From Chryseobacterium sp. G0186 (GTDB lineage Bacteria; Bacteroidota; Bacteroidia; Flavobacteriales; Weeksellaceae), in assembly GCF_003815675.1 (NCBI RefSeq), contig NZ_CP033918.1, positions 2,976,001-3,040,000 of the forward strand: a stretch of 64,000 bases of DNA, given 5' to 3'. The notes beneath the pieces were generated by a model, which worked only from the letters and a program-made list of their open reading frames with translations, was not told the DNA's origin and ran no database searches. Positions 1 to 64,000 of the stretch are shown piece by piece. The first letter of the stretch is position 1, and each line of letters opens with the position of its first letter. Position numbers and translations under genes: made by a program.

Positions 1-648
1 CATTTGTTTAATTGCTTTCCCTTTTAGTCTTCTCAGGATTGGGATCAGATCGAATGTATCTCTTTCAAAAATCTCATGGTCTATATGAGATTTGTGGGTC
101 TCATACATTCCAAATTTTGTATGTTCAGCAAGGGCTTTTTCATATTTATCTCTTGCTCCGTTAAGATATGAAACGGGTGTATCCAAAATACTTAAGCTCA
201 TTCTGCAACCTATATCCATTCCCACTCCATAAGGGATTACGGCATTTTCTACAGCGAGAACTCCACCGATTGGAAGCCCATAACCGCTGTGTGCATCAGG
301 CATTAAGGCCCCCTGAGTGGAGATTGGTAATTTCAAAGCAGTGTACAGCTGATTTTTAGCTTCCTCTGAAATATTGTTTCCAAAAATCTGAAAAGAAGCC
401 CGCTGTGAGTTCAGCATTCTTTTTTCTGTTTTCTTTGACAGAAGTAAAGTTTCTGCAATCTGTCCGAATGTTAAGTCCTTTTCAAAATTCTCCGGGTTCA
501 GCAAAATTTCTTTTAAAAGAGATTTTACATGATGAATATTTTTGGTTGCAAAGTTTCTTTTCATGACTTCCAGAGCCACGTTGACACTTTGATTATTGGG
601 ATAGCCCAATTTTAATATATCTTTTCCTTTTAGTTTTAAATTTCCCAT
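1..648 (-). CDS. rtcB: RtcB-family RNA ligase, N-terminal part (runs off the left edge)
   Basis: Open frame of 216 codons from ATG at 648 to the window edge, with no stop. RtcB ligases join 2',3'-cyclic-phosphate and 5'-OH RNA ends in tRNA splicing or RNA repair, using Mn2+ and GTP. Visible family features are the DAHSGYGLPIGGV motif and, shortly after, PYGVGMDIGCRMS, whose Asp and Cys are metal ligands in known RtcB enzymes. The start MGNLKLKGKDILKLGYP resembles other Bacteroidota RtcB proteins. The C-terminal half, including the histidine that is guanylylated, lies outside the window. No archease or RtcR regulator gene is visible on this side. Confidence 0.88.
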   Translation of the reverse strand, partial: MGNLKLKGKDILKLGYPNNQSVNVALEVMKRNFATKNIHHVKSLLKEILLNPENFEKDLTFGQIAETLLLSKKTEKRMLNSQRASFQIFGNNISEEAKNQLYTALKLPISTQGALMPDAHSGYGLPIGGVLAVENAVIPYGVGMDIGCRMSLSILDTPVSYLNGARDKYEKALAEHTKFGMYETHKSHIDHEIFERDTFDLIPILRRLKGKAIKQM

Positions 649-660
649 TGTTTTTAATTT

Positions 661-702
661 AGATGCAAGATGTAGAACACAAGATCCAAGACCTGGACCT
701 GC
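661..702. repeat. Short direct repeats of CAAGA type upstream of rtcB
   Basis: The rtcB leader contains several near copies of a CAAGAT-like heptamer (GCAAGATG, ACAAGATCC, CAAGACC) within about 40 bp. I have no function for them. They sit where the rtcB promoter would be expected, and no clear TAnnTTTG box is seen there. Confidence 0.35.
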
Positions 703-728
703 TTTTTACATCAATTTTTTATTTATAC

Positions 729-786
729 CATTTAATTTGAAGTTATTTTTACTCAATTCAAATGGCACCAACTAAAATTTTAGTTG
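729..786. repeat. Two adjacent inverted repeats, one an 18-bp perfect palindrome
   Basis: An imperfect hairpin (about 729-765, arms beginning CCATTTAATTTGAAG and ending CAATTCAAATGG) is followed by the perfect palindrome CAACTAAAATTTTAGTTG at 769-786, then a T-rich tract. The region lies between rtcB and the structured element at 855. It could be a weak terminator or a MITE-like remnant; nothing decides between these. Confidence 0.5.
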
Positions 787-854
787 ATTTTATTTTTGTC
801 ATTTTGGAATAAGATTTCTTCTATGACCAGAATGACGATGTGGAGACCTTTTCT

Positions 855-933
855 TAGCCCCGATTGCAGCGGCTACCCCGCAGCGAGCCTGAAAGGCGAG
901 CGAGGAGTAATAGCGGAAAGCGGGAAACAGCTT
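855..933 (+). ncRNA. Flavo-1-like structured intergenic element
   Basis: The element starts AGCCCCGATTGCAGCGGC and ends TAGCGGAAAGCGGGAAACAG. CCCG at 858-861 pairs with CGGG at 921-924, and an inner GC-rich hairpin has a GAAA-type loop (GCCT GAAA GGC). It is far more GC-rich than its surroundings. The paired ends match my memory of a short element found between genes in many flavobacterial genomes, probably the Rfam Flavo-1 motif, whose role is unknown. Orientation is taken from that consensus. The identification is by eye only. Confidence 0.55.
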
Positions 934-1024
934 CAAATAAAAATTATCTGCTATTGGAAAAAGTTCCTAAATTTTATTAAAAATAGATTTCGGGGAAACG
1001 TGAGTTTGAAATATTGCGCAATAA

Positions 1025-1054
1025 AAAACCCGAAATCTCTACGACTTCGGGTTT
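1025..1054 (-). terminator. Intrinsic terminator of the small minus-strand unit
   Basis: AAAACCCGAA and TTCGGGTTTT form a 10-bp stem. On the minus strand it is followed by a run of six Ts, so it ends the short transcript starting near 1195. Confidence 0.75.
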
Positions 1055-1193
1055 TGATATTTCATTGTACTGTTATTCTATGAGTGTACCAAACCACGAA
1101 GCCTTACCACCATAAGGGGTAATCCAACTGTAGAATTCTGAATAGTTCTGAACATTGCTTCGTTGTTTTTTAATGGTTAAACTTGATTTTCAG
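1055..1193 (-). ncRNA. Putative autonomous small transcript (sRNA or small-peptide mRNA)
   Basis: This stretch lies between a full promoter (TTG-N19-TATATTTG) and an intrinsic terminator, both on the minus strand, and contains no recognised gene. It would give an RNA of about 170 nt including the terminator. Two overlapping frames are open: ATG at 1158 encodes 25 residues (MFRTIQNSTVGL..., ending LVHS), and another frame without an ATG encodes a peptide ending YGGKASWFGTLIE. I cannot tell whether the RNA or one of these peptides is the product. Confidence 0.45.
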
Positions 1194-1196
1194 GTG

Positions 1197-1226
1197 CAAA
1201 TATAGAATTATTTTTTTAATCATCAA
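1197..1226 (-). promoter_or_regulatory. Promoter of the small minus-strand unit
   Basis: On the minus strand TTG (1224-1226), a 19-bp spacer and TATATTTG (1197-1204) match the Bacteroidota housekeeping promoter consensus exactly. It lies back to back with the promoter of the lipoprotein gene at 1262. Confidence 0.75.
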
Positions 1227-1238
1227 TTATTTAAATCT

Positions 1239-1246
1239 TATTTTTG
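1239..1246 (+). promoter_or_regulatory. -7 box of the lipoprotein gene
   Basis: TATTTTTG fits TAnnTTTG and lies 15 bp before the ATG at 1262, implying a very short leader. No TTG is found at the expected distance. Confidence 0.5.
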
Positions 1247-1261
1247 TGAAAAAAGAGTTTT

Positions 1262-2104
1262 ATGCATAAATTTTTATTGGCCTTAGTTTCATTACTTTTC
1301 ATAGGTTGTAAGAAAGAGGAACCTGTAAAAAAAGAAGAGGTAAAAGTAGTAGAGAAAGGTTGTTTTTCTTCCCATTTCATGGAAAAAATTCTGGATTTGG
1401 AAGAAATGAAAAACCAGGCTAAGTTTCTCGAATCAGAGACCAAAGGAAAAGGTAGGATCGGTTTTCTTGTAGACAGTACAAAAGTAAATAATGGCTGGGA
1501 TTATTCTATTTCTGTTGGATATAATGGTCCGGATCGTTTTGAAACCTATCATATTTTTCAGGCATCAAGTGCTCAGTGTAATACCTTAACCATTTTAGAC
1601 CCTCCGTCCGGAGAATATATTTCTCTTGAGGAGTGGAGAAAAAACAAAGATACTCCTGCCCCAATGGAATCTTTATTAAAAACAGGGCTTTATAGTTTAC
1701 CTATTGAAAGTCTTCCTCAGGTAGATGTAAAGTTTATAGAAACAGATTTTACGGTGGAAGGTTCAGAAAAGTACAGCTGTGGAGAGCCTACATTCCGATA
1801 TTTTCCTTTAGCTCGATATAAGGACGTTGAACTAATTCTTGTTCCGATGGATTGCGGAGATTTTGACTACCGATATTATCTGCTTACTGTACTGAATAAC
1901 AGTATCGTTGGTGAAGCCTATGTAGAAGGTATTTGGTTTGATCCCGGAAAGGATGATAAGAAAGAGGAGTTCAGCAGCTATGAAATCAATAAAGCAGGAG
2001 AAATCATTGTGACAACAGATCATAAGATTGATGGAAATAGCCAAAAGATAACTAAAATGCATTATCAGATTATGGATGATGGTAAAATCGTTCAGAAAAA
2101 ATAA
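1262..2104 (+). CDS. Uncharacterised lipoprotein, 280 aa
   Basis: The start MHKFLLALVSLLFIGCKKEE is a type II signal peptide with Cys16 as the lipidated residue. A charged linker rich in Lys and Glu follows, as in surface or periplasmic lipoproteins. The mature part has several Cys and Trp residues (for example around SCGEPTF and PMDCGDFDYRYY) and looks mostly beta-stranded. I recognise no domain and no catalytic motif. It is a single-gene unit with its own promoter box and a strong terminator directly after the stop. Function unknown. Confidence 0.85.
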   Translation: MHKFLLALVSLLFIGCKKEEPVKKEEVKVVEKGCFSSHFMEKILDLEEMKNQAKFLESETKGKGRIGFLVDSTKVNNGWDYSISVGYNGPDRFETYHIFQASSAQCNTLTILDPPSGEYISLEEWRKNKDTPAPMESLLKTGLYSLPIESLPQVDVKFIETDFTVEGSEKYSCGEPTFRYFPLARYKDVELILVPMDCGDFDYRYYLLTVLNNSIVGEAYVEGIWFDPGKDDKKEEFSSYEINKAGEIIVTTDHKIDGNSQKITKMHYQIMDDGKIVQKK

Positions 2105-2106
2105 AA

Positions 2107-2146
2107 CAAAGGCTGTTTCAGAAGTTGAAACAGCCTTTGTTTTTTC
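2107..2146. terminator. Bidirectional terminator between convergent genes
   Basis: AAAGGCTGTTTCA and TGAAACAGCCTTT form a 13-bp perfect stem with a 5-nt loop, followed by T6. It serves the lipoprotein gene on the plus strand and probably the M28 peptidase on the other. Confidence 0.85.
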
Positions 2147-3131
2147 ACCTGAGGTGAATAATGCTTAGAAAAATAGCATCAATAACTTTGGTCATCCGTT
2201 GGATATCCAATGTTTCTAAAGTATCTGTAGGTTTATGATAATTTTTGTTTCTAAAGAAGGAAGTATCGGTAATCATAAGAGCGGGGAAATCAAATTTCCA
2301 ATAGTTCAGATGATCTGAATAGTCTATACCACCTACAAACTTGGGTGCCGGAAATGTTTCTGTTTTTATCTGGTTGGAAGCCTTAAAATGATCTATAAAG
2401 TTTCCTACAAATGGTCCTGCTCCGCTGAGCTTTTTCACCAAAGTAATAAAATCTCCCTTATCTCCATAAATCCATGAAAGAATGTCTATTGGAAAGTTCT
2501 GAGATCCTTTTTCGTCCTTAAAGTAGCCAATCATTTCTACACTGGCCATACCATACACATCAATTTCATTGTCTTTTAAGTACTTTGCATGGATATAGCT
2601 ACCCATATTTTCTGTTCTGAAATAAGGAGGTTCTTCTAATGTATAGGCAACCAGATCAACCCGATAGTTAAGCTTTTGCCCTTTAAGCATTCTTGCCAAC
2701 TCCAAAAGGGCTGTAACTCCTGTAGCATTGTCGTCTGCACCCTGCTGATCTCCGCAAACATCATAATGCGCACCTATTATAATTCTCTTTTTATTTTCTG
2801 TTCCAAAGGAGCCTATTACATTTTTATAGACCTTTCCGTCTACCTTATACTCCTGAAATTCTGTACTGTGACTGTATGTATGAAACGTTTGCTGAATGTA
2901 ATCTGCAACGGCATTCAGCTGGTCAACATTTTTATGATTCCGAAATTGTAGCGTTTGGGTAAGTGCTGTTAAGTGTTTTTTGACCAATGTTGTATCGGCA
3001 GGAACTGGTGATTTTTGTACCGTCTTATTTTTTCTGCCTGAACAGAATAAAACAACAATGCCGATAACAAATAAGCCTGCAAAAAGAATGAGCTTCATCT
3101 TCGCAGGCTTTATTATATTTTTTAACCCCAT
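2145..3131 (-). CDS. M28-family zinc peptidase, membrane-anchored or secreted
   Basis: M28 peptidases are co-catalytic di-zinc aminopeptidases. The ligands can be followed in order: GAHYDVCGDQQGADDNATG gives the HxD ligand and the bridging Asp, YTLEEPPYF the catalytic and ligand Glu pair, GMASVEMIGYF the region of the next ligand, and NKNYHKPTDT the last His. An N-terminal hydrophobic segment (about residues 13-30, FAGLFVIGIVVLF) precedes a polar linker, so the enzyme acts outside the cytoplasm. An internal ATG at 3098 would give a cleaner signal segment and may be the true start. Substrate unknown. Confidence 0.87.
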   Translation of the reverse strand: MGLKNIIKPAKMKLILFAGLFVIGIVVLFCSGRKNKTVQKSPVPADTTLVKKHLTALTQTLQFRNHKNVDQLNAVADYIQQTFHTYSHSTEFQEYKVDGKVYKNVIGSFGTENKKRIIIGAHYDVCGDQQGADDNATGVTALLELARMLKGQKLNYRVDLVAYTLEEPPYFRTENMGSYIHAKYLKDNEIDVYGMASVEMIGYFKDEKGSQNFPIDILSWIYGDKGDFITLVKKLSGAGPFVGNFIDHFKASNQIKTETFPAPKFVGGIDYSDHLNYWKFDFPALMITDTSFFRNKNYHKPTDTLETLDIQRMTKVIDAIFLSIIHLR

Positions 3132-3177
3132 AAGGATATGCTTTTAATTTCTCTGTTGAAATTAAAGCTTTTTAGGT

Positions 3178-5298
3178 TTAGTTTTCTAAAAATCTCTCCA
3201 AGATTTCCACGGCACATTTTGGAAGATTGGTTCCTGGGCCGAAAATGAAGTCTGCTCCATTGGCATAAAGGAATTCATAATCCTGCTGTGGAATTACTCC
3301 ACCTACTACGATGGTAACGTCATCCGCACCCAGTTTTTTAAGCTCTTCAACAACCTGAGGAACCAGAGTTTTGTGTCCGGCAGCCAGAGAAGATACTCCT
3401 AAGATATGAATATCATTTTCTACCGCCTGTTTTGCCACTTCTTCCGGTGTCTGGAATAAAGGGGCTACATCGACATCAAATCCCATATCTGCAAATGCTG
3501 TTGCCACTACTTTTGCTCCTCTGTCATGTCCATCCTGCCCCATTTTGGCCACCATGATTCTTGGGCGACGTCCTTCTTCTTCTTCAAATTTCTGAGTAAG
3601 GTTAAGGGCTTTTTCAAAGTATTCATTTTTTCCGGCATTCATAGCGTATACTCCAGAGATTGTTTTGATGTTTGCTTTATATCTTCCGAATGTTTCTTCC
3701 ATGGCATCACTCATTTCGCCAAGGGTCACTCTTCTTCTTGCCGCTTCTATGCACAGTGCCAACAGGTTTCCTTTTCCTGTTTTTGCACTTTCACGGATTT
3801 CATTTAAAATCTGGTCTACAGCTTCGCTGTTTCTGTCTATTTTTATATTGTTCAGCCTTTCGATCTGTTTTCTACGAACTTCTGTATTATCAATATCAAG
3901 AATCTCTATGGCATCCTGCTTTAATGATGACCTGAAAGAATTAACTCCAATAATGAATTCTTCTCCGCTATCAATTTTAGCCTGTTTTTTAGCGGCAGCT
4001 TCTTCAATCCTCATTTTTGGAATTCCTGCTTCAATGGCCTTGGTCATCCCTCCTTCCTGTTCTACCTCATTAATGTACCTCATCGCCTCTTCAATCATCT
4101 GTTGGGTAAGGCTTTCTACAAGGTTACTTCCTCCCATTGGATCTACGACATCACATATTCCGCTTTCCTGCTGAAGAATGATCTGCGTATTTCTTGCAAT
4201 TTTTGCTGAATAGTCTGTAGGAAGTGCAATGGCTTCATCCAGTGCATTGGTGTGCAGTGACTGTGTTCCGCCTAATGCTGAAGACAAAGCTTCAATAGCT
4301 GTTCTTGTGATATTATTAAAAGGTTCCTGTTCTGTTAATGACCATCCTGAGGTCTGTGAATGGGTTCTTAGAGCCAGAGATTTTGGATTCTGTGGATTGA
4401 ATTGTTTTAAAAGGGTTGCCCAGATATATCTTGCGGCACGCATTTTAGCAATTTCCATGAAGTGATTCATCCCGATGGCCCAGAAGAATGACAATCTTGG
4501 AGCAAAGTCATCCACATTCATTCCTGCCTTGATTCCTGTTCTTACATATTCAAGACCGTCTGCAAGGGTATATGCCATTTCCAGTACCGGAGTGGCTCCA
4601 GCTTCCTGCATGTGGTATCCTGAAATGGAAATGGAGTTGAATTTTGGAATGTTTTGCGAAGTATATTCAAAAATATCTGCAATGATCTTCATGGATGGTG
4701 CAGGCGGATAGATATAGGTATTTCTTACCATGAACTCTTTCAAAATGTCATTTTGAATGGTTCCCGAAAGCAATTCCTGCTTCACTCCCTGTTCTTCTGC
4801 AGCAACGATATAGAAAGACAAAATAGGAAGTACTGCCCCATTCATCGTCATGGAAACGGAAATCTGATCCAACGGTATTTCGTTGAACAGGATCTTCATG
4901 TCTTCTACCGAATCGATGGCAACACCAGCTTTTCCTACGTCACCTACAACTCTTGCGTGGTCAGAGTCATATCCTCTGTGTGTCGCAAGGTCAAATGCTA
5001 CTGAAAGTCCTTTTTGTCCTGCCGCCAGGTTTCTTCTGTAAAAAGCATTGGATTCTTCTGCGGTGGAGAAACCGGCATACTGACGGATCGTCCATGGTTT
5101 TTGAACATACATGGTGGAATACGGTCCTCTCAGGTAAGGTTCAATTCCTGGAGAAGTCTGTGTTAATGATTCGTCTTTTACATCTTTTTTCTCATAAGAT
5201 GATTTAAGTTCCAACCCGTCTTTTTCAAAATTGTAAATTTCTCTTTCCTGAGGCAATACATTAAAATCGGGCTTTTTCACAGAAATTGTCTTTCGCAT
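3178..5298 (-). CDS. scpA: Methylmalonyl-CoA mutase large (catalytic) subunit
   Basis: The protein of 706 aa matches the usual length of the B12-binding subunit (MutB/ScpA), which interconverts (R)-methylmalonyl-CoA and succinyl-CoA. The N-terminal TIM-barrel carries the substrate-channel sequence [19 protein letters not shown] (76-94) and the conserved [10 protein letters not shown] (194-203). The C-terminal cobalamin domain has DGHDRG at 589-594, whose His591 is the lower axial ligand of B12, and the later GVSSLAAGH and VVGGVIP loops. The gene is intact. The small subunit, epimerase and MeaB GTPase are not next to it, although mutA is often a neighbour in Bacteroidota. Confidence 0.95.
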
Positions 5299-5390
5299 TC
5301 CAATAATTTTTGTCTCCGTAAAGTTAATTTTTTTGAGCGAAACATGAAACTTATGTTAACATTCAGTTTCTCTGATTTTTAGCAAAAGAA

Positions 5391-5416
5391 AAAGACCGGA
5401 CAAATGCCCGGCCTTA
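5391..5416 (-). terminator. Terminator of the prolyl oligopeptidase gene
   Basis: On the minus strand AAGGCCGGGC and GTCCGGTCTT pair over 10 bp with two G-U wobbles, followed by a T-rich run. On the plus strand the same stem has two A-C mismatches, so it reads as a minus-strand terminator. Confidence 0.7.
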
Positions 5417-5472
5417 TTCAATTTATTTTATCTGCTTATCTTTTGGGTAAGCCTGATTTTTACGCTTTATGA

Positions 5473-7575
5473 TTAGAGTTTAATCCCCATTTCATATAAT
5501 GCAAATGACAAAAGATCTGCATTTTCACCGATTACCTGATCTGTTGATCTTCCGGCACCGTGTCCTGCATTCTTTTCAATTCTTAAAAGGATAGGATTTT
5601 TACATGCCTGTTTCTCCTGAAGTTCTGCCCCAAACTTAAATGAGTGAGCCGGAACTACCCTGTCATCATGGTCGCTGGTAATGATCATTGTGGATGGATA
5701 ACATGTTCCTGCTTTTACATTGTGAACCGGAGAGTAAGATTTCAGGTATTCAAACATTTCCTTGTTGTCCTCTGCTGTTCCGTAGTCATATGACCAACCG
5801 GCACCGGCTGTAAATTTGTTATATCTCAACATATCCAATACTCCTACTCCAGGGAATGCTACTCTTGCCAGGTCAGGGCGTAAAGTCATGGTTGCTCCTA
5901 CCAATAAACCTCCGTTTGATCTTCCTGAAAGTGCCATATATTCTTTTGAAGTATAGCCCTTATTTTGTAGGTATTCTCCAGCTGCGATGAAGTCTTCAAA
6001 AACATTTTTCTTCTGCATTTTTGTTCCTGCATCATGCCATTTTTTACCATATTCACCACCTCCACGGATGTTTGGAACGGCATAGATACCACCATTTTCC
6101 ATCCAGATTGCATTCACTACTGAGAAAGAAGGCTGTAAGCTGATATTGAAACCTCCGTAAGAGTATAGAATGGTAGGGTTTTTACCATCAAGCTTAGTTC
6201 CTTTTTTATAATTGATCATCATAGGAACTTTTGTTCCGTCTTTGGAAGTATAGAATACCTGCTCGGAAACATAATCATCCGGATTAAACTTCACTTTTGG
6301 TTTTTGGTATACTTCTGATTTCCCTGAATCTACGTTAAATTTGTAGGTCGTTCCCGGTGTGATGTAGTTGCTGAAAGAGTAATAGATATCTTTTTCTTTT
6401 TCCTTTCCACCAAATCCTGAAACATTTCCTTTCCCTGGAAGGGAAATTTCTCTGATCAATTTTCCGGTTTTATCAAACTGCTTCACCTTGTCTATGGCAT
6501 CTACCATATAGGTTGCAAAGAAATACCCTCCTCCTGAAGAGATTCCCAATACGTTTTCAGTCTGTGGAATTACATCTTTCCATGTATCCGGAGTCGGATT
6601 GCTGATGGTTGTTTTTACAAGACGCATATTAGGAGCATCTTTATCAGTAGAAATGAAAAGGTTATCCCCTTCTGTATCTACGATATTTGCATTGATATCA
6701 AACCCTTTTACGATCTGTACAAAGTCTCCTCCTTTTTTCAGATCCTTTACATACAACTCATTACCATTAGTGGCATTGGCTGCAGAAATGATCAGATATC
6801 TTTGGTCTTCAGAAACGTAAGCTCCCAGGTATCTTCTTGGTGTTTTTTCACCTCCAAAGATCAGTTTATCCTCAGATTGTTTTGTTCCTAATTTATGGAA
6901 GTATACTTTATGCTTATCTGTCATCCCGGAAAGCACTGTTCCTTCTTTCGGCTTATCGTAGCTTGAGTAGTAGAACCCTTCGTCTCCCTGCCAAGAAATT
7001 CCGCTGAATTTTACATCCAGTAAGGTTTCATCAATCTGTTTCTTGGTAACAGCATCAATGATGATGATTTTATTCCAGTCACTTCCGCCCTCAGAAATGG
7101 AGTATGCTGCAAGGTTTCCTTTTTTGTTGAATGAAAGGTTAGAAAGTGAGGTTGTCCCTTTATCTGAGAATTTGTTTGGGTCTAAGAATACTTCTGTTGT
7201 CTTGGTTTTATTATTTGTTCTATATAAAACAGACTGGGCCTGTAAACCATCATTTTTAGAATAATACGTATAATCTCCTTCTTTGAACGGAGCAGAGATT
7301 TTTTCATAATTCCAGATATCTTTCAGTTGATTTTTTATCTTATCCCTGAAAGGAATTTTTGAAAGATAATTCTGGCTATAGGCTACTTCTTCATCTACCC
7401 ATTTCTTGGTAGCATCAGAGTCATGTTCAAGATCTCTGAACGGATCAGAAACAGCAGTTCCAAAATAGGTGTCGGATTGACCTCCCTTTAATGCTTTTGG
7501 ATAATTCATTGTTTGAGAATAAAAAGATGCTGAAAACAGAACTCCAGCGGTTAATAACATAGGTTTCAAATTCAT
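5473..7575 (-). CDS. Prolyl oligopeptidase (S9A), exported
   Basis: This serine peptidase cleaves after proline in short peptides. A seven-bladed propeller occupies roughly residues 80-430, followed by an alpha/beta-hydrolase domain. Counted from the upstream ATG at 7593, the nucleophile lies in SGRSNGG (Ser559), the acid in SDHDDRVVP (641-644) and the His in NAGHGAG (His678). I prefer the ATG at 7575 (700 aa), which begins MNLKPMLLTAGVLF and gives a clean signal peptide ending FYSQ. Flavobacterial prolyl endopeptidases of this type are well-characterised periplasmic enzymes. The gene is preceded by the terminator of its upstream neighbour, so it is transcribed alone. Confidence 0.93.
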   Translation of the reverse strand: MNLKPMLLTAGVLFSASFYSQTMNYPKALKGGQSDTYFGTAVSDPFRDLEHDSDATKKWVDEEVAYSQNYLSKIPFRDKIKNQLKDIWNYEKISAPFKEGDYTYYSKNDGLQAQSVLYRTNNKTKTTEVFLDPNKFSDKGTTSLSNLSFNKKGNLAAYSISEGGSDWNKIIIIDAVTKKQIDETLLDVKFSGISWQGDEGFYYSSYDKPKEGTVLSGMTDKHKVYFHKLGTKQSEDKLIFGGEKTPRRYLGAYVSEDQRYLIISAANATNGNELYVKDLKKGGDFVQIVKGFDINANIVDTEGDNLFISTDKDAPNMRLVKTTISNPTPDTWKDVIPQTENVLGISSGGGYFFATYMVDAIDKVKQFDKTGKLIREISLPGKGNVSGFGGKEKEKDIYYSFSNYITPGTTYKFNVDSGKSEVYQKPKVKFNPDDYVSEQVFYTSKDGTKVPMMINYKKGTKLDGKNPTILYSYGGFNISLQPSFSVVNAIWMENGGIYAVPNIRGGGEYGKKWHDAGTKMQKKNVFEDFIAAGEYLQNKGYTSKEYMALSGRSNGGLLVGATMTLRPDLARVAFPGVGVLDMLRYNKFTAGAGWSYDYGTAEDNKEMFEYLKSYSPVHNVKAGTCYPSTMIITSDHDDRVVPAHSFKFGAELQEKQACKNPILLRIEKNAGHGAGRSTDQVIGENADLLSFALYEMGIKL

Positions 7576-7615
7576 AGTGAACGGTTTTCTCAAAAATACG
7601 TAAAGTAAGTGAAAT

Positions 7616-7643
7616 AAAAAAAGCCCCAGAAAATTGGGACCTT
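7616..7643 (-). terminator. Terminator of the 221-aa secreted-protein gene
   Basis: On the minus strand GTCCC and GGGGC form a short stem followed by T7. It separates the 221-aa gene from the prolyl oligopeptidase gene. Confidence 0.55.
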
Positions 7644-7680
7644 ATATTTTTTAATATGCTATTAATCAACGATTCATTGC

Positions 7681-8346
7681 TTAAAAACTGTCGAAGTAGA
7701 AGTCAGTAAGATTGGTAACAATCTCATCCGGGCTTCCATTCCAGTAATAAATCTTATCTCCTTCTTTCAATTCATACAAACTGAACTCCTGGTCAATGGT
7801 TACTGTTTTGTCTGCATTTTTAAAATCCTGGATCAGCTGAACCAAATATTTTTTCAATTCATCTGCCTTTATCTTTTTCGGGTCTACAGTAGGTTCGGGA
7901 GCTGGGTTGGCCGGAACCTGAAAACTTACTGTATAGGTCACCTCAGCAATTTTCTGGTCTTCAACATATTCATTGGGTACAACCTTTACATTCTTAATGT
8001 TAAGTTTCCCATTTTTGAAATTTGCAAATACCACTTCAAAATAGTCTTCAGCTTCTTTTTTACAGGCTGAAGCTGCCGCCTTTGGAAATATGGAAAGAAA
8101 AGCTTCTGCACTGCTCTTTACCATATTCTCTGAATTTTCCTTAAAGTCTACCTGAAAAGCGTCTTTACCCTCTACTGTGGGTCTCAGATAATCATTGAGC
8201 TTCACGCGGGTAGCCTCATCATTAGCTAAAAAGGATCCAAAAAATAATTCGAAGACTTCTTTTGGCTTCTTTACTTCTGTCTGTGCTGTAAGGTGCTGCC
8301 CCATCATGGTAAGCAACAACAATAAAATAATTTTGTAGTTTTTCAT
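7681..8346 (-). CDS. Secreted protein of unknown function, 221 aa
   Basis: The signal peptide is MKNYKIILLLLLTMMGQHLTA, cleaved before Gln. The mature part begins with a helical segment (VFELFFGSFLANDEATRVKLNDYLRP) and contains an NTF2-like or cystatin-like alternation of helix and strands ending in YYWNGSPDEIVTNLTDF. No motif lets me name it. The gene stands alone between two terminators. It is probably periplasmic. Confidence 0.75.
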   Translation of the reverse strand: MKNYKIILLLLLTMMGQHLTAQTEVKKPKEVFELFFGSFLANDEATRVKLNDYLRPTVEGKDAFQVDFKENSENMVKSSAEAFLSIFPKAAASACKKEAEDYFEVVFANFKNGKLNIKNVKVVPNEYVEDQKIAEVTYTVSFQVPANPAPEPTVDPKKIKADELKKYLVQLIQDFKNADKTVTIDQEFSLYELKEGDKIYYWNGSPDEIVTNLTDFYFDSF

Positions 8347-8416
8347 AGTTTATATTTTAATTTATGATTTGATTTTTTTAATCTTAAAGGCTTAGATATT
8401 TTCAAAAACCCAAAAG

Positions 8417-8445
8417 AAAAGCCCCTGAAAAAATCAGAGGCCTTG
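8417..8445 (-). terminator. Terminator of prfA
   Basis: On the minus strand GCCTCTGA and TCAGGGGC pair over 8 bp with one G-U wobble, followed by TTTTC. It lies 20 bp past the prfA stop. Confidence 0.75.
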
Positions 8446-8463
8446 TTTTATTTAAAAAAAACT

Positions 8464-9549
8464 TTAGTAGTTTTCTTCTTCTCCCTTCATTTTTTCTGCA
8501 TTCTCTGCCATGATTACGGCGTCTATCATTTCTGAAATATCTCCGTTCATGTAGGCATCCAGATTATACATAGATTTGTTGATTCTGTGATCTGTAACCC
8601 TTCCCTGTGGATAATTGTAGGTTTTAATCTTTGCAGAACGGTCACCTGTAGAAACCATCGACTTACGTTGTGCAGCGATATCTCCCTGTACTTTTTGTAA
8701 TTCAATGTCGTATAGTTTTGTTCTTAGCATTTCCATTGCCAACTCACGGTTTGCTAACTGAGAACGGGCCTGCTGACAAACTACAACAAGTCCTGACGGC
8801 TTGTGGGTAAGCTGAACTTTAGTTTCAACCTTGTTTACGTTCTGACCTCCTGCTCCTCCTGAACGTGAAGTCTGCATTTCGATATCTGCAGGATTTAATT
8901 CAAAGTCTACTTCTTCAGCTTCCGGTAGTACAGCAATGGTGATTGCTGAAGTGTGAACTCTACCCTGCGATTCTGTTTCCGGTACACGCTGTACACGGTG
9001 AACTCCGGATTCAAACTTCATCACTCCGTAAACGCCCTCTCCTTCTACTTTCATGATCAATTCCTTATAACCTTTTGCAGCTTCATTGGAATCTGTTACT
9101 TCATGTCTCCAACCTTTTGTTTTGAAGTACATGGTATACATTCTGTAGACATCTTCTACAAAAATCGCAGCTTCATCACCTCCGGTTCCGGCACGTAGTT
9201 CCACAATAACGTTTTTGTCATCTGCAGGGTCTTTAGGAATCAATAGAACTTTAAGCTCTTCTTCCAAGCCAGGAATTCTGGATTGTGCTTCCAGTTTTTC
9301 TTCTTTAGCCAGATCTACCAGGTCTCTGTCTGATCCGTCAGCAATGATTTCATCAGACTCAGCAATGCTGTCTAAAGCTCCTTTATACTGATCGTAAACT
9401 CTAACAATTTTCCCCAGATCACTATATTCTTTGTTCAAAGAAGAATATCTTTTTTGGTCTGAAATGACATCAGGCTGTATAATAAGGTCTGCAACCTCAT
9501 TATATCTTTGTTTTATAGCTTCTAATTTTGGAATTAATGATTTAGACAT
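8464..9549 (-). CDS. prfA: Peptide chain release factor 1
   Basis: RF1 recognises UAA and UAG and triggers peptide release on the ribosome. The 361-aa protein has the full family length. The GGQ catalytic motif is at 234-236 inside [16 protein letters not shown]. The codon-reading tripeptide of RF1 (PxT) is PET at 190-192 in [12 protein letters not shown], which separates it from RF2. The conserved HTSAIT segment follows. It is transcribed alone, with a TATCTTTG box about 20 bp before the ATG and a terminator after the stop. Confidence 0.97.
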
Positions 9550-9568
9550 TGTAGAATTTTTGTGGGGG

Positions 9569-9576
9569 CAAAGATA
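9569..9576 (-). promoter_or_regulatory. -7 box of prfA
   Basis: TATCTTTG on the minus strand lies 20 bp before the prfA ATG and matches TAnnTTTG. No well-spaced TTG is visible. Confidence 0.55.
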
Positions 9577-9683
9577 AGGATTATTAATTCAAAATTAAAG
9601 TATAAATTTTTGAGCATGAGGGATAAAACTGCAAAAAGTTAAATTTATGAGTCTGTTTGTTTACTTTTTCTTTGATTAAAATG

Positions 9684-10979
9684 TTATCTCCTGGAAAGTC
9701 TTCGGTCAATTAAGTATAAAATAAGTCCTACCGCTACAATGCCCAGCCCTATCAAACTTTCTTTAGGGTTATGGATCAATGTAAAGTAGAGAATATACCC
9801 ACTGAACAGTAAAAAAACGGTTGGAAAAATGTAAAAAGCATTGGATTTAAATATTTTTCGATCCTTCTTTTTAAGAAAATATACGGTAGAAATCGCCAAA
9901 CTAGCGAACAATTGAAGTATAAAAGCAGTATACACAAAGATTTCTTTAAAGCTTCCGGTTAAAATAATCACGGTAGCAATCACAGCATGGGCAAAAATAG
10001 CTCTTACAGGAATTACTTTTTTATTCCCTACTGAAAGGGGCTTCCAAATATAGCTGTCTTTTGCAAAAGCCTGGGTAAGCCTTGATCCTACCCACAAATA
10101 ACCACTGATGGTTGCAATGAGCTGTAATGCAATAAAGATATTGACCATCTTACCAAAGGAAGATCCCAGCATATTGATGGCGGCCTCACCCATTACATCT
10201 TCTTTTCCTGCCAATTGGCTTACCGGAGCATGTTTCAGCATGATATAATTTACGAGGATATAGCTTATGGTGACAAAGACCGTTCCTATAATCAGGGATT
10301 TGGGAAGGTTTTTTTGAACATCTTTTATTTCACCGGCAATATAGGAAGCAGAGTTCCATCCGGTATAGGAATAGGTAACGAAGACCAGTGAAGTAGCAAA
10401 GGCTGGAAGCATGATCTCGTTCTGCCAACTGTCACTAAAATTCAGGCTGTTTCCGGTATCAGATGATCCTGAAAGGACAACTCCTAAAATGACCAGCACA
10501 ATAATAAAGGCTACTTTAATGAACGTAAAGAAATTATGAAACCTACTTGAGGTCTTTAAACTGAATGAGAGGCTAATGGCTACCAAAAAAATAGCTGCAA
10601 TGGCAAAAATATTCCCAAATGAAAAATCAAATACAGAAAGATATTTCGACATAGCCAATGCTGCCAAAGCAACGGGTGAAGAGAATCCGATGATTAAGGA
10701 AATCCAGCTGATTAAATATCCAAACAACGGATGATAGGTTTCTTTAAGATAAATAAAATCTCCACCGTTTCCCTTGAAATGGGACCCTAATTCAGCATAG
10801 CAAAAAGCCCCGAACAGGGCTAAAATTCCACCGATACTCCATAACAGGAAAATACTATAGGTATTGGTAATATCGGATAGCTGGAATCCCAGGGTAGTAA
10901 AAATCCCGGTTCCTATCATATTGGAAACTACGATGGCAGCAGCTGTTTTCCAGCCTATCTTATGTGAAGCAGTGCTCAT
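9684..10979 (-). CDS. APC-superfamily amino-acid permease
   Basis: Protein of 431 aa with about 12 hydrophobic helices, the usual APC layout. The first helix carries the family signature GWKTAAAIVVSNMIGTGIFTT, whose GxGIF-like loop binds the amino-acid backbone. It starts 6 bp after the stop of the TonB-dependent receptor gene, so the two are co-transcribed. Both lie behind a SAM-I riboswitch. By inference it carries methionine, another sulfur compound or a methionine-containing peptide product across the inner membrane; the sequence alone does not give the substrate. Confidence 0.87.
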   Translation of the reverse strand: MSTASHKIGWKTAAAIVVSNMIGTGIFTTLGFQLSDITNTYSIFLLWSIGGILALFGAFCYAELGSHFKGNGGDFIYLKETYHPLFGYLISWISLIIGFSSPVALAALAMSKYLSVFDFSFGNIFAIAAIFLVAISLSFSLKTSSRFHNFFTFIKVAFIIVLVILGVVLSGSSDTGNSLNFSDSWQNEIMLPAFATSLVFVTYSYTGWNSASYIAGEIKDVQKNLPKSLIIGTVFVTISYILVNYIMLKHAPVSQLAGKEDVMGEAAINMLGSSFGKMVNIFIALQLIATISGYLWVGSRLTQAFAKDSYIWKPLSVGNKKVIPVRAIFAHAVIATVIILTGSFKEIFVYTAFILQLFASLAISTVYFLKKKDRKIFKSNAFYIFPTVFLLFSGYILYFTLIHNPKESLIGLGIVAVGLILYLIDRRLSRR

Positions 10980-10985
10980 TAATGA

Positions 10986-13430
10986 TTAAAAGTTAAAATT
11001 AAGTCTTCCGAAGAAATAGCTTCCCAATGTTCCCATTTGTACCGGCGCATATTTGAATACTCCATAGTATGAATTTTTATAGACCTGAAGATCAGGGAAA
11101 ACATCCAATACGTTATTAGCCCCTACGGTAAAGTTGATATTTTTTGTAATATCATACCCTACACTGACGTCAGTGACTACCTTTGGCGAGAATTCCTGAA
11201 CTTCTCCAAAAGGGAAACCATCTCTTATGACTTTACCAAAATAGGTATTTCTCACGAGAAAATTGAACTTCCCTATTCCATAGCTCAGACCTAATGAAGC
11301 TTTTGTCTTTGGTGACAGGCTTTCTATAATATTGATCTGATCCGGCCCAAAGTATTGCTCTCTTGGGGTACTTATATTTTCAGGAAAATGAAAGTCTGTG
11401 ATCTTGGTTTCGGTATAGTTTCCGGCAAGGTTGATGTTAAGGTTTCCTCCGCCCAGTTTCCAATCGTAAGAAACAACAACGTCTACCCCTTTGGTTTCCG
11501 TGTCTATGGCATTGGCAAAAAAGCGACCGCTTTCTACCTCATTTCCTTTGCCTACTACATTGGGATCTGATAGGTTTGGATCTGTAATATTTCCGGTAAT
11601 TACGATTCTGTCTTTAACTTTAATAATATAACCATCGACTGTAATGAACAGGCCTTTTACCGGTTTCAGGGTAAATCCTGCACTTCCGTTAACTGAAGTT
11701 TCCTGTTTTAAGCGATCGAATTTAAGAACCTCAGCGGCTTTACTATCATTTCTGAAAATTCCCTTGGTAACAATCGTTAACCCTGTTGTGGAAATATCTG
11801 CGTAGGAATTATTAAAATACTGTTGTTGAAGTGATGGTGCTCTAAATCCTGTTCCCACTGCAGCTCTTATGGCGTAATTTTTCACAAACTCATACCTTAC
11901 TGCCAGTTTCCCGTTCAGGCTGTTTCCGAAATCTGAATAGTTTTCAAATCTCGCTGCCAGATCTATATTCAATTTTTTATCTAAATCGTAGGAAACATCT
12001 GCATACACAGCTGTAGAATGTCTGTCTTTCTTCAACACATTACGAGGGGAAAAGCCAATAAAAGATTGTGATCCGCCAGCTCCTATCACTGTGGAACCAT
12101 CTGCAGCTATATTTCCATTCACATCATATTGTGCATAGGAAGCCTCATCTCCGGCCTTAATCTGATACTGTTCAAATCTGAACTCTCCACCAAATGCGAC
12201 ATTGAAACGGTTTATATTTTTAGAAACATCAAGATTAATGGTGTTTTGCAGAAAACTATGTGCCCCGGCATAAAAGCTTGTGGGCGATTTTGCTCCTAGT
12301 GAAGCATTATTGGTATTGCTAATGTTATAATTGAAAGTGTTGCTCCCAAAGGTGTTACTCAGATCAATCAACCAATTGTTTACATTATATTTTGCTCCTA
12401 CAGCATAGGAAACATCATAAATCTGAGATCCTAATACAGCCTGAAAGCCATTGGGATAGATGGATGAAACTACATTGGATGTTTCACTGGGAAGCCTCCT
12501 GAAACCATATCCTTTTCCTTCTTTAATACTGAATCCTCCAAAGGAATAAATCTTAAAGTTATCATTAAGGGGGTATTCTGAATTGAAGAACAGCTGTCCT
12601 TGTCTTATCTGAGCATCTCCGATCTGAAAATTGAAATCATCTCTTGTTAATCCTCTCGCTCTGATTATATCGTCATCATTTTTTCTGGCAATGTCCGGAT
12701 TATCAGCAAATTCATAAGCGAAATTATTTCCGAAGATATCAAGATCATGATTTTGGGTTCTTGTTGTTTTCCCTCTGTGGCTTAATTGAAGAGAAAGGTT
12801 AATATAACTGTCTGTTTTTCCCAGGGAAGTTCCGTAATTGGCTCCTGCCTGGTAGGTATCTCCGTCATTTCTTCCACTTAGTCCATAGGTGATGCTGGCT
12901 GAAGCTCCGGTATTTTTTTTAAGGATAATGTTAATTACCCCTGCGATCGCATCTGAACCATATTGGGCGGCAGCACCATCCCTTAAAACTTCTATTTTCT
13001 CTATTCCGATGATAGGAATCGTACTTAAATCTGTTCCCACAGAACCATTTCCTACGGTATTCTGATAATTTACCAAGGATGTCGTATGTCTTCTTTTTCC
13101 ATTGACTAATACCAGCACCTGATCTGGTCCCATTCCTCTTAATGTTACAGGATCAATATGCTCTGTACCATCAGACGCAGATTGTCTCACGGAATTAAAG
13201 GACGGAATTACATAGTTCAGGAGATCCTGAGCCGTCATTTGTGGTGATGATCTTTGAATTTTATCAATATTGATCACATCTACAGGAACCGGTGTATCCA
13301 GTTTCGTCCTTTTCCCATTACGGTTTCCAACGATGATGATATCTTCGATTTGTTTTCCTTTTTCTTCCTGTTCCTGGGCCGCTGCCAAAATTGTCCCAAG
13401 CAGTAATACAGCTATACTGAGTTTTTTCAT
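10986..13430 (-). CDS. TonB-dependent outer-membrane receptor
   Basis: Protein of 814 aa with a signal peptide (MKKLSIAVLLLGTILAAA) and, shortly after, a plug domain containing VTLRGMGPDQVLVLVNGKR and the plug-end motif YGSDAIAGVINIILKK. A 22-strand barrel follows, ending in the aromatic C-terminus FFGRLNFNF. There is no carboxypeptidase-like N-terminal extension and no SusD partner nearby, so it is not a typical SusC. The first gene of a two-gene operon with the APC permease, it has a 5' leader of about 200 nt that contains a SAM-I riboswitch. This makes a methionine-related ligand likely, rather than a siderophore or glycan. Confidence 0.93.
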   Translation of the reverse strand: MKKLSIAVLLLGTILAAAQEQEEKGKQIEDIIIVGNRNGKRTKLDTPVPVDVINIDKIQRSSPQMTAQDLLNYVIPSFNSVRQSASDGTEHIDPVTLRGMGPDQVLVLVNGKRRHTTSLVNYQNTVGNGSVGTDLSTIPIIGIEKIEVLRDGAAAQYGSDAIAGVINIILKKNTGASASITYGLSGRNDGDTYQAGANYGTSLGKTDSYINLSLQLSHRGKTTRTQNHDLDIFGNNFAYEFADNPDIARKNDDDIIRARGLTRDDFNFQIGDAQIRQGQLFFNSEYPLNDNFKIYSFGGFSIKEGKGYGFRRLPSETSNVVSSIYPNGFQAVLGSQIYDVSYAVGAKYNVNNWLIDLSNTFGSNTFNYNISNTNNASLGAKSPTSFYAGAHSFLQNTINLDVSKNINRFNVAFGGEFRFEQYQIKAGDEASYAQYDVNGNIAADGSTVIGAGGSQSFIGFSPRNVLKKDRHSTAVYADVSYDLDKKLNIDLAARFENYSDFGNSLNGKLAVRYEFVKNYAIRAAVGTGFRAPSLQQQYFNNSYADISTTGLTIVTKGIFRNDSKAAEVLKFDRLKQETSVNGSAGFTLKPVKGLFITVDGYIIKVKDRIVITGNITDPNLSDPNVVGKGNEVESGRFFANAIDTETKGVDVVVSYDWKLGGGNLNINLAGNYTETKITDFHFPENISTPREQYFGPDQINIIESLSPKTKASLGLSYGIGKFNFLVRNTYFGKVIRDGFPFGEVQEFSPKVVTDVSVGYDITKNINFTVGANNVLDVFPDLQVYKNSYYGVFKYAPVQMGTLGSYFFGRLNFNF

Positions 13431-13524
13431 CTTTATTCTTGCCTTAATAATAAATATATTCCACGGGGTTTTCCGCAGAGATACAAGACTTCAAGAAATG
13501 GAATTCATATAAGAATATTGACTT

Positions 13525-13630
13525 CACTTATCTCCCCCATCGGGTTGGAATTAGCACCTTTACACTTTTAGGATTGTGCAGGTTGCTAAGGTTTCTTTGG
13601 GCCAAATCCCTCCACCTTTCTTGATAAATC
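13525..13630 (-). promoter_or_regulatory. SAM-I riboswitch (S box)
   Basis: On the minus strand the leader of the receptor gene shows the S-box core in order: TTATCAAGAAAGGTGGAGGG (P1 and P2 side), TTTGGCCC, AAACCTTAGCAACC, AAGGTGCTAATTCCA, and the closing GGGGGAGATAAG. P1 pairs TTATC with GATAA. S-box RNAs bind S-adenosylmethionine and shut off methionine synthesis and uptake genes. The following stretch before the ATG contains ATTCCA and TGGAAT, which could form part of the expression platform, but I see no clear terminator there, so control may be translational. Confidence 0.92.
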
Positions 13631-13635
13631 TATTG

Positions 13636-13665
13636 CAAAGGTAGACTAATTTTTGAAATATGCAA
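13636..13665 (-). promoter_or_regulatory. Promoter of the riboswitch-controlled operon
   Basis: On the minus strand TTG (13663-13665), a 19-bp spacer and TACCTTTG (13636-13643) lie directly before the riboswitch. Confidence 0.75.
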
Positions 13666-13694
13666 AAAAAAAGGAAACGGCAGCCCGCCCATAA

Positions 13695-13729
13695 AAAAGC
13701 AAATTCGCGTGGTCTGCAAATTTGCCTTT
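13695..13729 (-). terminator. Terminator of the GH13 gene
   Basis: On the minus strand GCAAATT pairs with AATTTGC across a GC-containing loop, followed by T6. It lies 10 bp after the stop of the glycosidase gene. Confidence 0.65.
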
Positions 13730-13734
13730 TCTGT

Positions 13735-16569
13735 CTATTTAACAATCATCTTTTGTATCGCAACTCCCGTGTCTGATTTCAGATGAACAAGATAGGTTCC
13801 TGCCGGATAATTGACCTTTAAACTGTGGGTTCCGCTTTCTTTGCCCAGCTTGATTGAGTCCAGCTTTTTGCCACTTCTGTCAAAGACTGTAATTTCTCCG
13901 TTTTTAGCTTTGTTAAAAATAAACGCAGCAAAACCATTCTTTATCGGATTATCTGCAATCTGAAGAGATAACTTATGAGCAGCATTTACATCTGTTGTTG
14001 ATAAAGCTCCTGCATAGTTTCCAAAAATCCTGAATTCTCCCGGCTGTAATGTAATTGGATCTGTTGTAGAAGCAATATTGACTATGCTTTCATCCATCAG
14101 GTTCTGCCATTGTCCTGCATAGGGGAAGTAAGGAACAACGTTTTGTGCCGAAGTGCTATAATTGGCCAATACCACTGCATTTTTCATTCCATTGATAGTA
14201 TCGTCATACAGATAGATTCTTGTAATCAATCCATTGGGATCATTGGCAAGGTTATTTGATTCAATGCTGTATGTTTTGGATTTAAAGACCTGGTGAGAGT
14301 TTCTAATATTAATTATTTTAGCCCAGGTATCATACACTGCCTTTCTGTTTGCGTCGGTATCATATCCTAAAGTAAAAGCAACAGGCTTTTCATCTGTTCT
14401 GCATCCGCTATTGATCGTTCCATCCGCACATCTGTTGATGCTGAATTCATAGCCCAATTCTCCAAACTGCCAGATCATTTTAGGACCGGGAATGGTAAAG
14501 AACGTTGCTCCAAAAGTTTTCATTCTTTCAAGAGCTGTAGTAAGATTCTTCACACTGTAGTTTCCGTTCACAGCACCATAGGCAAGGTTTTTAAACATTA
14601 ATCTCTCCTCATCATGGCTTTCTCCATAGCCAACGGCACGCATATTCGTAAAACCGTGAAGACTGTGATTCATGCGATCATAATTACTGTTTTCATTATA
14701 CCCCATTGTATTTTGATTATAAGGATCTGTCTGTTTATTCCAAAGCATTACACCCTTTCCCTCTGCAACTTTATAATTTGCCCATTGCTGCTCTTCTGCA
14801 TCAGTTCCCAAATGCTCAAATATCATATAGGAATTTGGGTCCAAAGCCCATTGTCTGTCTGCATAATGTTTCATAATATCCACTCGGTCCTGCTGATAAG
14901 CATTGGTACAGGTTTCATCATTTTCTGAACAGTTTTGTGTAAATCCTTTTGTTAAATCCCAACGAAATCCATCTATGTGATATTCTGTAAGCCATTGCTC
15001 AAGACATCTTTCAACGTAATATTGCGTTGAAGCACTGGTATGGTTAAAATCATTGAAGACATTATAAGAATGCTTCGGAACCTGATTAAAGTAAGGATTG
15101 TTGGATGCAACATCTCCATAGCCATCTCCGTCAGGGTCTACATTCCAAAGTCTTACCAATGGTGAACGTCCCGTCGCATGATTAAATGCCACATCCAAAA
15201 TAACAGCAATCCCATTTTGGTGGCACAGGTCTACAAATTCCTTGAACTTTTCGGGAGTTCCATAGGCCTTGTCCAGTGCATAATGGAAAGAAGTATTGTA
15301 TCCCCATGAAAGATTTCCGTCAAATTCCATGATCGGAAGTAGCTCTATGGCGTTGATCTTTAGATTTTTTAAATAAGAAATCTTATTGATGAGTGACTGC
15401 CAGTTTTTCTCCTGAGTAAAATCTCTCAATAGCAATTCATAAACCACAAGATCTTCCTTTGCCGGTCTCTGAAAATTGGTTACCTGCCAATTGTAAGCTG
15501 TCTGCCCAGTTTTGAATGTTGAAACCTCAAAGTCCTGTCCAGCCGGAAATATAGGTAAGTTAGGGTACGTTGAAGCTGAAATCCACTGATCGTCATAAGA
15601 TGATAAGATCTGTGAAGAATAAGAATCTGCTACTTTCTTCAGATCATTTGTCCTGTATTGGAATGAATACAATTGTTGCGGACTCAATCCGTTTAGCTCA
15701 ATCCAGTAAAGATCAGGATTTGCAGTATCTCTTTTCATTAAATAAGCATCATTCACGCTCCAGTTATTAAAACTTCCAATAACGTGAACAAAGTTTTTAT
15801 GAGGAGCATACAGGGCAAGTCCTACTTTAGTCTGATCTGTCGGATGATAATTAATCCCTTGTCTTATCCAGTTTGGAATGATTTCAGAAACTACATTTCG
15901 GGGAACCTGAAGAATAAAAGTGGCACTTTTGGAATTGGTCCCATCAGTGGAAATCAGTTCCATGGCTGCATCCTGTGTAACGGTATAATTGTAAGTATAG
16001 GACTGTGATGGTGCAGATGCAGCATTGACAACCGTACCGTTGGCCTTAAGCTGAAAGGTTGCATTTACATTTGTTGTAGCAGTAATATTGATAGAATTTC
16101 CTACCGGCACCGAGGTCAGACTATTTGCAGCTGGATTCGTCAAGTTTAGATTCAAGGTACCTACATTTACAAAAATATCGGGTGAAGTCTGATGTGATCC
16201 TGTTTTATCCTTTAGTAAAAATCCAAATCTGCCGATTCCCGTTCTGCCGAAAAAAGCAGTCGGAGTGAGTGTTAGAGTATAGGAATCCGTTGCAGCGTTG
16301 TAATTTAGCTTATTCAGATCACTGGAGTTGTTCCAGCTTCCATTAGAGGGACAATTCTGGCTATTCTGATAATTGGTATCAAAAGACCATGACCAGATAT
16401 AAACAGCATTGTTTGAGACGCCCCATGCCGATTCATCAATCTGATTTCCGGGAACAGTGAGGGTAATCGCATCTGTTTCATTGAATGGATTGGGCGAAAT
16501 TGTATAATTGATTTGCCCAAAAACAAACCCTGCAATCAGCAGAAAAACAACGGAATAAAACTTTTTCAT
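13735..16569 (-). CDS. Secreted GH13 (alpha-amylase family) enzyme with T9SS sorting domain
   Basis: GH13 enzymes act on alpha-glucans. After a signal peptide (1-18) come one or two beta-domains (19-225) and a CBM48/E-set-like module (about 250-315, with VIGSFNNWS). The catalytic barrel has region I DVAFNHAT (459-466), region II GFRWDLTKG with nucleophile Asp538, region III FEHLG with acid/base Glu585, and region IV GESHDEE with His652-Asp653. The last ~75 residues (EITVFDRSGKK... to AIQKMIVK) are a type A T9SS C-terminal domain, so the protein is exported through the outer membrane. Fold order suggests pullulanase or branching-like architecture; the exact specificity is unclear. Confidence 0.92.
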   Translation of the reverse strand: MKKFYSVVFLLIAGFVFGQINYTISPNPFNETDAITLTVPGNQIDESAWGVSNNAVYIWSWSFDTNYQNSQNCPSNGSWNNSSDLNKLNYNAATDSYTLTLTPTAFFGRTGIGRFGFLLKDKTGSHQTSPDIFVNVGTLNLNLTNPAANSLTSVPVGNSINITATTNVNATFQLKANGTVVNAASAPSQSYTYNYTVTQDAAMELISTDGTNSKSATFILQVPRNVVSEIIPNWIRQGINYHPTDQTKVGLALYAPHKNFVHVIGSFNNWSVNDAYLMKRDTANPDLYWIELNGLSPQQLYSFQYRTNDLKKVADSYSSQILSSYDDQWISASTYPNLPIFPAGQDFEVSTFKTGQTAYNWQVTNFQRPAKEDLVVYELLLRDFTQEKNWQSLINKISYLKNLKINAIELLPIMEFDGNLSWGYNTSFHYALDKAYGTPEKFKEFVDLCHQNGIAVILDVAFNHATGRSPLVRLWNVDPDGDGYGDVASNNPYFNQVPKHSYNVFNDFNHTSASTQYYVERCLEQWLTEYHIDGFRWDLTKGFTQNCSENDETCTNAYQQDRVDIMKHYADRQWALDPNSYMIFEHLGTDAEEQQWANYKVAEGKGVMLWNKQTDPYNQNTMGYNENSNYDRMNHSLHGFTNMRAVGYGESHDEERLMFKNLAYGAVNGNYSVKNLTTALERMKTFGATFFTIPGPKMIWQFGELGYEFSINRCADGTINSGCRTDEKPVAFTLGYDTDANRKAVYDTWAKIINIRNSHQVFKSKTYSIESNNLANDPNGLITRIYLYDDTINGMKNAVVLANYSTSAQNVVPYFPYAGQWQNLMDESIVNIASTTDPITLQPGEFRIFGNYAGALSTTDVNAAHKLSLQIADNPIKNGFAAFIFNKAKNGEITVFDRSGKKLDSIKLGKESGTHSLKVNYPAGTYLVHLKSDTGVAIQKMIVK

Positions 16570-16669
16570 GTCTTTATTTTTATCGAATATAATATTAATT
16601 TTCTTTCATGTTGATGATTTTCATTCCGATTTCTTCAAATAGCTCAGGTTTTAACAGGAATTGAATTCA

Positions 16670-16701
16670 AAAAAAGACCCATGAAAAATTTCATGAGCCT
16701 T
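16670..16701 (-). terminator. Terminator of the FISUMP-like gene
   Basis: On the minus strand GGCTCATGA and TCATGGGTC pair over 9 bp with two G-U wobbles, then T8. It separates the gene from the downstream GH13 gene. Confidence 0.75.
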
Positions 16702-16764
16702 CAATAAAAGTAATTGTAATGAACTTTTTTTATCTAACTAAACTTTATAGATTATGAAAAACGA

Positions 16765-17817
16765 CTAATTCTTCATAATTTTTTTAAAAACGGATTGACC
16801 ATTCTTCAATTTTAATTCTATCATATATAATCCTTGGGAAAGCCCGTTCATATTAATCTGATTATCTGAGAACGGTACAGTTATGATTTGTCCTACAGCA
16901 TTCACAACTTTTACCTGCTCAACTCCGGAGTTAGCTTTGACCATAAGGATTCCGTTTGTAGGATTGGGATAAACCTCAGTAGCTGAACGATTTTTATTGT
17001 TTTCTGATGTACCTAATCCGGAAGTTGTTTTAATACATCTTACTGATGACCCCTGCCACTTTGGTGCTCCCGCAGAAGCATTGGAAATTGTAGTTCCTAT
17101 AAACAAATATTTCCCACCTATTCCTGTAGCGTCAGAACTCCAGTAATATCCTTTCTGCCCTGCAAATGTTAATCCTCCATCTGAGCTTCTGAATCCTGCC
17201 ATCGGTAATTTTAAACTTCCCTCAAAAGCTTTTGTAGGGCTTGTAATCCCTTCAATTGGGATAATAGTTGCCCAATCTGCCTGAGTAGGGAGTCTCCATT
17301 CTGAACCTATAGCTTTGCAAGGATCCATACCTTCAGTTTCTGTTATTTCAGCCTGGTTAGATGCCAACCATTTATCATTAGCCCCATTCGTTAACCACCA
17401 AGCTGGTGATCCTGTAATAAAGCCGCTTACCCCCTGTAGTCCTTTGGGTGAATTTACAGCAGGAGCTGATGTAGTAGAAGAATTTCTCAGCTGATGTCCA
17501 TCATCCCATCTTCCCCATTGAAACAGATCTCCATAGGACTCTGTATCACCTATTGCATTGGCAACCCTTAGGCTTCCAAGATTTTGTCTAAGCCAGATTT
17601 TTCCGTCCCCTCCACGTACCGTCGTATAAGTTACGGGTTGTCCCTGATAGGTAAATGTAACACAACCCACATCTCCTACATTATTTCCAGGATCTGTATT
17701 ATTACACCCTTGTGGGATCCCTGCACCTTGCTGTGCATACAATATATTTCCTGCCATGAGTATTAATATTATCCCCACTCTCAGTTTTCTTACTGCAAAA
17801 TATAAACCTCCAATCAT
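16765..17817 (-). CDS. Secreted FISUMP-like protein with T9SS sorting domain
   Basis: Protein of 350 aa with an N-terminal export segment (VGIILILMAGNILYA). The central part has the features of the Fibrobacter succinogenes major-paralogous domain: DGKIWLRQNLG, YGDLFQWGRWDDGHQ, EWRLPTQADW and the closing SSVRCIK. The last ~70 residues (EVYPNPTNGILMVK... VFKKIMKN) are a type A T9SS sorting domain, so the protein is probably surface-attached or released. Function unknown; such domains are often in adhesive or carbohydrate-related surface proteins. The gene is divergent from an AraC-type regulator and shares a short promoter region with it. Confidence 0.85.
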   Translation of the reverse strand: MIGGLYFAVRKLRVGIILILMAGNILYAQQGAGIPQGCNNTDPGNNVGDVGCVTFTYQGQPVTYTTVRGGDGKIWLRQNLGSLRVANAIGDTESYGDLFQWGRWDDGHQLRNSSTTSAPAVNSPKGLQGVSGFITGSPAWWLTNGANDKWLASNQAEITETEGMDPCKAIGSEWRLPTQADWATIIPIEGITSPTKAFEGSLKLPMAGFRSSDGGLTFAGQKGYYWSSDATGIGGKYLFIGTTISNASAGAPKWQGSSVRCIKTTSGLGTSENNKNRSATEVYPNPTNGILMVKANSGVEQVKVVNAVGQIITVPFSDNQINMNGLSQGLYMIELKLKNGQSVFKKIMKN

Positions 17818-17849
17818 AAATATTATTTTTAATTATTCTAAATTTAATT

Positions 17850-17867
17850 TAATTTTGCGCAAAAGTA
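17850..17867. promoter_or_regulatory. Overlapping divergent -7 boxes on a TTTTGCGCAAAA palindrome
   Basis: TAATTTTG (17850-17857, plus) and TACTTTTG (17860-17867 read on the minus strand) are two TAnnTTTG boxes pointing away from each other. Together they form TAATTTTGCGCAAAAGTA, whose core TTTTGCGCAAAA is palindromic. They would drive the AraC gene and the FISUMP-like gene. Polymerases on the two sides would compete. Confidence 0.55.
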
Positions 17868-17962
17868 CTCCTCGTAATTAACTCCGGGTTATCATTTCCC
17901 AACTTTTAGTTATCCTATTGAGGGCTTACTTTAAGTTGTACCCTAACTGTAAATTTTCTTGT

Positions 17963-18835
17963 ATGAGGAGCCATTCAAAAAGTGAAATAGTATTCAAATC
18001 CGATAATATCGGGATTGTAATGCAGGAAGATTCCGATTCTGAAAGGGTTTCGAAATCCTACATTCATGAAGATCAATCAAGTTTTAATATGCTTTTTTTA
18101 TTAAGTCCGGATATTACTCTTAATGCTCTTGACTGTGATACGCAATTAGTATTCAAAAAAAATCAATACATTCTTCATTATTCATCCAAGGAAAGCAATG
18201 CAGCACTGTGGACAGATGGTCAGGAAAATCTAAAATATCTACACATACAGCTTAACTATCGATATGTTTCAAACCTTATTCATCCTGAATCCAATGAAGA
18301 AGGAGCAGAAATACTGAAGAGCATGATCCACAATAACTTCATATTTATTCAAAAGGCAACTCCACCGAATATGACGGTAGAAATGCACATGATAATAAAG
18401 GAAATTCTGGGTTATTCTAAAACGGGAATGATGCAGAAGTTATTTATTGAAGCTAAGATCATCAAGCTTCTCATTCTTATTTTTGAACAATTCAATGAAA
18501 AAAACGTACTGGAATCCCCTTCTAATAATCCTGAAATGGTCAAAAAATTCATTGATGAAAACTACCATCGAAATATTAAGGCAGAAGAAATAGGAAAACT
18601 GATGGGTATTAATCAAAATGTCATCAGGAAAGAATTTAAAGCAAAATATCACACTACTATTGCTCACTACATTTCAGAGCTCAGAATGCTGAAAGCCAAA
18701 AAACTGATCAGTGACAAAGAGATTATGATTAAAGAAATAGCCATCGAATGTGGTTATGAGTATATCCAGAATTTTACGCGGGCTTTTAAAAAGAAGTTCG
18801 GAGTATCTCCTGAACACCTGAGAAATAATAAATAG
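17963..18835 (+). CDS. AraC-family transcriptional regulator
   Basis: The C-terminal ~100 residues form the double helix-turn-helix DNA-binding domain: first HTH in IKAEEIGKLMGINQNVIRKEF, then LRMLKAKKLISD, second HTH KEIAIECGYEYIQNFTRAFKKKFGVSPEHLR. The N-terminal ~180 residues are an unrecognised sensor part without a clear cupin motif. I chose ATG 17963 (290 aa); the same frame is open to a TTG at 17918, and its extra residues (FKLYPNCKFSC) look protein-like, so the longer form of 305 aa is possible. Its position back to back with the FISUMP-like gene makes that gene its likely target. Confidence 0.85.
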   Translation: MRSHSKSEIVFKSDNIGIVMQEDSDSERVSKSYIHEDQSSFNMLFLLSPDITLNALDCDTQLVFKKNQYILHYSSKESNAALWTDGQENLKYLHIQLNYRYVSNLIHPESNEEGAEILKSMIHNNFIFIQKATPPNMTVEMHMIIKEILGYSKTGMMQKLFIEAKIIKLLILIFEQFNEKNVLESPSNNPEMVKKFIDENYHRNIKAEEIGKLMGINQNVIRKEFKAKYHTTIAHYISELRMLKAKKLISDKEIMIKEIAIECGYEYIQNFTRAFKKKFGVSPEHLRNNK

Positions 18836-18836
18836 A

Positions 18837-18864
18837 AAAACCGCCTAAAAAATTAAGCGGTTTT
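18837..18864 (+). terminator. Terminator of the AraC gene
   Basis: AAAACCGC and GCGGTTTT form an 8-bp stem around an A-rich loop, followed by ATATAT. Confidence 0.7.
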
Positions 18865-18928
18865 ATATATATTGTTTTGCTTTGATATTACTTTTTCAGA
18901 ATTCAGGTGAAAAAGCAATGACAATCAA

Positions 18929-19234
18929 TTAATGATGATGTCCGTGATCATGAAGGAAAGGTCCGTTCCCTTTAGGATCGCTGTAGATTACTTCTACTCC
19001 CTCCTGCTCAGAAACAAGCTTTCTTCTGATATCTTCAGGATCGAAAGGCTTCACTTTTCCAAAGTACTCTTTCAAACCTTCAGTTAGCCACATTGGGATA
19101 ACTAATCCGAAGAACATAAAAATACACCAGAACCCTACTAAGAACATAGTTATGAAAAATATTGTCCATAGGAACTGGTAGAACGGCCAAAATGCTGATA
19201 AAATAGTTATCATTCTCTTAAAGATTTTAGGCAA
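18929..19234 (-). CDS. Small membrane protein with histidine-rich tail, 101 aa
   Basis: Two closely spaced hydrophobic segments (about residues 11-30 and 32-50, with FLWTIFFITMFLVGFW and FMFFGLVIPMWL) are followed by a polar tail of about 45 residues that ends HDHGHHH. The tail could bind metal ions, but that is a guess. A second Met at residue 8 could be the start. It lies downstream of the class I fumarase gene on the same strand, with a gap of about 70 bp, and may be co-transcribed with it. I do not recognise the family. Confidence 0.7.
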   Translation of the reverse strand: MPKIFKRMITILSAFWPFYQFLWTIFFITMFLVGFWCIFMFFGLVIPMWLTEGLKEYFGKVKPFDPEDIRRKLVSEQEGVEVIYSDPKGNGPFLHDHGHHH

Positions 19235-19306
19235 AAATAGAACTTTTTTCCTTTTTACACAAAAGATACAGGCTCTATTTTATAATTTATTTTAATTTTA
19301 AACTAA

Positions 19307-20914
19307 TTAGTGGGCAAGATCTGCGAAGAAATCATTTCCTTTATCATCGGTAATGATGAATGCCGGGAAGTCTTTTACTTCAATTTTTCTCACCGCTTCC
19401 ATTCCTAATTCCGGGAAGTCTACTACATCTACAGACACAATATTATCCTTTGCAAGAATAGCAGCAGGTCCTCCGATAGATCCAAGGTAGAAACCTCCGT
19501 ATTTATGGCAAGCATCCGCAACATCTTTACTTCTGTTTCCTTTTGCCAGCATAATCATACTTCCTCCGTGGCTTTGGAATTCGTCAACATACACATCCAT
19601 TCTTCCTGCAGTGGTAGGTCCAAAACTTCCAGAAGCCATTCCCTCCGGTGTTTTTGCAGGTCCTGCGTAGTAAATTGGATGGTTTTTGAAATATTCCGGC
19701 ATTGGTTTTCCACTGTCAATAATTTCCTTAATCTTAGCGTGAGCAATATCTCTGGCTACGATTAATGTTCCGTTCAATTTCAATCTTGTTTTGATTGGAT
19801 ATTTTGAAAGGTCTGCCAGAATTTCCGCCATTGGCTTATTCAGGTTAACTTCAACAGCTTCTTCCAGATGTGGCGGTGTAGCTGGCAAGAACCTCTTCGG
19901 ATCTTGTTCCAACTGCTCAAGGAAAATACCCTCTTTTGTAATTTTCCCCTTGATATTTCTATCTGCTGAACAGGAAACTCCCATCCCTACAGGACAAGAT
20001 GCTGCGTGTCTCGGAAGTCTGATCACTCTTACATCATGGGTAAGATATTTTCCTCCAAACTGTGCTCCGATAGCACTTTCCTGACAGATTTTCTGAACTT
20101 TAGCCTCCCATTCAAGATCTCTGAATGCCTGGCCGGCTTCATTTCCTTCTGTTGGAAGATTATCAAAGTATTTTGCTGAAGCTTTCTTTACTGCAGCAAG
20201 GTTGGCTTCTGCTGAAGTTCCTCCAATTACTAATGCTAAGTGATAAGGCGGACAAGCAGCTGTACCAAGGTCTGAAATCTTTTCTTTTACAAATTCTTCA
20301 AGAGACTTTTCGTTCAATAAAGATTTCGTTTTCTGATATAAGAATGTTTTATTCGCGGAACCTCCACCCTTTGTTAAGAACAGAAATTCATAGTAATCTC
20401 CTTTTTTAGCATAAATATCAATCTGTGCCGGAAGATTCGATCCTGAATTTTTCTCTTCAAACATCGTTAAAGGGACTACCTGAGAATATCTTAGGTTTCT
20501 TTTTTGATAGGTATTGTAGATTCCACGGCTTAAGAACTCCCCGTCATCCACTCCTGTGTATACGTTTTCACCTTTTTTACCCATTACAATCGCAGTTCCT
20601 GTATCCTGACAAGAAGGAAGAGCTCCTTCAGCAGCTACAGCAGCATTTTGCAATAAGTTATAAGCAACGAATCTGTCATTATCTGTGGCTTCAGGATCAT
20701 CAATGATTCTTTTAAGGCTTTCCAAGTGCGAAGAACGCAACATGAAAGAAACATCTGCCATAGCTTCTTCAGCCAATAATTCCAATCCTTTTGGGTCAAC
20801 TGTTAAAATTTCTCTGTCACCCAGTTTCTCAACCTTTACATAGTCTGATGTAAGCTTTTTATACACCGTATCATCCTTCTGAATCGGATACGGATCCTGA
20901 TATCTAAAGTCCAT
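19307..20914 (-). CDS. fumA: Fumarate hydratase class I (iron-sulfur)
   Basis: The two-domain, 535-aa form of class I fumarase interconverts fumarate and malate with an oxygen-sensitive [4Fe-4S] cluster. Conserved pieces include [18 protein letters not shown] and [14 protein letters not shown] in the N-terminal domain, [18 protein letters not shown] (cluster Cys region) and, in the C-terminal domain, [27 protein letters not shown] with [13 protein letters not shown]. It is divergent from a class II fumarase, so the cell has both an iron-dependent and an iron-independent enzyme for the same TCA-cycle step. A TATTTTTG box lies about 20 bp upstream. Confidence 0.94.
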
Positions 20915-20931
20915 TCAATTTTTTGTTTGTA

Positions 20932-20939
20932 CAAAAATA
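20932..20939 (-). promoter_or_regulatory. -7 box of the class I fumarase gene
   Basis: TATTTTTG on the minus strand, 18 bp before the ATG at 20914. No TTG at the expected spacing. Confidence 0.5.
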
Positions 20940-20985
20940 CGGCTCCTTTAAAAAAATATGAGTAAAATCAGTCATTTAGATTGAT

Positions 20986-21004
20986 ATTTATAATGATTAT
21001 AAAT
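20986..21004. promoter_or_regulatory. 19-bp palindrome between the two fumarase genes
   Basis: ATTTATAAT-G-ATTATAAAT is a perfect inverted repeat with 9-bp arms, placed in the 137-bp divergent region 48 bp before the fumC ATG. It is a candidate operator. AT-richness makes chance occurrence possible. Confidence 0.4.
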
Positions 21005-21051
21005 TGCGACATTCTTCGGTTATCAGTAACTTTATAAAAATTTCAATCACA

Positions 21052-22446
21052 ATGAATTACAGAATAGAAAAAGACACCATGGGAGATGTGCAGGTGCCTG
21101 CAGACAAGTTTTGGGGAGCACAGACAGAACGTTCCAGAAACAATTTTAAAATCGGACCTGAGGGATCAATGCCTCACGAGATCATCGAAGCTTTTGCTTA
21201 TTTAAAAAAGGCGGCGGCTTATACCAATTCTGACCTGGGAGTTCTTTCCTCTGAAAAAAGAGATATGATTGCCAAAGTCTGTGATGAAATCCTTGAGGGA
21301 AAATTGAACAATCAGTTTCCTTTAGTGATCTGGCAGACAGGTTCCGGAACTCAATCAAACATGAACATCAATGAAGTAGTTTCCAACAGAGCTCATGTTA
21401 ACAATGGTGGAACTTTAGGTGATAAATCGGAAATTCATCCCAATGATGATGTTAATAAATCTCAGTCTTCCAACGATACTTATCCAACAGCAATGCATAT
21501 TGCTGCCTATAAAAAAGTAGTAGAATCTACAATTCCTGCAGTTGAAAAACTGAAAAACACCCTTTCTGAAAAATCTAAAGCATTTAAAGATGTTGTAAAA
21601 ATAGGAAGAACACACCTGATGGATGCAACCCCACTTACACTTGGACAGGAGTTTTCCGGGTATGTAGCTCAGCTGGAGTTTGGTCTAAGAGCTTTAAGAA
21701 ATACCTTACCTCACCTTGCTGAACTTGCTCTTGGAGGTACTGCTGTAGGTACCGGACTGAACACCCCGAACGGTTATGATGTAAAAGTGGCCGAATATAT
21801 TGCCAAGTTTACCAACCATCCGTTTATTACAGCAGAGAATAAATTTGAAGCATTGGCGGCACATGATGCTATTGTAGAAAGTCATGGTGCATTAAAGCAA
21901 CTTGCTGTTTCTTTATTCAAAATTGCTCAGGATATCAGACTACTGGCATCCGGACCTCGTTCGGGAATCGGAGAAATTCATATTCCTGAAAATGAGCCGG
22001 GATCATCCATTATGCCTGGAAAGGTAAACCCTACACAAAATGAAGCATTAACTATGGTTTGTGCCCAAGTTCTTGGAAACGACACTACTATTTCATTTGC
22101 AGGAACACAAGGTAACTACGAGCTGAATGTTTTTAAACCGGTAATGGCTTATAACTTCCTGCAATCTGCACAATTAATTGCTGATGCGTGTATCTCGTTC
22201 AATGATCATTGTGCGATAGGCATTGAACCTAATCATGATAGAATTAAAGAACTTGTAGACAAATCTTTAATGCTTGTAACGGCTTTAAATACTCATATCG
22301 GGTATGAAAATGCAGCAAAAATTGCAAAAACGGCCCATAAAAACGGAACAACGCTGAAAGAAGAAGCCATCAACCTTGGCCTTTTAACCGCCGAACAGTT
22401 TGACGAATGGGTGAAACCGGAAGATATGGTGGGTAGTTTAAAATAA
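21052..22446 (+). CDS. fumC: Fumarate hydratase class II
   Basis: The 464-aa enzyme of the fumarase/aspartase superfamily hydrates fumarate without an iron-sulfur cluster. The signature [15 protein letters not shown] is intact, as are the [19 protein letters not shown] and [20 protein letters not shown] active-site segments. The ATG at 21052 gives the standard N-terminus [16 protein letters not shown]; a longer open frame from a TTG at 21004 is not needed. It is divergent from fumA and convergent with the DyP peroxidase, sharing a terminator with it. Confidence 0.96.
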
Positions 22447-22470
22447 TTTTAGAATATAGATTAAATAAGA

Positions 22471-22498
22471 GAAAGCCCCGGAATGTCCGGGGTTTTCT
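22471..22498. terminator. Shared terminator of fumC and the DyP peroxidase gene
   Basis: AAAGCCCCGGA and TCCGGGGTTTT form an 11-bp stem with a 3-nt loop (one A-T end mismatch), followed by T-rich DNA on the plus side; it sits between two convergent stops. Confidence 0.85.
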
Positions 22499-22505
22499 GT
22501 TTTTA

Positions 22506-23444
22506 TTATCCTGAGAATTCATCCAGCATATTTCGGGTAGGGACAAAGAATAGCGTTCCTGTAACCGCTGTACTGAAATCCAATATTCTATCATAGTTTC
22601 CCACAGGATCCCCAATGAACATATTAGTCAACATTTTTTTAGTGGTTGTAAATGTACTTGAATAGGCAATAAAATAAGTCCCGAATTCATTGACAGAGGG
22701 ATTTCCAAAAGGCATATTATCTCTTACAATCTTTAATTCTTCCCCATCTTCACCCTCAACATTCGCAAGGGCAATGTGTGAATTGGACGGTTTTACTTCA
22801 TCAGACATTTCAATATCATTCTCTTTAGATCTTCCTATTACCTTTTCCTGGTCCTCTGTGGAAAGCGCTTTCCAGGCAGCCATATTATGAAGATATTTCT
22901 GAACAAAAAGATAACTTCCGCCTTTGTACTGGCTATCTTCATCTCCAACCTTTGCAAAGTAATCCCGATCTGCTCCGTGTGGATTTTCTGTTCCATCTAC
23001 AAAACCAAGGATAGATCTGGCATCCCAATATTTAAACCCATGAATTTCTAAAATACTTTCAGCAACAGATCCCAACAATTTTGATATTTCAGTCCCCATA
23101 TCAAAAATTAAACTTTTATTGTCCGCTCTTAAGTGAAAATGAAGATCACCCGGTGTGGAAACGGCCGTATGTTTTTCGCCTTTTATTTCTTTGAAACTCA
23201 CAAGCTCTTTAGGCATTGGTGTTGGTAATTCCAGTTTTTCCCAGGCTTCAGCCCCAATTCCCATGACACAGCTTGCCCTGCTATCCGGAAACCTGTTAAA
23301 ACCCGAGTTATTAAGATTCAATACCAAAGCACATAGCTCCTGAAAAACATCTTTTAGCTTTGGGCTATCGTGAAGTTTCCAAACCATGAAGATGGTATTA
23401 CTGTTCGGATAATCAGTTACATTTTGAGATTCTATCGTATTCAT
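22506..23444 (-). CDS. DyP-type heme peroxidase
   Basis: Dye-decolorizing peroxidases oxidise varied substrates with H2O2. The family motif GXXDG is GFVDGTENPHG, whose Asp is the distal acid. The proximal heme His is in SNSHIALANVEG and the distal Arg region follows in KIVRDNMPFGNPSVNEFGTYF. I chose ATG 23444 (MNTIESQNV, 312 aa) over 23489 because a TAAGTTTG box at 23469-23476 puts the transcription start inside the longer frame. No signal peptide is seen and no encapsulin gene is adjacent. Confidence 0.9.
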   Translation of the reverse strand: MNTIESQNVTDYPNSNTIFMVWKLHDSPKLKDVFQELCALVLNLNNSGFNRFPDSRASCVMGIGAEAWEKLELPTPMPKELVSFKEIKGEKHTAVSTPGDLHFHLRADNKSLIFDMGTEISKLLGSVAESILEIHGFKYWDARSILGFVDGTENPHGADRDYFAKVGDEDSQYKGGSYLFVQKYLHNMAAWKALSTEDQEKVIGRSKENDIEMSDEVKPSNSHIALANVEGEDGEELKIVRDNMPFGNPSVNEFGTYFIAYSSTFTTTKKMLTNMFIGDPVGNYDRILDFSTAVTGTLFFVPTRNMLDEFSG

Positions 23445-23468
23445 CAATCTTTTTATAGTAAAGTTATT

Positions 23469-23476
23469 CAAACTTA
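23469..23476 (-). promoter_or_regulatory. -7 box of the DyP gene
   Basis: TAAGTTTG on the minus strand, 25 bp before the ATG at 23444, with a TTG 16 bp further upstream. It decides the start codon of the DyP gene. Confidence 0.5.
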
Positions 23477-23646
23477 TCAGAGATTTCAACTACAAAAGAT
23501 AAAAATCATTAATTTTTAATGCTTAAAAATAGGGTGTTTTAAAGCATAACTATTGTGCTGACAGAACAGATTCAAGTTCTGAAGATCAATATTAGAATAA
23601 TTTGATAAAAATTGATGAGCGTCTTGTTGTGAGAATAAATGTACTC

Positions 23647-25296
23647 TTAGCCAATTAATTCTTTTGCCTGCGCCAAGGCTGCCTCCGTAATCTTGCTTCC
23701 TGAAAGCAATTGGGCAATTTCATTCAGTTTATCCTCATCGCTCAAAGGAATAATGGTAGACTGGGTCTTCCCTGCAATATCCTGTTTTACAACCTTATAG
23801 TTGTCATTTCCTTTCGCGGCAACCTGTGCAAGGTGGGAAATCACAATCAGCTGCATATCTTCAGACATTTCACGCATAAGATTTCCGATCTCTTCAGCCA
23901 CTTTCCCTGAAACTCCGGTATCGATTTCGTCTAAAATAAGCGTAGGCAATTCATCACTTTCTGCAATAATTTTCTTTACAGCAAGCATCACCCTTGATCT
24001 TTCACCTCCAGAAATGGCAGTTTGAATCGGCTTTAAAGGGAAACCTGAGTTTGCCTGAAACAGAAGCTGGATATTTTCCCTTCCAAATAGGTTAAACTCC
24101 TCAGTATCCTGAAGCTCTATATCTACCTTTGCTTTTTCAAGACCTAGTTTTTTAAGAAGATTCTCTGCTTTTTTAATAAAAACAGGAACATTCTTTTTTC
24201 TGTTTTTAGAAAGCTTATCCGCAAGTATTGCAAGTGTCTCTTCTTTTTTGGAAATATTTTCCTCAGTTTCAGCTATCTGTGATTCAAGCTCTGAAGCCCC
24301 TTTCTGGTCTCCAGCCAATTCGTTTCTGATGTCTATCAGCTCATTGATGTCCGAAACATTATGTTTAAGAAATAGAGCGTTCACTTTATTATTCAGCTCT
24401 GTAAGAAAGACAAGGTTTTCAGGATTGATTTCTACTTTCTCTGCCTGATGTTCAAGTTCTGAAATAATATCTTTTAATTCCACAAAGGAAATTTCAAGAC
24501 GTTGATCAAGTTCTGCAAAACTGGTAGAGACTTCCGAAATTCTGGAAAGTTTAGCTTTTGCTTCATTAAAGAAAGACAGAATTCCAATTTCTTCCTGATG
24601 AAACCTCGATAAAATCTGGCCCACGTTTTCAGAAATCATTCCGGCATTTTCCTGAATAGATAACTGATTCTGAACCTCTTCAAAATCTACATCATCGAGT
24701 TTTAATTCTTCAAGCTCGTTAAGGAGAAATTCCTTGTAGTCGCTTTCTTTATTGGTCTCAGAAAGTTGTGTCTTTAGTTTTTTAAGCACCATTTTCAGGT
24801 TCTGAAAGTCTGAAAATGTTTGCTGGTATTCTTCTATTCCTTTTTTATTTTCAGAAAGCCCGTCAATGATTTTAAACTGGTATTCTGAAGTGAAAAGGTT
24901 GGATGTTTCAAATTGGGAATGGATATCAATCAGTTGAGATGAAAGTTCTCTAAGGACATCCAATGTTACCGGTACATCATTGATAAAGGCCCGTGATTTT
25001 CCTGAAGGTAAGATTTCTCTTCTGATAATGGTCTGAAGTTCATAATCAAGATCATTTTCAATAAAGAATTTCTTAAACTGATTATTCAGGGCAAATTCAG
25101 TTTCTACAACACTTTTTTCTTCAGCCTTTGATATTGATTTCACATCGGCTCTCTCTCCCAGGATCAGTCGCAATGCCCCCAGGATAATGGATTTCCCAGC
25201 TCCTGTTTCACCGGTTATTACCTGTAAACCGTTTTTCAATGATACATCAAGGGTATCAATTAAGGCAAAGTTTTTAATGTAAATTCTCGAAAGCAT
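23647..25296 (-). CDS. recN: DNA repair protein RecN
   Basis: RecN is an SMC-like ATPase used in double-strand break repair. The 549-aa protein has Walker A GETGAGKSI (29-37) at the N-terminus, long coiled-coil arms (about 150-370), then the ABC signature ISGGERSRVMLA and Walker B LILDEIDTGVSG, followed by VISHLAQVAAKG. It is the last gene of the conserved bamD-rpoZ-coaBC-porD-recN series, with 122 bp between it and porD. Confidence 0.95.
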   Translation of the reverse strand: MLSRIYIKNFALIDTLDVSLKNGLQVITGETGAGKSIILGALRLILGERADVKSISKAEEKSVVETEFALNNQFKKFFIENDLDYELQTIIRREILPSGKSRAFINDVPVTLDVLRELSSQLIDIHSQFETSNLFTSEYQFKIIDGLSENKKGIEEYQQTFSDFQNLKMVLKKLKTQLSETNKESDYKEFLLNELEELKLDDVDFEEVQNQLSIQENAGMISENVGQILSRFHQEEIGILSFFNEAKAKLSRISEVSTSFAELDQRLEISFVELKDIISELEHQAEKVEINPENLVFLTELNNKVNALFLKHNVSDINELIDIRNELAGDQKGASELESQIAETEENISKKEETLAILADKLSKNRKKNVPVFIKKAENLLKKLGLEKAKVDIELQDTEEFNLFGRENIQLLFQANSGFPLKPIQTAISGGERSRVMLAVKKIIAESDELPTLILDEIDTGVSGKVAEEIGNLMREMSEDMQLIVISHLAQVAAKGNDNYKVVKQDIAGKTQSTIIPLSDEDKLNEIAQLLSGSKITEAALAQAKELIG

Positions 25297-25418
25297 TGAT
25301 CAACAGAATTATAGTTCAATTTGATTTTGAACGGTAAAAATAAGTTTTTTTTAATGAATTGAAATCAAGATCTTCCTCAACAATTTCTTCAACATTGTAT
25401 GATTGATGATCATTGTTA

Positions 25419-26321
25419 TTACTTCCATTTATTCCATTTATCATCAATGTTTTTTGGTGAAAGAATAATCATGGTCTGTTTTAAATCATTCAGAATAAGC
25501 CCGCCATTATTTCCGGAATTGAAAATATTAAAAATCTCACCACTTTTGGTATCCATAAACAAGTTAAAGAAAAATCCCTGTTGAAAGGAGTTTTCATATT
25601 TTTTAAGCTGCATCAGAGCATCAAAGATGACCTTTTTACCGGCAGTCTGGTCCTGATTGAACAGGTTGTCCATTCCTGCTCTGTGGTATGTATAAATCGT
25701 AGAACGTAACTGGCTCCAGTTAGGATTAATAATTTCATTGATTAATATGGTACGGCTTCTTGGCTCATTGATTGTATTCCAACCATCATAATTTCTGTTC
25801 TGTGCATTTTGGGCAATTTGCTGAGCTTTTGCAAACCACTGACTTCCTCCCATAGATTGGAAGCTGTCTGCATCATACCCCAAAATAAGATAGATATAGA
25901 AACTAATCACATCTGTCAGGTTTTTACCGGAAAATTGTCTTTCGTTAAAAATAAGATTTTCGTTTTCGATATATTCAAAAGCGAATCTTTGATCCTGAAG
26001 ATTAAGTAAAGGAGATTCGTAGGTTGTATTATATACAGGACGCACCGCCTGCACAACAATGGTTCCTTTAAATCTATTGACATCTCTTTCTGAAATAACA
26101 ATGGAAAAACCACATTTTATTTTTTCAAAATTCTGTAATTTTCTTCCTGTCCAACTGGTATTATTGATAAAGTCCCTAAGACTTTTTTCCAAAGATTTAA
26201 ATGCCTGTTGATTACTTCCTCCTATCTGCTGAGAATTTACCTGAACCGTTGCCAGAAGCTCCTGAGAAAAGCCAAGGTTACATATAAAAAACAGAAAAAA
26301 TAAACTTATAATTTTTTTCAT
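25419..26321 (-). CDS. porD: DUF4835 protein, probable type IX secretion protein PorD
   Basis: Signal peptide MKKIISLFFLFFICNLGFS, then a 280-residue periplasmic domain typical of DUF4835: NTSWTGRKLQNFEKIKCGF and QSMGGSQWFAKAQQIAQNAQ are conserved landmarks. From memory, this family includes PorD of the T9SS, the machine needed to export the two sorting-domain proteins at 13.7-17.8 kb. It lies between coaBC and recN, a gene order shared by many Flavobacteriia. The assignment to PorD is knowledge-based; the membership of DUF4835 is firmer. Confidence 0.83.
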   Translation of the reverse strand: MKKIISLFFLFFICNLGFSQELLATVQVNSQQIGGSNQQAFKSLEKSLRDFINNTSWTGRKLQNFEKIKCGFSIVISERDVNRFKGTIVVQAVRPVYNTTYESPLLNLQDQRFAFEYIENENLIFNERQFSGKNLTDVISFYIYLILGYDADSFQSMGGSQWFAKAQQIAQNAQNRNYDGWNTINEPRSRTILINEIINPNWSQLRSTIYTYHRAGMDNLFNQDQTAGKKVIFDALMQLKKYENSFQQGFFFNLFMDTKSGEIFNIFNSGNNGGLILNDLKQTMIILSPKNIDDKWNKWK

Positions 26322-26357
26322 TGTCTATTAAAAATTGAGAACGGAAATTTATTAAAA

Positions 26358-27563
26358 TTATTTTAAAAACTGAGATTCTACAAAGTTGAGAATATCTTTT
26401 GCTACTTCTCCTTTTGACTTCAGGTTAAACTCTTTTTTCTCTGTCTTTGTAAAGATCTTAATTTTATTGGTATCATTCTTAAAACCGGCCCCTTCATCGC
26501 GCAGAGAGTTCAACACAATCATATCAAGGTTTTTCTTTTCCAGTTTTCCTTTTGCATTTTCTTCTTCATTTTGAGTTTCCAGGGCAAAACCTACCAAAAA
26601 CTGATGGGTTTTCTTTTCCCCCATTGTTTTAAGGATGTCCGGATTTTTAACCAGCTCAATGGTGAGGTTTTCATCATTTTTCTTGATTTTTTCCTTGGCA
26701 ATCTCCTTGGGAGCATAATCTGCAACAGCAGCACTTGCAATGCCTATATCTATTCGGTCGTAGAATTCAAAAACCTTTGCCAGCATTTCCCTGGCTGAAG
26801 TTACTTTATGAAGTTCTACATTTTTATCATCAAGGACTTGGGAACTCGGACCAGAGATCAGAATGACTCTTGCCCCTCTTTTTGAGGCTTCCTCAGCCAG
26901 GGAGAAACCCATTTTTCCTGAAGAATGATTTCCAATAAACCTTACCGGATCAATAGCTTCATATGTAGGCCCAGCAGTAATTAATACTGTTTTGCCCTCA
27001 AGGCTTTTTGTTGTTGTATGATCTGTAAAATAGTTTTCAATAGCAGTAACAATAGTTTCCGGTTCTGCCATTCTTCCCTGCCCGATCAACCCACTTGCCA
27101 ATTCTCCATTTTCTGCAGGAATGACGATATGGCCAAAGCTTTCGGCAAGCTCTATGTTCTTCTTCGTGGATGGGTGTATATACATATCCAAATCCATTGC
27201 CGGAGCAATGAATACAGGGCATTTAGCTGACATATAGGTTGCAATAACAAGATTATCACACATCCCATGAGTCATTTTAGCCAGGGTATTGGCTGTACAG
27301 GGAGCAATGATTATTACATCTGCCCATAAGGCTAATTCTACATGACTGTTCCAGTTTCCATTATCTCCATAAAAATCGGAATAAACAGGTTTCTTGGATA
27401 ATGTTGACAGGCTTAATTTGGTAACGAAATGCTCTGCATCAGGGGTCATAATAACCTGTACTTCGGCACCTTTTTTCACAAAATCCCTTATCAGAAAATG
27501 AATCTTATAAGCCGCAATTCCTCCTGAAACGGCGATAAGTATCTTTTTACCGGAAATACTCAT
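26358..27563 (-). CDS. coaBC: Bifunctional phosphopantothenoylcysteine decarboxylase/synthetase
   Basis: CoaBC makes 4'-phosphopantetheine from phosphopantothenate in two steps of CoA synthesis. The N-terminal flavoprotein half (1-190) has GKKILIAVSGGIAAYK, the catalytic-His segment WNSHVELALWAD, and PAMDLDMYIHP near the substrate-clamp position. The C-terminal synthetase half has GPTYEAIDPVRFIGNHSSGKMG and the lysine-rich KEKIKKNDENLTIEL with NPDIL. At 401 aa it is a complete fusion. It is 36 bp from porD. Confidence 0.95.
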   Translation of the reverse strand: MSISGKKILIAVSGGIAAYKIHFLIRDFVKKGAEVQVIMTPDAEHFVTKLSLSTLSKKPVYSDFYGDNGNWNSHVELALWADVIIIAPCTANTLAKMTHGMCDNLVIATYMSAKCPVFIAPAMDLDMYIHPSTKKNIELAESFGHIVIPAENGELASGLIGQGRMAEPETIVTAIENYFTDHTTTKSLEGKTVLITAGPTYEAIDPVRFIGNHSSGKMGFSLAEEASKRGARVILISGPSSQVLDDKNVELHKVTSAREMLAKVFEFYDRIDIGIASAAVADYAPKEIAKEKIKKNDENLTIELVKNPDILKTMGEKKTHQFLVGFALETQNEEENAKGKLEKKNLDMIVLNSLRDEGAGFKNDTNKIKIFTKTEKKEFNLKSKGEVAKDILNFVESQFLK

Positions 27564-27625
27564 TTAGCTTTAATTTTTTTGAAACACTAAAATACTTATT
27601 TTTTCCCACAATCAGGGTTTAAAAC

Positions 27626-27668
27626 AACAAAGGTCATAAAAGAACCGAATTCCTCTATGACCTTTGTT
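27626..27668. terminator. Terminator after the RNA polymerase omega gene
   Basis: AACAAAGGTCATA and TATGACCTTTGTT form a perfect 13-bp stem 18 bp past the omega stop. The T-run is short, so some readthrough into coaBC is possible. Confidence 0.65.
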
Positions 27669-27686
27669 TATAAAAAACACAGATGA

Positions 27687-28010
27687 TTATTTTCTATCTT
27701 CTGTTTTTCTGAAATACACATCTTCGTTTAACCATTCTTCAATAGCAATTGAAGTTGGCTTTGGAAGCTTTTCGTAATGCTTAGAGATCTCAATTTGTTC
27801 TCTGTTTTCGAAAACCTCTTCTAATGTAGAATTGTGAACAGCAAATTCATCCAATTTATTGTGAAGTTCCGTACGGATCTCCGCATTGATTTGCTCTGCT
27901 CTCTTTCCCATGATAACAATAGCTTCATAGATTGAACCTACTTTATCTTCAATCTTATCCTTATCGTAAGTGATAGTATTTACTTCTGCTTTTGTATCTT
28001 TTACACTCAT
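27687..28010 (-). CDS. rpoZ: RNA polymerase omega subunit (Bacteroidota form)
   Basis: The 107-aa protein has the omega core helix SIYEAIVIMGKRAEQIN, which binds the beta' C-terminus and helps assemble RNA polymerase. The flavobacterial form has a C-terminal tail (EEWLNEDVYFRK) not found in the enterobacterial protein. It has its own TAAATTTG box inside the 3' end of bamD. Gene order bamD-rpoZ-coaBC supports the call. Confidence 0.88.
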   Translation of the reverse strand: MSVKDTKAEVNTITYDKDKIEDKVGSIYEAIVIMGKRAEQINAEIRTELHNKLDEFAVHNSTLEEVFENREQIEISKHYEKLPKPTSIAIEEWLNEDVYFRKTEDRK

Positions 28011-28040
28011 TTTGAGAAAATTATTTTTATTTTAAGATGG

Positions 28041-28048
28041 CAAATTTA
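28041..28048 (-). promoter_or_regulatory. -7 box of rpoZ
   Basis: TAAATTTG on the minus strand, 30 bp before the rpoZ ATG, in the gap after bamD. No TTG at the proper spacing. Confidence 0.5.
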
Positions 28049-28052
28049 CGAA

Positions 28053-29048
28053 TTATCTTTGAATTTTGAAAGTCGCTGCTGGCGGAGGGGTCTGAAGGGC
28101 TGCACTGTCCCTCTGCATCTGCTTTGCCTGCTTTTCATGACTGATCTGATCTTTAATTTGTTGTTCAGATTTATTCTGATTAGCCAACTTATCTGCTTCT
28201 TTCTTTTGTCTCGCAGTTAAAGCTGCAATTCTTGCCTCTGTCTGTTTCTTAACTACAACAAAGTTTTGCTTTTCCTTCTCTAACTTCTCTCTCAGATCGG
28301 CGGCAGTTTTGGAATATTCTGTATTAGGAAGTTCCTTTTCAACCATTTTTGCATACGTTAATGCACTTTCAATACGCTCATCTTTAAGATCATAGACAGA
28401 CTTTGTAGCCAATTCGTATCTAGACTTCATGATGTAGTCATAAATCTTAGAACGAAGCTTTGTACTTGGGAAATCTTCCAATACATTCTCTAATGCTACG
28501 TTGGCTGCTTTATACTGACCCATTTTGAAATACTGTCTCCCATTTTCATAGGCTTTGAATTCCAATTTGTAAGACAACTCATCAATAAGTTGAGAAATAT
28601 TCTTTGATCTTTCAGAATTTGGATAATTGTTCAGGAAATCCTGAAGCTCATTGATGGCCAAATCTGTACTTGACTGGTCTAAATTGTAATCCATAGATCC
28701 TTCATAGTAGCATAATGCAGACATGTAGGCTGCTTCTTCTGCTCTTGGATCTTTTGGAAAGTTGACTGCGAAATTTTTAAACTGATGACCAGCCAGCTTA
28801 TAACTTTTGTCATAATAGTTTGCATAAGCTGTATTGAAACCTACGTTAGGAAAATCATCTGTTCCTGCCACAAGATTGGCAAGTCTGTCGTAAAGGGCCA
28901 ATGCATTTTTCCACTTTTTCTTAGCGAAGTTTTCATTAGCAGCTTTTAAGATAAAATCTTTATCAGCACTCTTCATTGCTCTTTCCTGCTGGCTTACGCA
29001 TGATGCCATTACTGCTACAGCAAAAAGACCTAAAATATATTTTTTCAT
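28053..29048 (-). CDS. bamD: Outer-membrane assembly lipoprotein BamD
   Basis: BamD is the essential TPR lipoprotein of the BAM complex that inserts beta-barrel proteins. Signal peptide II: MKKYILGLFAVAVMASC with Cys17 lipidated. About five TPR units follow (for example KWKNALALYDRLANL, DPRAEEAAYMSALCYYEGS, GQYKAANVALENVLEDFP). The C-terminal ~90 residues are a Lys/Gln-rich coiled coil (ARQKKEADKLANQNKSEQQ), an extension common in Bacteroidota. A TATTTTTG box lies 50 bp upstream. Confidence 0.92.
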   Translation of the reverse strand: MKKYILGLFAVAVMASCVSQQERAMKSADKDFILKAANENFAKKKWKNALALYDRLANLVAGTDDFPNVGFNTAYANYYDKSYKLAGHQFKNFAVNFPKDPRAEEAAYMSALCYYEGSMDYNLDQSSTDLAINELQDFLNNYPNSERSKNISQLIDELSYKLEFKAYENGRQYFKMGQYKAANVALENVLEDFPSTKLRSKIYDYIMKSRYELATKSVYDLKDERIESALTYAKMVEKELPNTEYSKTAADLREKLEKEKQNFVVVKKQTEARIAALTARQKKEADKLANQNKSEQQIKDQISHEKQAKQMQRDSAALQTPPPAATFKIQR

Positions 29049-29096
29049 ATAAAAAATTCAACAGTTTTCGGATTACACAGCCGATTTACTAATTTG

Positions 29097-29104
29097 CAAA
29101 AATA
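29097..29104 (-). promoter_or_regulatory. -7 box of bamD
   Basis: TATTTTTG on the minus strand, with TTG only 12 bp upstream, so the -33 element is uncertain. Confidence 0.5.
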
Positions 29105-29151
29105 TAACTTTTTTGTCAATAGATTTTTTTTTATGAATATTTAACGTAAAT

Positions 29152-29781
29152 TTAGTCTGCAGCGTATCCCAAAATAGCAAAAACACTTACTAAAAGATTC
29201 ATTCTCACTTTTTTCTCAGCCTCCTTGGCATAGGCTTCTTCATTTTTGCTTGGTACGTACAGTTCATAAAAGTTTTTATTCCTGATTACAAATAATGTAG
29301 ACCCGATAATCATGGTAAGAATATCTTCCGGTTTTGGAGTAAAGGTAAAAACTCCGGAGGCAACCCCTTTTTTAATCACTTCATCCAGTTTCTTTACAAA
29401 CAGTTGGTAAAAATCCAGCAATTCATCTTTTAAGTTTTCAGTATGCCGAAGTTCCTGAGTCACAAACCCATGAAAGTAGTTATACTTGAACAATTGGGAG
29501 ACAATGTATTTTATCATTTCTCTCATTTGCATCTCGGGCTTCCCTTCTTTGATGGTATCTGCAAATTCTGAAAAATTTTCACGGGTCTTCAGTACTCTAT
29601 ATTGATAGAGATAAGACATCATTTTCTCCTTAGAACCGAAGTAATAGGAGATCATGGCAACATTAATGTTTGCCTTAGAACAAATATCCCTTACAGAAGT
29701 TCCCTCGTATCCTTTTTTTGCAATCAGCTCTTCTGCAATATCCAGTATGTGAATCTGTTTTTCTGTAAATTTTTTCTTCAT
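29152..29781 (-). CDS. TetR-family transcriptional regulator
   Basis: The N-terminal HTH of TetR regulators is clear: ILDIAEELIAKKGYEGTSVRDICSKANINVAMISYYFGSKEKM (about residues 11-54, cited in part by its ends). The C-terminal ~150 residues are an all-helical ligand domain of unknown specificity with several aromatics (YNYFHGFVTQEL). The gene is divergent from tatD with a 96-bp gap that contains a 12-bp palindrome. It probably represses itself and perhaps its neighbour. Confidence 0.9.
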   Translation of the reverse strand: MKKKFTEKQIHILDIAEELIAKKGYEGTSVRDICSKANINVAMISYYFGSKEKMMSYLYQYRVLKTRENFSEFADTIKEGKPEMQMREMIKYIVSQLFKYNYFHGFVTQELRHTENLKDELLDFYQLFVKKLDEVIKKGVASGVFTFTPKPEDILTMIIGSTLFVIRNKNFYELYVPSKNEEAYAKEAEKKVRMNLLVSVFAILGYAAD

Positions 29782-29825
29782 GAAGTGTACTTTGAGTAAA
29801 GTTAAGAAATTTTTAACACATTTAT

Positions 29826-29837
29826 AAACAATTGTTT
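29826..29837. promoter_or_regulatory. Candidate TetR operator palindrome
   Basis: AAACAATTGTTT is a perfect 12-bp palindrome in the gap between the divergent TetR and tatD genes, 45 bp from the regulator's ATG. Position, not experiment, is the argument. Confidence 0.4.
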
Positions 29838-29866
29838 AATAATTTTCAGTTAATTTCAAATAATAG

Positions 29867-29874
29867 TACTTTTG
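29867..29874 (+). promoter_or_regulatory. -7 box of the tatD operon, implying a leaderless mRNA
   Basis: TACTTTTG ends 3 bp before the tatD ATG at 29878. With normal spacing, transcription would begin at or next to that ATG. Confidence 0.5.
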
Positions 29875-29877
29875 AAG

Positions 29878-30504
29878 ATGGAATTTTTTGATTTTCACCA
29901 TCATAAAAAACACATCAAAGACGGAATTTACAATGTAGACATTGAGCAGATTCCGCCAGACTCTCCTTATTCTATTGGAATCCATCCAAAAGACATCAAT
30001 ATGACGGATATTGGAAAACAGCTTGAATGGATGAAAAGGATGATCCTTCAAAATTGTTTCGCCATTGGGGAATGTGGTCTTGACTCTCGTTTTTCTATTG
30101 CTCAAAAAATACAGGAGGAAGTTTTTTTACAACAAATCAAAATCGCTAATGAGGTCAAAAAGCCTGTCATTATTCATTGTGTAAGAAAATTCTATGAGGT
30201 AATTTCATTTAAGAAAAGGGCCACCCAGCCAATGATCATCCATGGTTTTAATAAAAAGCAACAAATTGCAACGGATCTTCTTGCCAATAATTTTTACCTG
30301 AGTTTTGGAAAAGCTGTTTTGTATAATTTATCTTTGCAGGATATTTTAAAAAATACTCCAATAGACAAACTTTTTTTAGAAACTGACAATGAAGATTTTA
30401 ACATCGAAGAATTGTACCTGAAAGTTTCGGAAATAAAGAAAATTTCTTTGGAACAACTCAACGAACAAATTTTAGAAAATTTACACACGATAAGAAATGG
30501 ATAA
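29878..30504 (+). CDS. TatD-family metal-dependent hydrolase
   Basis: The 208-aa protein is a short member of the TatD DNase-like amidohydrolases. Metal-binding motifs: FFDFHHH at the N-terminus, IGECGLDSRF in the middle, VIIHCVRKF, and LFLETDNED near the end. It lacks about 40-50 residues found in the E. coli enzyme, as do many Bacteroidota homologues. The ATG at 29878 is used because the preceding TTG lies in the -7 box. Its last 8 nt overlap tcdA, so translation is likely coupled. Confidence 0.85.
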   Translation: MEFFDFHHHKKHIKDGIYNVDIEQIPPDSPYSIGIHPKDINMTDIGKQLEWMKRMILQNCFAIGECGLDSRFSIAQKIQEEVFLQQIKIANEVKKPVIIHCVRKFYEVISFKKRATQPMIIHGFNKKQQIATDLLANNFYLSFGKAVLYNLSLQDILKNTPIDKLFLETDNEDFNIEELYLKVSEIKKISLEQLNEQILENLHTIRNG

Positions 30505-31222
30505 ACACTGGTTGGAAAGAACTGAGCTATTGATAAAGGAAGAGGGACTTGAAAAACTGAATAAAGCAAATGTCCTGGTTGTAGGCTTGGGCGGAGTAGG
30601 TTCTTTTGCTGCTGAATTTCTGGCAAGAGCCGGAGTAGGAAATATGACGATCGTGGATGGAGATACTGTAGATATTACCAATATCAATAGGCAATTACCC
30701 GCTTTGCGCTCTACTGTTGGAAAACATAAAGTAGAAGTTGTTGCAGAAAGGCTTTTAGATATTAATCCTGATCTTAATTTAACGGAAATCAATGAGTTTC
30801 TAAATCCTGAAAGAATGGATGAAGTTCTGGATTCTGCTAAATTTGATTATGTTTTGGATTGCATCGACAGTGTTACTCCAAAACTTTGTTTGATTATCGC
30901 TGCCAAAAGAAGAAAGATCAAAATTGTAAGTTCTATGGGAGCCGGCGGAAAAACCGATCCAAGCAAAGTACTGGTTAGAGACATTAGCAAAACAGAACAC
31001 TGTCACCTTGCAAGACAGGTAAGAAAAAGACTGAAAAAAGTAAAAATTGATAAAGGAGTTCGTTGTGTTTTTGCCAATGATATTCAGGATGAAGAAAGTT
31101 TAAAAATGACTGATGGAACTAATTATAAAAGATCTTTTTACGGAACAATAAGTTATATGCCTGCCATTTTCGGGTTGTATACCGCTGCTGAAGTGATCAA
31201 TTCTCTAGTGAAACAAGATTAA
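30497..31222 (+). CDS. tcdA: tRNA threonylcarbamoyladenosine dehydratase
   Basis: TcdA uses ATP to cyclise t6A37 to ct6A in ANN-decoding tRNAs. It is an E1-like ThiF/MoeB-fold protein: nucleotide-binding VVGLGGVGSFAAE (29-41), DGDTVDITNINRQLPA, DCIDSVTPK, and the family-typical C-terminal GSFYG-like segment (here KRSFYGTISYMPAIFGL). At 241 aa it has the usual TcdA length and lacks the ubiquitin-like partner gene of ThiF. It overlaps tatD by 8 nt and rnpA by 1 nt (TAATG). Confidence 0.92.
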   Translation: MDKHWLERTELLIKEEGLEKLNKANVLVVGLGGVGSFAAEFLARAGVGNMTIVDGDTVDITNINRQLPALRSTVGKHKVEVVAERLLDINPDLNLTEINEFLNPERMDEVLDSAKFDYVLDCIDSVTPKLCLIIAAKRRKIKIVSSMGAGGKTDPSKVLVRDISKTEHCHLARQVRKRLKKVKIDKGVRCVFANDIQDEESLKMTDGTNYKRSFYGTISYMPAIFGLYTAAEVINSLVKQD

Positions 31223-31593
31223 TGCAAAATTCCAAATATCCAAGAGCGGAAAAGCTCAAAAAAAATACAGAGATCAGCTTACTTTTCGAAAAAGGTAAAT
31301 GGAGAACTTCTGGAAATCTGAGAATCATCATTTTGAAAGAGAAACCCACTCTTTTGATAGAAAATGGTAAGGTTGGGGTCTCTGTTTCAAAAAGGTACTT
31401 TAAAAAGGCCGTCCATAGGAATCGTGTAAAAAGACTTCTCCGCGAATGCTATCGCCTGAATAAGGATTTATTTAAGAGTGCTTTTGGAGAAAAAACCATG
31501 GCAATGTTGTTTTGGGTTTCTCCGGAACTGCCTCAAAAGTTCCAGGATGTGGAAGCACAATTTATAAAACTATGTGAAGCCCAGAAAAAGTAA
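31222..31593 (+). CDS. rnpA: Ribonuclease P protein component
   Basis: RnpA assists the catalytic RNA that removes tRNA 5' leaders. The RNR motif is present in the conserved helix (AVHRNRVKRLLRECYRLNK), after VGVSVSKRYFKKA. Length 123 aa. The ATG overlaps the tcdA stop as TAATG. In many bacteria rnpA follows rpmH near the origin; here it is in an operon with a tRNA-modifying enzyme, a link between tRNA processing functions often seen in Flavobacteriia. Confidence 0.94.
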   Translation: MQNSKYPRAEKLKKNTEISLLFEKGKWRTSGNLRIIILKEKPTLLIENGKVGVSVSKRYFKKAVHRNRVKRLLRECYRLNKDLFKSAFGEKTMAMLFWVSPELPQKFQDVEAQFIKLCEAQKK

Positions 31594-31649
31594 TCCTTTT
31601 TGAATATAATAATTGACCACGGTATGATACCCTGTAAAGATTAATGAAG

Positions 31650-31686
31650 ATCTGTGATTTTTTCTCACAGATTTTTATTTTTTTAT
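31650..31686 (+). terminator. Terminator of the tatD-tcdA-rnpA operon
   Basis: ATCTGTGA and TCACAGAT form an 8-bp perfect stem with a T-rich loop, followed by a run of Ts. Confidence 0.8.
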
Positions 31687-31767
31687 GAATCAACCCGAAT
31701 TTTACAACATATCAAATCTCAGATAGTTTTTGTAATTTTATAGGAAACATTAAATCTGAAAACGAAT

Positions 31768-32367
31768 ATGTTAGACAATATTCCCTATCTCTCTTACGTA
31801 ATCAGTGCTTTTATCGGCATTGGATTGGCGGCCGCTACGGGCTTCAGGGTCTTTCTTCCGATGTTTATTGTAAGTCTGGCCTCCTATTTTCACTGGATTC
31901 CAATGAATGAACAATTTGAGTGGCTTGCTGGCCTGCCTACACTTATTACGACAGGAATAGCAACGGTTGCTGAGATCCTCGCCTATTACATCCCTTTTGT
32001 TGATCATTTACTGGATACGGTAACTATCCCCATGGCTACTGTGGCTGGCTCTATATTATTTGCCAGTCAGTTTGCAGAACTTGGGACATTTCCCCAGTGG
32101 GCACTGGCGCTTATTGCAGGTGGAGGAACTGCGGCGACCATCAGTTCAGGTTTTGCAGGAATACGGGCTGCTTCTACAGCAACAACGGGAGGGCTTGGTA
32201 ATTCTGTAGTAGGAACCACTGAAACTGCAGGCGCAGGTCTTATGTCTGTTCTTGCGATGGCAGCCCCCATTATTGCTGCTATTTTAGCGATAATCTTACT
32301 GGTGGTAGTGGTAATATTCGGACGAAAGGCATGGAAAAAATTACGGGGCAGTAAAAGCGCTCCATAA
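31768..32367 (+). CDS. DUF4126 membrane protein
   Basis: The 199-aa protein is strongly hydrophobic with five or six membrane segments. GIGLAAATGFRVFLPMFIVSLA near the N-terminus (given in part) is typical of DUF4126, and a Gly/Ala/Thr-rich middle (TISSGFAGIRAASTATTGGLG) contains a glycine-zipper-like stretch. The C-terminus is short and basic (KAWKKLRGSK). The role of the family is unknown. It is transcribed alone, with a terminator shared with the convergent TPR gene. Confidence 0.82.
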   Translation: MLDNIPYLSYVISAFIGIGLAAATGFRVFLPMFIVSLASYFHWIPMNEQFEWLAGLPTLITTGIATVAEILAYYIPFVDHLLDTVTIPMATVAGSILFASQFAELGTFPQWALALIAGGGTAATISSGFAGIRAASTATTGGLGNSVVGTTETAGAGLMSVLAMAAPIIAAILAIILLVVVVIFGRKAWKKLRGSKSAP

Positions 32368-32380
32368 ACTTTATATACAA

Positions 32381-32412
32381 AAAAGTACAGCTGAAATCAC
32401 TGTACTTTTTTT
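32381..32412. terminator. Shared terminator between DUF4126 and the TPR gene
   Basis: AAAAAGTACAG and CTGTACTTTTT form an 11-bp stem, followed by T2ATTT on the plus strand and A-rich DNA on the other side. Confidence 0.8.
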
Positions 32413-32414
32413 AT

Positions 32415-34403
32415 TTAGTTTTTACTTCTAAAATCTTTTATATCCTTGATTTTGGTTTGAAAGTATTCTTTCTTTTCAGGATTTTTCTTGATTAATATTT
32501 CAAATGCTTTTATCGCTTTGGTATATAGTTTCTGTTCAAAGTAAAGATTTGCCAATGTCTCTGTCATCAAATGTGAGATATCATCATTCTTTTCTTTTAC
32601 AACATACGAGCTTTCTTCTTTTAACTGGCTGATTCTAGGATTATTTTCAATGAAAGTTTCAATTGCTTTTTCCTTAATTTCAACTTTTTCTTTTTCAACC
32701 TCTTCTGTTCTATCTATTTTTAGCCAACTTTGCCAAGTATTGATAAACCCTGGAACGTTACTATCTATAGAAGATTGAGGGGCCTTTTCTACAGCGGCCT
32801 CTTGCATAGTTTCTTCTTTTGCTGATACTTCTTTATTTTCCCTCTGTGCTTCTTCAACTCTTAAACTTGAAATATCTGTACTAAAGAACGAAACATTCAT
32901 TACAGGAGGTTCTTCTTTTAGAGTACTTTCTGTAGTCTCATTTTCTTTCGATTTCTCTTTCTCTTCCGGTAATTCTTCTACCGCAGGCAAAGTATTCTCA
33001 ATTGAGACTTCCACTGAAGCTTCAGCTTTTTTACCCTCTTCTGCATTTTCTATCTTTTCAGCTTCTATTACAGGAACCTCTTCCTTTACAGGAGAAATTA
33101 CCTCTACCGCCTTTTTGATTAGAGAATCAGGAACGTTTGACTCAAGGCTCATTGGTTTCCATGCTGCCTGAATCTCCGGTGTTCCAATTTCTACGGTCTT
33201 TTCTTCTACAACTTCTTCTTTCGCAACAGTTTCTACTGGTTCTGTATGCTCAATCTCTTCTTCCTGTTGTACAGGTTCTGTTTTTACCTCTTCAGACTCC
33301 GGATTATCCTGACCTGTAGACCAAAAATGGAAATTTTGTGTTTCCGCAAAACTGATTTCATGATCTTCAGCTACTTCCGGTTCTTTAATTTCCTGTGGTG
33401 GAGCAGACTTAGTCTCTTTCATTTTTTTCTCCACTTCCTCAATCAGACGTCTCATTTCCTCCTCATGTTTATTTACATTGGGTTGGGAAACTTCAGCAAC
33501 TTCTGTGACTTCTTCGTTATTGGCCTGAATTTTTACCTCCGGCATGAACGCATCGGTTCCATGGAAGCTTAATTCGCCCTCGGATTCTTTTTTTACATCT
33601 TCAGATGCAGGAACTGAGAGATCTTTATCTTCAATAGCTACTTCAGTCTGTACTGATTCTTCAGCTATATTTTCTTCAATATTTACCTCCGGCAATAAGG
33701 ATTCTGTTTCTTCAAAACTCAGATTCTCTTGCTCTTCAACTTTTTCTTCTTCAGGTTCTGAGGCAATGTGGTCTTCATCCACCACTATTGTTGGCGTGAA
33801 GTTTACCTCTTCATTTTCTTCAATTGCTGATGGTACCTCCTCTTCTTTATTTGGAACAGGTGATTCTGCCTTTTGGGTAACCAGAGTTCCTGACTCTAAG
33901 GTAGATTCAAGATCAATAGTTTCAGTATTTTCCTCATCGAGGAAATTCTCTTCTCCCTCAAACAGAATTCTGTTTCGTTCTCCATTTACATAGATATGAT
34001 TTACCTCTTGTGAAGTTTGCACCATACATGCAGCGTTTTCTTCTTCATTTTTTTCCGGAACAGCATCTTCGCGTTTTATTGGGAAGCCCTTTCCTTTATA
34101 GGCATATCGGGATTTCTCAACATCCTTGATGATTGGCTTTTCTTCAACAATTTCAGGTTTTGATTCCTGTAGGATCTTACCGTTGATCAGTTGATAAAGA
34201 ATTTTTTTATCTGTAGTATAGGCTGCTGTTACAGAAAGTTCCTTCTGATAGTTTTCTTTTTCGTACAGATGCACTCCATATAAGTGAAGCGCCCTGATAT
34301 TCTGAATATAGGGAAAAGCATGAATCTCTTCTTTCAAAAGACCAAGGTCTTCTAACTGAATATTTTTCGGATTTTTTATTAATTCTAAAACTCTGGGATT
34401 CAT
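32415..34403 (-). CDS. Large acidic TPR protein with repeated SF-T motifs, 662 aa
   Basis: The N-terminal ~80 residues form a helical domain (LELIKNPKNIQLEDLGLLKEE). Residues 110-540 are a Glu-rich, low-complexity region with a recurring short motif: NLSFEETESLLPEV (227-240), ELSFHGTDAFMPEV (277-290), EISFAETQNFHFW (349-361) and NVSFFSTDISSL (503-514). A conserved block (PGFINTWQSWLKID, 551-564) precedes a C-terminal TPR pair (LMTETLANLYFEQKLYTKAI). No signal peptide is seen, so it is likely cytoplasmic. It starts 1 bp after the lptE stop. Function unknown; it is a regular neighbour of lptE in Flavobacteriia. Confidence 0.8.
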   Translation of the reverse strand: MNPRVLELIKNPKNIQLEDLGLLKEEIHAFPYIQNIRALHLYGVHLYEKENYQKELSVTAAYTTDKKILYQLINGKILQESKPEIVEEKPIIKDVEKSRYAYKGKGFPIKREDAVPEKNEEENAACMVQTSQEVNHIYVNGERNRILFEGEENFLDEENTETIDLESTLESGTLVTQKAESPVPNKEEEVPSAIEENEEVNFTPTIVVDEDHIASEPEEEKVEEQENLSFEETESLLPEVNIEENIAEESVQTEVAIEDKDLSVPASEDVKKESEGELSFHGTDAFMPEVKIQANNEEVTEVAEVSQPNVNKHEEEMRRLIEEVEKKMKETKSAPPQEIKEPEVAEDHEISFAETQNFHFWSTGQDNPESEEVKTEPVQQEEEIEHTEPVETVAKEEVVEEKTVEIGTPEIQAAWKPMSLESNVPDSLIKKAVEVISPVKEEVPVIEAEKIENAEEGKKAEASVEVSIENTLPAVEELPEEKEKSKENETTESTLKEEPPVMNVSFFSTDISSLRVEEAQRENKEVSAKEETMQEAAVEKAPQSSIDSNVPGFINTWQSWLKIDRTEEVEKEKVEIKEKAIETFIENNPRISQLKEESSYVVKEKNDDISHLMTETLANLYFEQKLYTKAIKAFEILIKKNPEKKEYFQTKIKDIKDFRSKN

Positions 34404-34404
34404 C

Positions 34405-34956
34405 TTACCAATTCGCTACAATGTCGTTAAAAATCTTGTTAATAATTCTTTCAGTTACAATTTTCACCTGTGAAGCTTCGATGTCACTTTGCGACAAGCT
34501 ACTGTTAAAGGCTGCTTCATCAGTATAGGTTCTGTCAAAACTGGAATCTGGATGTACTTTATTTTCGTAATGTACTTTTACAGTAATTGTAAGTTTATTC
34601 TGTGCCTGCTGTATCACTCCTCCCGAAGGGTTGCTCTGGGTATTGGAACTGATTGTAGTGGGCGTAATGGCATAGTCTGTAATTTCTCCTTCAATCAGAA
34701 TATCAGGATTTTCTTTAGTTCCCTTCAAAGTTGTTCTCTGCAGAAACCTGTTCTGAATATCGGTAGAGAACTGTTGGGATAATGCAGGGTTTACAAGCGT
34801 AGCATTGTTGGGAAACTCATTGATCTGAACGGTCTTTTCATCTGTCAGGGAAGATCCTGTAAAGCTGTAGCAAGAGTTTAGAACTCCCAGCAGCGCAAAA
34901 AGAACGCCTACCAGTATTGGCTGTTTCAGACTAATATTTTTAATCTTAATATTCAT
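34405..34956 (-). CDS. lptE: LPS-assembly lipoprotein LptE-like
   Basis: The N-terminal segment (QPILVGVLFALLGVLNSC) is a lipoprotein signal, with Cys29 lipidated. The mature domain has the LptE/LptE-like layout: FTGSSLTDEKTVQINEFPNNA, VNPALSQQFSTDIQNRFLQRT, IEGEITDYAI, and a C-terminal helix with VTERIINKIFNDIVANW. LptE plugs the LptD barrel that brings LPS to the outer leaflet. Together with the following TPR gene and the preceding sigma-54 activator it forms a conserved gene set. Confidence 0.88.
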   Translation of the reverse strand: MNIKIKNISLKQPILVGVLFALLGVLNSCYSFTGSSLTDEKTVQINEFPNNATLVNPALSQQFSTDIQNRFLQRTTLKGTKENPDILIEGEITDYAITPTTISSNTQSNPSGGVIQQAQNKLTITVKVHYENKVHPDSSFDRTYTDEAAFNSSLSQSDIEASQVKIVTERIINKIFNDIVANW

Positions 34957-35005
34957 TTTTCATTTTATTTTCTGTCATTAATATTCTGTATATAAGATAC
35001 GAATT

Positions 35006-36295
35006 TTAATCTTCCAGATTATACTGTTTTATTTTTCTATATAAAGTTCTCTGCGAAATTCCCAGCTCATCTGCCGCTCTGTTCCTACGTCCCTTATACT
35101 TTTCCAAAGCCTTGATAATCAAATCTTTTTCATTATTCTGAAGGGAAAGAGATTCTGGTCTGTTCTCTTCTATTTCAATGTCTTCAATATCTTCGTAGCT
35201 ATCATCAGGGCCTGAAATAATAGTAGGGGTCTGAACAGTTGGTGTCTCATTATTATTTTCAAAATAAAGTAAAGACCCTGAATTCACTTGTGGCTGGCTT
35301 TCAGGAGTATAAATTCTGTTAATCAGATTTTTTTCATGATTGCTTAAGTCTCCGGCACCTCTATTCTTTATCAATTCCGAAGTTAAGGATTTTAAGTCAT
35401 TAATGTCATTCCTCATATCAAAGAGAATTTTGTACATAATTTCTCTTTCACTTCCAAAATCATTCTGCTTTGGGGTACTCGGATTATTTACGACCATTGG
35501 AAGATGTGTTTCCATTGGAATATATTCGGCAAGCTTTTCTACCGTAATGTTTCTATTCCTTTCTACAACAGTCATTTGCTCAACAAGATTTCTCAATTGT
35601 CGAATGTTTCCGGGAAAAGAGTAGTTGTCTATATAATGAACAGCACTAGGCTCAAGTTCCAGCTCAGGCATTCTGTATTTTTCTGCAAAATCTATGGCAA
35701 ATTTTCTGAATAGCAAATGAATATCTCCTTTTCTTTCTCTTAAAGGCGGCATATCAATCTGAACAGTATTCAATCTGTAGTATAGATCCTCACGGAACCT
35801 ACCATCATGAATAGCTTTCATCATATTGACATTGGTAGCTGCTACAATTCTCACATTGGTTTTCTGAACCTGAGAAGATCCTACTTTCATAAATTCACCA
35901 CTCTCAAGTACTCTTAAAAGACGAACCTGCGTTTGTAATGGAAGTTCTCCAACCTCATCCAAAAAGATTGTTCCGCCATCTGCGACTTCAAAATATCCTT
36001 TTCTGGTTGCTGTAGCTCCTGTAAAAGCTCCTTTTTCGTGTCCGAATAGTTCAGAATCTATGGTTCCCTCAGGAATTGCGCCACAGTTCACTACAATATA
36101 AGGTTGATGTTTTCTTTTGGATTCTGAATGAATGATCTTCGGAATAAATTCTTTCCCTACTCCACTTTCTCCGATAACAAGAACGGAAATGTCTGTAGGA
36201 GCAACCTGAATAGATTTTTCCAGGGCCCTGTTGAGTGCCGGAAAGTTTCCGATAATTCCGAAGCGGTTTTTTATGTTTTGTAGCTCGTTACTCAT
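35006..36295 (-). CDS. Sigma-54-dependent transcriptional activator without receiver domain
   Basis: The AAA+ module starts almost at the N-terminus: Walker A GESGVGKE (42-49), the sigma-54 contact loop GAFTGA (89-94), Walker B GTIFLDEVGE (109-118), and RLNTVQIDMPPLRER plus FPGNIRQLRNLVEQ. A ~90-residue linker leads to a Fis-type HTH (GRRNRAADELGISQRTLYRKI). It has no receiver or PAS domain, so it must be controlled by another protein or by its abundance. It is 50 bp upstream of lptE, which suggests a link to envelope functions. Confidence 0.92.
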   Translation of the reverse strand: MSNELQNIKNRFGIIGNFPALNRALEKSIQVAPTDISVLVIGESGVGKEFIPKIIHSESKRKHQPYIVVNCGAIPEGTIDSELFGHEKGAFTGATATRKGYFEVADGGTIFLDEVGELPLQTQVRLLRVLESGEFMKVGSSQVQKTNVRIVAATNVNMMKAIHDGRFREDLYYRLNTVQIDMPPLRERKGDIHLLFRKFAIDFAEKYRMPELELEPSAVHYIDNYSFPGNIRQLRNLVEQMTVVERNRNITVEKLAEYIPMETHLPMVVNNPSTPKQNDFGSEREIMYKILFDMRNDINDLKSLTSELIKNRGAGDLSNHEKNLINRIYTPESQPQVNSGSLLYFENNNETPTVQTPTIISGPDDSYEDIEDIEIEENRPESLSLQNNEKDLIIKALEKYKGRRNRAADELGISQRTLYRKIKQYNLED

Positions 36296-36331
36296 AAGTA
36301 AATTTTTGATTATTGATTTAATGTTGACGTC

Positions 36332-37135
36332 TTACAGTTCTTCTATTTCCTTTCTGTAGACTTTGTTAAAATGATGAGTGTAGACGTCTTTCATGGTCTT
36401 GCCGTCATCATACGTTTTTAATGCTAACATTTTTAAATCCAAATAATCCTTGTTTCTGATTTTAGAAACTTTACTTTTAAAGTATATGTTCTCCGCAAAG
36501 TCGTATTCCTTGCTTTGTTTTTCAAAATTCTCCAGGGCTTTGTCATATTTCCCTAGTTCAAAATAAGTTACACCCAATTGGTAATGATCAAACATTCCCT
36601 TCATGTAACCTCTTGTGGCCAGCAGTCCTTCAATGATTCCTGCAGCCTTTTCTTTTTGCCCTAAAGCACTGTAGGACATAGCTTTCACTACATCCAGATG
36701 ATAATCTCCGTTTAGAGATCTTCCTAAATCTTCAGGATAGTATTTTTTAAACTCCTCCAGATCCTTTATAGCACCTTTATAATCTCTCAAAAACTGGAAT
36801 TTACACCAGCCCCTGTAGCCAAGATGCATTTTGGGATTGAGGGCAACCGCCTTGTCAATTAATATTTTCCAGGTCGCAAAGTCTCCGTTTTTAAGATAGG
36901 GAACTGCTTTTTCCATATAGGAATTGGAAAATTCGGGACAAAGCTCAATGGCTTTATCAAAACCTTCCTGAGAATCTCTGAAACCTTGTAAATCTGAAGC
37001 CCAATTGTATAACTCACAAGCTTTTTTACAGTCCTCCCCTTCTACTGCATTACAGTTGACCTGTGCAATAGTATTGGTGTACACTATAAGTAGCAAAAAG
37101 CTAAGGTAATACCTCTGAAACTTTTCCATTTTCAA
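36332..37135 (-). CDS. Exported TPR protein, 267 aa
   Basis: The signal peptide (YYLSFLLLIVYTNTIA) is followed by a short Cys-containing part (VNCNAVEGEDCKKAC) and several TPR-like repeats: DSQEGFDKAIELCPEF, DFATWKILIDKAVALNP, GDYHLDVVKAMSYSALGQKEKAA and GVTYFELGKYDKALENFEKQ. The Cys residues could form disulfides. Its start overlaps the end of the upstream lipoprotein gene by 35 bp; a Met two codons in (37129) is an equal candidate. Periplasmic; function unknown. Confidence 0.8.
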   Translation of the reverse strand: MKMEKFQRYYLSFLLLIVYTNTIAQVNCNAVEGEDCKKACELYNWASDLQGFRDSQEGFDKAIELCPEFSNSYMEKAVPYLKNGDFATWKILIDKAVALNPKMHLGYRGWCKFQFLRDYKGAIKDLEEFKKYYPEDLGRSLNGDYHLDVVKAMSYSALGQKEKAAGIIEGLLATRGYMKGMFDHYQLGVTYFELGKYDKALENFEKQSKEYDFAENIYFKSKVSKIRNKDYLDLKMLALKTYDDGKTMKDVYTHHFNKVYRKEIEEL

Positions 37136-37619
37136 TTTTATAGGTTAAATACTGATAGTAATCTACTTTTAAACCTTCTATCTCTTTTGGCATCCAGCCA
37201 TTCAATGATTTTGTGAACTTCAACAGTTTATTTTCCAGTTCTTCATCTAAAAGAACATCCTTCAGATCTGAATTCATATGCTTTAGTCTGAACCAGCCTG
37301 TCTTTCCCTCACAATTTACTAAAAATCTAACGGTAATATAACCGTTGATCATCTTTTCAGAATATATATTTTCTTTTTTAAGCTGTTCAATAATGGCAAT
37401 CTTTTCTCCTTTATAACCAAACTGTCTGGTTCCATGGTAATACTGAAAACTGAAAGGAGCATTTTTACCCGCTCCACATTTTTTAAATCCAGCTTCATCC
37501 AGCTTCTCATCAAATGCTGCATCACCTACTGTATTGGGATATTTGCTTACATTTTTCTCCGCCTGACAAGAGATCAGGACAAAGGAAAGTAATGTAAAAA
37601 GATAAACCGTTTTTATCAA
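37101..37619 (-). CDS. Lipoprotein with TonB-C-like fold, 172 aa
   Basis: Signal peptide II: MIKTVYLFTLLSFVLISC with Cys18 lipidated. The C-terminal ~95 residues resemble the TonB C-terminal domain: INGYITVRFLVNCEGKTGWFRL, then EELENKLLKFTKSLNGWMP and KVDYYQYLTYKIENGKV. It has no Pro-rich spacer or membrane anchor, so it is not an energy-transducing TonB. It overlaps the next gene by 35 bp and ends miaB's downstream side. Function unknown. Confidence 0.75.
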   Translation of the reverse strand: MIKTVYLFTLLSFVLISCQAEKNVSKYPNTVGDAAFDEKLDEAGFKKCGAGKNAPFSFQYYHGTRQFGYKGEKIAIIEQLKKENIYSEKMINGYITVRFLVNCEGKTGWFRLKHMNSDLKDVLLDEELENKLLKFTKSLNGWMPKEIEGLKVDYYQYLTYKIENGKVSEVLP

Positions 37620-37628
37620 AACCTAAAT

Positions 37629-39074
37629 TTATTCTGTGATTCTTCCTAAAAGTGTGCCTTGGGTATTATCGTAAACAAAAACGTCCACAATGTCACCTAT
37701 TTTTTGTCCTTCAAGCTTATCCAGGACACATACTGCATTCTGGGAATTTCTTCCTTTCCATTGGTTTTCATTCTTTCTGGAAGTTCCCTCAATCAAAATT
37801 TGGTGTACTTTTCCCACATAAGACTCCATTCTCTGTCTGGAAAGCTCTCTCTGAAGCTCAATAACCTCAGTAAGGCGTCTCTGCTTCACATCAGCAGGAA
37901 TATTGTCTTCCATTTTCTTGTGTGCGGGAGTTCCCGGTCTTTCTGAATAGGCAAACATATAACCATAGTCATATTCTACTTCTCTCATCAGACTTAATGT
38001 ATCCTGATGATCTTCTTCTGTTTCATTGCAGAATCCAACGATCATGTCTTGGGAAAAAGATACTTCAGGAACAATTTCCTTGGCCTTTCTAATTAATTCA
38101 AGATATTCTTCGCGGGTATGCTGTCTGTTCATTGCTGCAAGCATATTATTGCTTCCACTTTGTACAGGAAGGTGCACATATTTACAGATATTCTCGTGCT
38201 TTGCCATCATTCTGAATACATCCAGGCTCATATCCTGAGGATTGGATGTTGAGAATCTGATTCTCATTTCAGGAACAGCCTTGGCAACCAGATCAAGCAG
38301 TTGAGCAAAATCAACAGCTGTAGCTCTCTGCATTTCAGAGGCCTTGGCAAAATCTTTTTTAGGACCACCACCATACCATAGATAAGAGTCTACGTTTTGT
38401 CCTAAAAGGGTTATTTCCTTGTATCCGTTATGAGCAAGGTCTTTACATTCGTCTATAATGGAGTGTGGATCACGGCTTCTTTCTCTTCCTCTGGTAAAAG
38501 GAACGACACAGAATGTACACATATTATCGCATCCTCTGGTAATGGTAACAAAGGCTGTAACTCCGTTTCCACCTAAACGTACAGGATTGATATCTGCATA
38601 GGTTTCTTCTTTTGAAAGAATTACATTGATGGCATCTCTACCATCATCTGTTTCCTTCAATAAATTCGGTAAGTCTCTATATGCATCAGGTCCCACAACA
38701 AGATCAACCAGTTGTTCTTCTTCTAAAAATTTAGTTTTTAATCTTTCCGCCATGCACCCAAGAACTCCAACCGTCATATTGGGTTTTTCTTTCTTAAGAT
38801 TTTTGAACTGGGCAAGGCGCATTCTTACAGTCTGCTCTGCCTTTTCACGGATGGAACATGTATTGAGCAGGATTAAATCAGCTTCTTCCACCTTCATTGT
38901 TGTATTGTACCCTTGTTCATTAAGAATGGATGCAACAATCTCAGAGTCAGAAAAATTCATCTGACAACCATAGCTTTCTAAAAAGAGTTTCTTAGAATTC
39001 TCAGGTCTTTCGGCAATTGCAAAAGCTTCGCCCTGTTTAGTTTCATCTATATATTTTTCCTGCACGATAATCAA
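37629..39074 (-). CDS. miaB: tRNA-2-methylthio-N6-dimethylallyladenosine synthase
   Basis: MiaB is a radical-SAM methylthiotransferase that turns i6A37 into ms2i6A. The N-terminal UPF0004 domain has [14 protein letters not shown] with its cluster Cys and further Cys in [11 protein letters not shown] and [10 protein letters not shown]. The radical-SAM loop is [25 protein letters not shown] domain at the end (residues ~415-480) binds tRNA. Length 481 aa. A TATCTTTG box lies 70 bp upstream. MiaE, which hydroxylates the MiaB product, is encoded at 61.0 kb. Confidence 0.95.
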
Positions 39075-39143
39075 TTTAAGGTTCGGGGTTTAACATCCAA
39101 GGGAATTATTCCTTGAATTTTAATCTACGAACAGATAAGTCTG

Positions 39144-39151
39144 CAAAGATA
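39144..39151 (-). promoter_or_regulatory. -7 box of miaB
   Basis: TATCTTTG on the minus strand, 70 bp before the ATG. No TTG at 17-23 bp. Confidence 0.5.
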
Positions 39152-39330
39152 CAAAATATTGTGACAGAATGGCAGGGCTATTTTTACTAAAACTTATTGA
39201 AAAATCTATAGGAAATACTGTCCTTGATTTTATAGAAAAATCAGTACATAAATCAGGTTTTCAATATTTTACAATTTACAAAACCTATATTTTATTTTGG
39301 GTAAGAATTATTTAGACCATCAATCATTTT

Positions 39331-39744
39331 TTAATCACCATGATCAAAATGATCTGATGTAAAATTAATTTTAATAATCTTTTTGGAAACAACCGAAGTT
39401 CCATCCTTAATAGCTGGCTTCCATTTTTTCTTTACCTTTTTTATGGCGAAACGCATATCATCTATAAACATTTCACTATTCTTTACTTTGGGTACAACAT
39501 CAAGATTATCCACCTTTCCATCAGTATTCACATCAAACATAAAAACAAATTTTCCGTTGACGGCATATTTTTTCAGATCTATGTAAGAATGAATCATTTG
39601 TAAAAACTCTTTGGTAAAAGCTTCATCACCACCAGGAAATTCTGCATTTTGAAAGGTTTTTGTATCTTCATTCTTCGTTTGGGATTCTTGTGAGTATCCT
39701 ATAAAACCAAAGAACAGGAACAAGATTAAAATGTACTTTTTCAT
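39331..39744 (-). CDS. Secreted TonB-C-like protein, 137 aa
   Basis: Signal peptide MKKYILILFLFFGFIGYS, then a single domain with the Bacteroidota TonB-C pattern: AEFPGGDEAFTKEFLQMI, GKFVFMFDVNTDGKVDN, and MRFAIKKVKKKWKPAIKDG. The protein has a cleavable signal and no Pro-rich spacer, so it cannot span the periplasm as TonB does. It lies 4 bp after a paralogue at 39749, so the pair is co-transcribed. It could bind TonB-box-like peptides or peptidoglycan; unknown. Confidence 0.75.
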   Translation of the reverse strand: MKKYILILFLFFGFIGYSQESQTKNEDTKTFQNAEFPGGDEAFTKEFLQMIHSYIDLKKYAVNGKFVFMFDVNTDGKVDNLDVVPKVKNSEMFIDDMRFAIKKVKKKWKPAIKDGTSVVSKKIIKINFTSDHFDHGD

Positions 39745-39748
39745 CGTC

Positions 39749-40228
39749 TTACATATCTACAGATAAGGAAGAGAAGTTCATTCTCACCTTCATTTCAGAT
39801 TTTATTGGCTGACCGTTGCAAGTTGCTGGTTTCCATGTTTTTTTAATTCTTCTTACCACATACTGCATATCGTCAAAGAAAGCCTCACTGTGAAGAACAT
39901 TAGGAGACCCCACAGCATCAATTACTTTTCCTGTCTCATCGATAATGAGTGTAAATGTAAAATCACCGCTCAAAGTATAAAAGTCTGCATTCAGATAGGT
40001 ATACATATATTTACTCAATATGCTCTTATAGGCTGAAGCCCCACCCTCAAAGGCCGCCGGCTTAAAGTCATTGCATTTCGCAGCAACCTGCAGAAACGGC
40101 TCCTTAATATCTATTTTAAAAAGGTTTTTATTGTTTTCTACAATAAAGGAATCATCTCTATCTTCAAGCTCCTGGGCAAATGTAAAATTGGCAACACAAA
40201 GAGCAAAAAACAAAAGCATCGTTCTCAT
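39749..40228 (-). CDS. Secreted TonB-C-like protein, 159 aa
   Basis: ATG 40228 gives the signal peptide MRTMLLFFALCVANFTFA; an upstream ATG at 40258 would add ten polar residues and spoil it. The domain matches the downstream protein: FEGGASAYKSILSKYM, GDFTFTLIIDETGKVIDAVG, MQYVVRRIKKTWKPATCNGQPI. It has two Cys (in KCNDF and TCNGQ), possibly a disulfide. First gene of a two-gene unit with 39331-39744. Confidence 0.75.
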   Translation of the reverse strand: MRTMLLFFALCVANFTFAQELEDRDDSFIVENNKNLFKIDIKEPFLQVAAKCNDFKPAAFEGGASAYKSILSKYMYTYLNADFYTLSGDFTFTLIIDETGKVIDAVGSPNVLHSEAFFDDMQYVVRRIKKTWKPATCNGQPIKSEMKVRMNFSSLSVDM

Positions 40229-40287
40229 AGCTGATTTTATTGTTAAATTATGGAACAAAGGTAAATATTTAGAGGGTTTATAAAATG

Positions 40288-40316
40288 AAAAACTTCACAC
40301 AGCGTATGAAGTTTTT
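40288..40316 (-). terminator. Terminator downstream of poxB
   Basis: AAAAACTTCA and TGAAGTTTTT form a perfect 10-bp stem with a 9-nt loop. It lies about 45 bp after the poxB stop. Confidence 0.65.
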
Positions 40317-40362
40317 AGCTTGGCTCTGAATATTCAGCCTTATAAAAATATTATTTTTCAGT

Positions 40363-42096
40363 TTATAACAATCCTTTCATATGCTTATAATTTGACTTTA
40401 TAGTTTCAAGGGCTTCATCCATTTTACCACCAAGCATTAGCTGAGCCATAGACTTTGTCATTCCAAGTACCTGGTCAAATTCAATTTTCGGAGGTAGGGC
40501 AAGGGCATTAGGATTGGTAAAGATGTTCAGCAGGTAAGGTCCGTTATAATCAAGACATTCCTTAATGGCATTTTCCACATCTTCCGGTTTATGAATATTT
40601 TTTCCGGGATAGCCCATGGCCTGTGCCACTAATGCGAAATCCGGATTGATCATATCGGTTTCATTATCCGGCATTCCCCCCACTTCCATTTCTAATTTTA
40701 CCATTCCTAAGGTTCTGTTATTAAATACAATCAGCTTTATGGGTAATTTATATTGAAAAATTGTAGCCATATCTCCTAGCAACATGGACAAACCTCCGTC
40801 TCCACACATGGCAATAATCTGCTTATCCGGATGTGCTAATGAAGCTCCTATGGCCATTGGCATTGCATTCGCCATAGATCCATGATTAAAGGACCCCAGC
40901 ATTTTCCGCTCTCCGGTTCCTGTAATAAACCTGGCTCCCCATACGCAACACATTCCTGTATCAACAGTAAAGATGGCATCCTTTTTTGCCAGTTTATCCA
41001 AAGTATGGGCTACATATTCCGGCTGAATCGCATCTTCTTTCCCAAAATCCTTGACATATTCAAGCTGACTGTCCTTTACTTTTTCATAAAGTGCTAATTG
41101 CTCGTTTAGAAAGTCAGTGTCTGTTTTTTCCTGTAACATTGGAAGCAAGGCCATAATGGTTTGTTTAACATCTCCCGCCAGCCCCAATTCAAGCTTAGCT
41201 CTTCTTCCTAATCTTTCCGGGCTTTCATCAATCTGAACAATTTTATTTTTTACAGGCATAAATTTTTGATATGGGAAATCAGTTCCCAAAAGAATCACCA
41301 CATCCGCTTCATGCATAGCGTGATAAGCTGACGGGAAGCCTAATAGACCTGTAAGCCCTACTTCATTGGGATTATTAGGCTGAATAGCCATCTTTCCACG
41401 AAATGAATATCCTACAGGCGCCTTTAACAACCTGGATAACTCTATCACCTCAGCACTGGCTTCAGCTGCTCCTACCCCACAGTAAAGGGTTACTTTTTTA
41501 TTTTCATTGATAAGAGCTGCCAACTTTTTCAGCTCATCATCTGATGGCCTGATAACGGGATTGGTTTTAAATATTTGTGCTGACGTTGTTGCTTCTTCTG
41601 CCTCCAGTTCAGAAACATCCCCGGGGAGGCCAATGACAGCAACTCCTTTTTTAGATATAGCATGCTGGATGGCTGTCTGAACAGTCCTTTGAACCTGTTC
41701 AGGACGTGTAATCATCTGATTGTAATAACTGCAGTCATCAAAAAGTTTTATGGTATTTGTTTCCTGAAAATAATCCATTCCCATTTCCTCGCTTGGGATA
41801 GTAGACGCAATAACCAACATCGGAATATGGGATCTGTGTGCCTCATACACTCCATTGATCAGGTGAACATGCCCCGGACCACAGCTTCCGGCACATACTG
41901 CAAAGCCATCAAGTTCAGCTTCAGCAGCGGCTGCGTAAGCTCCCACTTCTTCATGACGCACATGAATCCATTGGATGCTGCTTTTTTTAACCGCAATATT
42001 GAGATGATTGAGACTGTCTCCTGTTACTGCATAAATTCTTGTCACATTGGCATTTTCGAGCATTTCAACAATCTGCTCTGCTATATTTTTAGCCAT
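40363..42096 (-). CDS. poxB: ThDP-dependent pyruvate dehydrogenase (quinone)/pyruvate oxidase
   Basis: This family oxidises pyruvate to acetate and CO2, passing electrons to quinone. The 577-aa protein has the ThDP enzyme order: PYR domain with the catalytic Glu in VRHEEVGAYAA, FAD-binding middle with GYSFRGK and VGLTGLLGFPSA, and the PP domain with CGDGGLSMLLGDMATI (GDG...NN ThDP motif ending in VFNNRTLG). The opening AEQIVEMLENANVTRIYAVTGDSLN is typical of PoxB. A C-terminal amphipathic membrane-binding tail as in E. coli PoxB is not obvious. A TAAATTTG box lies 75 bp upstream. Confidence 0.9.
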   Translation of the reverse strand: MAKNIAEQIVEMLENANVTRIYAVTGDSLNHLNIAVKKSSIQWIHVRHEEVGAYAAAAEAELDGFAVCAGSCGPGHVHLINGVYEAHRSHIPMLVIASTIPSEEMGMDYFQETNTIKLFDDCSYYNQMITRPEQVQRTVQTAIQHAISKKGVAVIGLPGDVSELEAEEATTSAQIFKTNPVIRPSDDELKKLAALINENKKVTLYCGVGAAEASAEVIELSRLLKAPVGYSFRGKMAIQPNNPNEVGLTGLLGFPSAYHAMHEADVVILLGTDFPYQKFMPVKNKIVQIDESPERLGRRAKLELGLAGDVKQTIMALLPMLQEKTDTDFLNEQLALYEKVKDSQLEYVKDFGKEDAIQPEYVAHTLDKLAKKDAIFTVDTGMCCVWGARFITGTGERKMLGSFNHGSMANAMPMAIGASLAHPDKQIIAMCGDGGLSMLLGDMATIFQYKLPIKLIVFNNRTLGMVKLEMEVGGMPDNETDMINPDFALVAQAMGYPGKNIHKPEDVENAIKECLDYNGPYLLNIFTNPNALALPPKIEFDQVLGMTKSMAQLMLGGKMDEALETIKSNYKHMKGLL

Positions 42097-42169
42097 AATT
42101 AATAGATTTGGTGGTTGTTTTTCTTAATTAGGAATGATAATGAGAGGAATAAAAACCTCCCAACTCTAT

Positions 42170-42177
42170 CAAATTTA
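42170..42177 (-). promoter_or_regulatory. -7 box of poxB
   Basis: TAAATTTG on the minus strand, followed by an AT-rich tract containing TAATTAATTA. No TTG at the expected distance. Confidence 0.45.
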
Positions 42178-42300
42178 GCTAATTAATTAGAGTTTTTGGG
42201 CAGCTTCTATCTTAAAAATTTGTTATTTTTTATGGAAATGTTAAAGGTTTTCAAAACCTATAGCGTTTAGATTATAGGGTTTACATACCTATAAAAAAAT

Positions 42301-42330
42301 GAATCGGCCTTCCAAAAGGGCGGCCGATTC
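42301..42330 (-). terminator. Terminator of lysA
   Basis: GAATCGGCC and GGCCGATTC form a perfect 9-bp stem. On the minus strand it is followed by ATTTTTTT. Confidence 0.8.
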
Positions 42331-42351
42331 TATACTATTATTCAATCCAAC

Positions 42352-43554
42352 TTAGACAACCACTTCAATCTGATTTCTCAACAAGTCTTCAAATTCGTCT
42401 CTTTTACGGATCAGATGAGCTTTTCCATCCAGAAACAGAACCTCTGCTGGTTTTAATCTTGAATTGAAGTTTGAACTCATTTCAAAACCGTAAGCTCCTG
42501 CATTATGGAATGCAAGGACATCTCCCTCTCTTACTTCATTCAATTTTCTGTCCCATGCAAACGTATCGGTCTCACAGATGTTTCCTACAACGGTATAAAT
42601 TCGTTCTGCTCCTTTTGGATTAGATAAATTTTCAATCAGGTGGTAAGAATCATAGAACATTGGACGGATCAGGTGATTAAATCCAGAGTTTACTCCTACG
42701 AAAACTGTAGCAGTAGTCTGCTTGATCACATTCGCTTTTACTAAAAGATAGCCGCTTTTCCCAACCAGGAATTTTCCAGGTTCAAACCATAGTTCGAATT
42801 TTTTTCCAGTTGTTTTTGAAAACTCAGAAATTACTTTTTCTACTTTTTTACCTAATGTTTTTACATCAGTTTCTTCTTCACTGTCCTGATATGGGATTTT
42901 GAAACCACTTCCCATATCCAGATACTTCAGATTCGGGAAATGCTCAGAAAGTTCCAGCATAATCTCCAAAGCCTGTAGAAATACATCCGGATCCTTGATC
43001 TCACTTCCTGTGTGCATATGAAGACCTTCAACATTCAGGTTGGTACTTTTCATTACTCTTTCAATATGACGAACCTGGTGAATAGAAATACCGAATTTAC
43101 TGTCGATATGCCCCGTTGAAATTTTATAGTTACCACCCGCAAAAATATGCGGGTTAATTCTTACTAAAATTGGATATGTGTTTCCGTATTTATTCCCGAA
43201 TTGTTCAAGAATAGAAATGTTATCAATGTTAATATGAACTCCAAAAGTCATCGCTTCCTCTATCTCTGCCAAGTCAACACAATTTGGAGTAAACAGTATT
43301 TTTTCTTTTGAAAACCCTGCCTTTAGCCCAAGTTTAACTTCATTAATAGATACACAATCCAAAGAAGCGCCCAAGTTCTTGACATATCTAAGGATATTTA
43401 TGTTTGTCAATGCTTTCGCTGCATAGAAGAACTTAGTATGTTTTAAAAAAGAAGATGTAAGTTTCTCGTATTGAACTTTGATGGATTCAGCATCATAAAC
43501 ATACACCGGGGTGCCAAACTCATTGGCAATCTTTAATAATTCTTTTGAATTCAT
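42352..43554 (-). CDS. lysA: Diaminopimelate decarboxylase
   Basis: LysA makes L-lysine from meso-diaminopimelate with PLP. The fold-type III barrel starts with VYVYDAESIKVQYEKL and carries the PLP lysine in FYAAKALTN (usual FYAxKAN), the GLHMHTGSEI motif (His), and the C-terminal CETDTFAWDR with the catalytic Cys, followed by FHNAGAYGFEMSSNFN. ATG 43554 (MNSKELLKIA) fits relatives better than 43563. Just before it lies an intrinsic terminator preceded by a Lys-rich small ORF, so expression is probably attenuated. No other lysine-pathway gene is nearby. Confidence 0.94.
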   Translation of the reverse strand: MNSKELLKIANEFGTPVYVYDAESIKVQYEKLTSSFLKHTKFFYAAKALTNINILRYVKNLGASLDCVSINEVKLGLKAGFSKEKILFTPNCVDLAEIEEAMTFGVHINIDNISILEQFGNKYGNTYPILVRINPHIFAGGNYKISTGHIDSKFGISIHQVRHIERVMKSTNLNVEGLHMHTGSEIKDPDVFLQALEIMLELSEHFPNLKYLDMGSGFKIPYQDSEEETDVKTLGKKVEKVISEFSKTTGKKFELWFEPGKFLVGKSGYLLVKANVIKQTTATVFVGVNSGFNHLIRPMFYDSYHLIENLSNPKGAERIYTVVGNICETDTFAWDRKLNEVREGDVLAFHNAGAYGFEMSSNFNSRLKPAEVLFLDGKAHLIRKRDEFEDLLRNQIEVVV

Positions 43555-43571
43555 AATTTCCATTTTAACAT

Positions 43572-43605
43572 AAAAAAAGGCAGATCCTTCGAAAAAGAGC
43601 CTGCC
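43572..43605 (-). terminator. Terminator in the lysA leader (candidate attenuator)
   Basis: On the minus strand GGCAG (43601-43605) pairs with CTGCC (43579-43583), extended by TCTTT with GAAGGA around a TTC loop, and followed directly by T7 (43572-43578). It lies only 18 bp before the lysA ATG, downstream of the only visible promoter box, so every lysA transcript must pass it. Confidence 0.8.
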
Positions 43606-43637
43606 ACATTAATTATTTTTTATGCAAGACAAGTCTT

Positions 43638-43709
43638 TTAAATATTCCAAACCTTAGAGAACTTTACAGCTCCCTTTTTTCCAGTTTTAATTTGTTTAAA
43701 ATTTTGCAT
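43638..43709 (-). CDS. Putative lysine-rich leader peptide of lysA, 23 aa
   Basis: ATG at 43709 opens a 23-codon frame: MQNFKQIKTGKKGAVKFSKV plus three residues (WNI). It has six lysines, at 5, 8, 11, 12, 16 and 19 (26 percent). It starts about 20 bp after a TATTTTTG box and ends 32 bp before the terminator stem. Codons 11-14 (AAAGGGAGC core at 43669-43680) can pair with GCTCTTTTT (43592-43600), which would compete with the terminator stem. This is the layout of a peptide attenuator, but AAA/AAG codons are common in such AT-rich DNA, so the peptide itself is unproven. Confidence 0.45.
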   Translation of the reverse strand: MQNFKQIKTGKKGAVKFSKVWNI

Positions 43710-43728
43710 TGCTTGATTTTTATTTTTG

Positions 43729-43736
43729 CAAAAATA
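43729..43736 (-). promoter_or_regulatory. -7 box of the lysA leader
   Basis: TATTTTTG on the minus strand, about 20 bp before the leader ORF and 175 bp before lysA. There is no TAnnTTTG box between the terminator and lysA. The -33 element is not evident. Confidence 0.5.
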
Positions 43737-43817
43737 CTATTTATTTTTTATTTTGAGAAAACTGATTTGAAAAGCGTTTTCTTTCTGATAAAATCTTATA
43801 AAGCCTAATTTTCTCTA

Positions 43818-45041
43818 TTATTTTGGCAATGGTAATGTCTCAAAGTCTCCACGAAGAAGCGCCAGTTGCAGCTCATTATTCAGATCTGTGGAGGATAGTG
43901 GAAGATCAATTTTTAATTTAGCCAGCTTACTTAGGGTCTGAATCTGTGTAAAAAGCTCATAAAACCCAAAGGATACTGCCTTTCCATTATCAATGATTAA
44001 AAATAATTTTTCTCCTAACTTTCTTCCTGCCCCCAACCAGAGTTCATTTCTTTTTTTGAATTCTATTTTCTGCTTAAGTATTGCCAGATCATTGTATTCT
44101 TCCTGAGCACCAATAAACTGAACCGCTTTAGTTCCCTGGGTAAATGACCTGAATTTAAGAATGGGCTTCTCTGTTTTATTAAGGGTATTTTTTTCAACAA
44201 CGTATTTATTGTTTCTGAAATAAAGACCAAAAGGGAATACCTCTTTTTTCTTAATACTTTTAGAATTAAGGATCAGCTTAGCAATAATATCCGTTCCGGT
44301 AAGTTCAAAATTGATTTGCTCAACGTCCTTTTGGATTTGTTCCCACTTTTTCGACTTTGAGTTGAATACCTTTTTTGAAAACTTATTGATATCCTGTACA
44401 TACTCGGAGAAGATGATTTTCCCTCCTTTATCCTGAAAATAAACAAAACCTTTTTCATTAGGAAGATCCTGTGTCAGTTCCTTCACCTTATTGATGTATG
44501 TCTTGGCATTGGTTTCATCATGCTGCTTCTGAATGATTTCATTTTCAGTATCCTTGGATATCAAAAGCTTAAACAGTTCCAGTGTTGCCCTGGCATCTCC
44601 ATCAGCACGGTGGTGATTCGTCAATGGAATCCCCAAGGACTTCACCAGCTTACCTAATGAATAACTTACTTCATCCGGAATCAGCTTTTTAGCCAACGGA
44701 ATAGTATCTAAAGTATTGGTTTTAAAATCATACCCCAGTCGTTTGAACGATTGGCGAAGCATTCTATAATCAAAATCAATATTATGTCCTACAAGTGTTG
44801 TATTTTCGGTAATTTCAATCACCCTTTTGGCTATTTCGTGAAACTTCGGGGCAGTTTTAACCATTTTAGGGGTAATATTTGTCAGTTTCTGTACAAAGGG
44901 AGTTATATCTCCTTCCGGATTCACAAGGGATATAAACTGGTCAGTAATTTTCTGACCATCGTATCTGTAAATGGCAATATCTATAATGCATTCATGCCTA
45001 TAACCTGCACCATTACTTTCTATGTCTATAATTGAATACAT
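43818..45041 (-). CDS. DnaQ-type 3'-5' exonuclease with degenerate GIY-YIG-like domain
   Basis: ATG 45041 gives MYSIIDIESNGAGYR, the usual beginning; the frame is open to 45110, adding 23 lysine-rich residues. The DEDDh exonuclease motifs are complete: DIESNG (Asp, Glu), GHNIDFDYRML, and HHRADGDARATLEL. The second domain begins LPNEKGFVYFQDKGGKIIF, which resembles the UvrC/Cho GIY-YIG start (LPxxxGVYxF) but lacks the second YIG-like Tyr-Ile-Gly and the catalytic Arg spacing. It may act as an exonuclease in DNA repair; the second domain may be inactive. Confidence 0.85.
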   Translation of the reverse strand: MYSIIDIESNGAGYRHECIIDIAIYRYDGQKITDQFISLVNPEGDITPFVQKLTNITPKMVKTAPKFHEIAKRVIEITENTTLVGHNIDFDYRMLRQSFKRLGYDFKTNTLDTIPLAKKLIPDEVSYSLGKLVKSLGIPLTNHHRADGDARATLELFKLLISKDTENEIIQKQHDETNAKTYINKVKELTQDLPNEKGFVYFQDKGGKIIFSEYVQDINKFSKKVFNSKSKKWEQIQKDVEQINFELTGTDIIAKLILNSKSIKKKEVFPFGLYFRNNKYVVEKNTLNKTEKPILKFRSFTQGTKAVQFIGAQEEYNDLAILKQKIEFKKRNELWLGAGRKLGEKLFLIIDNGKAVSFGFYELFTQIQTLSKLAKLKIDLPLSSTDLNNELQLALLRGDFETLPLPK

Positions 45042-45184
45042 TGTTTTCCCGTTAACTGCTATTTTATTTATTAAAATCTTACTTTCTTTACCTGTGAATT
45101 CCTTTGTCATCAGTAAAGATAACCTGCTAAAATAACAAAAAATATATCAAAACATAGCAGGTCATCGTAGATTATACTTCAAAA

Positions 45185-46711
45185 CTATCTTCTTCTGCCC
45201 CCCAGGCCAAACATTCCCAGGATTGCTTTAGCTCCCTCACGCATGAGAGTATTTGTAAAGGTTCTTCCGGCTTTACTCTGCAACACCTGTTCAAACATGC
45301 CCGGGTCTTCTTTTACGGGTCTTGTTCTTTGGGTAGATGTTGGATTTTGAGCAGCCTGTTCCATTCTATTGGTTAATATTTCATAGGCAGATTCCCTGTC
45401 TATGGCTTCTTGATATTTGGCTACCATTGCAGACTGGGAAGTTAATTCTGTAACCTCAGCACTACTCAGAACATCCATCCTGGATTCTGGTGAAATAAGA
45501 TAGGCATGAACCAATGGTGTTGGAATTCCTTTTTCATCTAAGGCCGTTACAAAAGCTTCTCCAATTCCAAGATTCTGAATAAGGCTTGAAGCATTATAAT
45601 ATTCAGTAATAGGATAATTTTCTACTGCTTTGGATATTTCTTTTTTATCTTTTGCCGTAAAACCTCTCAAGGCATGCTGGATCTTCAACCCTAGCTGAGA
45701 CAATACATTTTCCGGAACATCACCAGGAATCTGCGTGATAAAATAAATTCCGACCCCCTTAGAACGAATAAGCTTTACCATGGTCTCAATCTGCGAAAGA
45801 AGAGCCTTTGATGCTTCATCAAAAAGTAAATGAGCCTCATCAATAAATAACACTAATTTCGGTTTTCCACTATCTCCCTCTTCAGGGAATGTCATATAAA
45901 TCTCTGCAAATAATGAAAGCATAAATGTGGAAAACAATTGGGGTTTATTCTGAATATCTGCGACTCTTAAGATATTGACCACTCCTTTTCCATCTCTGGT
46001 TTCCAGTAAATCCTGAACATCAAAGCTTAATTCCCCGAAGAAATCTGCAGCTCCCTGTTGTTCCAGAGCAACAATAGATCTTAAAATAGCTCCTAATGAA
46101 GCAGGGGCGATTGACCCGTAGTTGGCGGCAAGTTCTGCCTTTCCCTGAGCATTATCAGTTACATATTGCAATACCTTTTTCAAGTCATTCAAATCAATTA
46201 ATGGCAATCCTTTATCATCACAATACTTAAATACAATAGACATTATACTTTGTTGGGTATCATTAAGTTCAAGAATTTTACTTAATAAAACAGGACCAAA
46301 TTCTGTTACCGTTGCTCTAAGCTTTACTCCTTCTCCTCCTGAAATAGTCATCAGCTCTACCGGGAAGCCTTGTGGAGTGTAAGGAAGCTGGGTTTTTGCA
46401 TACCTTCCCTCAATGATGGCATTCTTCTGACCTGCTTCTGCAATTCCTGAGAAATCTCCTTTGATATCTAAAACAAGAGAGGGTATTCCGGCATGAGAAA
46501 GCTGCTCAGCAAAAACCTGTAATGTTTTTGTTTTACCTGTTCCGGTTGCTCCGGCAATAAGGCCGTGACGGTTGATTGTTTTCAGGGGAATGGTTACGTT
46601 CACTTCCGGAACGACTTCACCATCCAGCATTCCCTTTCCTAATATGATATGTTCTCCCTTGGGAGTGTATTTAGCATTTAATTCTTCAATAAATTGTGCT
46701 TTGTCTGCCAT
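45185..46711 (-). CDS. HerA-like ATPase (DUF853)
   Basis: The 508-aa protein is of the FtsK/HerA ATPase class. Walker A is GATGTGKTKT near residue 55, Walker B is KLVLFIDEAHLLFDEAS, and the family segment VLDIKGDFSGIAEAG lies between. A C-terminal tail is rich in Arg and Gly (GLGGRRR). The DUF853 family is widespread in Gram-negative bacteria and its role is uncertain, possibly DNA translocation. No nurA-like nuclease lies beside it, though a DnaQ exonuclease gene follows 75 bp downstream on the same strand. Confidence 0.9.
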   Translation of the reverse strand: MADKAQFIEELNAKYTPKGEHIILGKGMLDGEVVPEVNVTIPLKTINRHGLIAGATGTGKTKTLQVFAEQLSHAGIPSLVLDIKGDFSGIAEAGQKNAIIEGRYAKTQLPYTPQGFPVELMTISGGEGVKLRATVTEFGPVLLSKILELNDTQQSIMSIVFKYCDDKGLPLIDLNDLKKVLQYVTDNAQGKAELAANYGSIAPASLGAILRSIVALEQQGAADFFGELSFDVQDLLETRDGKGVVNILRVADIQNKPQLFSTFMLSLFAEIYMTFPEEGDSGKPKLVLFIDEAHLLFDEASKALLSQIETMVKLIRSKGVGIYFITQIPGDVPENVLSQLGLKIQHALRGFTAKDKKEISKAVENYPITEYYNASSLIQNLGIGEAFVTALDEKGIPTPLVHAYLISPESRMDVLSSAEVTELTSQSAMVAKYQEAIDRESAYEILTNRMEQAAQNPTSTQRTRPVKEDPGMFEQVLQSKAGRTFTNTLMREGAKAILGMFGLGGRRR

Positions 46712-47054
46712 TTGATCTCTTTTTTAAACTTATAAATATAAAATATTTTGTAAAACATTTTATGTTTTTTCCCTTGTAACTTCTATGAATAACCTTGGGA
46801 AACATTTCTCCATCATTTTGAGCAAATTTCAAACCATGCCTATTAAATCCTGGTATTACAATATTTATGAGGTTCAAACATGATAAAAAACAGCATTTAT
46901 CCATAAGAAGTATGTAAGGCATTCTTTTTGCTGAAAAATAAAGAACCTTAAACAATCGTTTAACATAGTATTGAAAGAAACTATCAATGGGATTTAACAT
47001 TTCGTTTAGATTTTATCTAATACTTTGTATCTTTAACTTTTAAAAAAATACCCA

Positions 47055-48464
47055 ATGAAAATTGAACAAATATATACGGGCTGTCTGGCTCAGGGTGCCT
47101 ATTATATTGTATCAGAAAATGAAGCAGTCATTATTGATCCACTTAGAGAAGTAAAACCTTATCTGGATCGTCTGGAAAAAGATAATGTCACTTTAAAATA
47201 TATTTTTGAAACTCACTTCCATGCAGATTTTGTTTCAGGACATCTGGACCTAAGCAATAAAACCGGTGCTCCTATTGTATACGGACCCACTGCAGCTCCT
47301 GAATTTGAGGCTATCATTGCGGAAGACAACCAGATTTTTGAGATTGGAAAAATAAAAATTAAAGTATTGCACACTCCAGGTCATACCATGGAGAGCAGTA
47401 CTTATCTATTAATTGATGAAAATGGTACAGAAACTGCCATTTTTACGGGAGATACCCTATTTTTAGGAGATGTCGGAAGACCGGATCTTGCTCAAAAGGC
47501 AACCAGTCTTACTCAGGAAGACCTTGCAGGAATTCTTTATGACAGTCTTCAGAACAAAATTATGCCATTGGATGACAGCATCACTGTTTATCCTGCTCAC
47601 GGTGCAGGTTCTGCTTGTGGAAAAAATATGCAAAAGGAAACTGTTGATATTTTAGGAAACCAGAAAAAAACAAACTACGCACTTAATCAACCGGATAAGG
47701 CATCTTTCGTTAAGGAAGTCCTTGATGGGCTTACTGCTCCTCCTAAATACTTCGGAATGAATGTAGCCCTAAACAAAGGAGGTTACGAAAGTCTGGATGT
47801 CGTTATGGACAAAGGATTAAACCCGGTTTCTCCTGAAGACTTTGAAGCATTGGCTGAGGAAACGGGAGCCTTAATTCTGGATACAAGAGGTGCTGCAGAT
47901 TTTCATAAAGGATTTGTTCCAAACTCCATTAATATTGGATTAAAAGGTGATTTTGCCCCTTGGGTAGGAACCTTAATCGTAGATGTAAAGCATCCTTTAT
48001 TATTGATAACGGATGAGGGTACTGAGGAGGAAGTCATTATCAGATTAAGCAGAGTAGGTTTTGATAATGTTGTAGGATACCTGAACGGAGGTTTTGAAGC
48101 CTGGAAAAATGCAGGTAAGGAAATTGATGAAGTAAAAAGAATTTCACCAATGGAGTTTGCAGAGCAGTTTACAACAGACGCTACCGTAATTGATGTAAGA
48201 AAGCTAACTGAATATTCTGCAGAGCATATTGACAATGCCTATAACAGACCTTTGGATTCAATAAGCGATTGGGCCCGTAATCTTGACAGCTCTAAGCATT
48301 TTTTCCTTCACTGTGCCGGAGGATACAGAAGCATGATTGCGGCCAGCATCCTTAATTCCCACGGAATCAGAAACTTTACTGAAATAGAAGGAGGTTTTAA
48401 CGGCATCAAAAAAACGGAAAAATTTCCTACAACAGACTTTGTTTGCCAATCCAAAACGTCATAA
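47055..48464 (+). CDS. MBL-fold persulfide dioxygenase-like hydrolase fused to two rhodanese domains
   Basis: The N-terminal metallo-beta-lactamase domain has the metal motif ETHFHADFVSGH (His54, His56, Asp58), HTPGHTMESS and FTGDTLFLGDVGRPD, as in ETHE1-type persulfide dioxygenases, except that the residue after Asp58 is Phe rather than His. Two rhodanese domains follow. The first (LILDTRGAADFHKG) has no active Cys. The second (VIDVRKLTEYSAEHI) has Cys in FFLHCAGGYRSM. It leads an operon with a rhodanese lipoprotein and a thioredoxin, pointing to sulfane-sulfur or persulfide handling. Confidence 0.9.
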   Translation: MKIEQIYTGCLAQGAYYIVSENEAVIIDPLREVKPYLDRLEKDNVTLKYIFETHFHADFVSGHLDLSNKTGAPIVYGPTAAPEFEAIIAEDNQIFEIGKIKIKVLHTPGHTMESSTYLLIDENGTETAIFTGDTLFLGDVGRPDLAQKATSLTQEDLAGILYDSLQNKIMPLDDSITVYPAHGAGSACGKNMQKETVDILGNQKKTNYALNQPDKASFVKEVLDGLTAPPKYFGMNVALNKGGYESLDVVMDKGLNPVSPEDFEALAEETGALILDTRGAADFHKGFVPNSINIGLKGDFAPWVGTLIVDVKHPLLLITDEGTEEEVIIRLSRVGFDNVVGYLNGGFEAWKNAGKEIDEVKRISPMEFAEQFTTDATVIDVRKLTEYSAEHIDNAYNRPLDSISDWARNLDSSKHFFLHCAGGYRSMIAASILNSHGIRNFTEIEGGFNGIKKTEKFPTTDFVCQSKTS

Positions 48465-48468
48465 GATC

Positions 48469-48840
48469 ATGAATATTAAACTTTTCGGATCTGTTTTAGC
48501 TATAATTCTTACGCTAAACTCCTGTAAAACAACACCTAAAACGGCGGCTTCCAAAGCTAACATCAAAGAGGTGGTAACCAGTTCGGATGTAACATTGATT
48601 GATGTAAGAATTCCGGAACAGTACGCTGCAGGAACAGCAAAGAATGCTATTAATATTCCCCTGGCAGAAATTCAGAACAACATAGAAACCCTTAAAGGCA
48701 AAACGGTTGTTGTTTTCTGTAATAAAGGAGTACAGGCAGATCAGGCTATGGAAATTTTAAAGAAAAACGGAGTGGAAGCTTATGATGGAACCACCTGGAA
48801 AAATGTAAAGGCCATCCAGAATGAAGCTGATAAAAAATAA
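48469..48840 (+). CDS. Rhodanese-domain lipoprotein
   Basis: ATG 48469 (4 bp after the previous stop) gives a lipoprotein signal MNIKLFGSVLAIILTLNSC, Cys19 lipidated. The single rhodanese domain has TLIDVRIPEQYAAGTAKNAINIP and active-site Cys in VVVFCNKGVQADQAM. It probably takes sulfur or resolves persulfides in the periplasm, next to the cytoplasmic MBL-rhodanese protein. An in-frame TTG at 48439 is less likely as the start because it overlaps the previous gene and spoils the signal. Confidence 0.88.
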   Translation: MNIKLFGSVLAIILTLNSCKTTPKTAASKANIKEVVTSSDVTLIDVRIPEQYAAGTAKNAINIPLAEIQNNIETLKGKTVVVFCNKGVQADQAMEILKKNGVEAYDGTTWKNVKAIQNEADKK

Positions 48841-48857
48841 ATTAATAACCCAAAACT

Positions 48858-49157
48858 ATGTCACAAAAATTTCAGGAAATCATCAATTCCGAAAGACCTG
48901 TATTAATTTCTTTTTTTGCAACGTGGTGCCAGCCCTGCAAAGTACAGTCTTCGGTTTTAAATAGTGTAAAAGAAAACATTGGCGAAACTGCCAGAATCAT
49001 AAAGGTAGATGTAGACCAATATGCTGCCATTGCAAGTCAATATGGAGTACGAAGCGTTCCTACCTTGGCTCTTTTCAAAAATGGAGAGCTTCTATGGAAG
49101 GAAAGCGGTGTACATGATGTGAATACATTAACCCAACTTCTGCAGCAATATGCTTAA
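48858..49157 (+). CDS. Thioredoxin
   Basis: The 99-aa protein has a CxxC active site as FFATWCQPCKVQ, an unusual CQPC instead of CGPC, then cis-Pro in GVRSVPTLALFKNGE. No signal peptide, so it acts in the cytoplasm. It is third in the operon with the MBL-rhodanese and rhodanese lipoprotein, where it could reduce protein persulfides back to thiols. Confidence 0.9.
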   Translation: MSQKFQEIINSERPVLISFFATWCQPCKVQSSVLNSVKENIGETARIIKVDVDQYAAIASQYGVRSVPTLALFKNGELLWKESGVHDVNTLTQLLQQYA

Positions 49158-49165
49158 ATAAAACA

Positions 49166-49216
49166 AAAATAAAGGCTGAACTCAGTTTCTTCTGAATCTG
49201 TCTCAGCCTTTATTTT
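49166..49216. terminator. Bidirectional terminator of the sulfur operon and the omega-amidase gene
   Basis: AAAATAAAGGCTGA and TCAGCCTTTATTTT form a perfect 14-bp stem with a 23-nt loop between convergent genes. Confidence 0.8.
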
Positions 49217-49227
49217 AATCTATCTTA

Positions 49228-49977
49228 TTATTGAATAGAGAAATGATCCCTGTCATTTAAGAACTGGAAGTGTTCCCTAAAATCTTTCAATTCATTCATA
49301 TCCAAATCTGCCGTTACGATATTTCCCTGTTTTTGGGCAATCTCTTTTCCATCTGCAAAAAAGCAGTGAGAACTCTCCTGATACAACAGATTATTTCCAT
49401 CTGTTCCTATTCTGTTTAATCCAAATACAAAAGATAAATTTTCAATGGCTCTTGCCTTTAAAAGATGTTCCCAGGCTCCTACCCTTTTTTCAGGCCAGTT
49501 TGCAACATACAGAATAGCATCATAGTCGTCATTATTCCTCGCAAACACAGGAAAACGGAGATCATAGCAGACCTGAAGCAAAAATCTTATCCCTTTATAT
49601 TCAACAATTACCCTATCCTTTCCCGGAGTATACACCTTATCCTCTCCTGAAAAGGAAAATAAATGTCTTTTATTGTAAAAGGTAACCTCGCCGTCAGGTT
49701 TTACAAAATACATTCTATTGTAAAAATCACCATTCTCTTCAACCGGTGCACTTCCACAGAATGCTGTATTTTTTTCTCTTGATATTTTTTTCAAAAACTC
49801 CAATGATTCTTCATCCCTGTCAGAAACTTCTGCTGCATCCATGCAAAACCCCGTTGAGAACATTTCGGGAAGAATAAACAGGTCTGCATCAAGGTTTTGA
49901 AGTTCATTCTCTATGATTTTAAAATTTTCAGCTTTATTTTTCCAGACTATATCCAAATTGAGCCCTACAATCTTCAT
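49228..49977 (-). CDS. Omega-amidase (nitrilase superfamily, YafV-like)
   Basis: Omega-amidases hydrolyse 2-oxoglutaramate or 2-oxosuccinamate, repair products of glutamine and asparagine transamination. The catalytic triad is visible: Glu38 in LPEMFSTGF, Lys103 in YNKRHLFSFSGE, Cys137 in LLQVCYDLRFP. The SFSGED segment and VANWPEKR match this branch. Length 249 aa. It is transcribed alone. Confidence 0.9.
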   Translation of the reverse strand: MKIVGLNLDIVWKNKAENFKIIENELQNLDADLFILPEMFSTGFCMDAAEVSDRDEESLEFLKKISREKNTAFCGSAPVEENGDFYNRMYFVKPDGEVTFYNKRHLFSFSGEDKVYTPGKDRVIVEYKGIRFLLQVCYDLRFPVFARNNDDYDAILYVANWPEKRVGAWEHLLKARAIENLSFVFGLNRIGTDGNNLLYQESSHCFFADGKEIAQKQGNIVTADLDMNELKDFREHFQFLNDRDHFSIQ

Positions 49978-50162
49978 CTTTTTTATTTTAAATTAATTCA
50001 ATAACTGCTTTATAAAAATACGTCTTTTATGCTTAATAAAGAAAAAGGAAGTCTATTTCTTAATATTTATTAAAGTATTCCGTTTTTATAACATTCAATA
50101 CCTTTCGGTTTCATTTTTGATACAGGTAATTTTTATTAATATCATTAAACATTAAAAAATTT

Positions 50163-50603
50163 ATGAAGAAATTGGTTTTTATGATGATGATATTCTTTTT
50201 CAGTGCTACCGCTAATGCTCAGGCATGGACAGGAAAAGGAGATCAAAAAGTTCAACTCGGTTTAAGTGCCTGGGGATATGGGACCGGAATAACGGGAACC
50301 TACGATTATGGACTTAATAAGCTTTTATCAGTAGGGGCAGGTATTAATGGTTACTTTGGTAATTATAAGAACAATGACAAGGATAACCGTGTATTTGTTT
50401 TTGGGAGACTAAACTTCCACCTGCAAGAAGCTTTAAACCTACCCTCAAAATGGGATATTTACCCGGGTATTGACCTTGGCGTAGTTGGAAAAGACGTTGG
50501 AATAGGAGCTCACATTGGCGCACGCTACTTCTTTACAGAGAAAATAGGTGTTTTTGCAGAGGTGGGTAACAACGGAAGTCTTGGAGTTTCCTTCAATTTA
50601 TAA
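50163..50603 (+). CDS. Small outer-membrane beta-barrel protein, 146 aa
   Basis: Signal peptide MKKLVFMMMIFFFSATANA. The mature ~127 residues alternate in a beta-barrel way with many Gly and aromatic residues (GLSAWGYGTGITGTYDYGL, RVFVFGRLNFHL, GIGAHIGARYFF) and end in FNL, an aromatic-hydrophobic C-terminus typical of outer-membrane barrels. Function unknown. It may correspond to a small DUF family of flavobacteria; I cannot confirm which. Confidence 0.78.
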   Translation: MKKLVFMMMIFFFSATANAQAWTGKGDQKVQLGLSAWGYGTGITGTYDYGLNKLLSVGAGINGYFGNYKNNDKDNRVFVFGRLNFHLQEALNLPSKWDIYPGIDLGVVGKDVGIGAHIGARYFFTEKIGVFAEVGNNGSLGVSFNL

Positions 50604-50625
50604 TCAAATAGTCCTTAAATATGAC

Positions 50626-50653
50626 AAAGCTTCTCGTTTCGGGAGGCTTTTTT
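50626..50653 (+). terminator. Terminator of the small barrel gene
   Basis: AAAGCTTCTC pairs with GGGAGGCTTT over 10 bp with wobbles, followed by T5G. Confidence 0.65.
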
Positions 50654-50655
50654 GT

Positions 50656-50685
50656 TTGGCATAGTTTTGATAATTGTTACCTTTG
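50656..50685 (+). promoter_or_regulatory. Promoter of rseP
   Basis: TTG (50656-50658), 19-bp spacer and TACCTTTG (50678-50685), 24 bp before the rseP ATG. Confidence 0.75.
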
Positions 50686-50709
50686 CAAATTAAAATCTAA
50701 AATTTATTA

Positions 50710-52191
50710 ATGGAAATAGCAATCAAACTCTTCCAGTTCATTCTGAGTATCTCTATACTTGTAGTTCTTCATGAGCTTGGGCACTTCTTACCGGCCATAT
50801 GGTTTAAAACAAGAGCTGAAAAATTCTTCCTGTTTTTCGATCCTTATTTCTCAATCTTCTCAATGAAGAAAATCAACGGAAAATGGAAGTATAAATTCTT
50901 CTCCCAAAACCTGCCTGATACTGAAGTGACAGAGGTAAACGGGAAAAAGGAAGAAGTTCCTATCGATATATCAAAACTTCCTGACACTGACTGGAGAAAA
51001 TATCCTGAGCAGACCAAGTACGGAATTGGATGGCTTCCTTTCGGAGGGTATGTAAAAATTGCCGGAATGGTTGATGAAAGCATGGATACAGCTCAGATGA
51101 AAAAACCGGCTGAGTCGTGGGAATTCAGATCTAAACCGGCTTGGCAGAGATTAATCATCATGTTGGGTGGTGTTACGGTAAACTTTTTCCTTGCATGGTT
51201 AATCTTCTCCGCGCTGGTTGGGAAGAATGGAGAGACCATCTTTGAAGCAGATAAAATTACAACTCCACTTCATTATACGGAAGCTGCCAAGAAAATGGGC
51301 TTTCAGGATGGAGACAAAATATTAAAAGTTGACGGAAAGGTTCAAAAGGACTTCAAGAAACTGGCATTAGATGTTTTATTAAGCGACGAAATTACCGTTT
51401 CAAGAAATGGAAAAGAAGTTACATTCCCTACCAATGATGATGGTAAAGTTATGGCTTTCCATGATCCGGAACCAAGATCATTCTTAACACCAAGAATGAC
51501 TCCAATTGTTGATACTATTGTTACAAAATCAACCATTGATGCAGGATTAAAGGTTGGAGATAAAATACTTGCCATCAACGGAACTCCAATCAGCTATTAT
51601 GATGAATTGAAGCCTTTGGTTATTCCTAATGCCGGAAAAACGATAGAGTTCAAGGTATCAAGAAACAACCAGGTTGAAGATCTAAAAATCCCAGTTTCCA
51701 AGGAAGGAACCATCGGAATTCTTTCTTTTAAGGAAATTGAAAAATATATGGTTCATAGTGACTATGGTTTCTTTGGTTCCATCAAAAGAGGGTTTACCCT
51801 TACTATTGAGAGTTTAACTTACCAGATTAAACAATTCAAATTAATTTTCAACAAAAAAGTTCAAGGTTATAAAAAAGTAGGTGGCCCTATTGCCATTGTG
51901 AAAAACATGCCTGTAGATAAAGATGCAACAGGAAACGTTTCCATCAACTGGGGAGCTTTCTGGGGCTTTACAGCGATGTTCTCCGTATGGCTGGCATTCC
52001 TGAACCTTATTCCTATCCCGGGACTTGATGGTGGGCACGTTTTATTTACATTGTATGAAATGATTGTAGGAAAGCCTGTTCCTCAAAAAGTATTGGAAAA
52101 TGCCCAAATGGTTGGTGTAATTTTCTTATTAGGGTTAATGTTACTGATCTTCGGAAGCGACATAGTGAAGTGGCTTACAGGTTCTTTATAA
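50710..52191 (+). CDS. rseP: Site-2 intramembrane zinc protease RseP
   Basis: RseP cleaves anti-sigma factors and remnant signal peptides within the membrane. The zinc motif HELGH is at 21-25 in the first helix. Two PDZ domains follow (KKMGFQDGDKILKVDGK and IDAGLKVGDKILAINGT), and the last helices contain the third ligand in PIPGLDGGH. Length 493 aa, larger than E. coli RseP because of an insert after helix 1, as in other Bacteroidota. Own promoter; it is followed by tRNA genes. Confidence 0.95.
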   Translation: MEIAIKLFQFILSISILVVLHELGHFLPAIWFKTRAEKFFLFFDPYFSIFSMKKINGKWKYKFFSQNLPDTEVTEVNGKKEEVPIDISKLPDTDWRKYPEQTKYGIGWLPFGGYVKIAGMVDESMDTAQMKKPAESWEFRSKPAWQRLIIMLGGVTVNFFLAWLIFSALVGKNGETIFEADKITTPLHYTEAAKKMGFQDGDKILKVDGKVQKDFKKLALDVLLSDEITVSRNGKEVTFPTNDDGKVMAFHDPEPRSFLTPRMTPIVDTIVTKSTIDAGLKVGDKILAINGTPISYYDELKPLVIPNAGKTIEFKVSRNNQVEDLKIPVSKEGTIGILSFKEIEKYMVHSDYGFFGSIKRGFTLTIESLTYQIKQFKLIFNKKVQGYKKVGGPIAIVKNMPVDKDATGNVSINWGAFWGFTAMFSVWLAFLNLIPIPGLDGGHVLFTLYEMIVGKPVPQKVLENAQMVGVIFLLGLMLLIFGSDIVKWLTGSL

Positions 52192-52219
52192 ATTTTTTGA
52201 AATTTTTTCATAAAAATAT

Positions 52220-52250
52220 TTGTAGGGTATAAATATTCGTCCTATATTTG
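52220..52250 (+). promoter_or_regulatory. Promoter of the first tRNA-Asn
   Basis: TTG (52220-52222), 20-bp spacer and TATATTTG (52243-52250). Confidence 0.7.
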
Positions 52251-52272
52251 CACCACTTAAAACAAAGGACAT

Positions 52273-52346
52273 TCCTCCTTAGCTCAGTTGGTTAGAGCAT
52301 CTGACTGTTAATCAGAGGGTCGCTGGTTCGAGCCCAGCAGGAGGAG
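52273..52346 (+). tRNA. tRNA-Asn (GUU), first copy
   Basis: The cloverleaf can be drawn: acceptor TCCTCCT with AGGAGGA, D arm GCTCAGTTGGTTAGAGC, anticodon arm TCTGA-CTGTTAA-TCAGA with anticodon GTT, and T arm GCTGG-TTCGAGC-CCAGC. CCA is not encoded; the gene ends in discriminator G and continues CAAA. It has its own promoter and terminator. Confidence 0.97.
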
Positions 52347-52347
52347 C

Positions 52348-52383
52348 AAAAAAAGACTTACAGAAATGTAAGTCTTTTTTTTG
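52348..52383 (+). terminator. Terminator of the first tRNA-Asn unit
   Basis: A7GACTTAC and GTAAGTCT7 form a 14-bp stem with loop AGAAAT, followed by T8. Confidence 0.85.
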
Positions 52384-52711
52384 CATTATCCACAAATCCC
52401 AATAGCTACTACTCTTTTCGGTTCAACAATGATACTACTGAACTGAAAGAACGGCCTTAGCTTAAATCTAATGCATTTTCATCACTTAAGAAACTCTATA
52501 ACCCAAAATATCATTCAGCTTCAAAAAAACCGCCCTATATTTCAATAAAATTTTCGATTCAAGTGTTCCAGCACACAAAAAAACTACTTGTATCACAATG
52601 AAAATATCATTTTCATACCCGACTTTTAAATTAATACACCATACGATGTAATTTTAATTTATTGAAAAATAAAACGATAGCAATTTTCACTAAATATTAA
52701 GGGATAAAAAC
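52384..52711. other. Gene-free spacer between the tRNA-Asn units
   Basis: I see no gene in these 328 bp on either strand; the longest ATG frame noticed has 17 codons. A short inverted repeat ATGAAAAT-ATC-ATTTTCAT lies near 52600. The spacer is unrelated to the flanking duplicated units. Confidence 0.6.
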
Positions 52712-52742
52712 TTGCTTGGTACGGATATTCCTATTATATTTG
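52712..52742 (+). promoter_or_regulatory. Promoter of the second tRNA-Asn
   Basis: TTG (52712-52714), 20-bp spacer and TATATTTG (52735-52742). The sequence from the -7 box to the tRNA is identical to the first unit except one base. Confidence 0.7.
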
Positions 52743-52764
52743 CACCACTTAAAACAAAGGAAAT

Positions 52765-52838
52765 TCCTCCTTAGCTCAGTTGGTTAGAGCATCTGACTGT
52801 TAATCAGAGGGTCGCTGGTTCGAGCCCAGCAGGAGGAG
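52765..52838 (+). tRNA. tRNA-Asn (GUU), second copy
   Basis: Identical over all 74 nt to the copy at 52273, including anticodon GTT and missing CCA. Its flanks from the -7 box through the terminator are also near-identical, so this is a duplicated transcription unit 492 bp downstream. Confidence 0.97.
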
Positions 52839-52839
52839 C

Positions 52840-52871
52840 AAAAAGACTTACAGAAATGTAGGTCTTTTTTA
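52840..52871 (+). terminator. Terminator of the second tRNA-Asn unit
   Basis: AAAAAGACTTAC and GTAGGTCTTTTT form a 12-bp stem; one T-A pair of the first copy is replaced by T-G wobble on the RNA strand, so the hairpin is preserved. Confidence 0.8.
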
Positions 52872-53238
52872 TTTTAAAGCTGTTCGTATATTCATTGTTT
52901 CTCTCCAAAATATCATCAGCTAAAGAAGCAGTCCATTTCTGCCTGAACGCTACATTTTTTTGACAGAAATTCTTATAAAATTCTTATTCCATTTTACGGA
53001 AAAAAGTTTACAATTTGGGTAAAATATTGAGCAATAATAATTCGTTTTTGGTTCTTTATTAACCCACTGATTCTTTAGATTTTAAGGGTAAAGAATTACA
53101 GATAATTTTTTATCATTTTGTAGTACTATTTTTGTTAAATTTGCCGTTTTAAAGAGAACAGTAAAAATATTTTATTTTTTATATATATTTTTTAAAAACT
53201 GCATACTTTTTGTTTATGCTAATTGCCTGAAGAAACGA
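52872..53238. other. Gene-free region upstream of the DUF5686 gene
   Basis: No open frame of note in 367 bp. TAAATTTG at 53136-53143 is the best -7 box, with TTG 15 bp upstream; it would give a leader of about 90 nt. The DNA is AT-rich throughout. Confidence 0.5.
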
Positions 53239-55770
53239 ATGATGTTAAACAATAACTCCAAAAAACACTATATCCTATTTTTTTTCTTGACTTTTACCGG
53301 TCTTGCATTTGCTCAAAATAGAGCCAGCGGTAAAATTGTTGACGAAAAAAACAATAAAGAGCTCAGCAAAGTTGATATTTTCATCAATGACAATAAAGTT
53401 CCCGCTCTTACTACAACCTCTGGCAGCTTCACTGTTCAGTCTGACAGTCTTATTCATAAATTAAAGTTTTCCAGAAAAAATTACACGCCAGAAACCTTTG
53501 ATATTACCCCGGAAAATGCAGAAAATATTTTTGTTCAGCTTTCTCAGGCTAAGGTAAGCAGCATCCAGGAGGTAGTTATTCAAGCCGGAAAAACCAAATA
53601 CAAGAACAAAAAAGAAAACCCCGCCTATGCTATCATGCAAAAGGTATGGGCTCAAAAAAGAAATAATGGTCTGGAAAAATTTGATACCTATTCATACAAG
53701 GAATATGAAAAGACTCAATTTGACCTTAATAACATAGACAGCGCTTTCATGAAGAAAAAAATCTTCAACAAGCTGGATTTTATCTTCGATTATGCAGACT
53801 CCACTGCCAGTGGGCGCCTTGGGCTTCCGGTTTTCCTGAATGAAGCGGTTTATGAAAACTATGGTAAGAACAGACCTGACAAAGACAGTAAAAGAACCCT
53901 GGTGGCACAAAAAACATCAGGCTTCCAGGACAATCAGGTGATTACTGTTTCCGCTAAAAACCTTTATCGCGATATCAACATTTACGACAACATGCTGAAT
54001 TATTTTGATATTGGTTTTCAAAGTCCTGCAGGATCGGATGGATTTGGAACTTATGACTATAATCTGGTAGATACCATTTCCATTCGAGGAGAAAAAGCCT
54101 TTCAGATAAGGTACCAGCCTAAAAGAAAGGATGTCTTGGCATTTCAGGGAAATCTTTATATAGACACTGAGACCTACGCTGTGTTGGGAGCAACTTTAAA
54201 GTCCACCCAGAAGATCAATGTTAACTTCGTTAACAGTGTTTATACCCAAGTAGAGTATGACAACCCTGATGAGACCACGTTTCTTCCCAAAAAACTGATT
54301 ACAGAGTTTGAAATGAGCCCTTTCTCAAAAAAGAAAGGCTCGAAGAGTATTATAGCGAAGAGATCTGTTGATTATTCCAACTACGAATTCAACAAACCTC
54401 TCGATCCGAGTGTATTTAAAAGAACTGAAGAGGAATATGAAGACAAGTTTACCAATAAGGATGATGCTTATTGGACAAAGGCAAGACCAGATACATTGTC
54501 CAAATCAGAACAGGGCGTTTACAAGATGCTTGACCAGCTTCAGCAGACCCCAAAATTCAACCGAATGGTAAAATTGTTTGAAACCCTTGGCTCCCGTTAT
54601 TATAATGCCTTTAAGGGGGTTGATTTCGGGCCTATTTTTTCAATATACGGAAGAAATGAAGTAGAGGGAGACAGAATAAGAATAGGTGCAAGGTCATATT
54701 TTGGGCTTAACGATCCTTGGAGGGTTCAATTCTATACTGCTTATGGATTCAAGGACCAGCAAGTAAAATATGGTGTTGAAGCACGATATATGTTCAACAG
54801 ATTAAACCGATTCATGATTGGAGCCGGAACCAGCAGAGATATTGTACAGCTTGGAGGCCAGCTTACTTCTGGCGATGGGGTTGCATCACGTGCCTCATCT
54901 TCGAGTACCTTTTTTGCGAGAGGAGAAAACATTTCTCTAAGTTCCGTCAATCAAACTAATTTTTTTGCAGCTATTGAACCCTGGAAAAACTTTCAGATAA
55001 GAGTAGATGGAGTCATGCAGAGCATTAGATCTGCCATTCCGGAGAAATTCAATCTGATGTATTATCAGGATGGGCAGCTAAGAAAAACAGTAAACGACTC
55101 TCATGTCACAATTAGCTTAATTGCCAAACCGGGTGCAAAATTTTCCCAAACCGGAATAGACCGATACCAGGCCCGAAATCTGGCACCTACCATTGTTTTA
55201 AGGTACACCAGAGGGATTGAAGGTCTCTTCAATGCAGACTTTAATTATAACAAATTACAGTTCATGTTCTCTAAGCCATTCTTAATTGGAACCATTGGTA
55301 AAACAGTTGTCAATTTTGAGGCCGGAAAGAATTTTAATACTGTTCCGTTGGCATTGCAGAATATCATTCCTGCGAACCTTTCATATGGTTTAGTTCCTAA
55401 TTCATTTTCTCAGCTTAACTATTACGAATTTGTTGCGGATGCCTACACGACTCTTCATTTAGAACATCACTTTAATGGTAAGATCCTTTCTTATATCCCT
55501 TTGATAAAAAAATTAAAGTTTAGAGAGGTTGCTTTCATCAGAGCGGCCTATGGAACTTTAAGTGACGCCTCAAAGGCCATTAATGTGGAAGGATTTAAAT
55601 ATTCTGCTCCAAGTGAGCATATCTATTATGAATACGGATTCGGAATCGAAAACATCGGTATTGGTAACCTTAGGCTGTTTAGAGTAGACTTTAACTGGAG
55701 AGGGAATTATCTTGACAGGCCTGACATTTCAAAATTTGGAGTTAAAGCCGGAATCCAGGTAGGATTCTAG
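53239..55770 (+). CDS. DUF5686 outer-membrane protein with carboxypeptidase-like domain
   Basis: Signal peptide (YILFFFLTFTGLAFA), a carboxypeptidase-regulatory-like beta-sandwich at about 30-110 (RASGKIVDEKNNKELSKVDIFIN), then the DUF5686 region of about 700 residues: NPAYAIMQKVWAQKRNNGLEKF, TYDYNLVDTISIRGEKAFQIRY, and GRLNFxF-like barrel strands to the end (FGVKAGIQVGF). The C-terminal half looks like a 16- to 18-strand barrel. Such proteins are common in Bacteroidota; function unknown. Confidence 0.88.
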   Translation: MMLNNNSKKHYILFFFLTFTGLAFAQNRASGKIVDEKNNKELSKVDIFINDNKVPALTTTSGSFTVQSDSLIHKLKFSRKNYTPETFDITPENAENIFVQLSQAKVSSIQEVVIQAGKTKYKNKKENPAYAIMQKVWAQKRNNGLEKFDTYSYKEYEKTQFDLNNIDSAFMKKKIFNKLDFIFDYADSTASGRLGLPVFLNEAVYENYGKNRPDKDSKRTLVAQKTSGFQDNQVITVSAKNLYRDINIYDNMLNYFDIGFQSPAGSDGFGTYDYNLVDTISIRGEKAFQIRYQPKRKDVLAFQGNLYIDTETYAVLGATLKSTQKINVNFVNSVYTQVEYDNPDETTFLPKKLITEFEMSPFSKKKGSKSIIAKRSVDYSNYEFNKPLDPSVFKRTEEEYEDKFTNKDDAYWTKARPDTLSKSEQGVYKMLDQLQQTPKFNRMVKLFETLGSRYYNAFKGVDFGPIFSIYGRNEVEGDRIRIGARSYFGLNDPWRVQFYTAYGFKDQQVKYGVEARYMFNRLNRFMIGAGTSRDIVQLGGQLTSGDGVASRASSSSTFFARGENISLSSVNQTNFFAAIEPWKNFQIRVDGVMQSIRSAIPEKFNLMYYQDGQLRKTVNDSHVTISLIAKPGAKFSQTGIDRYQARNLAPTIVLRYTRGIEGLFNADFNYNKLQFMFSKPFLIGTIGKTVVNFEAGKNFNTVPLALQNIIPANLSYGLVPNSFSQLNYYEFVADAYTTLHLEHHFNGKILSYIPLIKKLKFREVAFIRAAYGTLSDASKAINVEGFKYSAPSEHIYYEYGFGIENIGIGNLRLFRVDFNWRGNYLDRPDISKFGVKAGIQVGF

Positions 55771-55787
55771 GGAAATAAAATATATTA

Positions 55788-55824
55788 ATAATTGCGGCGG
55801 CTTCTTCGAAGCCGCCGCAATTAT
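55788..55824. terminator. Very stable 17-bp hairpin between convergent genes
   Basis: ATAATTGCGGCGGCTTC and GAAGCCGCCGCAATTAT are perfect arms with a TTC loop. There is no long T-run on either side. It lies between the DUF5686 gene and the convergent bacteriocin-like genes and probably ends transcription from both sides. Confidence 0.6.
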
Positions 55825-55899
55825 ATGCAGTTTTCCATCCAATATATCAAAACAATAGAAACTTCTGAAAATATTGGGATAACGAAGCACTATACGTTT

Positions 55900-56064
55900 T
55901 TAGCAATTGCAAGGCATTTCATCAATAACGGCATTGATACAGTGTGCTTTTTGCCAAGCTGTCCACCCACACCATTCGAAACACCATGAAGCAGGGATTG
56001 GACATCTCTCACCTCCAGCAATTGTTTTTAATTCTCTTTTTGTTAACCTTTTTAGATTTTTCAT
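55900..56064 (-). CDS. Bacteriocin-like double-glycine precursor peptide, 54 aa
   Basis: The frame starts MKNLKRLTKRELKTIAGG, the leader shared by flavobacterial bacteriocin-like peptides and close to GG-leader peptides exported by C39-peptidase ABC transporters. The core after GG is Cys- and Trp-rich (ERCPIPASWCFEWCGWTAW, continuing QKAHC and ending MPCNC) with six cysteines, likely paired in disulfides. It lies 17 bp after the end of a related frame at 56082-56240 on the same strand. No transporter or modifying enzyme is in the window. The product may be an antimicrobial or a secreted signal; unknown. Confidence 0.8.
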   Translation of the reverse strand: MKNLKRLTKRELKTIAGGERCPIPASWCFEWCGWTAWQKAHCINAVIDEMPCNC

Positions 56065-56081
56065 AGTAAGATATTTTTAGA

Positions 56082-56240
56082 TTAAATACATTCACAAGGA
56101 TCTTCATAAACATTTGTTGGACAATGCATTGTAGTTCATCTGCACCATGCTGAGCAAGAATTGGCTACCGGAGGACATGTTCCTGCGCCACCATTAATGG
56201 CTTTCAGATTCTTTTTTGTTAATTTTTTTAAATTTTTCAT
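56082..56240 (-). pseudogene. Second bacteriocin-like precursor with an in-frame TGA
   Basis: From ATG 56240 the leader is MKNLKKLTKKNLKAINGG and the core reads AGTCPPVANSCSAWCR, then TGA (56136-56138). In the same frame it continues for 17 codons (TTMHCPTNVYEDPCECI) to a TAA at 56082. The two halves align with the downstream peptide: CP--A--C--WC before the stop, and HC----------PC-C after it. In the intact paralogue the residue after WCG is Trp, so TGA most simply reflects TGG to TGA. The truncated 34-aa product would keep three of six cysteines. Confidence 0.65.
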
Positions 56241-56315
56241 AGTATTTAGTTTTAATTTACCACTTAGTCTATATGCTTTTGGGCTTACGCAAGTGATTTG
56301 TTATTTGATAGTTAA

Positions 56316-56323
56316 CAAATATA
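56316..56323 (-). promoter_or_regulatory. -7 box of the bacteriocin-like pair
   Basis: TATATTTG on the minus strand, about 75 bp before the first ATG. No TTG at 17-23 bp. Confidence 0.45.
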
Positions 56324-56383
56324 TAAATTTTTCACCAACATATGAATATTAATAAAATCTTCTTCCTGATATAATATAAAAAC

Positions 56384-56417
56384 CAAAAAAAAGCCTTAGC
56401 AAATCTGCTAAGGCTTT
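56384..56417 (-). terminator. Terminator of the rplU-rpmA operon
   Basis: AAAGCCTTAGCA and TGCTAAGGCTTT form a perfect 12-bp stem with loop AATC. On the minus strand T8 follows. Confidence 0.88.
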
Positions 56418-56438
56418 AATCTTTATAAAACGCTTAAA

Positions 56439-56696
56439 TTATGCGTTTGGTTCTACAGATACAAAAGATCTGTTATTTGCTTTCTTTCTGAAAACTACTT
56501 TACCATCTACTAATGCAAACAAAGTGTGGTCTTTACCGATACCAACGTTATCACCTGGGTGGTGTTGAGTACCTCTTTGTCTAACAATAATATTTCCGGC
56601 AATAGCTGCTTGTCCTCCGAAAATCTTCACACCTAATCTTTTAGAGTGAGACTCTCTACCGTTCTTGGAACTACCGACTCCTTTCTTGTGTGCCAT
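56439..56696 (-). CDS. rpmA: 50S ribosomal protein L27
   Basis: The 85-aa protein is complete: [20 protein letters not shown] at the N-terminus (no cleaved extension), [25 protein letters not shown], and [10 protein letters not shown]27 lies near the peptidyl-transferase centre. It is 12 bp after rplU, the universal rplU-rpmA pair. No obgE follows. Confidence 0.98.
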
Positions 56697-56708
56697 TTTA
56701 TTACTGGA

Positions 56709-57284
56709 TTATTTATTAAGTGCTTTAAATTGATCGATATTCTTAATGATAGCAGCATCAACTTCTTCATGAGTAAGAATATTCTTTTCTAATTCAACTT
56801 TAACTGCTTTTCCTAAAGTAATCAAAGTTTCTCTGTTCTCTTTAGACTGAGACAAGTTGTTTTTCTTTAAGTGATAGTTCAACTCGTGATCTTCACCAAA
56901 GTTAACAGTTGCATGGTCAGAAAGAACCTCACCTTTCACAGTTTCTTTTTTAGCAGCTTTCTTAGCTCCTCCTTCAAAACCAGTAATACCAGTGATTACG
57001 ATTTGAGTTAAAGATTGTCTGTGACCGTTTTTCACTTTGTAACCTTTTCTTCTTTTCTTTTTGAAGATGATTACTTTATCAGCTTTTACGTGGTCTAGGA
57101 TCTCTGCTTCTACAGTGATACCGCTTACAGCTGGGGCGCCTACAGTGATTGCTCCGTTTACAGTAAGAAGAACTTTATCGAAGGAAACCTTCCCTCCTTT
57201 ATCTCCTTTTAAACGGTTTACAAACAACTTCTGGTCTTGCTCAACTTTGTATTGAAGCCCTGCTATTTCTACAATTGCAAACAT
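56709..57284 (-). CDS. rplU: 50S ribosomal protein L21 with C-terminal extension
   Basis: Residues 1-103 are L21: MFAIVEIAGLQYKVEQDQKL, KVLLTVNG, DKVIIFKKKRRKGYKVKNGHRQ. After this come about 88 residues not found in E. coli L21 (DHATVNFGEDHELNYHLKK... ALNK), mostly helical, with a short Lys/Ala linker. Such extensions occur in Bacteroidota. First gene of the rplU-rpmA operon behind a TTG-N23-TATATTTG promoter. Confidence 0.95.
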   Translation of the reverse strand: MFAIVEIAGLQYKVEQDQKLFVNRLKGDKGGKVSFDKVLLTVNGAITVGAPAVSGITVEAEILDHVKADKVIIFKKKRRKGYKVKNGHRQSLTQIVITGITGFEGGAKKAAKKETVKGEVLSDHATVNFGEDHELNYHLKKNNLSQSKENRETLITLGKAVKVELEKNILTHEEVDAAIIKNIDQFKALNK

Positions 57285-57315
57285 TGTTTATAAAATTTTT
57301 AGTTATTTCGAGGTG

Positions 57316-57349
57316 CAAATATACAATTAAATTTCTAAACTGCTTACAA
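57316..57349 (-). promoter_or_regulatory. Promoter of rplU-rpmA
   Basis: On the minus strand TTG (57347-57349), 23-bp spacer and TATATTTG (57316-57323), 31 bp before the rplU ATG. Confidence 0.65.
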
Positions 57350-57471
57350 TCAAACCAATGTTTTTTAAAAATAAATTCTATTCACTATGCTTTGAATAAT
57401 TTTTTTAAATAATGTACTCACACTTAAGAGATAATTTCATAACTTCGTTTTACCAAATTGAATTTAATAGT

Positions 57472-58359
57472 ATGAAAAGAAACTTTAATCTCTGCTTATT
57501 AGCAGGCGCCATTGCTGGATCATTCCTGACAGCATGTAGTGATGACAAAATGGATGACACTGTCCTTCCACAACAAGAAGCAACCAATGCAAAGGTTGAG
57601 CAGCCCGGAGAACTTGAAAAAGTTTGTTACTATGTAGACAACAACTGGAGCAATAATTCTGTTCTGGTGACCGGACTTCAAAATGCCACAGACACCAATT
57701 TTATGAATTCACAAATGACTAAAATTGCAAGTCTTTGGGGAAGAAGTAATCCTACTCTGCGATTTGTGAATGATCCGTCTAATTTTAATTCAACGTATAA
57801 TGCGATTTCCTATTCTACAGGAAAAATCTATTACGGGTATGCAATTTATTATGACGCCAAATCAAAAGGTGGAGATATTGTAAATGCAATGATCCTTGCT
57901 CATGAATACGGACATCAGCTACAATACATCTTCGGACTTCCTTCAGTAAATGAAAATACAGCAAGACCAAACGAATTGGAAGCAGACGGTTTTGCAGGAT
58001 ATTACCTGAGAAGACCAAACGGATACAACAAAACCAATTTCTCTGAAATTGCAGCAGCCTATGAGTTTGCACAAAGCATCGGAGATTATCAGACATCCAG
58101 CCCGGGACATCATGGAACTCCTGCACAAAGAAGATCTGCAGTACGTTTAGGTTTCCTTTTAGGACAATATGATCTGAACGCTTCAAATTTTGACTACAAC
58201 TTCTTCTATTACTATCAGGGAGTTCTGAACGGAACTTATAAAACGGCTAAGAACACCGTTAATCCTGAAATTGACGCTTATATGAGCCAGTATATAGATG
58301 AATTGAGAAAAATTCAGTCCGGTGAAATTTCTGCAGAAGAATTTAAGCACCTTCAATAA
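57472..58359 (+). CDS. Zinc metallopeptidase lipoprotein (neutral zinc-peptidase-like)
   Basis: ATG 57472 gives a lipoprotein signal MKRNFNLCLLAGAIAGSFLTAC, Cys22 lipidated; the frame is open further upstream but that start would spoil it. The HExxH motif is HEYGH at 144-148, and a second acidic cluster NELEADGFAGYYLRR (167-181) gives the downstream Glu ligand. A later SPGHHGTPAQRRSAVRLGF resembles the C-terminal HG-AQR segment of YpfJ-type neutral zinc peptidases. Length 295 aa. Substrate unknown. Confidence 0.8.
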   Translation: MKRNFNLCLLAGAIAGSFLTACSDDKMDDTVLPQQEATNAKVEQPGELEKVCYYVDNNWSNNSVLVTGLQNATDTNFMNSQMTKIASLWGRSNPTLRFVNDPSNFNSTYNAISYSTGKIYYGYAIYYDAKSKGGDIVNAMILAHEYGHQLQYIFGLPSVNENTARPNELEADGFAGYYLRRPNGYNKTNFSEIAAAYEFAQSIGDYQTSSPGHHGTPAQRRSAVRLGFLLGQYDLNASNFDYNFFYYYQGVLNGTYKTAKNTVNPEIDAYMSQYIDELRKIQSGEISAEEFKHLQ

Positions 58360-58388
58360 TAGAAACATTCATTTTTAGCATATTTAAG

Positions 58389-58422
58389 AAAGGAGGCAGA
58401 CACTATGTTCTGCCTCTTTTTA
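58389..58422 (+). terminator. Terminator of the peptidase gene
   Basis: GAGGCAGA and TCTGCCTC form an 8-bp stem, then T5ATTT, before the acyltransferase gene. Confidence 0.75.
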
Positions 58423-58476
58423 TTTGATTTGAAAAATAGCGGAAGTTTATTTACTTTTGACCCATATCCTCAAATA

Positions 58477-59574
58477 ATGAACAGAGATCTCTACATAGAC
58501 TTCGCCAAAGGACTGGCTACTCTTTCCATCATCTTTATCCATACAGCTTTTTGGTCAGGGCAGTTTTATATCCCTGCAGAAGTAAGGGTATTTTCCCTTG
58601 TTTTTGATGTAGCACTCTTCTATGCCTTAAGCGGAGTTACTTCAGGAGCAAATATTGAAAAAACCTTTTACAGACTCTTGAAGCTACAGGTTACCTATAT
58701 GATCTTTGTAACGTTTCTGTTCTTTTCAGATTATTTTTTTAAGGTCTTCGGGTTGAATTTCTTTTCTCTCGAATGGCTCCAGAGTTTTTATTCAACATTT
58801 GGCTCAAAGTACTCTACAACAGAGATATCAACCATTCCACAATGGCAGAATCTCGGCAACTGGTACCTCCATCAATACACCAATGCCGATACTTTTCCTG
58901 TTGTTATGGGAAGCTTTTGGTATCTAAAAGTTTATTTCATACTTACAGTTTTCGGGGTATTAATCTTGAGATTTTTTCCAAAACACATCAATTGGTTCAT
59001 TGGATTATGCATTGCCCTAACCTTATTATTCAATATTTTTCCGGAATATTATCCGGCAGGCCAAGTGGGTTATGTGGCATTTTATCTCGCCGTATTCCTT
59101 ATTGGAAATAGAATGCGTGGAAAAAAGATTCCTGCTAAAATAATTCCTGTACTATTTGCTCTTGTTGCTCTTGCATTGACATGGATGTTCTGGTATTACG
59201 GAAATGAGATTTTCTACAAGATTAATAAGAATAAATTTCCACCAAAAATCCCTTATATTATCTGGGCTCAGTTCTCGCTGGTAAACTTATTTGTTTTATA
59301 CAACAGATTGAAAATTACAAAGGAAAACTTCATCACTTATATTGGCAAAAATGCGATATTCTTCTACTTTGCACAGGGAATAAGCTCCTCATTGGTGTAC
59401 TTCCTGGTAGTTCCGCTAAAGGAAAATATGCCTTGGTGGCTTCTGATGATTTTAATTTACATCATCAATATTATCCTGGCCTTTATTATTTCTTTCGGAT
59501 TGAAAAAAGTAGATACACTCGGTTGGAATATTCTCGAATTTTTAAGAAGAAAAACTGCTGCATCTAATTCATAG
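58477..59574 (+). CDS. Acyltransferase-3 family membrane protein
   Basis: ATG 58477 begins MNRDLYIDFAKGLATLSIIFIHTAFW, the usual start of this family with the catalytic-type Arg/Asp and His in helix 1 (RDLYIDFAKG, FIHT). About ten membrane helices follow. These enzymes O-acetylate sugars or lipids of the envelope. Length 365 aa. The frame is open 72 bp further upstream, across the terminator of the previous gene, so the longer start is rejected. Confidence 0.85.
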   Translation: MNRDLYIDFAKGLATLSIIFIHTAFWSGQFYIPAEVRVFSLVFDVALFYALSGVTSGANIEKTFYRLLKLQVTYMIFVTFLFFSDYFFKVFGLNFFSLEWLQSFYSTFGSKYSTTEISTIPQWQNLGNWYLHQYTNADTFPVVMGSFWYLKVYFILTVFGVLILRFFPKHINWFIGLCIALTLLFNIFPEYYPAGQVGYVAFYLAVFLIGNRMRGKKIPAKIIPVLFALVALALTWMFWYYGNEIFYKINKNKFPPKIPYIIWAQFSLVNLFVLYNRLKITKENFITYIGKNAIFFYFAQGISSSLVYFLVVPLKENMPWWLLMILIYIINIILAFIISFGLKKVDTLGWNILEFLRRKTAASNS

Positions 59575-59601
59575 GTTTCATTACGAATTAAATCAATTGT
59601 A

Positions 59602-60798
59602 TTAGAGATCAAGTGTTTTACTAAATCTTCCGGAAAGATCAATTCTAAACCCTAAGGTAAAAACACTTTTCTCGCTTTCTCCTGTTGCCGTTTTTCCCAT
59701 GGAGAATCGTTGCTCACTATATATTTGTGCAAACTTAAAAGGTGCATAGGAAAGTCCAATGATAATATCATTCTTTTTAAACCCAGAATCAAGACCGTAT
59801 TGCCCAGAAACCTCATCCGTATTTTTTAGATCAGGAATGTAGAGGTTATACCCTGCAAGAACAGAAAATTTCTGAAACTTATATTTCCCAAAGATTTCTA
59901 TTCCCTTAGCATTGAAAACCACTGTAGAGTTCAACATTCCCATATGAGGATCAAGATAAAAACCTTGTGCAAAATCACCATTTTTCTGTAATACTCCTAC
60001 AACACTAACATCTACAGCTTGTCCAATATATTTGGTTCCTAAAGAAAAATAAGTAGGCAGCCCCGTAAGCCCGATCACTTTACCACTATTAACAAGCTGA
60101 TCACTTAATAACGCTCTATTGTAGGCTGCTCCTGCAAAAAAACCATCCATAATTTCATATTGAAGAGATGCTCCAAATCCATCTATAAACTTTCCGTTAT
60201 TTCCTCCTCTTGCCTGAATCTGCCCACCTATGTACAATGAACCAAAATGATTGCGGTAAATTACCGATTGATCTGCACGCCCTGTTCCTGTCTCTCCTCC
60301 GTCTGTACCTCCGATAAATGTTGCAGATGCTCTTGCACCAAAAACATTAAACCGATCAGTATAAGCCGTAACATCACGATAGACACTCCATTGCTTCCCA
60401 ATGGTAAGAGTCCCGAATTTACCTAAATCCAATCCAAGATATCCTAAACGGTTCCCAAAAACCTGTTGTGTCTGCGCCGATTCAAGCGTTAGAAATCCTC
60501 CTGATAAACTTCCGTCTACATTAAAGGAATTACTTCCGCGAAACATATTCAGTTGAATTTCTCCTCCTGCAATGAACCCCAACTCTCCTTTTTTAATCTG
60601 AAGTTCCATACCGAGTCTGGAAGCATTTTCCTGAAGCTCCATTTTATTGTCATATACTGCCATATGTCCCCGAAGACTGGCATAAGGTCTCACCGAAATT
60701 TCTACAGAATCTTTTGCATCTTGTGCATATATTGTCTCTGCACACATGAAAAGCATTACATATACTATTGATAAATAGAGTCGTCTATCTACACCCAT
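59602..60798 (-). CDS. Outer-membrane porin related to proteobacterial general porins
   Basis: Signal peptide (YLSIVYVMLFMCAETIYA), then a barrel of about 370 residues. LGYLGLDLGKFGTLTIGKQWSVYRDVTAY and SRLGMELQIKKGELGFIAGG (given in part) are typical of Gram-negative general porins (OmpC/PhoE-type): strand 2-3, the L3 region and the GKQW-like segment. The end is RFSKTLDL rather than an aromatic Phe, which is unusual for a porin C-terminus. Convergent with the acyltransferase gene. Confidence 0.8.
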   Translation of the reverse strand: MGVDRRLYLSIVYVMLFMCAETIYAQDAKDSVEISVRPYASLRGHMAVYDNKMELQENASRLGMELQIKKGELGFIAGGEIQLNMFRGSNSFNVDGSLSGGFLTLESAQTQQVFGNRLGYLGLDLGKFGTLTIGKQWSVYRDVTAYTDRFNVFGARASATFIGGTDGGETGTGRADQSVIYRNHFGSLYIGGQIQARGGNNGKFIDGFGASLQYEIMDGFFAGAAYNRALLSDQLVNSGKVIGLTGLPTYFSLGTKYIGQAVDVSVVGVLQKNGDFAQGFYLDPHMGMLNSTVVFNAKGIEIFGKYKFQKFSVLAGYNLYIPDLKNTDEVSGQYGLDSGFKKNDIIIGLSYAPFKFAQIYSEQRFSMGKTATGESEKSVFTLGFRIDLSGRFSKTLDL

Positions 60799-61044
60799 CT
60801 GAATTGTTATCTGGTTATTAGTTAGATTGTAAACAACCTTACTTTTTTTCTAAAAATATAATAAAAATACCTGTAAATCCTATATTTTCACAATTATCAG
60901 ATTAATAATCTGAATGATGTTACATTGGTAAATGCCATATAAAATAAACACCTTATTAAATAAAACTCAATAGAAAATAAATTCTGTCTGATCAGAAGCA
61001 CAAAATGTGTTCAATTTGTTTTAAATTTACAAAAATTTTAGAAC

Positions 61045-61623
61045 ATGTTTAAGTTGAAACTACCGACAGACCCAAGATGGGCAAATATTGCAGAAGGAAA
61101 CATAGGAGAAATTTTAACGGATCATGCATGGTGCGAACAGAAAGCCACAACCAATGCCATCAGTTTAATCAATATGCTTCCTGAACATCCTGAAATCGTA
61201 ACGGAACTTATTGCCATCGCGCAGGAAGAACTTGACCATTTCAGCCAGGTTCATGAAATCATCAAGAAGAGAGGATTTGTTTTCGGAAAAGCAAGAAAAG
61301 ATGACTACGTCAATGAGCTGGCTAAGTTTGTTGTTCAGGGGAGCAGAGAAGATCTGATTGTTGACAAACTGCTTTTCGCTGCTATGATTGAAGCAAGAAG
61401 CTGTGAAAGATTCAAAGTACTTACCGAAAATATTAAGGACGAAGAACTTAAAGTCTTTTATAAAGAATTAATGATTTCAGAGGCTAATCACTATACGACC
61501 TTCATTGGTTTCGCAAGACAGTTAGGCGATATTGAAAAGGTCAACAAACGTTGGGAAGAATGGCTGGAATATGAAGCCAGTATTATCAAATCCTACGGGA
61601 ATAAAGAAACCATCCACGGTTAA
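61045..61623 (+). CDS. miaE: tRNA-(ms2io6A37) hydroxylase MiaE
   Basis: MiaE is a ferritin-fold di-iron monooxygenase that hydroxylates ms2i6A37. The two helix pairs carry di-iron ligands: AWCEQKATTNAI, AQEELDHFSQVHEI, MIEARSCERF and SEANHYTTF, i.e. the Glu-ExxH pairs. Length 192 aa, as in other bacterial MiaE. Together with MiaB at 37.6 kb, the cell makes ms2io6A in some tRNAs. It is followed after 24 bp by DUF502. Confidence 0.93.
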   Translation: MFKLKLPTDPRWANIAEGNIGEILTDHAWCEQKATTNAISLINMLPEHPEIVTELIAIAQEELDHFSQVHEIIKKRGFVFGKARKDDYVNELAKFVVQGSREDLIVDKLLFAAMIEARSCERFKVLTENIKDEELKVFYKELMISEANHYTTFIGFARQLGDIEKVNKRWEEWLEYEASIIKSYGNKETIHG

Positions 61624-61647
61624 AATATAAACAGTAAAGCGTAAACA

Positions 61648-62265
61648 TTGAAAAAACCAAGCTTTGAAAATATTGCCAATATATTTCTGAAAAACTTTTT
61701 TCAGGGGTTGGTTATTATTGGACCTATTGGGCTTACCATTTTTGTGATCTGGTATATTGTGAGTGCCATCGACAACCTTATTCCGTCGCTTGCCAAGCAA
61801 ATTCCGGGACTTGTTTTTGTTTCAATTATACTGCTTACTGCTATTTTAGGATACCTGGGGAATAAGTTTGTGGTTGGAAAATTCTTTTTCGATACCATGG
61901 ATAGCTTATTGGAAAAAACGCCAGGTGTAAAACACATTTATACCCCCACCAAAGACGTAATGTCATCATTTGTGGGCGACAAGAAAAAATTCAACGATCC
62001 TGTATGGGTAAAGACCAACGAAAATCCGGAGATCTGGAGAATTGGTTTTTTAACTCAAAAAGAAATGTCGGACGTTGACAAGCATAATTACGTTGCGGTA
62101 TACCTACCCCATTCCTATGCAATTTCGGGCTGGGTAATTGTTACTGAAGAAAAAAACATCAAACCTGTAGTGGGAATGACAGCTGCTTCTGCAATGAAGT
62201 TTGCGGTAAGCGGCGGTGTAGCCGGATTCCATTCTGATGAAAATATATTTAAGGCTCCGGAGTAA
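61648..62265 (+). CDS. DUF502 membrane protein (TTG start)
   Basis: The frame opens with TTG (no nearby ATG) as LKKPSFENIANIFLKNFFQGL. Two membrane helices follow (VIIGPIGLTIFVIWYIVSAI and VFVSIILLTAILGYLG), with the family features GVKHIYTPTKDV and FLTQKEM...VAVYLPHSYAISGWVIVT. A short soluble domain ends the protein. DUF502 proteins are widespread inner-membrane proteins of unknown role, homologous to plant LIKE-COV proteins. Co-transcribed with miaE, 24 bp upstream. Confidence 0.87.
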   Translation: MKKPSFENIANIFLKNFFQGLVIIGPIGLTIFVIWYIVSAIDNLIPSLAKQIPGLVFVSIILLTAILGYLGNKFVVGKFFFDTMDSLLEKTPGVKHIYTPTKDVMSSFVGDKKKFNDPVWVKTNENPEIWRIGFLTQKEMSDVDKHNYVAVYLPHSYAISGWVIVTEEKNIKPVVGMTAASAMKFAVSGGVAGFHSDENIFKAPE

Positions 62266-62294
62266 GAACTCTCCCTTATCTATACATTGATGAA

Positions 62295-62313
62295 TTTGAA
62301 AATTATTTTCAAA
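62295..62313. promoter_or_regulatory. 19-bp palindrome upstream of tnaA
   Basis: TTTGAAAAT-T-ATTTTCAAA is a perfect inverted repeat with 9-bp arms, ending 40 bp before the tnaA ATG. It may bind a regulator or overlap the promoter. No clear TAnnTTTG box is seen in this gap. Confidence 0.45.
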
Positions 62314-62352
62314 CAAATTTTCTTTACAAACAATTTAAAACATACTTAACCC

Positions 62353-63729
62353 ATGAAATTACCGTACGCGGAACCTTTCCGCATTAAAATGGTGGAAGAA
62401 ATCTATCAATCCACAAGAGAAGAAAGAGAGCAATGGCTTAAAGAAGCTAATTACAATCTTTTTAATTTAAAATCCTCCCATGTATATATTGACCTGCTAA
62501 CAGACTCCGGAACAGGAGCAATGTCTGACAGACAATGGGCTGCATTGATGACCGGTGATGAAAGCTATGCAGGATCACGTTCTTTTGACCAGTTACAAAA
62601 TACGGTTGAAAGAATTACAGGCTTCAAATATCTATTGCCTACTCACCAGGGAAGAGCCGCAGAAAATGTTCTTTTTTCTGTATTGGTAAAAGAGGGAGAC
62701 GTCGTTCCTGGTAACTCTCATTTTGATACTACAAAAGGACATATTGAATTCAGAAAGGCACACGCCATCGACTGTACAATAGACGAGGCATTTGACATCA
62801 ATGATCTTCACCCCTTCAAAGGAAATATTAACCTTGAAAAACTGGAAGAAGTTTATAAAAGCCATCCTAAGGAAAGTATTCCTTTCTGCCTGATCACTAT
62901 TACGTGTAACTCTTCAGGAGGACAGCCTGTTTCTTTGGAGAACATGAAAGCAGTAAGAGAACTTTCTGATAAATATGGAATTCCTGTATTCTTTGATTCG
63001 GCAAGGTTTGCTGAAAATGCTTACTTCATCAAAAAAAGAGAGCAAGGCCAGGAAAACAGAAGCATCAAAGAGATCTGTAAAGAAATCTTCTCTTATGGCG
63101 ACGGAATGACCATGAGCTCTAAAAAGGACGGATTGGTAAACATTGGTGGGTTTATCGCCCTAAACAATGAGGAAATCTTCAGAAAAGCAGCCAATTTTAC
63201 AATCATCTACGAAGGATTTATTACGTATGGTGGAATGGCCGGAAGAGATATGGCAGCATTGGCTGTAGGTCTTGATGAAGCTACAGAATTCGCTTACCTT
63301 GAAAGCAGAATTTCTCAGGTGGAATATCTTGGTAATAAATTAATTGAATATGGAATTCCTGTTCAGAAACCAATTGGAGGACACGCTGTTTTCATAGATT
63401 CATTAAATTTTCTTCCCAATGTTTCCCGTGAGGAGTACCCTGCACAGACATTAGGTCTCGAAATTTATAAGGAGGCAGGAATCAGAACCGTGGAAATCGG
63501 AACCTTACTGGCAGACAGAGATCCGGAAACAAGGCAGAACCGTTATCCTAAACTGGAACTTGTGCGTCTTGCAATTCCTCGAAGAACGTATACCAACAAC
63601 CATATGGATTATATTGCAGTTGCTATAAAAAATGTATATGAAAGACGTGAGGAAATAGCGAAAGGATATAAAATCACCTGGGAACCGGAGATATTAAGAC
63701 ACTTTACTGTTCAGCTTGAAAAAGCATAA
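62353..63729 (+). CDS. tnaA: Tryptophanase
   Basis: Tryptophanase splits L-tryptophan into indole, pyruvate and ammonia with PLP. The PLP lysine is Lys258 in MSSKKDGLVNIGG. Two segments separate it from tyrosine phenol-lyase: RTVEIGTLLADRDPETR lacks the TPL arginine that binds the phenol (TPL has SMERG), and LRHFT at the end has the His equivalent to E. coli His463. Length 458 aa. There is no TnaC-like leader and no tnaB permease next to it. Confidence 0.92.
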   Translation: MKLPYAEPFRIKMVEEIYQSTREEREQWLKEANYNLFNLKSSHVYIDLLTDSGTGAMSDRQWAALMTGDESYAGSRSFDQLQNTVERITGFKYLLPTHQGRAAENVLFSVLVKEGDVVPGNSHFDTTKGHIEFRKAHAIDCTIDEAFDINDLHPFKGNINLEKLEEVYKSHPKESIPFCLITITCNSSGGQPVSLENMKAVRELSDKYGIPVFFDSARFAENAYFIKKREQGQENRSIKEICKEIFSYGDGMTMSSKKDGLVNIGGFIALNNEEIFRKAANFTIIYEGFITYGGMAGRDMAALAVGLDEATEFAYLESRISQVEYLGNKLIEYGIPVQKPIGGHAVFIDSLNFLPNVSREEYPAQTLGLEIYKEAGIRTVEIGTLLADRDPETRQNRYPKLELVRLAIPRRTYTNNHMDYIAVAIKNVYERREEIAKGYKITWEPEILRHFTVQLEKA

Positions 63730-63739
63730 ACATACCATC

Positions 63740-63767
63740 AAACCGGAATTCATTTTCCGGTTTTTTT
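63740..63767 (+). terminator. Terminator of tnaA
   Basis: AAACCGGAA and TTCCGGTTT form a 9-bp stem, followed by T7. Confidence 0.85.
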
Positions 63768-63923
63768 ATGCAAAGCTATTCTAGCTATTGTTCATTTACT
63801 TACTGGAAAATAAAATATTTAAAAACTTTTCATTATAACTTTGTATTTTATATGGTTTCAATATAATGTTTTAAAAATTCAGAACTAAGTTTAATTATTT
63901 TTAAAATAATGACTGTTTTAATT

Positions 63924-63931
63924 TACTTTTG
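63924..63931 (+). promoter_or_regulatory. -7 box at the right edge
   Basis: TACTTTTG on the plus strand, about 40 bp before a TTG that opens LKKSIIPNM. It marks a transcription unit that continues outside the window. Confidence 0.4.
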
Positions 63932-63971
63932 TATCATAAAAAACAGACCGAAAAATAAATTAAGCACTAAC

Positions 63972-64000
63972 TTGAAAAAATCCATTATTCCGAACATGAA
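63972..64000 (+). CDS. Possible gene start, cut by the window edge
   Basis: TTG at 63972 opens LKKSIIPNM, which runs off the edge. Position after a TACTTTTG box is the only support. An ATG at 63996 in the same frame could be the start instead. No product can be named. Confidence 0.25.

Follow-up and report, generated by a model that had tools for sequence, protein, structure and literature searches.

Organization of the lysA leader region

We analyzed a 64,000-nucleotide stretch of the genome of Chryseobacterium sp. G0186, hereafter called the window; the genus belongs to the Weeksellaceae (Flavobacteriales, Bacteroidota; NCBI taxonomy). On the minus strand, lysA is preceded by a short Lys-rich ORF and a terminator hairpin, and the gene upstream of this leader, on the same strand, matches exonucleases of the DEDD/DnaQ type. 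The promoter box, the 23-codon ORF with six lysines and the hairpin with its seven T residues that a first-pass annotation had described before lysA were all present on this strand, and the region is organized as follows.

43729–43736, minus strand: candidate promoter box TATTTTTG (TAnnTTTG), -7 box of the leader promoter
43638–43709, minus strand: leader ORF MQNFKQIKTGKKGAVKFSKVWNI, 23 codons, ATG at 43709 and TAA at 43640–43638
43649–43687, minus strand: hairpin within the ORF, over Lys codons 11–19, candidate RNA polymerase pause hairpin
43622–43640, minus strand: 5' strand of the antiterminator TAAAAGACTTGTCTTGCAT, stop codon and post-stop segment (predicted pairing)
43593–43609, minus strand: 3' strand of the predicted antiterminator ATGTGGCAGGCTCTTTT, which overlaps the terminator's left arm
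43579–43605, minus strand: terminator hairpin GGCAGGCTCTTTTTCGAAGGATCTGCC, -11.8 kcal/mol
43572–43578, minus strand: T7 tract of the terminator
42352–43554, minus strand: lysA, diaminopimelate decarboxylase (TIGR01048 equivalog, 384.5 bits for a cut-off of 297.9)

We take TAnnTTTG to be the Bacteroidota-type consensus of the -7 box. The six Lys codons of the leader ORF are codons 5, 8, 11, 12, 16 and 19. The lysA product of the window is up to 99% identical to the proteins of C. rhizoplanae and others. Two in-frame start codons are available for lysA, ATG 43563, which gives the longest ORF, and ATG 43554; the former relies on a base that is missing in relatives, which keep an ATG equivalent to 43554, and the gene probably starts at 43554.

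No lysine riboswitch (L box) and no T-box reached the Rfam gathering threshold anywhere in the window, and none was matched up to E = 1 between 43540 and 43820, in agreement with the first reading of this DNA. The sub-threshold matches in the leader were L20_leader (18.7 bits vs. a threshold of 58.7) and PK-PYVV (17.4 vs. 65). Elsewhere in the window, we observed a SAM riboswitch (RF00162, 13525–13630, minus strand, 79.5 bits), a Flavo-1 RNA (RF01705, 852–931, plus strand, 45.6 bits) and two tRNA genes of equal score, about 490 bases apart (52273–52346 and 52765–52838, plus strand).

Lysine content and distribution of the leader

Six lysines among the 22 residues that follow Met1 correspond to a binomial probability of 0.005, given that Lys makes up 7.8% of long ORFs in the window; 3 of its 150 short ORFs, leader included, are equally rich in Lys. 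A single Lys-rich ORF is moderately unusual, and it is conservation that decides whether it is real. We examined 80 named lysA loci (79 titled Chryseobacterium and 1 Weeksellaceae), and 66 of them carry the leader directly before lysA, so that the leader ORF is conserved in relatives. The same position was found in 48/48 loci fetched by the peptide, which repeat some species of the named set. At one locus (L107), the best lysA piece covers residues 261–402 only, and the gene may match in two pieces.

The peptide of this first type (C type) was single-copy in 93 of the 118 genomes representing the genus. In a set of 296 genomes from the order, it was detected in 24, 17 in the genus and 7 in the genus g3, and in none outside these two. 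A second type (S type), diverged from the first, came from the lysA upstream regions of the family. Its profile matched 29 genomes among 296 of the family at E < 1e-4, always before lysA (29/29); the weaker matches fetched (E > 0.01) were not beside lysA, and outside the family only weak matches were obtained (E 0.02–0.05), none adjoining lysA. Overall, 183 loci were collected, giving 124 distinct leaders: 96 of C type (GKKG.V.FSKVWN), 27 of S type (KGKKFFSK) and 1 other, distributed in seven genera of the family (g1, g2, g3, g4, g9, g94 and g109). After Met1, Lys makes up 25.6% of the residues in C type and 27.4% in S type. In other families of the order, a Lys-rich leader with a terminator was found in 0/40 lysA regions (from 86 genomes with a match), although more diverged leaders could escape these peptide and profile searches; a terminator alone was present in 4 of these 40 regions and was taken as that of the upstream gene.

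The combination of a Lys-rich short ORF and a terminator was specific to lysA. In the window, 1 of the 42 starts of ORFs of at least 180 aa displayed it, and this one is lysA. A scan of the same type in the 80 lysA loci retained 64 of 295 ORF starts, all 64 being lysA; its thresholds missed 2 of the 66 loci that bear the leader. The terminator alone was found at 3 further starts among the 80 loci, none of them lysA.

The remaining 14 named loci (L027, L031, L038, L051, L056, L059, L063, L064, L065, L069, L070, L071, L075 and L077) keep the exonuclease gene and lysA, and both leader and terminator are missing. Their best T-tailed hairpin reached -7.1 kcal/mol, and 13 of the 14 had one at -2.5 kcal/mol or weaker, or none. 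All 14 carry TAnnTTTG 37–49 nt before the lysA match. On the lysA tree, parsimony requires four changes of leader presence. The same picture was obtained from 70 lysA upstream regions of the family, out of 131 genomes with a lysA match: a T-tailed hairpin at -11 kcal/mol or stronger was present in each of the 30 leader-bearing regions, whereas none better than -8.7 kcal/mol was found in the 40 without a leader, 26 of which have TAnnTTTG within 120 nt of lysA. Leader and terminator are gained or lost together. These leaderless relatives, with a promoter box beside lysA, represent a natural control, and they show that all parts of the switch can disappear together.

In the leader-bearing loci, the 60 nt upstream of the leader start contain TAnnTTTG in 124/124 distinct leaders, for an expectation of 0.018 per 60 nt after mononucleotide shuffling. 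Between the leader stop and +80, this type of box was found in 0/124 leaders, which agrees with the earlier remark that no promoter box separates the hairpin from lysA. Taken together, the ORF, the box, the terminator and the adjacency to lysA are conserved, as the proposal of a lysine-codon attenuator in the first-pass annotation predicts.

Pairings of the terminator and predicted antiterminator

When the RNA between the stop codon and the 3' end of the terminator's left arm was folded, the segment beginning at the stop codon paired with this arm over at least 5 pairs in 90 of the 92 segments scored, a position filter having left out 32 of the 124 leaders. The two failures are long leaders of g9, in which GAGCTG lies inside the ORF. 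Two other leaders (L193 and L245), judged by eye, fit the pairing only in a shifted register. In the alignments, 91.3% of the cells paired in 80 distinct C-type rows vs. 33–57% with slid partners, and 88.7% in 23 S-type rows (the two g9 rows being omitted) vs. 18–60%. Compared to shuffled sequences, the predicted antiterminator had a median z of -2.9 in C type and of -1.6 in S type; no more than one shuffle in 100 equalled its stability in 56/96 and 2/25 leaders, respectively. Antiterminator and terminator are predicted to be mutually exclusive.

The covariation of these stems gave a divided answer. The S-type terminator covaries, its score being reached in 0 of 500 shuffles and its number of pairs changed on both sides in 32 of 500, while the C-type terminator is too conserved for such a test. 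The covariation score of the antiterminator was reached by 101/500 shuffles in C type and 79/500 in S type; it does not clearly beat shuffles and is not convincing. Since the antiterminator strand must also fit the terminator, its change is limited, and no support for the pairing comes from that. The best sign of a putative co-evolution of the antiterminator is the association of two sequence variants: AAGAC was found only with GGCAGG (14/14 alignment rows vs. 12/66, Fisher P 6e-9, uncorrected for kinship). By species, the association held in 16/16 vs. 13/50 of the others, with 9 parsimony changes of the site on the lysA tree. In the fold, the C of AAGAC pairs with the extra G; the window carries the AAGAC variant.

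The first-pass annotation had assigned the antiterminator to codons 11–14 of the ORF. This segment can indeed pair with the left arm, with a duplex energy of -9.6 kcal/mol in the window (12-nt duplex). As the main partner, it was rejected: its median in C type was -6.8 kcal/mol vs. -11.2 kcal/mol for the post-stop segment with its own arm (also -11.2 in the window), and the pairing was not seen in S type, in which codons 13–17 of the ORF gave -4.0 vs. -9.4 kcal/mol for the post-stop segment. The duplexes formed across types (-8.1 kcal/mol for the C segment on the S arm and -8.8 kcal/mol for the S segment on the C arm, vs. -9.2 kcal/mol within S) indicate a specificity that is clear in C type and slight in S type. 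The post-stop segment bound the arm better than any other 15-nt window of the leader and ORF in 59/96 C-type and 21/25 S-type leaders; such a window bound it at least as well in 37/96 and 4/25, respectively. A second-choice partner of the arm may therefore lie in the ORF. In the window, the ORF segment AAAAAGGGAGCTGT (43666–43679, minus strand) resembles the post-stop segment (43628–43640) in its arm pairing, and it may possibly act as a second antiterminator in C type.

Hairpin over the lysine codons

The RNA of both leader types folds into a hairpin that spans the Lys codons. Of its cells, 98% paired in C type vs. 15–67% when slid (69 distinct ORFs), and its covariation score in that type was reached in 14/500 shuffles. 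We then compared its stability with that of synonymous recodings drawn from the codon usage of the window (n = 1000 each) for seven chosen leaders, three of C type and four of S type. Recodings as stable as the native hairpin numbered 4, 0, 5, 7, 27, 56 and 5 of 1000, the value of 4 being that of the ORF stretch of the window. In C type, the inner helix ends just behind a ribosome positioned at the stop codon. This hairpin is a natural candidate for an RNA polymerase pause hairpin.

Conservation of the leader peptide and codons

In S type, the positions with a Lys majority had a mean identity of 0.88 vs. 0.62 for the others; in C type, the values were 0.92 and 0.84, the smaller gap being due to the conservation of the whole C-type peptide. 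The distance from the last Lys to the stop is exactly 4 codons in 96/96 C-type leaders and 5 codons in 23/27 S-type leaders.

Codons 19–22 (AAG GTT TGG AAT, encoding K-V-W-N; 43644–43655 on the minus strand of the window) are invariant at the nucleotide level in 96/96 C-type leaders, as is AGC at -4 to -2 of the leader ATG. The ORF hairpin explains only part of this invariance, and that of codons 20–22 exceeds the needs of lysine sensing. No K-V-W-N-like motif was found in S-type leaders, although the architecture is common to both types. An A at -3 promotes initiation in F. johnsoniae, as described in PMC6847099; the base at -3 is A in 21/27 S-type leaders and G in 96/96 C-type leaders, an argument against optimal initiation in the latter.

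Predicted effect of ribosome position on leader folding

To represent the ribosome, we masked 27 nt of an RNA ending in the terminator loop and measured what fraction of the bases in the left arm pair with the post-stop segment; the run took in all 124 leaders, with profiles from 96 C-type and 25 S-type leaders. In C type, the median pairing was 0.82–0.85 with the A site at codons 2–20, fell to 0.56 at codon 21 and was 0.07–0.21 at codons 22–24. The change was less sharp in S type, from 0.37–0.63 up to codon 22, with 0.37–0.62 at the Lys codons, to 0.00–0.15 at codons 23–26. Other masks, applied to 24 C-type leaders, preserved the trend, which was softer with a smaller mask (0.68 at codon 22, 0.46 at codon 23 and 0.34 at codon 24). 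The profile was also softer for the leader of the window, falling from 0.86–0.88 to 0.20–0.38, and with the ribosome at codons 21–22 the ORF segment took part of the arm pairing (0.5–0.6). These profiles suggest that a stall on the Lys codons would favor antitermination and that completion of the ORF would favor termination. The earlier annotation had noted that a ribosome stalled at lysines 11–12 would cover the pairing segment proposed there; this puzzle dissolves if the antiterminator strand begins with the stop codon and continues beyond it.

With the full-length RNA at equilibrium, the terminator was favored in every ribosome state (0.60–0.89), and the switch must thus be kinetic in this model. 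In the E. coli trp leader, the two hairpins are described as similar in stability (PMC1183508).

Without a ribosome, the predicted antiterminator reached 0.87 in C type and 0.42 in S type. The C-type value means that no protector for untranslated leaders is visible; the ORF hairpin and antiterminator of this type share no strand, and consequently no trp-like protector is predicted when the ribosome is absent. A protector pairing is suggested by the folding of S type. Protector pairings are not equally evident in all attenuators. As a protector in C type, we tried and rejected a helix between ATGCAA at the leader start and the post-stop TTGCAT, which was weakly predicted (expected pairs 0.19).

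Discussion

Very probably, lysA is controlled by a ribosome-mediated transcription attenuator located in its upstream region, which would sense charged lysyl-tRNA. This reading is based on conservation, on co-occurrence, on mutually exclusive pairings and on in silico geometry, from which we infer the translation of the leader, the coupling of transcription and translation and the response to lysine. Transcription would begin just upstream of the leader ORF, and RNA polymerase may pause at the hairpin that covers the Lys codons, awaiting the ribosome. When lysine is ample, the ribosome would reach the stop codon and cover TAAAAGANTTGTC, which begins there; the terminator would form and lysA would be off. 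When lysyl-tRNA is scarce, the ribosome would stall on a Lys codon, the final one being placed 4 (C type) or mostly 5 (S type) codons before the stop. The post-stop segment would then be accessible and could pair with the terminator's left arm, allowing readthrough and the synthesis of the lysA product.

The C-type leader of Chryseobacterium and g3 could also hold a second sensor, its invariant codons 19–22 tuning or arresting the ribosome at the switch point. These codons sit at that exact point, since masking of the antiterminator begins at codon 21; we nevertheless regard a second sensor as unlikely. If true, codon-based attenuation would be combined with a nascent-peptide or Trp-codon input. 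Slightly less likely still is that the translated leader attenuates lysA in response to a signal other than lysine alone, through nascent-peptide arrest or through translation that is slowed in general. The strict invariance of the same codons, beyond what lysine sensing needs and in part due to the ORF hairpin, would be in line with such a signal, but the S type has the same architecture without the K-V-W-N motif, Lys is among its most conserved residues, and the gene that follows the leader is lysA in every fetched locus.

That the product of the ORF is a small functional protein, whose gene ends at its own terminator and leaves lysA to leaky readthrough only, is in our view very unlikely. 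Such a protein would account for the strong amino-acid conservation within C type; it would not account for a single copy per genome always directly before lysA in the fetched loci, nor for a peptide that diverges between genera while its Lys content and stop-codon geometry persist. In addition, no TAnnTTTG lies between leader and lysA, while the leaderless relatives have one. The high nucleotide conservation in C type could also evoke a metabolite-binding riboswitch or a T-box with an accidental ORF, which is highly improbable: no Rfam family reaches its gathering threshold in the leader, and the C and S RNAs have no obvious core in common beyond the ORF hairpin, the predicted stop-codon antiterminator and the terminator. 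Finally, that the hairpin is merely the terminator of the exonuclease gene, which does lie upstream on the same strand, with an ORF arisen by chance, is scarcely credible and is contradicted by the comparison of loci, as two loci (L125 and L128) keep the leader at lysA with no exonuclease match in the fetched stretch, 14/80 keep both genes without leader or terminator, and the leader ORF is conserved.

As a probable ribosome-mediated attenuator, the lysA leader would belong to a class that is already known. With the trp, his and thr attenuators of E. coli and Salmonella, it shares codons for the end product in the leader ORF, a candidate pause-type hairpin within the ORF, an antiterminator predicted to be blocked by the ribosome that completes the leader and an intrinsic terminator before the gene, according to the logic presented in PMC1183508. 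It differs from them by the amino acid and gene concerned (lysine and lysA), by its occurrence in Bacteroidota and by its scattered Lys codons rather than one run. Leaders of the same class are suggested in Flavobacterium psychrophilum, where strong clues of attenuation by leader peptides are reported in front of amino-acid biosynthesis operons; the word lysine is absent from the main text of that report (PMC9723704). Leader-like short ORFs are also noted in Bacteroides (PMC7366714), and the main text of a survey of premature terminators contains neither "Bacteroid-" nor "lysine" (PMC2965389). As presented in PMC10117765, Sinorhizobium meliloti SEP5 is a candidate leader peptide with lysine codons, but it contains six Thr and three Lys codons and concerns another gene in an alphaproteobacterium. 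In other bacteria, lysine controls lysine genes at the RNA level through the L box (PMC12925634), whose aptamer senses free lysine, in contrast to the lysA leader, where none was found; for Actinobacteria, passages of PMC1262725 report that no RNA element for lysine was seen. In the literature searched, which included few subscription papers, no lysine-specific leader-peptide attenuator was found described, and the earlier remark that no such case is known for lysA in Bacteroidota is in agreement with this.

We know of little work on the coupling of ribosome and RNA polymerase in Bacteroidota. These bacteria lack Shine-Dalgarno sequences, as stated in PMC6847099. If our reading is true, a leader family with such a sharp stop-codon geometry, confined to one branch of the phylum in our searches, would imply a close coupling of transcription and translation despite this lack, and the question of coupling would become testable with one reporter. 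An ORF of 23–25 codons would also gain an annotation in many genomes.
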